Shown here piece by piece: positions 1 to 39,353 of a stretch of 39,353 nt of DNA (position 1 is its first letter; the number at the start of each line of letters is the position of its first letter). Origin of the DNA: Acidobacteriota bacterium. GTDB lineage: Bacteria > Acidobacteriota > Terriglobia > Terriglobales > Acidobacteriaceae. The notes below the pieces were generated by a model. It worked only from the letters and a program-made list of their open reading frames with translations. It ran no database searches and was not told where the DNA came from. The position numbers and the translations under genes are program-made. The stretch covers positions 1-39,353 of the forward strand of contig JAJYGR010000205.1 of the NCBI GenBank assembly GCA_021790655.1, read 5' to 3'.

Positions 1-205
1 GCGCGGCAAAGTCCTCCTCCGCCCTGCTGCCGGCCCTGGTCACACTTCACCCTCCAAGGCATAACTCCCTCGCCCCAAACCATCCGGCCACTGTTCAGAT
101 TTATTCACTTTTACGTGCGCGCCAACAAACAAGCGCCGCCGTATCCTATCCGCCAATACCCCTGACGTTTAACCACGGATTCTGGGCATTTTGGGTCCTT
201 GGCAT

Positions 206-1219
206 TTATCTGAGCGCCTCCGCAACATCCGGGGGCAATGTAGCCCCCTTGCTTTGAAGTTCGCGCAGAAGTCTATCTTCATTGAGAAGCAACGGCGACA
301 TCTTTTCTTGCTCGGGTACGATGCAGCGTTCCCGGAATTTCGATTGCTCTAGCTTGGTGCTTCCCGCGAGAACCCGAGAACAAGCGATTTCCTCCCGAAG
401 GTACCCATAAATCTTTGAGTCGTTGTCGAGAACCTGCCCGAGAGATGTAATCATGGATTGCACATTTTGGGAGTCAGCAAACTCTTCCTGAAGTTGTCCG
501 AGAATCTGTCTAGACCTATTCATAGTCGCATCATTCGAGTCGAGCAGGCTCTCCAGACTGTCGTTTCGCGACTCGAACTCAGTAAATGTTTGTGGGTCAC
601 GCTCCATAATCTGACCCATCCTACGCCTGAAATCTTCATTTGCTGGCCCAAGGGAGGTGCGCGCTTGGATCAATAGTTGGTGGATTCGTTCAGAGCGAGC
701 ACCCGAATCATGTTTCATGGTCGCGAGCCAACCTATCCCTATTACATACATAACCGTTGCGATAATAATCGTTCGCTTGATCGTTAGCCAGCGTCCTGCG
801 ATGATCTGCGTTATGCCCCACCCAGCGAATGCAGCATAGAAAAACATCCGGGTCGTAGTTTCCGCAAATGCCTCCGCTGACGTGCCAGCCAACGTTCGTC
901 CAAAAGTGATTAGTACAAAGGCGAGTCCAGCAGCGCTCCATGCAAGAAAGACCAACAGCCTTCCCCACCACGAGGAACCACCTCTCGCGGATGCGTCTTC
1001 CGAGGCTTCAGCGGGTTCCTTCGCTTCCGGTGAGTCGTTGGACATGGTGATTTGCCGCTTTTTAATCTCCTCTTCGAGTGCCTGCTTGGCTTCTTCCACG
1101 AGCGACTCACGATCAGCTTCTATGCGAAGCAATTCGTCATCTGACATTTTCGAGTAAGTCTCAGAGAAATCGTGGCTGTTGCGCTGCATTTCGTCGCTCA
1201 TCTGTGACACACTGTTCAT
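206..1219 (-). CDS. hypothetical membrane protein with N-terminal 'YSKMSDDELLRIEADRESLVEEAKQALEEEI' segment and about three hydrophobic segments
   Basis: 337 aa ORF; hydrophobic stretches (LLVFLAWSAAGLAFVLITF, MFFYAAFAGWGITQIIAG, TIIIATVMYVIGIGWLATM). Confidence 0.75.
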   Translation of the reverse strand: MNSVSQMSDEMQRNSHDFSETYSKMSDDELLRIEADRESLVEEAKQALEEEIKKRQITMSNDSPEAKEPAEASEDASARGGSSWWGRLLVFLAWSAAGLAFVLITFGRTLAGTSAEAFAETTTRMFFYAAFAGWGITQIIAGRWLTIKRTIIIATVMYVIGIGWLATMKHDSGARSERIHQLLIQARTSLGPANEDFRRRMGQIMERDPQTFTEFESRNDSLESLLDSNDATMNRSRQILGQLQEEFADSQNVQSMITSLGQVLDNDSKIYGYLREEIACSRVLAGSTKLEQSKFRERCIVPEQEKMSPLLLNEDRLLRELQSKGATLPPDVAEALR

Positions 1220-1281
1220 TCTATGCAGTTTTGCCGGGCATACCCGTGGAATTCCAGAGGGCCTGACCTGTTGCGCCCGTC

Positions 1282-2046
1282 CTAGTCGATTTTCAGCGCG
1301 AGTCTTTTCTGGCCTACAAAAGATCGAGTTTGTCCCTCTTCATCACAAGTCCACCAAGCGTCCATGTCGCCTCTGAAGATGTTCTGCGGCAACCTGCGTT
1401 TAGCGGTTCCGTTCTCCCAGACAGTTACGCATGGAGTCTCGCTGAACTTAACAGTACCGCTCCGAATGTCTGTCCATCGATCTTCTTTTGTTCTGCCATC
1501 ATCCGTCATTATGTACTTCAGACCTTCCTTAGAAGACGTGTCGTAGTTGGTGAGTGAGATCAGTGCCGCGATTCGAGTGTTTTTAAAACAGTTCGGTCTG
1601 ACCATCTTTCCTTTTCCAACGAGGAATCTGGACTCAATCTTTGAAGCATCAAAGTGACCCAGTTCAGGATTGACAGGGATAGTGACTCCCCAATCACCGT
1701 ACATGGCCCCGAGCATTATTCGTGGGGATAATAGATCGACGAAGCTACCAGGCGCGCCCACTATTACCAATGCACAGAGCGCATCTGGCAAATCCTTGAA
1801 CTTCTTTGTCCCTTCGTCAATCTTTCTTCGGATTTCCTTATGTGGATCAAATGCCGTTAGTGAACCGGCGGGAGGCGGGTGATGAATATCCTTGACCTCG
1901 AACAATATCTGGCCATGCGTTGGGTGTTCCACAACGTAGTCGATCAGTTTGCGCGTGCCGGAAAGAGGCGGCTCGTACTTAAACTTGATACTGTGATCGT
2001 TGAGGTATTTTTCAAAGAGTAATTCTCCATCTGTCTTCACGGTCAC
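1282..2046 (-). CDS. hypothetical protein, possible PD-(D/E)XK-type nuclease
   Basis: 254 aa ORF; 'LIDYVVEHPTHGQILFEVKDI' fits D-X(n)-E-X-K spacing of PD-(D/E)XK nucleases; family assignment by motif only. Confidence 0.6.
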   Translation of the reverse strand: MTVKTDGELLFEKYLNDHSIKFKYEPPLSGTRKLIDYVVEHPTHGQILFEVKDIHHPPPAGSLTAFDPHKEIRRKIDEGTKKFKDLPDALCALVIVGAPGSFVDLLSPRIMLGAMYGDWGVTIPVNPELGHFDASKIESRFLVGKGKMVRPNCFKNTRIAALISLTNYDTSSKEGLKYIMTDDGRTKEDRWTDIRSGTVKFSETPCVTVWENGTAKRRLPQNIFRGDMDAWWTCDEEGQTRSFVGQKRLALKID

Positions 2047-2109
2047 AGTTATTCCTCCTCACTACAATTATGCTCCTCATCTTGTGATTGGAGCAGTCGA
2101 AGCAGCAGC

Positions 2110-2424
2110 TTGCCGCGCTTCAGTCCCATGTCGAGCAGGGCCGTCGATGTCTATAAAAGTGCTTATCCCCTGCAACTGAAATTCGACTATACCTACAAGG
2201 CGAACGAGGCCCCGTTCGATATCCAGTCGATTTATCACGACAACAAATTTACCTATATCAAGACCAATGCGCCGGAGAAGTTCAGCGTATACGAAATGAA
2301 GGACGGCAAACCCAACCTCATCAATTACGACCTCCGCGATGATACCTATATCATCCCGAAAGTCATGGATTCCGGCTATGTGGAACTGGGCAAGAAGCGC
2401 ATGGAATTTTCGCGCAAGGGGTAA
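2110..2424 (+). pseudogene. VirB9/TrbG C-terminal fragment (5' truncated)
   Basis: 'LKFDYTYKANEAPFDIQSIYHDNKFTYIKTNAPEKFSVYEMKDGKPNLINYDLRDDTYIIPKVMDSGYVELGKKRMEFSRKG' resembles the VirB9/TrbG C-terminal domain; N-terminal domain and signal peptide absent; opposite-strand genes lie immediately upstream. Confidence 0.75.
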
Positions 2425-3776
2425 TGGCGATGGCTGACCAAGAAACAAAACCACCGGCAGACCCTGACTTCCTGGATCTGTCGGAACTGCATTCCAAACT
2501 CGTGGAGCCGAAGGGCGTGCTCCAGAAAAACCTGAAGATATTTCTTTACCTTGGGGCCAGCGTACTGGTGATCATCGCGGCGATCTTCAGCGCCAGTGGC
2601 AAAAAGCCTGCGACGCAGGCTGGCAAGAACCAGCCGCCGCAGCCGACTGTGCAGGACAATACCGATAACAATGTTGCCGATTTGAAGAGCCAGCTTCAGG
2701 CCGAACAGTTGAAGGAACAGCAGCAGGCCGCTCTCGCTGCCGCCAACGATCCCACGCTCGCTACCGCGACGCCCGCGCAGCGCGCCGCCGCCGCTGGGTA
2801 TGGACCTACAGGTCAGTCTCTCGCTTGTGTTCCCGACCAGCCCTGTCCGCAAGTCGCAACCGGACAACAGAACGGTGGCCAGCAACAACTCACCCCAGAG
2901 CAACAGCAGGCCCAGCAGCTCGCCGCCAAAGAGCGGGAGCTTGCGTACCACTCCCGGTTCGCATCGAACCTTGTTTACACCCGGACCGCCGATCCATCCC
3001 CGCAGCAGCAACAGGCAATGCAAGCTGGAGCCGCGCTAACCAGCTACGCTCCGCAGCCGAACCCATACGCCACGCTTTCCGGTCAGCAAGGAAGCAGCTT
3101 GATTGCTCCCCGTGCGCCAGGTGAGCCACCGGCGCAGCCAAAGCGTGCGCCAGAGATCAATCTGGATTCCGCCGTCGGCCAGCCGTATGTGATCTATGAG
3201 GGTACAACGCTCGATACGGTCTTGATGAACCGGCTTGACGGCGATGCCGTCGGTCCGGTCAAGGTGCTCGTCTCCAACCCGCTGTATTCGCATGACCATC
3301 AGCACGTCCTCATTCCCGATGGAACCATTGTGTTGGGCGAAGCAAAGAAGATTGGGGCGGCTGGCTTCGGGCAGCAGCGCCGCCTGGCCGTTGTCTTCCA
3401 CCGCATGATTATGCCGGACGGTTACTCAGTGGATCTCGACCAGTTCCACGGGCTTGACCAGATCGGCGAAGAGGGTCTGAAGGACATCGTGAACAACCAT
3501 TATCTGCAAATCTTCGGAACCTCCATTGTGCTGGGCGTGATCGCCGGGGCTGCCGAGATAACACAGGGCGGCAGCAGTTTCGTTGGCTCCGGTTCGCAGG
3601 AGTTCACCAACGGAGCCGCCGGCAGTGTTTCCGAGTCGGCAACCACGGTTCTTGACCAATTCCTTCAGATACCGCCGACCATCACCATCCGCGAAGGCCA
3701 CCGCGTTAAAGTTTATTTCACGCAGGACATGTTGCTGCCTGCGTACACCAACCACACGATTTCACCAACGTTCTGA
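2424..3776 (+). CDS. virB10: VirB10/TrbI-family T4SS protein
   Basis: 450 aa; N-terminal TM (IFLYLGASVLVIIAAIF), Pro/Gln-rich linker, C-terminal 'YVIYEGTTLDTVLMNRLDGDAVGPVKVLVSNPLYSHDHQHVLIPDGTIVLGEAK' typical of VirB10/TrbI. Confidence 0.92.
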   Translation: MAMADQETKPPADPDFLDLSELHSKLVEPKGVLQKNLKIFLYLGASVLVIIAAIFSASGKKPATQAGKNQPPQPTVQDNTDNNVADLKSQLQAEQLKEQQQAALAAANDPTLATATPAQRAAAAGYGPTGQSLACVPDQPCPQVATGQQNGGQQQLTPEQQQAQQLAAKERELAYHSRFASNLVYTRTADPSPQQQQAMQAGAALTSYAPQPNPYATLSGQQGSSLIAPRAPGEPPAQPKRAPEINLDSAVGQPYVIYEGTTLDTVLMNRLDGDAVGPVKVLVSNPLYSHDHQHVLIPDGTIVLGEAKKIGAAGFGQQRRLAVVFHRMIMPDGYSVDLDQFHGLDQIGEEGLKDIVNNHYLQIFGTSIVLGVIAGAAEITQGGSSFVGSGSQEFTNGAAGSVSESATTVLDQFLQIPPTITIREGHRVKVYFTQDMLLPAYTNHTISPTF

Positions 3777-3786
3777 GGAGGAGTTT

Positions 3787-4089
3787 ATGAAACACATTCG
3801 CGCGATTGTTATTGTTGGACTGCTACTCGGAACCATTGCACTTTCTGGGTGCGAGAGCAAACAGCATAAGCTAACCAGGCTACAAGCCGAGTATGACGCA
3901 GTAAACAAACAATACTACGCAGATTGCGTTGCCCCCGCCATTGGAGGCGGAGGCGGCGGGTATTTCTCCGGGAAAAAGCCCACACTTCCAACTCCGGCAC
4001 AACAGAAAGCACAGCAGCAAAAATGCGCCGTGGAACGCGCGAAAGCGGACAAACTTCTGAACCAGATCATGGCAGCCCAAACCAAATAA
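3787..4089 (+). CDS. small T4SS-associated lipoprotein
   Basis: ATG after GAGGAGG RBS; signal peptide with lipobox 'IALSGC'; position between virB10 and virB5. Confidence 0.7.
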   Translation: MKHIRAIVIVGLLLGTIALSGCESKQHKLTRLQAEYDAVNKQYYADCVAPAIGGGGGGYFSGKKPTLPTPAQQKAQQQKCAVERAKADKLLNQIMAAQTK

Positions 4090-4107
4090 CCGTAGAGGAG
4101 AACGAAC

Positions 4108-4914
4108 ATGAGACGCATCCCCAATAGCATCGCAACTCTGGCGATCCTTCTCGCCGGAGCCACCGCAGCCCAGGCACAGTTCGGGGGCGTCGTCTTTGAC
4201 CCCACCCAATCCGTTCATGCCGTGCAGCAGATCATGCAGGCCAGTCAGCTCTACACCACGACGATGCAAATGACTCAGAACGTGATCGCGACCTACAATT
4301 TTGCGAAACAGATGGCCAGTTCGCCCGCTAGTCTTTACCAGCCCTATCTATCGCCCTCAACCTACTGGCAGACGCTCGACCAGACAGCCAATACCTACGG
4401 CAATTCCCAGGCGGTGATTAACGCCGCCAATACCGGGGTCAACGCCCAGTCCGCCTACCAGTTTTCGAGCGTGCCCCGTACCGGAATCGTCCCCGATTAC
4501 AGCAGCCTCAGTACAGCAGGCCAGCAGCAGATCGCGGCGCAAGCTGCTACCACCGACCTGGGCGATTCGATCGTTGCAAGCAACCTACAGACGCTTGGAA
4601 CCATGCGCGCCAATGAAATGCAACGGGAGCAGGACATCTCCGCGCTTGAGAACGCGAGTCATTCGATGGACCCAGCGCAGCAAACCGACATGGCCACCAT
4701 GCAGCGCATAAACCAGGCGATGCTGCTCCAACTCCGGCAGCAGCAAGAGTCCAACCAGATCCAACAGGGAATTGCGCTGCAACAGATGATTACGTTGAAG
4801 CAGCAGCAGGATGTGATGAAGCAGGGGTTTCAGGACGCTGCCGGCTACAGCCAGTATTACCAGACGAACGTCGCTCCGGCCTATAACGGCGGAGCGCAGG
4901 CCCTGATGTATTAG
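4108..4914 (+). CDS. VirB5/TrbJ-like T4SS minor pilin protein
   Basis: 268 aa with signal peptide (MRRIPNSIATLAILLAGATAAQAQF); Gln-rich helical C-terminus; operon position. Confidence 0.7.
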   Translation: MRRIPNSIATLAILLAGATAAQAQFGGVVFDPTQSVHAVQQIMQASQLYTTTMQMTQNVIATYNFAKQMASSPASLYQPYLSPSTYWQTLDQTANTYGNSQAVINAANTGVNAQSAYQFSSVPRTGIVPDYSSLSTAGQQQIAAQAATTDLGDSIVASNLQTLGTMRANEMQREQDISALENASHSMDPAQQTDMATMQRINQAMLLQLRQQQESNQIQQGIALQQMITLKQQQDVMKQGFQDAAGYSQYYQTNVAPAYNGGAQALMY

Positions 4915-4939
4915 CAATCAACCGTGAGCGAGGCAAAGT

Positions 4940-5803
4940 ATGGGAATGGGATATGGCGCACTCCAATGGATCACGCAAGGCTGCGATGCGCTGACCGCAA
5001 GTGCATCGCCATCCGTCGATGCGCTGGGTCTCCACATCTGCATCGCGCTCGCCACGATCATGCTGGTTTGGTTCGGCGTGCAGGAGGCGCTGGCCTCCGC
5101 GCAGGGAGGACCGGGGTTCAACATGGGCAAGTTCCTGAGCTTCTTTATGCTCATCACCTTCGCATACACGATGGTCAAGTTCTACGACAGCAGCATTCCC
5201 GGTATTGGCTATTCGCTCAGAGGCTTCATCAATGGCGGTGCACAGTATCTCGTAACGGTGATTGGAAATGACAGCGTGACGAGCATTCAGAATGCGCTCA
5301 GTCAGGCCCAGGCAACGGGCGGCCCCGGCGTGATAAAGGCGTTGATGAATCCCTACTACGCCATTGTCTATGTCATCATTCAGGTCTTGATCGCAACGCT
5401 CGCGGCTGTTGTCAGTGTCATTGTCGCTTACGGAGCAGTCGCCAGTGCAGTGATTGGACTGCTTGGCCCCATATTCATCCCTTTTTTGGTATTCGATAAG
5501 CTGGATTTTCTTTTCTGGGGATGGCTCCGCGCCTTCATTGGCTTTTGCTTTTACAAAGTGCTGGCCGCTGCTGTTCTTAGCATCCTCGGTCATTTGCTGG
5601 CGCAGTATTACACAGAACTTGTCGGGTTTTCGGACCCAGGCAACATGGTCAAGGAACTGCCTCTTCTGATCCTCCTGGTTCTGGTCAATGTGTACATCCT
5701 CTTCAAGGTTCCAGTCATGACCGCGACCATCTTCTCAGGAAGTCATGGCGGGCATGATGGCGGTATGGGGCTGCTCACCTTTGCTCTCTTGCGAAGCATA
5801 TAG
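4940..5803 (+). CDS. VirB6/TrbL-like T4SS inner-membrane protein
   Basis: 287 aa polytopic membrane protein; multiple hydrophobic segments; operon position after virB5. Confidence 0.8.
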   Translation: MGMGYGALQWITQGCDALTASASPSVDALGLHICIALATIMLVWFGVQEALASAQGGPGFNMGKFLSFFMLITFAYTMVKFYDSSIPGIGYSLRGFINGGAQYLVTVIGNDSVTSIQNALSQAQATGGPGVIKALMNPYYAIVYVIIQVLIATLAAVVSVIVAYGAVASAVIGLLGPIFIPFLVFDKLDFLFWGWLRAFIGFCFYKVLAAAVLSILGHLLAQYYTELVGFSDPGNMVKELPLLILLVLVNVYILFKVPVMTATIFSGSHGGHDGGMGLLTFALLRSI

Positions 5804-5830
5804 CGCGGGCAGAGTCCTTTGGAGAAACCG

Positions 5831-6517
5831 ATGAATGTCGCCACAAAAGCAACGCCAACAATTACCCGCGCAGCGGAGCGGTATCTGGAGCAGTATGGCG
5901 ATCCGCTCGTCATGAACACATATCTCAAGATCACAATCCTGAGCCTTGTCATGGTATGTCTTGCCCTCACCGCGCTCGTATTCAAAAGCCAAAAGGCGCT
6001 TGCCTCGATGCGGCCCCTAATCATTCGCATCAACGATGTGGGCCGGGCCGAAGCGATCGACTATCGCAACTTCCAGTACCGCCCGCAGGAAGCGGAGAAC
6101 AAGTATTACCTCACCCGCTGGGCAGAGTTGTATTTCTCGCGTAACCGATTCACCATCGAGCGCGACCAGACCGACTCTCTCTACTTCCTGAACGGCGACG
6201 TACAGCGGGCGGTAATTGCGCAGGAGCAGAAAGACAAGATCATCCAGACGTACAGAAACGACAGCACGCTCCCATATGTGGATGTAGAGGTCAAAAACAT
6301 AGTGCTCGATGACTTGCGGCAATCGCCCTATTCGGCGCGAATTGAATTTGAAAAGGTATTCACGAATCCGTCGGACCACACCGAACTCAAGCGGGAGCGA
6401 TGGACCGCCAGCGTCACCTATGTCTTCCGCGAAAACGTGAAAAACAACGAGCTGGCTGTAAACCCTCTGGGGCTGACCATCGTGCGCTTCCGGGCCGATC
6501 AAGCATTTGGGGAATGA
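5831..6517 (+). CDS. VirB8/TrbF-like T4SS protein
   Basis: ATG at 5831; single N-terminal TM, then periplasmic domain 'YYLTRWAELYFSRNRFTIERDQ...YVDVEVKNIVLDD...RIEFEKVFTN...RERWTASVTYVFRENVKNNELAVNPLGLTIVRFRADQAF', typical of VirB8/TrbF. Confidence 0.85.
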   Translation: MNVATKATPTITRAAERYLEQYGDPLVMNTYLKITILSLVMVCLALTALVFKSQKALASMRPLIIRINDVGRAEAIDYRNFQYRPQEAENKYYLTRWAELYFSRNRFTIERDQTDSLYFLNGDVQRAVIAQEQKDKIIQTYRNDSTLPYVDVEVKNIVLDDLRQSPYSARIEFEKVFTNPSDHTELKRERWTASVTYVFRENVKNNELAVNPLGLTIVRFRADQAFGE

Positions 6518-6540
6518 CGATGCGGCGACTACTTACCGTG

Positions 6541-6954
6541 TTAAAGCGTGATTATCGTCAATTCGGGGATGAGCCTGAAGTGACGCACATTCATCGTTGC
6601 CACAGAGTAGCCATGCTCCAGCGCGGTGGCTCCGATCAGAAGGTCAACGGAAGGAATAATGACGCCGCGCGAACTCTGCTCGCCGTCGATCTTTCCCGCA
6701 AGGAGGGCCGTCGCCTTGGTGTAAGGCACAACCTCCACCTCGATCAACAAATCGTCAATGTATTGCTGACGGCGGTCTCGGACCAGCGGAGCTTGTGCGC
6801 GCCAGATGGCATGAACCAGTTCGGTGAGACCCACTGCAGAGAGTGCGACGCGCTGATCTCCGACAACAGAGACAATCTGCCGGAAAAGCTGTGCCACCGT
6901 GTCCCCTCTACGCTCAGCGGCGATCACGACGCTGGAATCGAGGATCAATCCCAT
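6541..6954 (-). CDS. vapC: VapC-type PIN-domain toxin
   Basis: 137 aa; 'MGLILDSSVVIAAERRG' and C-terminal 'SVDLLIGATALEHGYSVATMNVRHFRLIPEL' are PIN/VapC motifs; overlaps upstream antitoxin. Confidence 0.9.
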   Translation of the reverse strand: MGLILDSSVVIAAERRGDTVAQLFRQIVSVVGDQRVALSAVGLTELVHAIWRAQAPLVRDRRQQYIDDLLIEVEVVPYTKATALLAGKIDGEQSSRGVIIPSVDLLIGATALEHGYSVATMNVRHFRLIPELTIITL

Positions 6955-7226
6955 GGATTCCGCAACGGTTCTGGATGGCTGTTGATAACCGCTTCAAGAT
7001 CGCGTCCAAAGTCGCCGTCGAGAGTCGCCGTCGAGCGGCGTGATTCGGCGGCTGCAATGGTTTCCGATAACAGACGGCCCGGCCCTGGCAACGTCGTAGC
7101 GGAACGCACCACCACGAGCGGAGCGGCGTCCGAATCGATCATAACCTCTTCACCCGCACGCGCACGGGCGAGAACGCCGGCAAAATCGCGTACAGCCTCG
7201 GCTTCTGAGATGTGGACAATTGCCAT
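6945..7226 (-). CDS. VapB/Phd-like antitoxin
   Basis: 93 aa; small ORF directly upstream of and overlapping vapC; N-terminal 'ISEAEAVRDFAGVLARARAGEEVMI' resembles Phd/YefM family. Confidence 0.8.
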   Translation of the reverse strand: MAIVHISEAEAVRDFAGVLARARAGEEVMIDSDAAPLVVVRSATTLPGPGRLLSETIAAAESRRSTATLDGDFGRDLEAVINSHPEPLRNPWD

Positions 7227-7621
7227 GGTTCTGATGATACCCGCTGTCCGTTCCCAATGCCATCTGTATCTCCGCCCGCATCCTCCGGGCCGACCAGCCG
7301 TTCAGCTAAAGAAAAGAACGGCATCTCACGGCGATGCGATTTCCAATCTTGCTGACAATTCGGCTGCCTTACCTGACATGCTTTCGCGCACGGTGGCGCG
7401 GACGAAGGAGAGCCTTCGAGCACGCAACGACGGTGGTGGACTGCACTCTTCTTGCGGAGGCTTCGATAGCTCGAATCAAGCTGCAATGACGGCGAACTTC
7501 TTCGACCAGGGCGCAGATGAAAACTTTGCTCCGGCATGTGTCTGCCGTTTTGTATCCCGCCTTTTGCTCGGTCACGGCTTCGGGGCCTTTCCGTCGCCCG
7601 GCGGCACTCGGTCTTCTGCTT

Positions 7622-7797
7622 CGTTCGCCACTGCGAACGCCCTGCGGGTCACGGTTCCTCCCCGAACAAGTTTGCAAGCAGCGGCAAAGTACGCCACGCA
7701 AACTTCTTCCGGGCCCCTCCCAGAAAGCAGACCTTCGGCGCTTGGGAGCCGGGCCCACTCGCCAGGCTTCGCCCAGTGTGACCCGATCAAGTTCGGG
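7622..7797 (+). ncRNA. candidate structured RNA / cis-regulatory leader upstream of ssb (four consecutive hairpins)
   Basis: CGTTCGC-CACT-GCGAACG (7622-7639); AAGTTTGC...GCAAACTT (7668-7705); GGGCCCCTCCCA...TGGGAG(CC)GGGCCC (7711-7756); CCCGA-...-TCGGG (7782-7797). No convincing coding potential. Confidence 0.4.
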
Positions 7798-7822
7798 AAA
7801 TTCAACAAACGGAGACACGACC

Positions 7823-8212
7823 ATGTATCAGAACAAAGTCAACCTCATCGGCTTCTTAGGTGGCGACGCAGAAGTCCACACCGCCAACAACCGCAGCTTT
7901 ACCACGCTTTCCGTGGCCACCAAGTCCAGCTACAAGGACAAGAAGAGCGGCCAGTATGTCTCGCACACCGAGTGGCACCGTTGCATCGTCTTCGGCAAGC
8001 TCTCGGAGTTCGCCAAGACCCTCACCAAGGGCGCACATGTCCAGGTGGAAGGCGAGCTGCGCAGCCGGGAATACAACAGCAAGAAGACGGACGCCAAGCA
8101 GCGCGTCTGGGAAATTCGAGTCGATTCGATTTTGAAGCTCGACCGCGGCGAGAAGGCCGCCCCGGAAGAGACGGAGAACGATGAGTTCAACCCGGAGGAA
8201 GGGGCCGCGTAG
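7823..8212 (+). CDS. ssb: single-stranded DNA-binding protein
   Basis: 'MYQNKVNLIGFLGGDAEVH...FTTLSVATKSSYKDKKSGQYVSHTEWHRCIVFGKLSEFAKTLTKGAHVQVEGELRSREY' SSB OB fold; RBS-like GGAGA just upstream; acidic tail. Confidence 0.95.
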   Translation: MYQNKVNLIGFLGGDAEVHTANNRSFTTLSVATKSSYKDKKSGQYVSHTEWHRCIVFGKLSEFAKTLTKGAHVQVEGELRSREYNSKKTDAKQRVWEIRVDSILKLDRGEKAAPEETENDEFNPEEGAA

Positions 8213-8259
8213 GCCCTTCCTCTTCAATCGTGGAAGCCTGGCTCCCCGCTGGGCTTCCA
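8195..8259 (+). promoter_or_regulatory. two hairpins spanning the ssb stop codon and the ssb-virB11 gap
   Basis: GAGGAAGGGGCC-GCGTA-GGCCCTTCCTC (8195-8222, one-base bulge) with the stop codon in the loop; TGGAAGCC...GGCTTCCA (8231-8259). No U-tract. Confidence 0.5.
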
Positions 8260-8279
8260 TCTTCGTGAGGTTCCCGCTA

Positions 8280-9263
8280 ATGAGCTTCGAGTTGATCCTT
8301 CCATTCCTTCGCCCCATAGAGCCGCTGTTGCTCGACGATAGCATCAGCGAAATCATGGGCAATCCCGACGCTTCATGGTGGTACGAGCGCGACGGCATCG
8401 TGCGTTGCGAAGCATCCATCTCCTTCGACGCAGATAGGCTTCGCACTGGCCTCGAAGTCATCGCCAATCAACTTGGCAAGAAGCTGGACGAGGACAATCC
8501 CGTCTTGCACGCGCAGCTCCCGGACGGCAGTCGTCTCGCGGCGGTCATTCCTCCCGTTGTGCGCCCCGCTCCGGCGCTGACCATCCGGAAGTTCACCAGC
8601 CGCCATTACAAGGTCGATGACCTGATCGCTCACGGCACGCTGACGCGTCCTCTCGCTGACTTTCTTGAGGCGCAGATCCGCAGCGGAAAGACGCTGCTCA
8701 TCAGCGGCGGAACCGGTTCGGGTAAAACCACGCTCTTGCGAATACTGGCGAACGCCATCCCCGAACAGGAGCGCATCGTTGTCATCGAGGATACTTCCGA
8801 GCTTCACATCCAGAAGCCCAATATCCTGGCCGTGGAATGTCAGACCGATACCTTCAAAGCTGCCATCTCGTTTGATGATCTGCTGAAGTCCGCTCTCCGC
8901 TGGCGACCGGACCGGATCATCCTTGGCGAAGTCCGAGGAATCGAAGCGCGGACGTTGCTCGATTCGTTCAATACCGGGCACTCCGGCTCCCTCGCAACCA
9001 TCCATGCAAACTCGGCGGCAAAGGCGCTCCGCCGCTTCGCCAACCTCGTCCTCCGCAGCCACCAACAAACCACCTATGAGGACATTGAAGCCGAGATTGG
9101 CGAGGCGGTCGATTTCGTCGTCCACATCGAGCGGCAACCTGGTCGTCGCGTCATCCGCGAAGTCCTCCGGCTGGATAACTATGATCGACGCTCTCAGCAG
9201 TTCAAGATGGAGCACGTATTCAGAGCCGATGCTCAAACCTCAACGGAGGTAATGCCATGCTGA
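8280..9263 (+). CDS. virB11: VirB11/TrbB-family T4SS ATPase
   Basis: Walker A 'GGTGSGKTTLLRIL'; 'RWRPDRIILGEVRGIEARTLLDSFNTGHSGSLATIHANS' (Walker B and His box); ATG at 8280. Confidence 0.93.
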   Translation: MSFELILPFLRPIEPLLLDDSISEIMGNPDASWWYERDGIVRCEASISFDADRLRTGLEVIANQLGKKLDEDNPVLHAQLPDGSRLAAVIPPVVRPAPALTIRKFTSRHYKVDDLIAHGTLTRPLADFLEAQIRSGKTLLISGGTGSGKTTLLRILANAIPEQERIVVIEDTSELHIQKPNILAVECQTDTFKAAISFDDLLKSALRWRPDRIILGEVRGIEARTLLDSFNTGHSGSLATIHANSAAKALRRFANLVLRSHQQTTYEDIEAEIGEAVDFVVHIERQPGRRVIREVLRLDNYDRRSQQFKMEHVFRADAQTSTEVMPC

Positions 9264-9616
9264 AACCCATCCCCAAACCAGAGTTTCCGAGCGACGAATC
9301 GGCCTACATTTTCGTCGCCCTTCGAGCTGGTGTAGACGCCGGTAAACTCACCCAAGAACTTGTCTCCCGACACCCCGATGATCTCAGTTCAGTGAAGCGT
9401 CTTGTGGACACCGCTTCGGCCTACCTCTGGCTTGCCGGAGGCGCACCCATTGCCGACGTTCTAACCGTGCTGGAAGTCCGCCATCGGTTCCACCTTTCCA
9501 GCGCCGATTGCCAAGTGTATGCCACCGAGATTCTCTGGGCTGCTCAACACCATATTGAGGCCACCAGACTGAACCGCATTCCAGACCGAAAGGAGCCCGA
9601 TCATGCCTTTGCTTGA
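9257..9616 (+). CDS. hypothetical conjugation-module protein
   Basis: 119 aa; overlaps the end of virB11 and the start of the next ORF (translational coupling arrangement). Confidence 0.65.
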   Translation: MLKPIPKPEFPSDESAYIFVALRAGVDAGKLTQELVSRHPDDLSSVKRLVDTASAYLWLAGGAPIADVLTVLEVRHRFHLSSADCQVYATEILWAAQHHIEATRLNRIPDRKEPDHAFA

Positions 9617-9923
9617 GATCGTCCAAACCACCCATGTCAACACCACCATCCGGCTTGATGAATCGACCGCGATTCAGGTCGATCAGTACGCCGCTTTCCT
9701 GCACGCTTCCGCCGACGAAGTCGTGGACAAAGCTCTGGCCTATGTCTTCGCCAAAGACCGCGACTTCCAGGAGTTCCTGCGGACCCCGGAAGCCGCTCAT
9801 GTTCGGCCAAGTCTTCGCGTTCGCCGGATGCAACAAAACGGCGTTGTTACGGGGCCTGTAAACAGCACCGTGCAGCCAGCCAAACCAATCGAGGCCGTCC
9901 ATGATTTACGCTCGCGCAGCTAA
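9603..9923 (+). CDS. hypothetical small protein, possible ribbon-helix-helix
   Basis: 106 aa; 'TTIRLDESTAIQVDQYAAFLHASADEVVDKALAYVF' is RHH-like (strand, then two helices). Confidence 0.6.
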   Translation: MPLLEIVQTTHVNTTIRLDESTAIQVDQYAAFLHASADEVVDKALAYVFAKDRDFQEFLRTPEAAHVRPSLRVRRMQQNGVVTGPVNSTVQPAKPIEAVHDLRSRS

Positions 9924-9947
9924 TGGTATGGCTGTAGGTATCCCGTT

Positions 9948-10087
9948 CGGTGCTTCGCACCGGGTTTATTTCGACACTCCACCCCTGAAAGGGTTGCGTT
10001 TGGAACCGTTTCGGTTCCATTTGGGATCGTGCAGAAACAACGGAGTTTATCGGCGCGGCGTTTGATTTTTGGTTCCATTCGGAACCA
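9948..10087. promoter_or_regulatory. palindrome-dense intergenic region; candidate oriT and/or relaxosome operator
   Basis: CGGTGC-TTC-GCACCG (9948-9962), TGGAACCG-TTT-CGGTTCCA (10001-10019), TGGTTCC-ATTC-GGAACCA (10070-10087); directly upstream of mobC-like, coupling protein and relaxase genes. Confidence 0.5.
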
Positions 10088-10117
10088 TGCTTGTCGAACC
10101 GATTTTGGAGGAAAACG

Positions 10118-10519
10118 ATGCCAACTGACTTGTTGCAATTCGAGACTCGGCTGCGGCAGAGCAAAGGCCGCGAAGCTCGCACGCAAAGCATTGCGACACG
10201 CTTCACGCCAGCCGAGGAACAGGTGTTATTGAAGACTGCGGAAGCGTGTGGGCAGAACCTGCGCGAGTGGGCGCGGGATGTGTTGCTGCGCGAAGCAAAA
10301 CAGTCAAGCGACTCCGCCAGTACCGGGGCATTGATGACGGAAATTGTCGGCTTGCAACTCTTTTTGACCGATGTTCTTCAGCCCGTGGCGTGTGGCGAGC
10401 AAATGAGTCCACACCAATATGAGGAATTGATGCGGCAGGTGAAGGCCAGCAAGCAGCAGGCTGCCCGCGAGGTCATCGCGCAGCACGTTGCCGACAATAA
10501 GGGGCAGACCCATGACTGA
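10118..10519 (+). CDS. MobC-like / RHH relaxosome accessory protein
   Basis: ATG 10118 with GGAGG RBS; 'SIATRFTPAEEQVLLKTAEACGQNLREWARDVLLREAK' is typical of plasmid mobilization/RHH accessory proteins; upstream of the coupling protein gene. Confidence 0.7.
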   Translation: MPTDLLQFETRLRQSKGREARTQSIATRFTPAEEQVLLKTAEACGQNLREWARDVLLREAKQSSDSASTGALMTEIVGLQLFLTDVLQPVACGEQMSPHQYEELMRQVKASKQQAAREVIAQHVADNKGQTHD

Positions 10520-12503
10520 ATCACACTGGGGAAGAAAAGAGAGCATTGTCTGGCCGCCGCACAATCCCATCTATACCTATGGCGCGGTCTTCCTCGCGTT
10601 GATTGCGACCGGAGTTTTTCTCTACCTGCACTTTACGTTTGCCCTCTCTCCGCTCCAGCAGTATTACCTGCCGGTCTACCTCAAAGCATCTATGGTTCCG
10701 AGCTTTCGCGCTTCAGCCAACTACCAGATGCTGCTGGTCTCAGATGGCAGAGGACATGCCTGGTATGCCACGGACAAGGATGTTGTTTCCGGCTCGACAC
10801 CACAGCCCGGTGGGAAGCGTTTGCCGCTGGCGTTGTCGGCTTCGGCGAAGCAAAATGGCATCGTCTATCTCTCCCGCAGCGTTCCCGCCAACTATCAAAA
10901 TAACTCGCTGCGAAGCTACCTGAAGCAGCAAATTTATGGTGGCGCTGGCGTTGTGGATATCTTCGAGCGGCCGCTGCTTTTCGGACTGCTGGCACTTCTC
11001 GCCCAGCTTCCGCTTTCCATTCTCAAAGACATTCGACGCCGCAAGCAAATGAAGTATGGACGCCGCCTGAAAGGGCCGATCCTTGTTACGCCGAAAGAGT
11101 TCAACAAGGCATTTGAGGGCACCGGCATCGGGATCAAGACGGATGGCTGCAAGGAGATGCTTCGCATTCCAATCCGTGCCGAGGACCAGCACTTCGAGAT
11201 CATCGGGGACACGGGCAGCGGGAAGACCACGATCATCATGCAGATGCTGCGGCAGATTCAGGCGCGTGGTCACTCCGCCATTCTTTATGACCCAGCCTGC
11301 GAGTTCATTGAGCGGTTCTACGATGAAAAGCGCGGCGACATTGTGCTCAACCCGTTGGACCGTCGTTGTCCGTACTGGGGGCCGTCGGAGGAACTGGTAC
11401 GGCGTGCGGAAGCACGCACCGTCGCGGCTTCGCTCTTTCAGCCGACGAGCGACAAAAAGGGCGAGTTCTTCATTGAAAGTCCGCAGAAAATCTTCGCGCA
11501 TTTACTGCTGGAGTTGCCGACCCCGCAACAATTGATCGAGTGGATGTCGCACCCGGAAGAGATCGACCGCCGCGTCAAGGGAACCGAACTTGCATCGTTG
11601 ATCGAGCCGTCCGCTCCGCAGCAGCGCTCTGGCGTGCTCGGCTCTCTGAGCCTGGTCGCCGATAGCTTTCGTCTATTGCCCAGGAAGGCCGAAGCCAAGA
11701 CCGAATGGACGGCGCGAGAATGGTCGGAGAAGCGGCAGGGGTGGATATTCATCACTTCCCAGCCCGCCGAGCGGGAAGCGCTTCGTCCGCTGCATAGTCT
11801 TTGGATCGACATGCTCGTTCTCCGGCTGCTCAGTTCGCCGAAGCCCGAACAGCATCCAGTCTGGTTTGTGCTGGACGAGCTGGCCAGCTTGCAGAAACTG
11901 CCGCAGCTCCATACTGCCATCACGGAAAACCGCAAGTCCCGCAACCCAATTGTTCTCGGCTTTCAGGGCAAAGCCCAGCTTGAGGTGATGTATGGGCATC
12001 TGGCGGAAGTCATGCTTTCGCAGCCTGCCACGAAGATTTTTCTGAAGACTGGGGAGCCGGATGCCGCCGAATGGGTCAGCTGCGCCATTGGCAAAGTAGA
12101 GATCGAACGCATGAAGGAAACGCACTACGACGGCAGCCGCAGCGGGCGCAACTTTGCGCTCGACCGGCAGACGGAGCCGCTCGTCCTTGATTCTGAAATC
12201 AGCGGACTGGAGCCGATGCACGCGTATCTGAAGCATGGGAATTACGTGGCGCAGTTTTCCTTTCCGAAGCTTGAAATTCCGCCAACGAAGGCAAAGTTTA
12301 TCGAACGCCTGGAAGACGACTACATCATCCGGCAACCGCGCAAGGAACAGCCTCCCACTGCAAAGACCGATGACCACCAGGTCACTGCCGTCCGAGTGGC
12401 GCAGGCGATTCCTGCCGAGGAACGGAAACGCCCGCAAGCCGTTGACAGGCCGGAAGCGGAGCCAGAGAAGCAAAAATCCTTCACGTTTGGTCCGAGGATT
12501 TGA
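10512..12503 (+). CDS. TrwB/TraD/VirD4-type coupling protein
   Basis: ATG 10512; 'HFEIIGDTGSGKTTIIMQMLRQIQARGHSAILYDPACEFIERFYDEKRGDIVLNPLDRRCPYW' matches TraD/TrwB DNA-binding ATPases; N-terminal TMs. Confidence 0.92.
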   Translation: MTESHWGRKESIVWPPHNPIYTYGAVFLALIATGVFLYLHFTFALSPLQQYYLPVYLKASMVPSFRASANYQMLLVSDGRGHAWYATDKDVVSGSTPQPGGKRLPLALSASAKQNGIVYLSRSVPANYQNNSLRSYLKQQIYGGAGVVDIFERPLLFGLLALLAQLPLSILKDIRRRKQMKYGRRLKGPILVTPKEFNKAFEGTGIGIKTDGCKEMLRIPIRAEDQHFEIIGDTGSGKTTIIMQMLRQIQARGHSAILYDPACEFIERFYDEKRGDIVLNPLDRRCPYWGPSEELVRRAEARTVAASLFQPTSDKKGEFFIESPQKIFAHLLLELPTPQQLIEWMSHPEEIDRRVKGTELASLIEPSAPQQRSGVLGSLSLVADSFRLLPRKAEAKTEWTAREWSEKRQGWIFITSQPAEREALRPLHSLWIDMLVLRLLSSPKPEQHPVWFVLDELASLQKLPQLHTAITENRKSRNPIVLGFQGKAQLEVMYGHLAEVMLSQPATKIFLKTGEPDAAEWVSCAIGKVEIERMKETHYDGSRSGRNFALDRQTEPLVLDSEISGLEPMHAYLKHGNYVAQFSFPKLEIPPTKAKFIERLEDDYIIRQPRKEQPPTAKTDDHQVTAVRVAQAIPAEERKRPQAVDRPEAEPEKQKSFTFGPRI

Positions 12504-12506
12504 GCC

Positions 12507-15224
12507 ATGTTGACCATCTCGAAACCACTCTCCGCTGGCCAGGCGCAGAACTATCACCAGAAAGAGTTCACTGCTAAAGAGCAGAATTACTGGTCGCAGC
12601 GTGGTGTCATTGCCGGGCAGTGGCAAGGCCAGCTCGCTTCGCAATTCGGACTCACTGGAAATGTTTCCGCAGAGGACTTCGCGCGTTTGAGCCAGGGCAA
12701 GCATCCACAGACCGGCGAACAACTTGTCCGCCAGCGTGCCTCCTATGAATACCAGGATGCCGATGGCAAAACCATCAAGGCAATGGAGCACCGGGCCGGA
12801 TGGGACGCGACTTTCTCCGCGCCGAAATCTGTTTCACTTACCGCGCTGGTTGGCGGGGATGACCGCGTGCGCGCAGCCCATCGGGAAAGCGTCCGCGTGG
12901 CTCTCGAACAACTGGAGCATTACACGCAGGCCCGCATTGGCGGGAACCATCCGCCGGAGACCACAGGCAAGTTTATCGCTGCAAAGTTTGAACATGATAC
13001 AGCCCGGCCCGTGGATGGTTATGTCGCGCCGCAACTCCATACCCATGCCGTTATCTTCAATCTCACAGAACGCGATGGAGGTCAGGCCCGCGCCGTCCAG
13101 CCGCAGAGTTTATTTCAATCGCAGCAGTTTGCCACGGCGGTCTACCAGTCGGAGTTGATGTACCGGCTTCGCCAGCTTGGTTATGAAATCACGCCCGGCA
13201 GAAGCGGCGCACCGGAGATCAAAGGCTACACGCAGGAATACCTCGACGCATCCAGCCCGCGCAGCCAGCAGATTCGGGAGTATCTCGAACGCACGGGCCG
13301 CACTGGCAAAGAGGCCGCCGAAATCGCCGCGCACTTCACACGCGACAGAAAAGAGATGCACTCGCCCGGTGAGGTCATGGCTGCCCATCGCAAGCTGGCC
13401 GCCGATTATGGACATCAGTCGGACGCTGTTGTCCGTGCCGCGAGAGAACGGTTGCATCAACAGACCCAATCCGTTCCACCAGAGCAGCGCGTTCGGGAGG
13501 CACTGACCTTCTCTCGTGACAAGAATTTCGAGCGCGAGGCCGTTATCGACGAACGCGCTTTGGTTCGCGACGCACTCCGTCGCGGCATGGGCGATGTGAC
13601 CTATCCACAGGTGCGCGCGAATCTCAACGCTCGCCTTGCTTCCGGTGAATTTCAGATTGTGGAGAGATCTCAAAGCCTGCCAGGCCGCCAGTTCACCACA
13701 GCAAAAACCATCGAGGCCGAACATGAGATTGTTCGGCGAATGCGCGAGGGACAGAAACAACTCAAGCCCGTGATGACCCGTTCTGAAGCCATCCAAGTGG
13801 CTGATCAGTATCCGCACCTCAACCACGCCCAGAAGAGCGTGGTCGAGGATGTTTTGAGTTCTCCCGACCGCATTCATGGAATTCAGGGAGTCGCCGGAGC
13901 AGGCAAGACGACTACTCTTGCCGTGCTGCGAGGTGCAGCCGAGGCCCAAGGCTATGAAGTCACAGGCCTCGCGCCAACCTCTCGCGCCGCGCGACAACTG
14001 AACGAAGCAGGCATCGAGGGTGGAACTCTGCAAGGTTTTCTTGCCCAATCAACGAAACCGGAGAATCAGGAGCAGAAGCATTTCTATTTTATTGATGAAT
14101 CCAGCCTCGCCAGCACCAACCAGATGCGCGAGTTCCTTGCACGCATTGGCCCGAACGACCGCGTGCTTTTGATTGGGGACATCCGTCAGCATCAGGGTGT
14201 CGAAGCTGGCCGCCCTTTTGAGCAATTGCAGGAGGCCGGAATGCGAACCGCCAAGCTCGATGAAATCATTCGCCAGAAAGACCCGGCACTGAAGTCTACG
14301 GTCGAACTGCTGGCGACGGGCCAGGTCTCCGCTGCGCTCGACGCACTGCAACAGCAGGGCCGTATCAAGGAGATTCCGAATGCAGAAGAACGCATCCGGG
14401 CCATTGCAAAAAGCTACGTTGAATCGCCAGAAAAGACCCTCATTGTTTCACCGGACAACGCATCCCGCCGCGAGTTGAATGTTGCCGTGCGGCAGGAATT
14501 GAAGTCCAACGGAGCCGTTGCCCAGGAAGACCATCCCATTCGCGTTCTCATCCAGCGCCAAGACATGACTGGCGCGGAACGCGCATGGGCCAGCCACTAC
14601 GAAATCAACGATGTGGTTCGCTATGCACGCGGCAGCAAGAATGCCGGAATCGAAGCTGGCTCCTACGGTACGGTCATCGCGATCAACGCATCGGCAAACC
14701 TGCTTACCGTTGAAAGAGCGTCCGTCGAACTCGCCACCTACGATCCGCGCCGACTGACCGGTGTCAGCGTGTACCGCGAAGTCGCACATGAATTTTCTGT
14801 TGGCGACCGCATTCAATTCACCGCGCCGGACAAGTCGCTGGGCGTCGCCAATCGCGACCTTGCCATCATCGAAGCCATCCATCCCGATGGTCGAATCACT
14901 GCACGACTCGACAACAATCGCCAGATCGAATTCAACGCCACTGAGCATCGCCACTTCGATCATGGCTACGCCGTCACCAGCCACAGTGCCCAGGGTCTGA
15001 CCGCCGAGCGTGTTCTCATCCATGCCGACACCAGCGTTCATCCCGACCTGCTCAATTCCCGCTTCGGTTATGTCTCCTTCTCCCGCGCCAGTCACGAAGC
15101 CACTCTCTTTACCAACGATGTTGCCAAACTCACCCCGCAACTCAGCGCCGATGTCAGCAAAACTTCCGCGATTGAAATCAACCAGGCCCCATCCGTCGCC
15201 CAGGGAATTGGAATCGGGCTGTGA
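12507..15224 (+). CDS. MobF-family conjugative relaxase-helicase (TrwC/TraA-like)
   Basis: 905 aa; N-terminal Tyr-rich start, His triad 'PQLHTHAVIFN', helicase Walker A 'GVAGAGKTTTL', C-terminal 'YAVTSHSAQGLTAERVLI'. Confidence 0.95.
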   Translation: MLTISKPLSAGQAQNYHQKEFTAKEQNYWSQRGVIAGQWQGQLASQFGLTGNVSAEDFARLSQGKHPQTGEQLVRQRASYEYQDADGKTIKAMEHRAGWDATFSAPKSVSLTALVGGDDRVRAAHRESVRVALEQLEHYTQARIGGNHPPETTGKFIAAKFEHDTARPVDGYVAPQLHTHAVIFNLTERDGGQARAVQPQSLFQSQQFATAVYQSELMYRLRQLGYEITPGRSGAPEIKGYTQEYLDASSPRSQQIREYLERTGRTGKEAAEIAAHFTRDRKEMHSPGEVMAAHRKLAADYGHQSDAVVRAARERLHQQTQSVPPEQRVREALTFSRDKNFEREAVIDERALVRDALRRGMGDVTYPQVRANLNARLASGEFQIVERSQSLPGRQFTTAKTIEAEHEIVRRMREGQKQLKPVMTRSEAIQVADQYPHLNHAQKSVVEDVLSSPDRIHGIQGVAGAGKTTTLAVLRGAAEAQGYEVTGLAPTSRAARQLNEAGIEGGTLQGFLAQSTKPENQEQKHFYFIDESSLASTNQMREFLARIGPNDRVLLIGDIRQHQGVEAGRPFEQLQEAGMRTAKLDEIIRQKDPALKSTVELLATGQVSAALDALQQQGRIKEIPNAEERIRAIAKSYVESPEKTLIVSPDNASRRELNVAVRQELKSNGAVAQEDHPIRVLIQRQDMTGAERAWASHYEINDVVRYARGSKNAGIEAGSYGTVIAINASANLLTVERASVELATYDPRRLTGVSVYREVAHEFSVGDRIQFTAPDKSLGVANRDLAIIEAIHPDGRITARLDNNRQIEFNATEHRHFDHGYAVTSHSAQGLTAERVLIHADTSVHPDLLNSRFGYVSFSRASHEATLFTNDVAKLTPQLSADVSKTSAIEINQAPSVAQGIGIGL

Positions 15225-15246
15225 CAGATGCAGATGCCTGAGCGAG

Positions 15247-15429
15247 TTGGTCAAAGCGAGCTTCACGGACGGGTCGCAAGTGATAACTCGCTGCGTTATA
15301 GAAGCATCGGTTCTGGTTCCAATGGAAGACTCGCCACAACAGTTCATCGAATGTGCAATCTACCAAGCCAGATGGGTGAGGGCCATGGCTATGGGTCCAG
15401 CATCTGGCGGGCCTGTCCGTTTCTATTGA
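15247..15429 (+). CDS. possible small protein (60 aa), unknown function
   Basis: TTG-start open frame with plausible composition (ITRCVIEASVLVPMEDSPQQFIECAIYQARWVRAMAM) just after the relaxase gene; no family recognised. Confidence 0.25.
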   Translation: MVKASFTDGSQVITRCVIEASVLVPMEDSPQQFIECAIYQARWVRAMAMGPASGGPVRFY

Positions 15430-15504
15430 TATGCGAGCCGCTCATGGCGGTGCGGAATGTGGAAGACTCCCCGTCTCACAGGTTGCGGGTTACTTTGAAA
15501 AATA

Positions 15505-15537
15505 TTAGAACACTCTAAACCTATTATAATATTCTAA
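15505..15537. promoter_or_regulatory. probable vapBC promoter/operator
   Basis: TTAGA-ACAC-TCTAA inverted repeat (15505-15518), TATAAT (15525-15530), further TTCTAA half-site (15532-15537), upstream of the antitoxin start; no well-spaced -35 found. Confidence 0.4.
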
Positions 15538-15552
15538 GCTAGCTCAAGCTGG

Positions 15553-15813
15553 ATGGAGGATGAGATGCAGGAAATTGGAGCTTTCGAGGCGAAGAACACT
15601 CTAGGCGCATTACTCGACCGCGTTCAGGGTGGAGAAGAGATTCTAATAACTAGACACGGCAAGCCCGTGGCACGACTGATCCCTCACTCTGGCGGCATTG
15701 ACCGCGCTCAGGCGCTCGCGGCGGCAAAGCGCATCAGGGCACGGTCATCTCAATTCAAGGTGACGTTCGATTGGAACCTGATGAAGGAAGACCGCGATCA
15801 AGGCCGTCCATGA
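15553..15813 (+). CDS. Phd/YefM (VapB-like) antitoxin
   Basis: 'MQEIGAFEAKNTLGALLDRVQGGEEILITRHGKPVARLIPH' is a canonical prevent-host-death antitoxin; real start may be the internal Met (MQEIGAF). Confidence 0.92.
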   Translation: MEDEMQEIGAFEAKNTLGALLDRVQGGEEILITRHGKPVARLIPHSGGIDRAQALAAAKRIRARSSQFKVTFDWNLMKEDRDQGRP

Positions 15814-16223
15814 GTTTGGTCCTCGACACATCGGTGACGATGGCATGGGTGTATGCGGATGAAATGAGCCGTCCGGTCCGTGAAGTCTTCGACCAGGTGA
15901 CGGAAAGTGGCGCTTGGGTGCCAAGCCTTTGGCGTTTGGAGATTGCGAATGTGTTGGAGATGGGTGTGCGGCGGGGCCGTCATGACGCGGCGTTTCTAGA
16001 AATGACCTTAGCTGACCTTACGCTTCTCTCGATTCAGGTAGACCCCCACACAAATGATCGAGCTTGGGGCGCGACGCTCAGGCTCGCCGAACGGCATCGG
16101 CTCACGGCATACGACGCAGCATATCTGGAGCTGGCTCTGAGGCGTGGCCTGCCATTGGCGACCCTGGATCGTGAACTGCGCGTGGCGGCTAAAGCAGAGA
16201 ATGTAACGTTGCTTGGCGAGTGA
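15810..16223 (+). CDS. vapC: VapC-type PIN-domain toxin
   Basis: 'MSLVLDTSVTMAWVYADE', 'LTAYDAAYLELALRRGLPLATLDRELR' PIN motifs; start overlaps the antitoxin stop (ATGA). Confidence 0.93.
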   Translation: MSLVLDTSVTMAWVYADEMSRPVREVFDQVTESGAWVPSLWRLEIANVLEMGVRRGRHDAAFLEMTLADLTLLSIQVDPHTNDRAWGATLRLAERHRLTAYDAAYLELALRRGLPLATLDRELRVAAKAENVTLLGE

Positions 16224-16341
16224 GGGGCGCCCAGCCTTGTGAGAGGCATTTTTAACAGGCGTTCGATGGTAATGTTAATTTCTGCTGGAATAAAACTCAT
16301 ATGGACCACTGCTTAGTTACGAAAACTTGAGTCGAGGCCAG

Positions 16342-18264
16342 CTAATTTACCCGGCCCCCTAGCTCAACCGGGTTGATTTGTTCCTGGCTCTTTGCGGCCA
16401 GCAGCACAGTGAAAGCTTTCTTATTAGGGGTGTCCATCATGCCTGGCTGCTGATACTCAGGTACAATTTCCTTCACCTTCTGCCGGATCGAAACAGCACC
16501 CGCATCCAGAAGTTTCGCCAGTTGTTGGAGTTGAGTTTTCAGTTTCGGCCAGCTCACGATTCTACCTTTGGCCACGCGCAGTCCATCGATCGATGTAGGC
16601 ACCATTCCTTCATCGTCGTAGAACAACTCCTCGTATAGCTTCTCGCCTGGTCGCAATCCTGTGTAATGGATTGGTATGTTCGCTTCTGACTTACCGGTAA
16701 GACGCATGAGCATCTTGGCCAGATCGACAATTTTGATGGGTTCTCCCATGTTCAGGACATAGATCTCTCCATCCCCCCCCAAAACAGAGGCTTGAAGAAC
16801 CAGAGATACGGCCTCGCTAATGGCCATAAAGAACCTTGTCATTTCAGGATGCGTAATGGTTATGGCATTCCCTCGTGCTATCTGAGACTTAAAAGTTGGA
16901 ACAACGCTGCCTTGAGAACCCAGCACGTTACCGAAGCGTACAGAAATGGATTTCAATGTGTTGGATGGACGCGAGGCGACTAGTAGCTCACCTATACGCT
17001 TCGTGCAGCCCATAAAGCTCGATGGGTTCACTGCTTTGTCGGAGGAAATCAGGACAAAGCGATCACAGCCAGCTTCCTCTGCAATCTCCAATAGTTTCCA
17101 GAGGGCAATCACGTTGTTCCGGGTGGCTTCTGCGACGTTGGCCTCGACAAGAGGTACATGCTTGTAGGCTGCGGCATGGAATATCACCTGCACTTGGTTC
17201 TCGGTAAGCACTTTTTTCATGGTGCCTGTATTTGCTGCGTCGGCCATCCAGAGGTGGAACTTCTTTTCCGAAGATGCATCAGTCAAAGCCTCCAGGCTTT
17301 CGCCGAGATGGAACAGAGCGGTCTCATCTCGGTCGATGCAGATGAGTTTTTCTGGACCGCATTGTAGAATCTGGCGACAAAGTTCAGAGCCGATGGAACC
17401 TGCAGCTCCAGTTACCATAACGACCTTATCTGCAAGGTACTCGATCACAGGCGCCAAGTCGAGTTCAACCTTATCGCGACCTATAAGGTCATCCACGTCC
17501 GTATCTTTGAAGGTGTTCACCGACATTCGTCCCGATAGTATGTCGCTGAGAGACGGGACGCTACGAAATTTTACTTTTGTATCGGAGCATATCTGCACGA
17601 TGCGGTTCAATTGTGTTTTTGTCGCAGACGGAACTGCAATCAGTACTTCGTGAATGTCATAGCGCGGCACAAACGAAGGAAGTTGGTCTATAGAACCGAG
17701 TACAGCAATGCCGTGTACGCTGGTACCGTGTTTATTGCGGTCGTCATCCACGAACCCTACAAGCTGAAACCCGGTGTTCGATCCACGGAGCTCCTTGGCA
17801 AGCATGTGACCCGCGAACCCAGCGCCAACGACAATTGCCCGGACGGACTTGTCATTGCCAGGTCGATTGGTTCTTACGCGATTAAACAGAAGCACTACAG
17901 CGGCCCGCAAAGCAACAAGGAAGGATGTCGTAAAAATCAGCTCAATGATGTAGATGGAAAGCGGGAACGCCTTGTTCGCCAAAACGCCACGTTCGATGGC
18001 CATGAAAATCATCGATCCAGCGATTGTCGCTTGTAATACCCGCACCAGATCGGTCGGCCCCGAGTATCTCCAATAGCCGTGCAGTGAATGGAACAGGTAG
18101 AGGCCGATGAGCCGTGCAACCAGCAGCAGCGGTATGGCTGGCCACAGAACCGCTGTGTAGCGGAAGTGGAATTCAAACCGGACCAGCCAAGACAGGATTA
18201 ACGATGCAAGTATTGCGCCTGCTTGAACGGTTACAGGCTTCCAATACCTTTTAAGACGATGCAT
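16342..18264 (-). CDS. polysaccharide biosynthesis NDP-sugar 4,6-dehydratase, large membrane form (CapD/WbpM/PglF-like)
   Basis: Four N-terminal TM segments, Rossmann 'GAGFAG' domain, 'VTGAAGSIGSELCRQIL', 'LISSDKAVNPSSFMGCTKR' (Met replacing Tyr, as in WbpM/PglF). Confidence 0.92.
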   Translation of the reverse strand: MHRLKRYWKPVTVQAGAILASLILSWLVRFEFHFRYTAVLWPAIPLLLVARLIGLYLFHSLHGYWRYSGPTDLVRVLQATIAGSMIFMAIERGVLANKAFPLSIYIIELIFTTSFLVALRAAVVLLFNRVRTNRPGNDKSVRAIVVGAGFAGHMLAKELRGSNTGFQLVGFVDDDRNKHGTSVHGIAVLGSIDQLPSFVPRYDIHEVLIAVPSATKTQLNRIVQICSDTKVKFRSVPSLSDILSGRMSVNTFKDTDVDDLIGRDKVELDLAPVIEYLADKVVMVTGAAGSIGSELCRQILQCGPEKLICIDRDETALFHLGESLEALTDASSEKKFHLWMADAANTGTMKKVLTENQVQVIFHAAAYKHVPLVEANVAEATRNNVIALWKLLEIAEEAGCDRFVLISSDKAVNPSSFMGCTKRIGELLVASRPSNTLKSISVRFGNVLGSQGSVVPTFKSQIARGNAITITHPEMTRFFMAISEAVSLVLQASVLGGDGEIYVLNMGEPIKIVDLAKMLMRLTGKSEANIPIHYTGLRPGEKLYEELFYDDEGMVPTSIDGLRVAKGRIVSWPKLKTQLQQLAKLLDAGAVSIRQKVKEIVPEYQQPGMMDTPNKKAFTVLLAAKSQEQINPVELGGRVN

Positions 18265-18336
18265 ATTTCTCCATTTTCCCTTCCCGAGACAGCGAAGCTT
18301 AACTGTCGGGAGTTCAAAGAGAAATTAAACGCAAGG

Positions 18337-19542
18337 CTATAATATCCTTTTGACGGTGTCAACAGTGTATTGGAGCGAAGACTCTGAAAGGGTTGGGTGG
18401 ACCAGGAACATGAGGCTTGTCTCCCCGAGTTCCTTCGCCACTGGTCGGGGCGGATGCTCCCATCCAGAGTTCTTGAAGGCCTTTTCCTCATAGATTTCGC
18501 TGCAACTGCCGACCATACAGGGTACACCTGCATTACAGATTTCCAACATGATTCTGTCGCGCGACCACCCGGATCGCAGCCTTTCTGGGCGAATAAAGGT
18601 GTAAAACTTGTAGTAAGAATGCCCGATCGAGGGATCTGGAAGAGGGACACGCAAGCCTGGAAGCTCAGCGAAAGCTTCGCTGAGCATTTTGGCATTCTGT
18701 CGGCGTTTGGCAACCCATGCAGGCAACTTTCGCAGCGCAACTCGTCCGATTGCGGCTTGCATTTCGGTCATACGCCAATTGGTTCCGAATGATTCATGGA
18801 GCCAACGGACGCCGGGCTTGTGATGACGGTTGTACACAGCCTCGTAGCTCTTGCCATGATCTTTGTAGGCCCAGGCAGCCTTCCAGAGCGTCTCATCGTT
18901 CATCGCCAATAGGCCACCCTCACCGCCTGTGGTGATGATCTTGTCTTGGCAGAACGAGAATGCAGCAACATCTCCCATCGAGCCAACCGGGTGTCCCTTG
19001 TACGTGGCTCCGTTTGCTTGGGCGCAGTCCTCAATCACTTTTAAGTCATGGGCTTTTGCCAGATCGAGGATTGGATCCATATCACACGGCCATCCGGCTA
19101 GGTGGACAACGATAATTGCCTTGGTTCGGGGAGTCAGAACAGCACGGATGGTATCGACAGTCACGTTCTGACTGTCTCTGTCGACATCCGCCATGACCGG
19201 GCGCGCGCCGACACTTACGGCGCAACTTGCCGATGCAATAAAAGTACGGCTCGATGTGACGACTTCATCTCCGGGGCCGATATTGAGGGCTCGCAGAGCG
19301 AGTTCCAGTGCAACAGTACCATTCGCCAAAGCAATGGCATGTTTCACCCCGATAGACTCGGCATACTCGTGCTCAAATTTTCGACACTCTTTACCAGTCC
19401 AGTAATTGACCTTTCCAGACTCCAGGACTCTGCAAACTGCTTCAATCTCATCTTTCTCGAAGAAGGGCCACGGCGCAAAGCTGCATGCCGCCACAGTGGC
19501 ATCAAGAGCTGCTGTCGTTTCTGTAGTTACCCCAGTGTGCAT
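18337..19542 (-). CDS. DegT/DnrJ/EryC1/StrS sugar aminotransferase
   Basis: 'VALELALRALNIGPGDEVVTSSRTFIASASC', PLP-Lys region 'AFSFCQDKIITTGGEGGLL'. Confidence 0.93.
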   Translation of the reverse strand: MHTGVTTETTAALDATVAACSFAPWPFFEKDEIEAVCRVLESGKVNYWTGKECRKFEHEYAESIGVKHAIALANGTVALELALRALNIGPGDEVVTSSRTFIASASCAVSVGARPVMADVDRDSQNVTVDTIRAVLTPRTKAIIVVHLAGWPCDMDPILDLAKAHDLKVIEDCAQANGATYKGHPVGSMGDVAAFSFCQDKIITTGGEGGLLAMNDETLWKAAWAYKDHGKSYEAVYNRHHKPGVRWLHESFGTNWRMTEMQAAIGRVALRKLPAWVAKRRQNAKMLSEAFAELPGLRVPLPDPSIGHSYYKFYTFIRPERLRSGWSRDRIMLEICNAGVPCMVGSCSEIYEEKAFKNSGWEHPPRPVAKELGETSLMFLVHPTLSESSLQYTVDTVKRIL

Positions 19543-19544
19543 CT

Positions 19545-20201
19545 TTATGCATTCCTCACAATCGGCTTTGCAGGAATTCCGGCCACCGTTGTCATCGGTT
19601 CTACGTCTTTATTGACAACCGCTCCTGCACCTATAGTCGCGTTCTCCCCAATCGTAAGGTATTGTAAGACTTGGGCACCCGTTCCAACCAACACACCTTT
19701 GCCAATCTGGACGCCACCAGAGATATTTGCGGCGCGGTAGAGGGCACTTCCCGCTCCAATTCGTGCCTCGTGCCCGATTGTGCATGACAAATCCACCATC
19801 GAAAACGCTCCAAACACAACATTCACAGTGGCAATCACGCCAGCACAAAGGATAACGCCTTCTTCCAACTTACAAGTCTCTGCATCGAATCGCACAGAAG
19901 GATGCACGATGGCTGGCCATTCCATGTTAGGAAAGCGGCATTTCAGTTCCTCTGCGACTCTTAAGCGAGCTGGGGGGGTACCGATCCCGATAGCCAGTGC
20001 ATCGATGTGGTTGGCATCCAGCCAGTCGATTTCGCCCAGTACCTCACTGTCGCGCGATCCAAGCTTCCCACGATCGCTCACCAGAAAACCTGCAACCTCA
20101 AAAGGCTCGCATTGTTGCTTGGGATCAGCGGCGATCTCGGACAATAGCCAACGGACTTCTCGTGCAAATCCGCCAGCGCCAATAATTGCAATACGCCTCA
20201 T
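19545..20201 (-). CDS. PglD/NeuD-like sugar O/N-acetyltransferase
   Basis: 'RRIAIIGAGGFAREVRWLL' N-terminus and left-handed beta-helix hexapeptide repeats. Confidence 0.9.
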   Translation of the reverse strand: MRRIAIIGAGGFAREVRWLLSEIAADPKQQCEPFEVAGFLVSDRGKLGSRDSEVLGEIDWLDANHIDALAIGIGTPPARLRVAEELKCRFPNMEWPAIVHPSVRFDAETCKLEEGVILCAGVIATVNVVFGAFSMVDLSCTIGHEARIGAGSALYRAANISGGVQIGKGVLVGTGAQVLQYLTIGENATIGAGAVVNKDVEPMTTVAGIPAKPIVRNA

Positions 20202-22057
20202 TTGCGTTCCTTTTGTAGTTCAGATGAAGCGGAGATGAATTCCGTCCCACTCATACTGTGGCTGTTACCCATAAACTCGGGCATTGTGACGTGATTTGTA
20301 TTGGAGATTCCGTGGCGAAGCAACACCTTCCCAATCGTCAAGAAGAGAATTTTAATATCCAGCCATAAACTCCAGTGATCTACGTACCACACATCATATT
20401 CGAACTTCTTGCTCCACGCGATTGTATTTCGGCCATTCACTTGCGCCCACCCTGTAATTCCTGGTAGCACTTCGTGCCTGCGCGCTTGCTCCGGGGTGTA
20501 GCGATCAAGGTACTGCGTCAGCAGCGGACGAGGGCCGACGAGACTCATGTCACCCTTCCACACGTTCCACAATTGTGGGATCTCATCGATGCTTAAAGCG
20601 CGGAGCATACGCCCCAACCTCGTGAGCCGCTGTTCGTCCGGCAACAATTCGCCGTTAGAGTCGCAGGTGTCATTCATGGTGCGAAACTTGTAAAGCGTGA
20701 ACGTCTTTCCGTGAATGCCAGGACGAAGCTGTTTGAATAGCGCAGGCGCGCCGAGCCTATAGCGGATGAGGAGAGCTGCGGACGCCCACACTGGGAAACT
20801 AAGTATCAGCAAAATTGACGCTGTGATTCGATCAAAAGTATACTTTACGAATTTTCTCCATCCCCGCTGTTTGGTTGCAACAAATTCTCGCAGGAGCTTC
20901 GAATAATCCGCCAACATCGCCTCCCAAACGATTTCGCGCCGGAAGTTTTGAGTTACCCAGTCGCTCCCTGCGCGTCCCATGCGCTTTCGCAAATCGGGGT
21001 CATCAAGAAGCCTACCGATTGCACTTTGTAGTTGATCGACATCGCCGACAGGAACCACAAATCCAGTGACTCCGTTGATTACAGAATCGATTGCACCGGT
21101 AGCGTTGCTCGCCACAACCGGGACCTCGGCAACCTGGGCCTCAAGCGGAACCCCGGGGAACCCTTCACGGCGCGATGGAAAGACCAAAACATCCATCATG
21201 GAGTAATAGGGGGCGACATCGCTGACAAATCCTGTCTGGATGACGTTGGGATCAGAGTCTATCGAAGAACGCAGGTCATTAGGTACTGGATCCCCAGATT
21301 CATAATCACCCACCATAAGCAACCTCAAATCCGGATTGTCTGCTTTCAGGCAGATAAACGCGCGATACAGTTCCTCAACACCTTTATCGCGGGTAAAACG
21401 TCCTACAAATCCGACTACCCGCGCCTCCGCCGGAATTCCTAATGCCGAACGTAAGCTCTCTGCTTTTGTGCTGTACTTGCTCAAGGAGGTGAAACGCGGG
21501 ATGTCTATCCCATTCGATGTCCCATTTCCCACGACGCACGTCTTGCGAGGCCGTGCGATTCCGAGATCCGTCACATTCCTTTGAAGACTATGGCTTACAC
21601 AGCGGACGCTATCTGCCAGTTTGCAACTAATTCTTTCTGTCAACAACAATAGCCAACGCTTCCATCCAGATGTGGTTTCTAACCGAAGTCCACGTAATGT
21701 ATAGATCACACAGGGAACACCCGCTATCTTGGCAGCGAGCGTACCAAGCAGCCCGGCCTTGGGGGTGCCGACGTTCACAATATCTGGACGCAGCCTCCGG
21801 AAGAGCCTCCAGAGCGCCCATAACGAGCGCATGTCCCGCAGAGGAGAAATCTCCCTCTCCATGGGTATCGCCCACGTCTCAAGGCCGGTGTTTTTCATAC
21901 TCGTCAGCTCAGACCCAGGGCTGGATACCATTGTTACATCAAATCCGTGTTCCGCAAGATAGGGAAGCTGACCTTCAAAGAATTTCGTACTCATGGCAAC
22001 CGTGACCACGCAAACGAGTCTCGGCTTCCTGCCAAGTATTGCAGAGACATTTTGCAT
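20198..22057 (-). CDS. bifunctional protein: GT4 glycosyltransferase fused to PglC-type phosphoglycosyltransferase
   Basis: N-terminal GT4 (VNVGTPKAGLLGTLAAKIAGVPCVIYTLRG; EGFPGVPLE motif); C-terminal sugar transferase (FTLYKFRTM; LSIDEIPQLWNVWKGDMSLVGPRPLL). Start set at Met (MQNVSAILGRKPRLVC); the track extends it to 22282. Confidence 0.9.
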   Translation of the reverse strand: MQNVSAILGRKPRLVCVVTVAMSTKFFEGQLPYLAEHGFDVTMVSSPGSELTSMKNTGLETWAIPMEREISPLRDMRSLWALWRLFRRLRPDIVNVGTPKAGLLGTLAAKIAGVPCVIYTLRGLRLETTSGWKRWLLLLTERISCKLADSVRCVSHSLQRNVTDLGIARPRKTCVVGNGTSNGIDIPRFTSLSKYSTKAESLRSALGIPAEARVVGFVGRFTRDKGVEELYRAFICLKADNPDLRLLMVGDYESGDPVPNDLRSSIDSDPNVIQTGFVSDVAPYYSMMDVLVFPSRREGFPGVPLEAQVAEVPVVASNATGAIDSVINGVTGFVVPVGDVDQLQSAIGRLLDDPDLRKRMGRAGSDWVTQNFRREIVWEAMLADYSKLLREFVATKQRGWRKFVKYTFDRITASILLILSFPVWASAALLIRYRLGAPALFKQLRPGIHGKTFTLYKFRTMNDTCDSNGELLPDEQRLTRLGRMLRALSIDEIPQLWNVWKGDMSLVGPRPLLTQYLDRYTPEQARRHEVLPGITGWAQVNGRNTIAWSKKFEYDVWYVDHWSLWLDIKILFLTIGKVLLRHGISNTNHVTMPEFMGNSHSMSGTEFISASSELQKERK

Positions 22058-22152
22058 AGTGGGATCACTCAGAGTATCGACTGACTCTAGATCGGAGCAA
22101 TATTTTTCCTGGTTAGGAATAAAAATCTCCACGCCGCTGATTCTATTGGAAT

Positions 22153-24141
22153 TTACAAAACTTGTAAGGAACATTTGCCGGGTTGGGATACATCCTCTGC
22201 GATCTCTAACCACGCTTGAAACATCAACACATCCCACAAGGGATATTGCAAATTCCGATGGCCCGACAGATGCTCTTCCCACTTTTGCCGAATCGGCAAG
22301 GGATTGAAAAATCCCTCCTGCCGCAAGCGCGATTCGTTCAATAAACCTTCCGCCCAGTCCCGCAACGGCCCACGCAACCAGGAATCAATCGGCACGCCAA
22401 AACCCATCTTCGGACGCTCCATGAGTTCCTTGGGAACATACTTATAGAGCACCTGCCGCAGAAGCCACTTTCCCTGGCTCTCTCGAATCTTCATCGACAT
22501 CGGTAAATGCCAGGCAAACTGCACCACGCGATGGTCGAGAAAAGGTACGCGGGTTTCCAGGCTCACCCCCATTGCCGCTCGATCCACCTTGACCAGGATG
22601 TCGTCTGGCAAATAACTTATGGCATCCAGATACATCATGTGTTGCTCGAACTCATGAATGGTTGGCCAGTTGGCGCGGGACGTCAACGCGGTGGACGGCT
22701 CGATGGCTCCGATGACAACATCAGCAGGCTGTTTCCAGTGCGACACTAGACCCCGATAGATATCCTCCGGACTGCCACCTCCTGCCAGAAGATCTGCCAG
22801 TTTGTGGGCCTTGTCCCCAGGGAGGGCCATGCGCAGTCGTGATGGCAGGAACCCTGAAACCGGACTATACAGCCGGTTCCATGCACGAGGTGAGAATGCA
22901 CTCAAGCCTGCCGCCGCAAGCTTGCGCAAAGCAGGTGGAATGCGCCCCATCCGGGAGATGGAAGAAGCCCACGAGTAACGATTGTAGCCACCAAATAACT
23001 CATCCCCAGCATCCCCCGACAAGGACACGGTAACGTGCTGCTTCGCCAGTTGCGAGACCAGAAAGGTTGGAATCTGTGACGAGTCAGAAAATGGCTCATC
23101 GTATAGCGTTGGCAATCGCGGGATGACGTTCATGGCGTCATTCGGTGTAACATACAGCTCCGTGTGCTCTGTTCCCAGATGCCGCGCCACCGCCTTGGCG
23201 TGTTCCGCTTCGTTATAGCCCTGCTGATGCGATCCGATGGTGAAGGTCTTCACCGGCTGGTTGGATTGAGTCTGCATCAACGCCACAATTGTCGAGGAAT
23301 CGATCCCGCCTGATAAGAATGCTCCCAGCGGCACGTCGGCGATCATTTGTAGGCCGATGGCCTCCAGCAAATGCGTTTCCAGTGCCGTAACGGCTTCCGA
23401 TTCGCTGCCACTGAACGGCTGCGCTTGCCCCTGCTCGACCACCTCGCGCAGCGACCAGTAGGGCGTCGGCCCACCATCCCTCTGGCCTGGCAGGAGCTTC
23501 AGGTACGTTCCCGGTAATAGCTTGCTGAGGCCCTTATAAATGGAATACGGGGCGGGTATGCAGTTGTGGCGCAGCAGCAGAGTGATCGCGTTCCGGTCAA
23601 TCTCGCCACGAAACGCCGGATGCGCCCGGAGCGCCTTAAGTTCTGAGCCAAACAGGAAAACGTCATTCTGCCAGCCGTAATAGAGCGGCTTTTCGCCCAT
23701 GCGGTCACGTGCAAGATACAGCGTCCGCTCCGCCCGGTCCCACAGCGCAACGGCAAACATCCCCACGGTTTTCTTCAGTGTGGCTTCTACTCCCCACGCC
23801 TCAAACCCCGCCAGCAGCGTTTCCGTGTCCGAATGTCCACGCCACGCGATATTTCCTTCGCGCTCCAGTTCACTGCGCAATTGCAGGTAGTTATAGATTT
23901 CCCCGTTGAATACGATCACGTAGCGCCCGGACGCCGACACCATCGGCTGATGCCCAGCAGGGGAAAGATCCAATATGGACAGTCGCCGAAATGCAAATGC
24001 CATGCCCGCTTCCGCGTCAACCCAAACGCCGGAGTCGTCTGGACCACGATGGGCGATTCGCTGCGCCATGGCGGTTGCCGTCGCCTTTGCGTCCGAAGCA
24101 GAAAATCCGCCAGCCTTCCAGAAACCGGTCAATCCGCACAT
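22153..24141 (-). CDS. asnB: asparagine synthase (glutamine-hydrolyzing)
   Basis: 'MCGLTGFWKAGGF' Ntn-type Cys start (track extends to 24186), 'LSIIDLSPAGHQPM'-like and 'FLSGGIDSSTIVALMQ' motifs; exopolysaccharide-associated subtype by context. Confidence 0.93.
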   Translation of the reverse strand: MCGLTGFWKAGGFSASDAKATATAMAQRIAHRGPDDSGVWVDAEAGMAFAFRRLSILDLSPAGHQPMVSASGRYVIVFNGEIYNYLQLRSELEREGNIAWRGHSDTETLLAGFEAWGVEATLKKTVGMFAVALWDRAERTLYLARDRMGEKPLYYGWQNDVFLFGSELKALRAHPAFRGEIDRNAITLLLRHNCIPAPYSIYKGLSKLLPGTYLKLLPGQRDGGPTPYWSLREVVEQGQAQPFSGSESEAVTALETHLLEAIGLQMIADVPLGAFLSGGIDSSTIVALMQTQSNQPVKTFTIGSHQQGYNEAEHAKAVARHLGTEHTELYVTPNDAMNVIPRLPTLYDEPFSDSSQIPTFLVSQLAKQHVTVSLSGDAGDELFGGYNRYSWASSISRMGRIPPALRKLAAAGLSAFSPRAWNRLYSPVSGFLPSRLRMALPGDKAHKLADLLAGGGSPEDIYRGLVSHWKQPADVVIGAIEPSTALTSRANWPTIHEFEQHMMYLDAISYLPDDILVKVDRAAMGVSLETRVPFLDHRVVQFAWHLPMSMKIRESQGKWLLRQVLYKYVPKELMERPKMGFGVPIDSWLRGPLRDWAEGLLNESRLRQEGFFNPLPIRQKWEEHLSGHRNLQYPLWDVLMFQAWLEIAEDVSQPGKCSLQVL

Positions 24142-24362
24142 TGAATGTAGCCCTTTCGCTGATAACTGGCGGATTTCTTGGAGCATTGTAGAGCCGTTGA
24201 GAAATCTGAAATCTAAATTGATCTACCTTAACGTTCAACTGCCATACTGAATACAAGAGCTTTACACAATAAGTCTGAGACTTAATCAGAGCTTCCCTAG
24301 CGAGGAAAAGTCCTCCAGAACATTGCGACTATAATATGTGACCGTTACGAGGCCAATGCTCG

Positions 24363-25235
24363 TCACAGAGGAACCCTCTGACCAAGTCGATCAAAAATCG
24401 CATCCCAGATGGCTCGCACTATATATCTCGCCTTCGAAAACTTATCTTGCTCCGCCAGAAATATCCTGACCGCATCGTATACCATACGCTTCAAGTCTGC
24501 GATTACCCATTCTCGATCTTTATAGAAGTATCTTTTCATCAAGACAAGCCGATTCCGGGTGATGTAGTAGCGACGTTTCGCGCTGTGGTTGTTTGTCGAA
24601 AATGTTCGACCAAGAAATTTGTGCTCCGTGATTCGCCCCAGCGAGTGCACCAAAATCGCCCTTGGGCACTCAATCACCTTGAGCCCCGCTGCCCGCATTC
24701 GCAGACAATATTCGTGATCCACAGAGTCGATAAAAAAATCGTCTTCCATTGGACCAATCAAGCTGAATGTGTCGGCTTGGATCATCGATCCCGAGGTTAT
24801 GCAGACGACGACATCTCCGTTTGCTGATCTCAACGTAGAGAAAGCACTTCCCATCCCCGCATCCTCGTACCGAGGACACAGCATGCCTACTATGCCATGG
24901 ACTGCATCCTGGTAAGTGGAAAACATTTCTTCCACGTAGCCGTCGCGCATCCAGCTATCCTGATCAAGAGTCATGATCCAGGGGAAACCTTTCGAGATTG
25001 CGTAGCGAATGCCGATATTCAGCGCGGTTGCAATGCCGAGGTTTTTATGGTTGCGAATGACGGTGCATGCATCCAGCTTTTCCAGATCGTTTAGTACGCT
25101 GGATACATTGGCCTGCGGAGTATTGTCGACTACCACCACATGGGCCACTTGATTGAGAGATAGCTGAATGTTCTTTAGAACATCCAGCGACGGATTATAA
25201 GAAATTACGACAGCACAGACCAGAGAATTTCTCAT
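24363..25235 (-). CDS. GT2 glycosyltransferase (rhamnosyltransferase-like)
   Basis: 'CAVVISYNPSLDVLKNI...VVVVDNTPQ...NLGIATALNIGIRYAISKGFPWIMTLDQDS'. Confidence 0.9.
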   Translation of the reverse strand: MRNSLVCAVVISYNPSLDVLKNIQLSLNQVAHVVVVDNTPQANVSSVLNDLEKLDACTVIRNHKNLGIATALNIGIRYAISKGFPWIMTLDQDSWMRDGYVEEMFSTYQDAVHGIVGMLCPRYEDAGMGSAFSTLRSANGDVVVCITSGSMIQADTFSLIGPMEDDFFIDSVDHEYCLRMRAAGLKVIECPRAILVHSLGRITEHKFLGRTFSTNNHSAKRRYYITRNRLVLMKRYFYKDREWVIADLKRMVYDAVRIFLAEQDKFSKARYIVRAIWDAIFDRLGQRVPL

Positions 25236-25417
25236 TTTTTCAGCGTTATTGAGTCGGTACTCAAGAGTAAGACTGCTGTAGGATCTGACGTTACCACATT
25301 CTTCGTTTTATGGTCATTATTATAGGTGTCATTAAAAAGGGCCGGATCAATAAGAAAAAAATTAACGCAATGTCCCTTAATAAAAACTTCCATCCGTGCT
25401 CATAACGTTGATAGTTA

Positions 25418-25580
25418 TTAGTACTACAGTGTTACAAAAGCGAGGCGAATTCGCGGGCGCTGTGAAATCTCCAGCAAAACTGGATAATTTGACCATCCGC
25501 CCTGGCAAATGACGATTTAACACCTGCACGCAAGTGGCGCATTATCAGCTACATGTAGTTTTGTAACAATGTAGTACTAA
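25418..25580. mobile_element. candidate MITE: 163 bp gene-free element with 22 bp terminal inverted repeats (21/22 identity)
   Basis: TTAGTACTACAGTGTTACAAAA (25418-25439) versus TTTTGTAACAATGTAGTACTAA (25559-25580). Confidence 0.5.
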
Positions 25581-25590
25581 AAAAGTGTTC

Positions 25591-27072
25591 TTAATCTATG
25601 AGGCCTGGAACTCTTGCAATGGTTTTCTTTCTCCTCACCAGACTCGCTAGAAATTGAATAGCCTGACGGGTGCCCGGTTCGACATATATGGACCATACAC
25701 AGCCTGCAGCGAACAAAACACCAGCGGCGGCAATCCGGTATGCGAAATTAGCGCCTATAGTACGGGCAATGACGAGGGAAATCGTGATCCAAGTGACTAC
25801 TTTCAATAGTCTAATGGCACAGTCCCGGAGCATCCCCGCAAGTATGAAAAATGCAAAACTATCTACAATATTCCGAAATAACATGGCCCAAGCTGCGCCT
25901 TGTAATCCATCGTAATGCACTCCCAGCCACACGGATCCCAATAGAAATGGGGTTTCCGCCACATGGAGAAGAGCAACTGTACGCGGTCTGCCTTGCCCCT
26001 GTAGAAGAGCATACGGTATGAAGGCCATGCTGCTTGTCCATGTACTGAGCAACAATATCTCTCCGACGGGGCTGGACTGTATGGCAAAACCGTGGCCGAC
26101 CCAAACGACCATAAATGGATAAAGACCGAGCATGGTCAGCACCATGAGTGGAACGGTGAGTACAGACAGGGATGAGACGGCCCGGACCCCAAGGAGGTGT
26201 GCATCCCCAGCAGTTTGGCTGGAAAATCGCGGAAACAAAGAACGGGTCAGAGCCCCTGAAAACAGATGAATTCGTCGCACGAGTTGATACGGTACAGTGT
26301 ACAGAGTCACCGCCGGGACACCCAGGGCTGAACCAATGAGGAAACTGTCAAAGGATGAAAAGAGCGGGTCGAGCGCGCCGTTGACGGTGACCCAACCGCC
26401 ATATGTTAGAAGAGGCCTTACCTGCTCTCTGGCAAAACCGGCGGATCCTCGAAGAGGCAGAGTTTTGGCAACAGCGATCCACAGCGGCAAAGTAGAGGCC
26501 GCGCGCGACAAAATGGCGGCTGGGATCAGCCAACGTAGATCAGGTCCATGCCAATACGCGACTGCCAGCGGCGCAATGTTGAACATCATCGAGCCTGCGA
26601 CTTGAAGGACGTTGACGATTCCAAACTGCTCACTGCCTTCCAATGTTCCAGTAAGAACTCCGGAAACCGTCGCTAACGGCACAATTGTTGCTAACCAAGG
26701 CAGGGTGGAGAGCGCCTCCCGGCGCATGTCTGGAGGCATTTTGAAGAGATGGCCGAGAATGATCCCTGCTGCAAAATACAGGATGGCCCCGCCTGTTACA
26801 CCTAAGCTGGCATTCATCCCGACCGCCGTCCAGAAGACCCGTTCGCGCTCCACCGCCGGTGCATCTTTGAGCTGCGCGATGCGATTGGCCGTCGCGCGCG
26901 ACAACCCCAGGTCAAACAGGCCGAAATAGCCCAGCAACAGCCAGACAATGGTCAGAACGCCATAACGTGCCTCCCCGATGCGATGGAGATACAGCGGGAC
27001 GGTAACAAGGGCCACCGTCATGGGAATGATGCTTCCGGAGAGATTATAGAAAGTATGACGCTTAATGCTCAT
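25591..27072 (-). CDS. Wzx-like oligosaccharide flippase
   Basis: 493 aa polytopic protein with polysaccharide-flippase N-terminus ([51 protein letters not shown]). Confidence 0.9.
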
Positions 27073-27329
27073 TCGCCAGCCGTCGTGTTTTTAGGAGAGT
27101 GATTCGGATTATCGGGCATGTTTGAACACTTGGTTGGACATCAGGTTACCAACGGGATCTCCGCAAGAAAGACTTCGCGCCGTGGTCGACTTGCGATACT
27201 TCTCGAAACTAGCATCCGCCGCCGTCGCCAACGTCTGCTAAGCATCGGCATCTGCCTCCAACTACAACTTTATCCAAGTAGGCTGTTTATAGCCGAACAT
27301 AATTATAAATTTCTCTAGTGGTAGTAGAC

Positions 27330-28391
27330 TCATTTCAGAGCAACACATTCCTGTAGCAGGCGAGCTATATGCGGAGCTGTCACTTGTATGCAGTACCTTT
27401 TCTCTACGAGATCGCGCCCCTGCATCCCCGCAGTCCGCCGTTTTTGTGGATCCAAAATTAACGCACGAAGTTTGTCCATCCAATCATCCATTGTCGAGAC
27501 AAGATATCCAGTTATGTCTTGAAGGACGATTTTGTCGTTCGCTTCGATAGATGTTGTAACCACTGGTTTGCCGCAAGCCATGTATTGAATCAGCTTATAG
27601 CCACATTTTCCTCGCTCCCACGGCGAGTCCTTAAGCGGCATGATACCGATATCGAAATCGTGAATCTCGCGCACTTCAGATTCTTCAGACCAGGAGCGAC
27701 AATCAACGTCAACCCCCGGGCACGCGAACTTTGCCCCGATGACACGCAACTGCAATGGAAATTCTTTCGCTAGCTCCTTCAGCACTGGAGCAACTATATC
27801 GAGATATTTAGCAGTAGACGGGGAACCGCACCAGCCCACCACAATGTGTTCCCTCATCGGCGGATGCAAAACCTGGTAACGCTCCAGATCAATCACCGTC
27901 GGCAGTATCTCCACGCAAGGAGCGCCGGCGGACCGTGCCCGCTCCGCTAGGTAGCCGTTCCCGCACAACACTAGAGTCGAACCAGCCATTACTTTGTCCA
28001 ATTTATCCGCGAGCAGCTTGTGATATCGATGGGTACTCCGATCATAATTGTGAAACACCGCATCGTCGATATCGAGGACGTAGCGCACTCCCACTGCGGC
28101 CAGGGCCTGCTCGAACCAGGCTGGAAAATTTGGGAACAGCTCCTTCTCAATCCAGAGCAGGTCATATTTCCCTACATGGAGCAGCCCAGCGATGCGCGCC
28201 AGATAATCGCTGAGAAGCTCCCGCCAATTTGTCGCCTGCCCTGCATACAGTCGTTTGAGATAGTCATCCCGAAGCAGTGGCGATACGTGCAGATCGATAC
28301 CCATGGAATGCAGGGCTGGGGCATATTGGTAAATTCTCATGCGGCTGCTGGCTCCCAGCCGCCCGTAGCGAGACAGCGCAAGTACCTTCAC
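27330..28391 (-). CDS. GT4-like glycosyltransferase
   Basis: 'ILPTVIDLERYQ...VGWCGSPSTAKYLD...DIGIMPLKDSPWERGKCGYKLIQYMACGKPVVTT'. Confidence 0.88.
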   Translation of the reverse strand: MKVLALSRYGRLGASSRMRIYQYAPALHSMGIDLHVSPLLRDDYLKRLYAGQATNWRELLSDYLARIAGLLHVGKYDLLWIEKELFPNFPAWFEQALAAVGVRYVLDIDDAVFHNYDRSTHRYHKLLADKLDKVMAGSTLVLCGNGYLAERARSAGAPCVEILPTVIDLERYQVLHPPMREHIVVGWCGSPSTAKYLDIVAPVLKELAKEFPLQLRVIGAKFACPGVDVDCRSWSEESEVREIHDFDIGIMPLKDSPWERGKCGYKLIQYMACGKPVVTTSIEANDKIVLQDITGYLVSTMDDWMDKLRALILDPQKRRTAGMQGRDLVEKRYCIQVTAPHIARLLQECVALK

Positions 28392-29347
28392 CGTGTTGTT
28401 CCTTGGAAAATCCAGTCAGGCAGCCAACGGAACAGCATTCCATAGGCTGCCCAGGTCTCCCGCAAGGATGTCCATGAGCGGCGGCCCACGGCCAGCGCCG
28501 ACCTCGTCACGGGCTCAAGGAGCAACGTGACGACGAGAACCACTGAGGCCGACGCGACATTGAAATGCTTGAAAGCGTAGAGAATCCGGCTGCGTAGCGA
28601 ATAAAACAGCCGCCTTGCCTTCACTTGGTTGGATGTACCCCCCCCCGCGTGAAAAGCCTGCGCGTCGGCCAGGTAGACGCTGCTCCATTCCAACTCCTTC
28701 GCCCTGTAAGATAGGTCAAGATCTTCAAGATAGACAAAAAAAGTTTCGTCAAACCCGTGCAGCAAGTCGAATACGGATTTTCGTATCAGAAAAAAAGCGC
28801 CAATCACATGATCGACCTGCCTCGTCGTCGCATGGTCCCACTCGCTCATGAAAAGGCCTTGCGTCGGGACAATTCGATCCAATCCGGTTGCATACGCAAC
28901 GAGATTTTTCAGGGAGGGAAAACGAGCGCAGCTCCGTGCGATCTTGCCATCCTCGTCCACGAGCTGGACGCCACAAATGCCAACCTTTGCGTTCTCGGGC
29001 CGTTGCATGTAATCGATCGCTTTCGATAATGTGTCAGGAAACAAGCGCGCATCGGGGTTCAGAAACAATAAAAATTCGCTGTTCGCGTGCGCAGCGCCCA
29101 GGTTGCAGGCCCTGCCAAACCCAAGATTCGCGCCGGTTCGGATCAAGGTCACGTAGGGCAGTCGTTCCACTGTTGCTTCCGACCCATCGGTCGAGCCATT
29201 GTCCACCACAATAACTTGCGCAACCAAGGGCCGCCCGTGCTCAAGGACGGAATCAACGCACTCGCGCAGTTGCACGCCTGCATTCCAGTTAACGATAACT
29301 ACAGAGACTAGTATGTCCACTCCTTCCTTCGCGGGAGAAGCCGCCAA
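28388..29347 (-). CDS. GT2 glycosyltransferase
   Basis: 'VSVVIVNWNAGVQLRECVDSVLEH...VIVVDNGSTDGS...NLGFGRACNLGA...FLLFLNPDARL'. Confidence 0.93.
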   Translation of the reverse strand: MAASPAKEGVDILVSVVIVNWNAGVQLRECVDSVLEHGRPLVAQVIVVDNGSTDGSEATVERLPYVTLIRTGANLGFGRACNLGAAHANSEFLLFLNPDARLFPDTLSKAIDYMQRPENAKVGICGVQLVDEDGKIARSCARFPSLKNLVAYATGLDRIVPTQGLFMSEWDHATTRQVDHVIGAFFLIRKSVFDLLHGFDETFFVYLEDLDLSYRAKELEWSSVYLADAQAFHAGGGTSNQVKARRLFYSLRSRILYAFKHFNVASASVVLVVTLLLEPVTRSALAVGRRSWTSLRETWAAYGMLFRWLPDWIFQGTTR

Positions 29348-29514
29348 TGTTGCCGAAGATCAAGGGATTCCCAAAACAAATTTCTTTGCATTCGTGCAAT
29401 CGGTCGCAAACTCCAGTAAGGATATTACAATACGCAGCAGAGCACACGAATTTGCCGACGCGCTTGGATGAGTAGTTTGCCTTCCACGTTAGGATTTCTT
29501 GAGGAAGAATATCA

Positions 29515-30873
29515 TTGAACATCGCTTATCCCATGTCTACGGCGGCCAAAGCGCAAGCAGATACTCAGCCGCGACGTCTCCTCACGTTTCATAGCCTCTT
29601 GATTGTCGCCGCTCTTCCGCTGATGTTCTTGTCGGTCGTCATACCGAATTCCCTTCAGGTACCTACAGCAGGGATGTTGCTGATCTGTTTTCTCCTCTCG
29701 TTGCCGCAGTTCAAAATGACGAGAGGGCTACGAACGGTGTTTGGATTCTACCTATGTTCAGTGGCCGTCACGGTGGTCTACATCGCAGTCGGATTGACCC
29801 ATGGTGCTCCCTGGAGCGCCGTCGCACAGGTGCTAACGATTTACATAGCCTCGCCTCTTTTGTGGATAGTTGTTGCTTCCGCCTTGTGTGAAGTCCTCGG
29901 TGAACAGGGACTCACTGGCTGGTTTATATGGCTTGCATTTTTAAGTTGCATCAGCGTCGCCGTATTTTTTGTACTTTATGCGACGGGCGGAGCCGCGGCC
30001 GTCTCGTTCTTTATTAAGGTAGGCAACGTAAACCTGCAAAAAGGCTACGCGGCAGCGACAATGCATGTCTACGGCTCGCTGATTTTCTTCTGCGGAGGTT
30101 TTTTCAGCTCGCCGGAGTTGGTCCGAAACAAGCTTCTGCGGGTTCTTTTGCTTTCATCGCTGTTCTCTTGCGCCATCACGTCAGGCCGGTCCGCATTGAT
30201 CTTATCAATGCCGGTCGGCTTGTTGTTGGGATTTCTCCTTACACCGCGCACGATTGGATACGCGCGCCGCGCCTTGCTTCCCGTGAAGGCACTCGGGGTG
30301 GCCGTGCCAGCGGCGCTTGCGATAGCGGTCGCAGTGTATGCAATAGGTAAATTTAGCAGCATTCATCTTTGGTTGGTATTTCAAAGTTTCGTTGATAAGT
30401 TGTCTGCGGGAGGCGGATCTGACCGCACTGGTCAAGCGCGGGCCCTGTTTAACGGCATCCTCGATAGCAGTGGGCTTGGCGTAGGCCACGGAATTGGCGT
30501 GTCATATATCCGCTCCTTTGAATATCCTTGGCGCTACGAACTCGTCTGGCTGGCGACCATCCTTAGGGTCGGAATCGTGGGTGCTTGCGTCTATGCATCG
30601 GTGTTTTTTTTCTACATCGCAAGGGTCGCGCGAGAAGCTGCTCGCCGTCGCCTGACTGTCGGCTCCAAATTTATGTTCTGCGGCTTTATTGCAGCCTTCG
30701 TGGCATCCGCCACTGACCCCTACATTGAAGCTTTCACATTCCAATGGATGTACATCATCCCGATTGTGGCCTTCTTCATCGAACACTCTTTGCGTCAGGC
30801 TCTGGCTAGGAAGCCATCGACGGCCTGGCTGATAGAAAACCTTCGCCCCAGGGGGAAGGGTAGCCGGTCTTAG
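29515..30873 (+). CDS. Wzy-like polysaccharide polymerase / O-antigen ligase family membrane protein
   Basis: 452 aa polytopic protein within the polysaccharide cluster; C-terminal loop and TM pattern; TTG start after GAGGAAG RBS (alternative ATG 29533). Confidence 0.7.
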   Translation: MNIAYPMSTAAKAQADTQPRRLLTFHSLLIVAALPLMFLSVVIPNSLQVPTAGMLLICFLLSLPQFKMTRGLRTVFGFYLCSVAVTVVYIAVGLTHGAPWSAVAQVLTIYIASPLLWIVVASALCEVLGEQGLTGWFIWLAFLSCISVAVFFVLYATGGAAAVSFFIKVGNVNLQKGYAAATMHVYGSLIFFCGGFFSSPELVRNKLLRVLLLSSLFSCAITSGRSALILSMPVGLLLGFLLTPRTIGYARRALLPVKALGVAVPAALAIAVAVYAIGKFSSIHLWLVFQSFVDKLSAGGGSDRTGQARALFNGILDSSGLGVGHGIGVSYIRSFEYPWRYELVWLATILRVGIVGACVYASVFFFYIARVAREAARRRLTVGSKFMFCGFIAAFVASATDPYIEAFTFQWMYIIPIVAFFIEHSLRQALARKPSTAWLIENLRPRGKGSRS

Positions 30874-33116
30874 TTATTGGCCGTCTTGGTATATCGACCG
30901 TATTCCTTGTGGGAACCATAATAATAGTAATGGTCCGTCAAATCCGGGCGCATTCCGTTTAGGGCGACGCCGATAATATTGGCGTTTACGCGCCTCAGAT
31001 GGGTCAGCACGCTGGCCAGCGCATTGCGATTGGTCTTTCCTGCCCAGGCAAGAACCAGGACGCCGTCGACCAGAGTGGCCATCTGCAATGGTTCCGCAAA
31101 GCCGAGCAGGGGCGGCGTATCGACGATGACAAGGTCGTACTCTTGCTCGGCCTCATCGAGAATCTTTCTTAGCACAGTCCCTACGCGATCTGCCGCGCGG
31201 CGGGAAGCTGGACCGGTGGCAAGAATCTCAAGGTTTGGGAAGTCAGCAGACGTTTGGACCTCATCGCGCCAGTTGGTATCGTTGTTCACCACATTGGAAA
31301 GTCCTCGCGCTTTAGACATACCCAGAGAGTTGGAAGGCCTGCGCATGTCGCCCTCGATCAACAGTGTTCTGTACATCTGTTGGCTATGCGCGACAGCAAG
31401 ATGGACGGCGACGGTGGACTTTCCTTCTCCTGGCACGGAGGAAGTGACCAGAAGGCTCTTGATGCGGTTTGTCGTGTTCCCTGAGAGCAGAATCGAACTC
31501 CGCAGTCGCCGAATCGCATCCTGAAAAGCAATCGACTGGGTTGCCAGGTCAGTCGGCTTGGGTAATGCTACCGATCCAAATCCATTGGAACTTGCCGTGG
31601 GTTTCAACACAGGGTCCTGCATGGGTAGAGTGCCGGGCAGGAACTTCGTCGCAGGCAGAGACCCCAGAACAGGAGTCTGCAATCGTCGCTCCAGGTCCTC
31701 ACTGTTCAGGGCTGTGTTGTCGAAGGCGTCCATCAAAAAGACGCCGCTGACGGCAAGCAATCCTGAGAGCATCAAAGCAATCAATGCATTCAAGCCGGTA
31801 TGCGGAAACGAGGGATACAACGCGGGGCGGGCCTGATCGGCCAGGCGAATGGAGTTGCTTTGGAAGTTCGCGTTGATTTCAGACTCATTGATCTTCTTAA
31901 TAAGCTCTTCGTATAGCGTCTTATCGGTGTCCGCTTCTTGCTTCAGGGACTGGTACTGAAAGGAACGCGCATTCATCTGATCGAACTGTGCCTTCGATGT
32001 GGCCACGGCCTCTTTGAGCAATGCTTCGCGGTTGACCGCTTCCTGATATTGCACAGCGACCCGTTCCGAAATATTTTGCCGCAAAGCATTTATTTGTCTC
32101 TGGAGTTCCGCTACCAGGCCAGCGGCCTTCTTATATTCCGGGTGTGTCGTTCCATATTGCGTCCGCGCAGTAGCAAATTTTTCATTCGCCACATCCAGGC
32201 GCGCTTCAAGCTCGCGCAGTTGCCTGCCCTGGTCCGACGCCTCGGCCGCTTCCAGCGAGCCATTCTTGATGGCGTTATAGGCGGCTTCTTTTTGAACACG
32301 GTCTGCTTGAGCAGTTGTAAGATCGGTGTTCAGCTGCAACAACTGAGCTGAGAATATGCTGGTCTTTTCTTCAGGGTTAATAACATCCAGGTCTTTTTCA
32401 AATGTGGCGAGCGCGGCGGCGGAACGTTCCATTTTGGCCTTGAGTTCTTCGATCTGCTTTGCCATAAATGCGGACAGATCGGCGGCTGCGCGAAATCGGA
32501 TATCGAACGTATGCGCAATGTAACTTTTCACGATTGCGTTTGCGATGTCCGCAGACCGCTGAGGATCAGGCGAACTATAGTTGATGAGTAGTAATAGCGA
32601 ATTTGGAGGATGGGTCACGGTGAGTTTCTTGAGAACGATTGGCGCATCCTCAACTCGTGAAAGTGGCAGTTCCTTGCTGATTTTTTTCTCCGCATCATTG
32701 TGAATATGGAACTGCTGCACTACGGGACGAAGTACTGCATCGGATTGAATCAGCTTCTCCTGCGTCACCAGGAATTGTTCTACATCGTCCGAACTCGACA
32801 TGGAATTGTTCGATTGCTCTCCCAAAACTCCAGATGGCAACCTTCTATCGATATCTACCGTCGCTGTGGCCGTATAGAGTGGCGTGAGTCTCTTCGAGAT
32901 GATCACGGTCGCAATCACGCAAAAAGCCATGAAAGCAAGGATCTTCCAGCGATACCGGTGGAGAACCCAAAGATAGTGGGAAAGTGGTATGGCCTCTTGC
33001 TCGGAATTGCTCTCATCCGGTTGTTGTGGATAGACGAGGACCCGCTCTACTCCCGCTGGAAGGGCCGCGGCAGACTCCGATGCATGCAAAACTTGGACTC
33101 GGTTCTCATCCATCAT
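30870..33116 (-). CDS. Wzc/EpsB-like polysaccharide co-polymerase with BY-kinase domain
   Basis: Wzz domain with TMs, coiled coil, Walker A 'SSVPGEGKSTVAVHLA', Walker A' 'TLLIEGDMRRPS', 'LVIVDTPPLLGF', C-terminal Tyr cluster 'DHYYYYGSHKEYGRY'. Confidence 0.95.
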   Translation of the reverse strand: MMDENRVQVLHASESAAALPAGVERVLVYPQQPDESNSEQEAIPLSHYLWVLHRYRWKILAFMAFCVIATVIISKRLTPLYTATATVDIDRRLPSGVLGEQSNNSMSSSDDVEQFLVTQEKLIQSDAVLRPVVQQFHIHNDAEKKISKELPLSRVEDAPIVLKKLTVTHPPNSLLLLINYSSPDPQRSADIANAIVKSYIAHTFDIRFRAAADLSAFMAKQIEELKAKMERSAAALATFEKDLDVINPEEKTSIFSAQLLQLNTDLTTAQADRVQKEAAYNAIKNGSLEAAEASDQGRQLRELEARLDVANEKFATARTQYGTTHPEYKKAAGLVAELQRQINALRQNISERVAVQYQEAVNREALLKEAVATSKAQFDQMNARSFQYQSLKQEADTDKTLYEELIKKINESEINANFQSNSIRLADQARPALYPSFPHTGLNALIALMLSGLLAVSGVFLMDAFDNTALNSEDLERRLQTPVLGSLPATKFLPGTLPMQDPVLKPTASSNGFGSVALPKPTDLATQSIAFQDAIRRLRSSILLSGNTTNRIKSLLVTSSVPGEGKSTVAVHLAVAHSQQMYRTLLIEGDMRRPSNSLGMSKARGLSNVVNNDTNWRDEVQTSADFPNLEILATGPASRRAADRVGTVLRKILDEAEQEYDLVIVDTPPLLGFAEPLQMATLVDGVLVLAWAGKTNRNALASVLTHLRRVNANIIGVALNGMRPDLTDHYYYYGSHKEYGRYTKTANN

Positions 33117-33127
33117 ATGGTTGGGTC

Positions 33128-34117
33128 TTATAGCACTCCTGGCATTAAAAGAGCGTAAACGAGTGCTCCTGCTACAGCTGGTATTGAGTATTCCATGATT
33201 TGTTTTGCCGTACGCCTGCCGCCATTATCTGGAACGTATAGTATGTCGTCGGGTTTGAGAGGAACGTCCGGCGACTTACGCTTGATGATCTTGGCAAGTT
33301 GAATCGGGATCTCTTGCTTCGCTCCTGAGCCGTCTTTTCTATAGATGTAAGCAATTTTATGCGAATCGGGTGTCAGCCCCTCTGCAAGCGCGAGCACTTG
33401 CAGGACCGTCGTGTCGCCATTGTCCTGGACGGGAAAAGCTCCTGGTTTTTTTACGTCGCCCAGGACATAAATCTCACGCGCTTCCGGTACGAGGATTTGA
33501 TCGCCACCATGCAGTGGAATATTCAGAGAAGGGTCCGCAGAGTCGATGAGAGAACGCGTCGCAATGGTCTGGGTCGTCTGCACCGACTTGCCATTCTGGC
33601 CAACTATAGAATGCGTCACAAGGATATTCGGTCCCGCACCCTTCGTTATGCCGCCCGCGCGCGCCAAAGCCTCCAACAAGGTTGTAGGTTGGCTTACTTG
33701 AAATACTAATGGTTTGTTGACGGCGCCCATTACACTCACAGGGCGACTCTGATATTCCACAATGGTTGCCGTAACGATGGGATCAACCAGAACATTTCCC
33801 TTTTTGAGCGCATCTGCAATAACTGTCTGTAGCTGGGAGGGATAAAGGCTACTGGCTTGAATAGGGTTTTGCAACATTGGCAAACGAATCGTTCCATTAC
33901 CATCTACGCGGACAGGTCCGCTAAGTTCCGGCGAGCCATAAACAGAGATATCCAGCAAATCATTTGGGCCGATTGGCTGTGTCGGCAGATTGGTGTAATA
34001 GTAGCTCGGTTGTATAGGTGGGCTAGAAGTGGAAGGATCTGGCTGTTGCGCTCTGACGAACGGAACCAAGAACAGACCGATCATCCATCCAAATATTAGG
34101 ATTCGTTTTACTGACAT
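33128..34117 (-). CDS. Wza-like polysaccharide export protein (SLBB domain)
   Basis: 'YTNLPTQPIGPNDLLDISVYGSPELSGPVRVDGNGTIRLPML' export domain; SLBB 'IYVLGDVKKPGAFPVQDNGDTTVLQVLALAEGLT'; start at MSVKRILIF (track 34144). Confidence 0.93.
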   Translation of the reverse strand: MSVKRILIFGWMIGLFLVPFVRAQQPDPSTSSPPIQPSYYYTNLPTQPIGPNDLLDISVYGSPELSGPVRVDGNGTIRLPMLQNPIQASSLYPSQLQTVIADALKKGNVLVDPIVTATIVEYQSRPVSVMGAVNKPLVFQVSQPTTLLEALARAGGITKGAGPNILVTHSIVGQNGKSVQTTQTIATRSLIDSADPSLNIPLHGGDQILVPEAREIYVLGDVKKPGAFPVQDNGDTTVLQVLALAEGLTPDSHKIAYIYRKDGSGAKQEIPIQLAKIIKRKSPDVPLKPDDILYVPDNGGRRTAKQIMEYSIPAVAGALVYALLMPGVL

Positions 34118-34291
34118 AATAGGCTTCGATTGCGTGAATCTCATCTCTTTTTTATTGCACGAATAGCTTTGTTGCCCTGTTGATGCGATCTCATGAAACT
34201 GCTCTTAGCAACTATCAAAACTCCATACTGGGCAAGGGTGTATTCCAATACAGTATAACCTTATGGTCGATATGGAAACACATTTCGGCAA

Positions 34292-35644
34292 TCAGGATGC
34301 GAGATGTTGTGACTTTCGAAACGGCAGGACCGTCTGCGGAGAATTATCCTGTTCTCTATCGCTCACAGCTAGCATCGCAATCACTAAAATTGGCCACGCG
34401 CCGAGGGCAGGACGAGAAAATGGGTAATCTACCGATGCATGTACGAATACGGCGACCACGCCTAATCCCCAGATGGAACGAAAAGCAGGACGAACCAGCC
34501 AAATAAATAGCGACGCCATAGCGATAGCGAACGGCAGTCCGCCTTCGGCTCCCCACTGGAGCCAATCACTATGGGCCTGGTTCACAAAAACATCTCCAAG
34601 ATCGATCACGGCATACTGTGGATATACCGCCGACCAGGTCCCAAGCCCAAATCCAAACCAGGGTCGCGCCGCAATCATGTGCAAGGAAGAAATCGCGAAT
34701 TCTCGACGTCCCGCCATCGGATTCGCTTCTGCAAGACGCTGAGAGATCGCTCCCCAGCCTACGATGAGAAGAAAGACCGCTGCCAGGGCAGCCAGTCGGA
34801 GAATGGAGAGTCGATCGATTTTTTTGCTGGTGTTAGCGCGTAAGTAAAAGACCATCAGTACAACCATGACTTCGGTCGTAGCGATGATGAAGCCACCACG
34901 GGACGCACTGACGATCACCGATGCATACAAGGCCGCACTGGCTCCGGCATAGGCATAGGACTTGCTTTTGTCGCTAAGCGCCCCGTATACGGCGATGGGA
35001 AGGATCGTCTCAACAAACGCTGCATAGTGACTGTGGTAGAGGATGGGACCCATAATGGATGCATTGTCGCCATAGCCCGAAGGGAATACGCCGAAAATAT
35101 AACCAGGAGACGCAAATGACTGAAGAATAGCCTCAATGGCCACAATACTTCCAAACCACACCATCGCTGCGCGAAACCACTCTAGCGTATCGGCATCCTC
35201 AAATATGTAGGCACCGATCAGATAGACCGCTAAAAATGTCGTCCAGCGAAGGAGGGCCCGCTCGGTGTCAAACTCATAAACGGTTTTCCCTAGTGCGCTC
35301 TGGAGAATGCCCCAACCGACTGCAAATGCAAAGACGAATAGAGGATAACGTGGAACTCGCCATTCATTGCGCCCGTGTATAAGAACCACCGCCGCGAGCG
35401 CAAAAATCAGAGTTTCAAAAACACTTACAGGCCAATACTCGGGTACCCAAAGGGTGAGAATTGCAAAGGCGAACGACGTCGCCAAGATCACAGCGATTGC
35501 GGAATGTGCACTGGAGCGGCCCTGCGCGAGGGCAGTCCTATTGTTCAATGCCACTGGGCTGAAGTCACAATCTTTATACCGCAGGCAGACCGACTTGCAA
35601 ATTAAATTACGGGATACTGGCCGAAGGGCCGCTGGAGAAGGCAC
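34292..35644 (-). CDS. O-antigen ligase (Wzy_C)-family membrane protein
   Basis: Polytopic; 'HSHYAAFVETILP...SASRGGFI...GFGLGTWSAVYPQY...VNQAHSDWLQWGAEGGL' is typical of WaaL/Wzy_C proteins; start uncertain. Confidence 0.88.
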   Translation of the reverse strand: MPSPAALRPVSRNLICKSVCLRYKDCDFSPVALNNRTALAQGRSSAHSAIAVILATSFAFAILTLWVPEYWPVSVFETLIFALAAVVLIHGRNEWRVPRYPLFVFAFAVGWGILQSALGKTVYEFDTERALLRWTTFLAVYLIGAYIFEDADTLEWFRAAMVWFGSIVAIEAILQSFASPGYIFGVFPSGYGDNASIMGPILYHSHYAAFVETILPIAVYGALSDKSKSYAYAGASAALYASVIVSASRGGFIIATTEVMVVLMVFYLRANTSKKIDRLSILRLAALAAVFLLIVGWGAISQRLAEANPMAGRREFAISSLHMIAARPWFGFGLGTWSAVYPQYAVIDLGDVFVNQAHSDWLQWGAEGGLPFAIAMASLFIWLVRPAFRSIWGLGVVAVFVHASVDYPFSRPALGAWPILVIAMLAVSDREQDNSPQTVLPFRKSQHLAS

Positions 35645-36518
35645 CCGATCCGGCTAGCCCCAATACGACGCCCACTGCGGCGACGCCCACAAGGAAAAGA
35701 TCCGAGGAAGTGTTAAACATAGTCCCAATACCCGTACTAACTGGCGAGACGGCCCCTGGCCCATTGTTGCCAGGATTGTTTCCGGGAGTAGTGTTCTGAG
35801 GAGATGCTTGCGAAACATCCACCACGCGGCTGGCACCTGATACGGTTGGCACCACAGAAGAGACCATTCCAATTACTTGTACCGGAATTCCACTGTATGC
35901 AGCCAGATCCGAACCCTGCAATTGGAACGTCAAACCGGACTGAGCATCGGTCAAAACAAAGTGCCCGGCAACCGGACGCAAAACGCCTGCGATCCTGATG
36001 GATGAAGGGGACATATTCTCTTGCGGAGCCGTATCGAAACTAAGTGTCTTGCCCGGTTCAATCCGGGCCACCAAATCGCCAGCAGGGGTGCGAACGTCTG
36101 CCACGGCACTTCGGGCCGCAACCTCCATGTGGGTCCGGTTCAGGATGTCAACCAGCACGACTCCGTTTGGAGTTTCCGAGGAAACTTTCAGCCCGTTCGC
36201 TATGACAGCATGCTTGCCGGCATTGCGCTGCATCGTCAGACCCTGCTCCAGTACCGCATGGTTGCGATAGAGCGTCATTCGTGAATCCGGATTCAACACA
36301 AGCTGAGAACCATCGGCGAGCCGAACTTCAGAACGCACGCCAGAAGTCTGTACGACGCTTCCGTCAAAAAGAGTGGAGTTGCTGCGAATGGCGGAACCAT
36401 CGACCTGTATCTCGCCGTTGGCTGTCACTGTGCCAATTGAGCTTGCGGGAACAGTGGTTGCACCCAGCATGCATGTGCAAGTAAAAAGCGAAACTGCGGC
36501 TTGGATTTTCAGGAACAT
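35607..36518 (-). CDS. FecR-domain protein with C-terminal TM segment
   Basis: Signal peptide; 'GSVVQTSGVRSEVRLADGSQLVLNPDSRMTLY' FecR-like; C-terminal 'DLFLVGVAAVGVVLGLAGSGAF'. Confidence 0.8.
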   Translation of the reverse strand: MFLKIQAAVSLFTCTCMLGATTVPASSIGTVTANGEIQVDGSAIRSNSTLFDGSVVQTSGVRSEVRLADGSQLVLNPDSRMTLYRNHAVLEQGLTMQRNAGKHAVIANGLKVSSETPNGVVLVDILNRTHMEVAARSAVADVRTPAGDLVARIEPGKTLSFDTAPQENMSPSSIRIAGVLRPVAGHFVLTDAQSGLTFQLQGSDLAAYSGIPVQVIGMVSSVVPTVSGASRVVDVSQASPQNTTPGNNPGNNGPGAVSPVSTGIGTMFNTSSDLFLVGVAAVGVVLGLAGSGAFSSGPSASIP

Positions 36519-36759
36519 TTTTTCCTCCGGCCATGCTCAAACAAAACTTCTACACTCTGATGGACTACAGTAGATAAAGATACATAACCATGAACCATAT
36601 TTCAACCTCATTCTTTGTTTCTTTTCAAACTTTTCCCGCACAAAGGTAACCAAACATGCCATGACTCCATTGGAGCAGAAACTGTTGGGATTGATTGTCT
36701 AGGAGTCGCGAGGCACATTAGACTCATTTCTAGCCCCAGATCGACCAGCAGTCGAGGAT

Positions 36760-36789
36760 TGATTGGCAGGAATCTGATTGGCAGGAATC
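36760..36789. repeat. perfect 15 bp tandem duplication TGATTGGCAGGAATC x2
   Basis: 36760-36774 and 36775-36789 identical; abuts the predicted start of the next CDS. Confidence 0.9.
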
Positions 36790-36790
36790 G

Positions 36791-38086
36791 ATGTTGGCAG
36801 CGAGTGAAATCGCCATGAATTTCCATGAAAAGCCCGGGTTTCTGCGCCATCCGCTGAAACTTCTGGGAATTGGCTGCGCCGTTGCTGGGTTCGCGCTCGC
36901 CATGACATGGACGCTACGGATCGGCGCGGCCGACATGTATTTTCAACGACATACACTCGCCGATACAGAAAAAGCGATCCGTCTCACCCCCAGCCGCGCC
37001 GACTACCAGGAACATCTTGCCGGATACTTACGCGACGTAGATGGGCAACGAGCAACCCAGGCGCTACAGCACGCCGTCGCGCTCAACCCATATGACGCCA
37101 ACGCCTGGATCCAATTGGGTCTCATTGATGAGGCGGGAAATCGCTTGACAGATGCCAGCCGATGCCTGCATCAGGCGGCCCGCATCGATCACACCTTTCT
37201 TCCTGCCTGGTCTTTAGCAAACTTCTATTTTCGCCAAAATAATCCCGACCAATTCTGGTACTGGATCCATGAAGCGTCGCGTCTCGTTCCCGAGGACGCA
37301 TCCCCTCTGTTCCGCCTATGCTGGCATTTTACCGATGACGCCAATGAGATCGGGAAGCAACTTGATGTCAACCGTCCCGACATGCAGGCCCAGTATATAA
37401 ATTTCTTGATCTCAGAAAACCGAATGGCCGCTGTGGGACCTGCCGCTTTGCGTCTGGCCGCCAGGAATCGGAGCCAGGACACTGCCTTGCTCTTGAATAC
37501 TTCGGACTGGCTCATTTCGCAACATCAGGCAACGGCAGCTCTCAACATATGGAACCTTATGGCCGAACAGCATCGCATTCCGTTCCACGCGATCCATCCA
37601 AGATCGAAGCCCGCAGTCACCAACGCCGACTTCATCCTTTCGCCTACGTCCATCGGTTTCGATTGGCACCTTCCAACCGTGACTGGCATCAATGCCTCGC
37701 AGGAGAACGACCATGGCGGTCTTCGACTGGAATTTTCCAGCGATCAACCCGAGTCCGTAGAAATTTTGACGCAGGTGCTTGCCGTTCAGCCCAGCACCGC
37801 GTACAACTTTATGTTTGACTACTCCACTTCGGGCATCGCCCCGGGGACTGGATTGACTTGGAGCGTTACCAACTTAGGAACAGGCAGCGTCCTCGCCACC
37901 TCCGATAGTCTGTCCGCTGATAAGGGTACCATTGGCCATTTGGACTTCACGGTACCAGCGGACTCCAAATTTGTCCGTGTTTTGCTTGTCTATCAGCGGG
38001 CGCTCGGAACCACTCGCATTGAAGGCTCCCTTGTCCTACATAAAACGGGCCTGGCAACTGCGGGCTCCAGCAAAACAGAACAATAA
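36791..38086 (+). CDS. TPR-like membrane-anchored protein of the polysaccharide cluster
   Basis: N-terminal TM (LGIGCAVAGFALAMTWTLRI); 'YQEHLAGYLRDVDGQRATQALQHAVALNPYDANAWIQLGLIDEAGNRLTDASRCLHQAARID' TPR-like; C-terminal beta-rich domain; alternative start 36815. Confidence 0.8.
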   Translation: MLAASEIAMNFHEKPGFLRHPLKLLGIGCAVAGFALAMTWTLRIGAADMYFQRHTLADTEKAIRLTPSRADYQEHLAGYLRDVDGQRATQALQHAVALNPYDANAWIQLGLIDEAGNRLTDASRCLHQAARIDHTFLPAWSLANFYFRQNNPDQFWYWIHEASRLVPEDASPLFRLCWHFTDDANEIGKQLDVNRPDMQAQYINFLISENRMAAVGPAALRLAARNRSQDTALLLNTSDWLISQHQATAALNIWNLMAEQHRIPFHAIHPRSKPAVTNADFILSPTSIGFDWHLPTVTGINASQENDHGGLRLEFSSDQPESVEILTQVLAVQPSTAYNFMFDYSTSGIAPGTGLTWSVTNLGTGSVLATSDSLSADKGTIGHLDFTVPADSKFVRVLLVYQRALGTTRIEGSLVLHKTGLATAGSSKTEQ

Positions 38087-38123
38087 GCAGAAAATTAGAG
38101 TTGTGCTGCCCGCCAGCCCAACG

Positions 38124-38145
38124 AATTGTTTCGGCCCGAACAATT
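38124..38145. terminator. hairpin between convergent genes
   Basis: AATTGTTTCGG-CCGAACAATT (one-base bulge), downstream of the + strand TPR gene; no strong U-tract. Confidence 0.45.
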
Positions 38146-38229
38146 GCTACGAAGGCAGAGTAGGTGACAGCCTTGCGCTGAACATAGTTCCCTGATTCGC
38201 CAACCCGGAAACTGGCCCACGCCTCTTCT

Positions 38230-38263
38230 CTGCAATTCGGAAGCGCGCGTCGCAGAATTGCAG
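38230..38263. terminator. perfect 9 bp hairpin at the 3' end of the RES gene
   Basis: CTGCAATTC...GAATTGCAG, 9 bp downstream of the RES stop codon on the - strand. Confidence 0.45.
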
Positions 38264-38271
38264 CTTTGCTG

Positions 38272-38712
38272 TTACTTCTTGAGACGTACATCAAACGGAT
38301 ACAAGAAAGTCTCGGATATGCGAAATCTCGCAACATCGGCGTGCAACGGATTGAAGAGAAAATTTGTCGTTTCCGGCACGATGGCGCTTGGAATTTGCAG
38401 CAGAGCAGACCGGTTTTTTCGTAGCCAACCAGTGCCCAAATCGCGGGTCGTTTCCTGGTTTGTCCGCCAGTCCTGCGGCAGGCCGTCCGGCTTCAGGGTC
38501 GTGACCTTTACATCCGGCCCTTCGATGCGGAGCAAGGTGAATTCCGGCGGCATATCATTCGCGCTGGTATGGACGCAGACCTCCAGCAACGCCGAGGCCG
38601 GAGTCTCTGCCAGATAAACAACAGGCTGTCCCGCGTAGTGCCAGCGGCCCGGCGCTTTCAGTCCGCCCACTCCGCTGAGATCGCGATGACGGCTGATTCT
38701 CCAAAGAATCAT
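38272..38712 (-). CDS. RES-domain toxin
   Basis: 'LWRISRHRDLSGVGGLKAPGRWHYAGQPVVYLAETPASALLEVCVH' RES fold motifs (R, GRWH, Y, E). Confidence 0.93.
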   Translation of the reverse strand: MILWRISRHRDLSGVGGLKAPGRWHYAGQPVVYLAETPASALLEVCVHTSANDMPPEFTLLRIEGPDVKVTTLKPDGLPQDWRTNQETTRDLGTGWLRKNRSALLQIPSAIVPETTNFLFNPLHADVARFRISETFLYPFDVRLKK

Positions 38713-39132
38713 TTAGACGAACATGCCCTCGTCAATCTGAATCAGCAATTCGTCTACGATCCGGCTGCCCGTGTCTGTATTCAACAAGGAAAGTGGCGTG
38801 CGTCCATCCAGTCGAGCATGAGGCTTGCGCAACCAGGCCAGAGCGCGCTCGCGGCTGCCATAGACCGATTCGGCTAGCGACAGAACGCGGATCGCGCGCA
38901 GTACTCGGTCGGATTCTTCCACCGTCAACTTTTCGCGGCGGGAGCGGCGATGCTGGAGCGTTCGCCGAGGGATAATGACTGCATCAATCTCCACCTGCTG
39001 TAGACCAAGCGCAATCAGCCGCTTGATGACCGTCGGAGCAAGCTGCCCTTCGACGATGCGAAGAATCTCCGTCTCCGTCGCCGGAGGCTGCAAGCCGAGC
39101 CAATCTCCGATCTGTATATGGGCTACGTTCAT
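38713..39132 (-). CDS. Xre/MbcA/ParS-type antitoxin
   Basis: 'SRREKLTVEESDRVLRAIRVLSLAESVYGSRERALAWLRKPHARLDGRTPLSLLNTDTGSRIVDELLIQIDEGMFV' is typical of RES-partner antitoxins; start MNVAHI; abuts the RES start. Confidence 0.93.
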   Translation of the reverse strand: MNVAHIQIGDWLGLQPPATETEILRIVEGQLAPTVIKRLIALGLQQVEIDAVIIPRRTLQHRRSRREKLTVEESDRVLRAIRVLSLAESVYGSRERALAWLRKPHARLDGRTPLSLLNTDTGSRIVDELLIQIDEGMFV

Positions 39133-39233
39133 GGCAAAAATCTCCCATCTACAGTATGCCATGTATTGCCTGGCAAAATGTTAATCGGCGATTCGCGAGC
39201 GCGGCGATAATACAAGTGGCCCGCAGTCAGGTG

Positions 39234-39353
39234 CTAGTGTAGTGTCTCCAGCAAGGCTTTACCACGGTTGACCTTTTGAATGATGTGGTCTGCGGATTTT
39301 GTCCAGACGAAAGGCTTTGGCGTTTGGTTATTGCGCTGGATGTAATCGGTGAT
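39234..39353 (-). CDS. IS630-family transposase, C-terminal fragment running off the window
   Basis: Reverse complement of 39234-39353 reads 'ITDYIQRNNQTPKPFVWTKSADHIIQKVNRGKALLETLH*', an IS630 transposase-like C-terminus; not in the supplied ORF track. Confidence 0.85.
   Translation of the reverse strand: MTDYIQRNNQTPKPFVWTKSADHIIQKVNRGKALLETLH

Follow-up and report, generated by a model that had tools for sequence, protein, structure and literature searches.

The window, by which we mean the whole 39,353 nucleotides analysed, belongs to a draft acidobacterial genome of 3.56 Mb in 359 contigs. Its ssb gene (7823-8212, plus strand) is identified as PF00436 by domain search and is followed in the same orientation by a virB11-like ATPase gene (8181-9263, +). 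Further along are genes for a NikA-like relaxosome accessory protein (10091-10519, +; its match is below the Pfam cut-off), a TrwB/VirD4 coupling protein (10488-12503, +), and a MOBF TrwC-type relaxase-helicase (12507-15224, +). On the other side, between virB8 and the ssb leader, an antisense gene for a PIN-domain toxin lies at 6541-7226 (-) and, with a small ORF upstream of it, looks like a VapBC-like pair; the PIN gene is at the same place in only some relatives (L004, L029). The virB9 gene seems truncated, with only its C-terminal part (2110-2424) left beside an opposed nuclease-like ORF (window 1282-2424), suggesting an insertion or an element edge. The object of interest is the leader just upstream of ssb, where a structured element at 7530-7802, probably folding as the minus strand, is followed directly on its 3' side by the Shine-Dalgarno region CGGAGA (7808-7815, +).

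A first-pass annotation had described this leader as a noncoding chain of hairpins. The letters it pointed to are all there, namely the 7 bp hairpin CGTTCGC-CACT-GCGAACG (7622-7639), the 8 bp motif AAGTTTGC...GCAAACTT (7668-7705), the 12 bp GGGCCC hairpin GGGCCCCTCCCA...TGGGAGCCGGGCCC (7711-7756), CCCGA...TCGGG (7782-7797), and the repeat GGTCACGG at 7570 and 7648. The single leader sequence folds moderately better than chance (z = -2.58, with 3 of 200 shuffles as good). That it lacks convincing coding holds up as well, as no reading frame through it is conserved: in 43 of 97 copies a stop interrupts the ssb frame, and the lengths are not multiples of 3. The overlapping ORFs at 7517-8212 (+), 7369-7824 (-), and 6400-8184 (+) were dropped as unconserved. 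An Rfam scan of the leader region returns chance matches only, at gathering and at relaxed thresholds, and so assigns it to no family.

Copies of the leader are found well beyond close strains, throughout Acidobacteriaceae and the class Terriglobia. A DNA search over 100 relatives has matches in 16 genomes, with up to 7 per genome; locus L016 was discarded as a chance blast match within another gene. A covariance model (R1) based on 18 copies, with the apical region trimmed and the structure set by hand, hits the window at 7554-7802 with 134.8 bits. It matches 131 of 398 genomes in the family Acidobacteriaceae and 56 of 250 in the class Terriglobia, four further families among them, and beyond the class it reaches a few distant members of the phylum. 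Named carriers are Granulicella, Edaphobacter, Terriglobus, Acidipila, and Bryocella. Matches in other phyla from an exact-pattern scan fail the covariance model and are chance. One of three viral contigs fits the model, with a good copy at 109 bits (L349, an IMG/VR contig filed as viral). One genome, G239, has six weak scattered copies; two of its loci (L094, L095) have no obvious conjugation operon in the stretch covered, and in at least L094 the copy is followed by a small SSB-like gene.

What the homologues have in common, aligned as 26 copies and then about 100, is not a chain but a single long branched hairpin covering about 7530-7800 of the window. A small upstream hairpin, P0 (GGCATGTGTCTGCC, 7532-7547), was picked out by eye in the alignment. 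The basal stem, P1, joins a 5' arm of TCCCG plus TTTGCTCGG (7555-7571) to a 3' arm at 7783-7798, both recognized by covariation. Above it, the P2 5' arm GGGC....CCGTC.CCC.G.GGC (7583-7605) pairs with 7738-7756 (helices 2-3, 98-99% of cells paired), and the P3 5' arm GGTCTTCTGCTT (7610-7621), holding an unpaired TCT, pairs with 7725-7733. The 3' arms of P3 and P2 together span 7725-7756, and a side hairpin CTCGC..GGCTTCGCC..GTGTG follows at 7760-7778, each supported by alignment and covariation. Landmarks kept across copies are TCTGCTT with its unpaired TCT (invariant in A1), CTTGGGAGC in the 3' arms, and CTCGC...GTGTG. The apical branches differ in sequence and length among the aligned copies, and the alignments place the 7 bp and 8 bp hairpins there: the former is P4 (7622-7639), sequence-variable and absent in some copies, and the latter is part of P5 (7648-7720), which varies in length. 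The copies do not conserve the 12 bp GGGCCC hairpin, whose two halves are paired in 31% and 62% of cells, and CCCGA...TCGGG (70% paired) is another way of pairing bases that are part of the basal stem. A palindromic segment of about 40-50 nt, of the type CACGCAACAA.CGCGTGCCGGGGACCCCGG, is inserted in leader loops and not stems of several copies (L029, L004, L020, L009, L026, L011), in different loops per copy and in two places in L004, and resembles a REP-like mobile palindrome.

Covariation in two sets bears out the claim that a conserved structure precedes ssb. Over 99 distinct copies, 90.5% of cells are paired and 29 of 45 pairs have changed on both sides. Double-changed cells number 361, versus 111 +/- 9 after shuffling and 31-93 with the partner slid along; an independent distant set of 27 copies has 138 versus 44 +/- 7 in shuffles. 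The shuffles disregard relatedness while the slid-partner controls retain it, and both give the same answer. The leader region is a real conserved fold, and its covariation is very strong.

The genes behind the fold are an indication of its role. Of the 100 copies in the main set, 93 stand before ssb and 2 before a methyltransferase gene, and the remaining five are at a contig end, at disrupted ssb starts, before a divergent small protein, or unclassified. Most copies from the DNA search immediately precede ssb within type IV secretion operons of two gene orders, and others are directly before a PF01555 DNA methyltransferase (N6/N4). The distant copies precede ssb, genes with an ArdC-N domain, RadC-like genes, or ssb and then ArdC. 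Across copies, the gap from the structure to the ATG start codon is 15-25 nt. The elements of layout C have two copies in the same direction about 11.6 kb apart, of which one precedes the methyltransferase and the other ssb. In these methyltransferase-type integrative elements (ICEs), neither a relaxase nor an oriT was recognised within 20 kb. Together, ssb and the N6/N4 DNA methyltransferase, ArdC, and RadC-like genes make up the classic anti-defence set of leading regions; a leading-region anti-defence repertoire has been described in which Frpo is directly upstream of ssb (PMC11541004).

Some neighborhoods are out of the ordinary. A second ICE type (L080-L085, L089) has two structure copies, for the methyltransferase and for ssb, with a C5-cytosine-methyltransferase-like ORF before the ssb copy, and lies beside integrase or recombinase genes with no relaxase recognised. 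An extra copy in L088 (7248-7913, -) is followed by a divergent small SSB/OB-like protein and then a PAPS-reductase-like gene. Copies in L369 (1244-2218) and L370 (1-852) precede proteins of 284-325 aa that have no Pfam match but have N-termini (MTEEI...) similar to those of the ArdC-type neighbours. In the window genome itself, the methyltransferase copy (L093, G000:C62, near 1-230) runs for about 40 codons and is then interrupted by unrelated sequence close to the contig end.

The direction of DNA transfer relative to the leader can be approached through a core sequence, CGGTGCtnCGCACCG..TATtTCGACACTCCACCCCTnAnAGGG, which MOBF elements carry between o9603 and the NikA-like gene and which is near-invariant in 10 aligned elements. 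The family has 49 such cores, and a reversed-pattern control finds nothing in the genomes listed. On the minus strand, the core reads as a hairpin and then GTGGAGTGT/CG, which is identical at 8 of 9 positions to the F nic site GTGGGGTGT/GG, as taken from an F nic-region oligonucleotide (PMC5422253). From this resemblance we consider it a candidate F-like MOBF oriT, previously unlabelled and newly recognised. In the window it occupies 9950-9995 (-), with a predicted nic between 9974 and 9973 (GTGGAGTGT/CGAAA) that would send the T-strand leftward to ssb and away from the relaxase genes. The inverted-repeat pair GGAACCGTTTCGGTTCC and GGTTCCATTCGGAACC at 10000-10090 are likely oriT accessory-protein sites, and element-specific accessory inverted repeats adjoin the oriT core of the acidobacterial MOBF elements in general.

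If cleavage is F-like, then the minus strand of the MOBF elements would be transferred toward ssb, so that ssb would be transcribed from the transferred strand. The order and direction in F are the same (methylase, antirestriction gene, ssb, psiB, oriT, tra), and the F T-strand oligonucleotide maps to the minus strand. In all 31 cores with a nearby listed copy, the leader is on the same strand as the core and 1786-2299 bp away, a distance held although the intervening genes differ; since the 31 elements are related, these are not 31 independent events. Another 18 oriT cores have no nearby copy among the matches listed, and some of these are at contig ends.

The question of which strand folds can be put to the mismatches in the stems. 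The folding strand tolerates a G.U (or G.T) pair, whose complement is an A.C mismatch. An RNA selected in the plus sense should therefore have G.T far exceeding A.C in plus-strand letters. The RNase P RNA of the same family, which we used as the RNA control because the TPP riboswitch is too rare in these genomes, does so, with 97 G.T versus 38 A.C events. The leader is the reverse, with 37 G.T versus 72 A.C (binomial p = 0.001), and the two sets of counts differ with a Fisher p of 4e-9. Events are by parsimony on trees made from the same sequences. With another aligner and pairs predicted from either strand, the leader gives 37:66 and 34:63, and RNase P gives 93:38 and 81:35. The alignment behind the 37 and 72 events was made with an RNA-based model, which should favor G.U over A.C, so any such bias runs against the leader result. 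Consensus folding agrees: the leader does better as the minus strand (-101.4 minus versus -97.1 plus) and RNase P as the plus strand (-297.0 plus versus -257.8 minus). Twelve Frpo sequences have G.T at 5 or 4 positions versus A.C at 7 or 10, depending on the pair set, and fold at -146.0 minus versus -125.1 plus; that set is small and closely related, making it a directional check only. Mutational strand bias was considered as the source of the asymmetry and rejected: upstream, A equals T and G exceeds C, which is not as expected, and the equality of A and T indicates no obvious bias of this kind. Given the mismatch tolerance on the minus strand, selection most likely acts on the single strand of DNA that enters the cell and not on a leader RNA.

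This result bears hardest on the headline of the first-pass annotation, a structured RNA. A folded 5' region of the ssb mRNA that controls transcription or translation, for instance by binding SSB, would go with the strong covariation, with a position directly before the ribosome-binding site at near-constant spacing, and with the use of one leader type before several genes. We nevertheless think it unlikely, since the wobble is reversed relative to RNase P whichever aligner is used, the 5' end lacks a conserved promoter, Rfam has no match, and the fixed polarity with respect to oriT is left unexplained. Somewhat less credence goes to a pure ssi/sso primer site, a T-strand hairpin that loads primase or polymerase for the second strand with no part in gene expression. 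A T-strand fold near oriT is what it predicts, canonical promoter boxes were not found, and in F the roles of ssi and Frpo overlap (PMC7736820); but a primer has no need to be 15-25 nt before anti-defence start codons, nor to be present twice per element before different anti-defence genes. A noncoding RNA from the minus strand, antisense or trans-acting, would yield the same minus-strand wobble signature, and yet we hold it to be very improbable, as it fits poorly with the near-constant spacing from the start codons of unrelated plus-strand genes, its 5' end would fall in or beside ssb, and Rfam has no such RNA. A duplex-DNA feature (operator, cruciform, or recombination hotspot) has the inverted-repeat character and the several copies per genome on its side, but is just as improbable because it predicts no strand asymmetry of mismatches where one is seen, and a branched fold of 250 nt with conserved bulges is unlike an operator.

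Our preferred reading, to which we give a probability of about 0.7, is that the element is a structure of T-strand DNA, an Frpo-like single-strand promoter and possibly also a primer site, for immediate early expression. The annotation's most tentative idea had been of this kind. A single-stranded DNA structure is now strongly favored by the leading-region genes, the strand and distance of oriT, and a minus-strand wobble as in Frpo; the promoter role is proposed by analogy. In the mechanism we envisage, a Terriglobia conjugative element would enter the recipient as single-stranded DNA and its minus strand would fold into the one long branched hairpin, standing just upstream of ssb, or in sister copies of the DNA methyltransferase, ArdC, or RadC-like gene. 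The recipient's transcription machinery would recognise the duplex-like stem, presumably through its polymerase, and transcribe toward the T-strand 5' end, probably starting near the stem base about 15-25 nt before the start codon. Transcription from the folded T-strand would thereby provide SSB and anti-restriction proteins ahead of second-strand synthesis, which the transcript may also prime. Conversion to duplex would remove the hairpin and turn the promoter off.

There are no conserved boxes of a conventional duplex promoter just upstream of the structure, which speaks for the T-strand reading. Frpo has been described as rebuilding -10 and -35 boxes in the fold (PMC9849209). When the side hairpin is removed and the folded stem is searched for sigma70 -10/-35 boxes, the best mean match to TATAAT is 1.9-2.2 of 6, by an E. 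coli consensus from which this lineage may differ. A blastn search of window 7480-8212 against plasmids, looking for similarity to Frpo, matched the ssb gene only. Both results count against the promoter reading. With neither Frpo homology nor E. coli-like boxes found, we describe the element as one that would work like Frpo, and do not file it as a member. Going further, it is possible, though we rate the odds as clearly below even, that these are folded-DNA promoters of a class-wide family that arose independently in Acidobacteriota, is recognised without sigma70-type -10/-35 boxes, and places several anti-defence genes under one entry-sensing switch.

The single-strand promoters known from experiment are from a handful of enterobacterial plasmids, and further ones have been added through similar sequence and searches for promoter boxes. 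In a search of open-licence papers, we found no report of single-strand promoters in Acidobacteriota and no description of this leader element. A structure defined by covariation, occurring class-wide in soil bacteria, points to the Frpo strategy operating without sequence similarity, and suggests that conjugation generally involves switching on SSB, methyltransferase, ArdC, and RadC-like genes at entry.

Of the known systems, Frpo1 and Frpo2 of plasmid F and ssi2 and ssi3 of ColIb-P9 are the closest in kind, in that the transferred strand forms a long hairpin ahead of ssb and anti-restriction genes. F has the gene order and direction of the acidobacterial element relative to a MOBF oriT, with the transferred strand as template, and Frpo like the leader has more A.C than G.T on the coding strand. 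The leader differs from Frpo and ssi in having no detectable sequence similarity, another branching, no E. coli-type -10/-35 boxes, an Acidobacteriota host, and a promoter role that is predicted. M.EcoGIX, a plasmid methyltransferase specific for single strands, is expressed from Frpo (PMC7736820), and the layout C ICEs likewise have a DNA methyltransferase gene directly behind the structure; single-strand specificity is a feature of the M.EcoGIX type, whereas the layout C enzyme is known as PF01555 from its sequence. The STAXI motif (RF01728) is also a structured element near ssb, antirestriction, and integrase genes, and its authors also weighed a role in single-stranded DNA (PMC2864571). 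It is made of tandem pseudoknots and found in Enterobacteriales, unlike the leader, which matches RF01728 neither at the gathering threshold nor at relaxed ones. Wobble asymmetry shows on which strand a conserved fold has been selected, and the test could serve for other unexplained structures of mobile elements, STAXI included.
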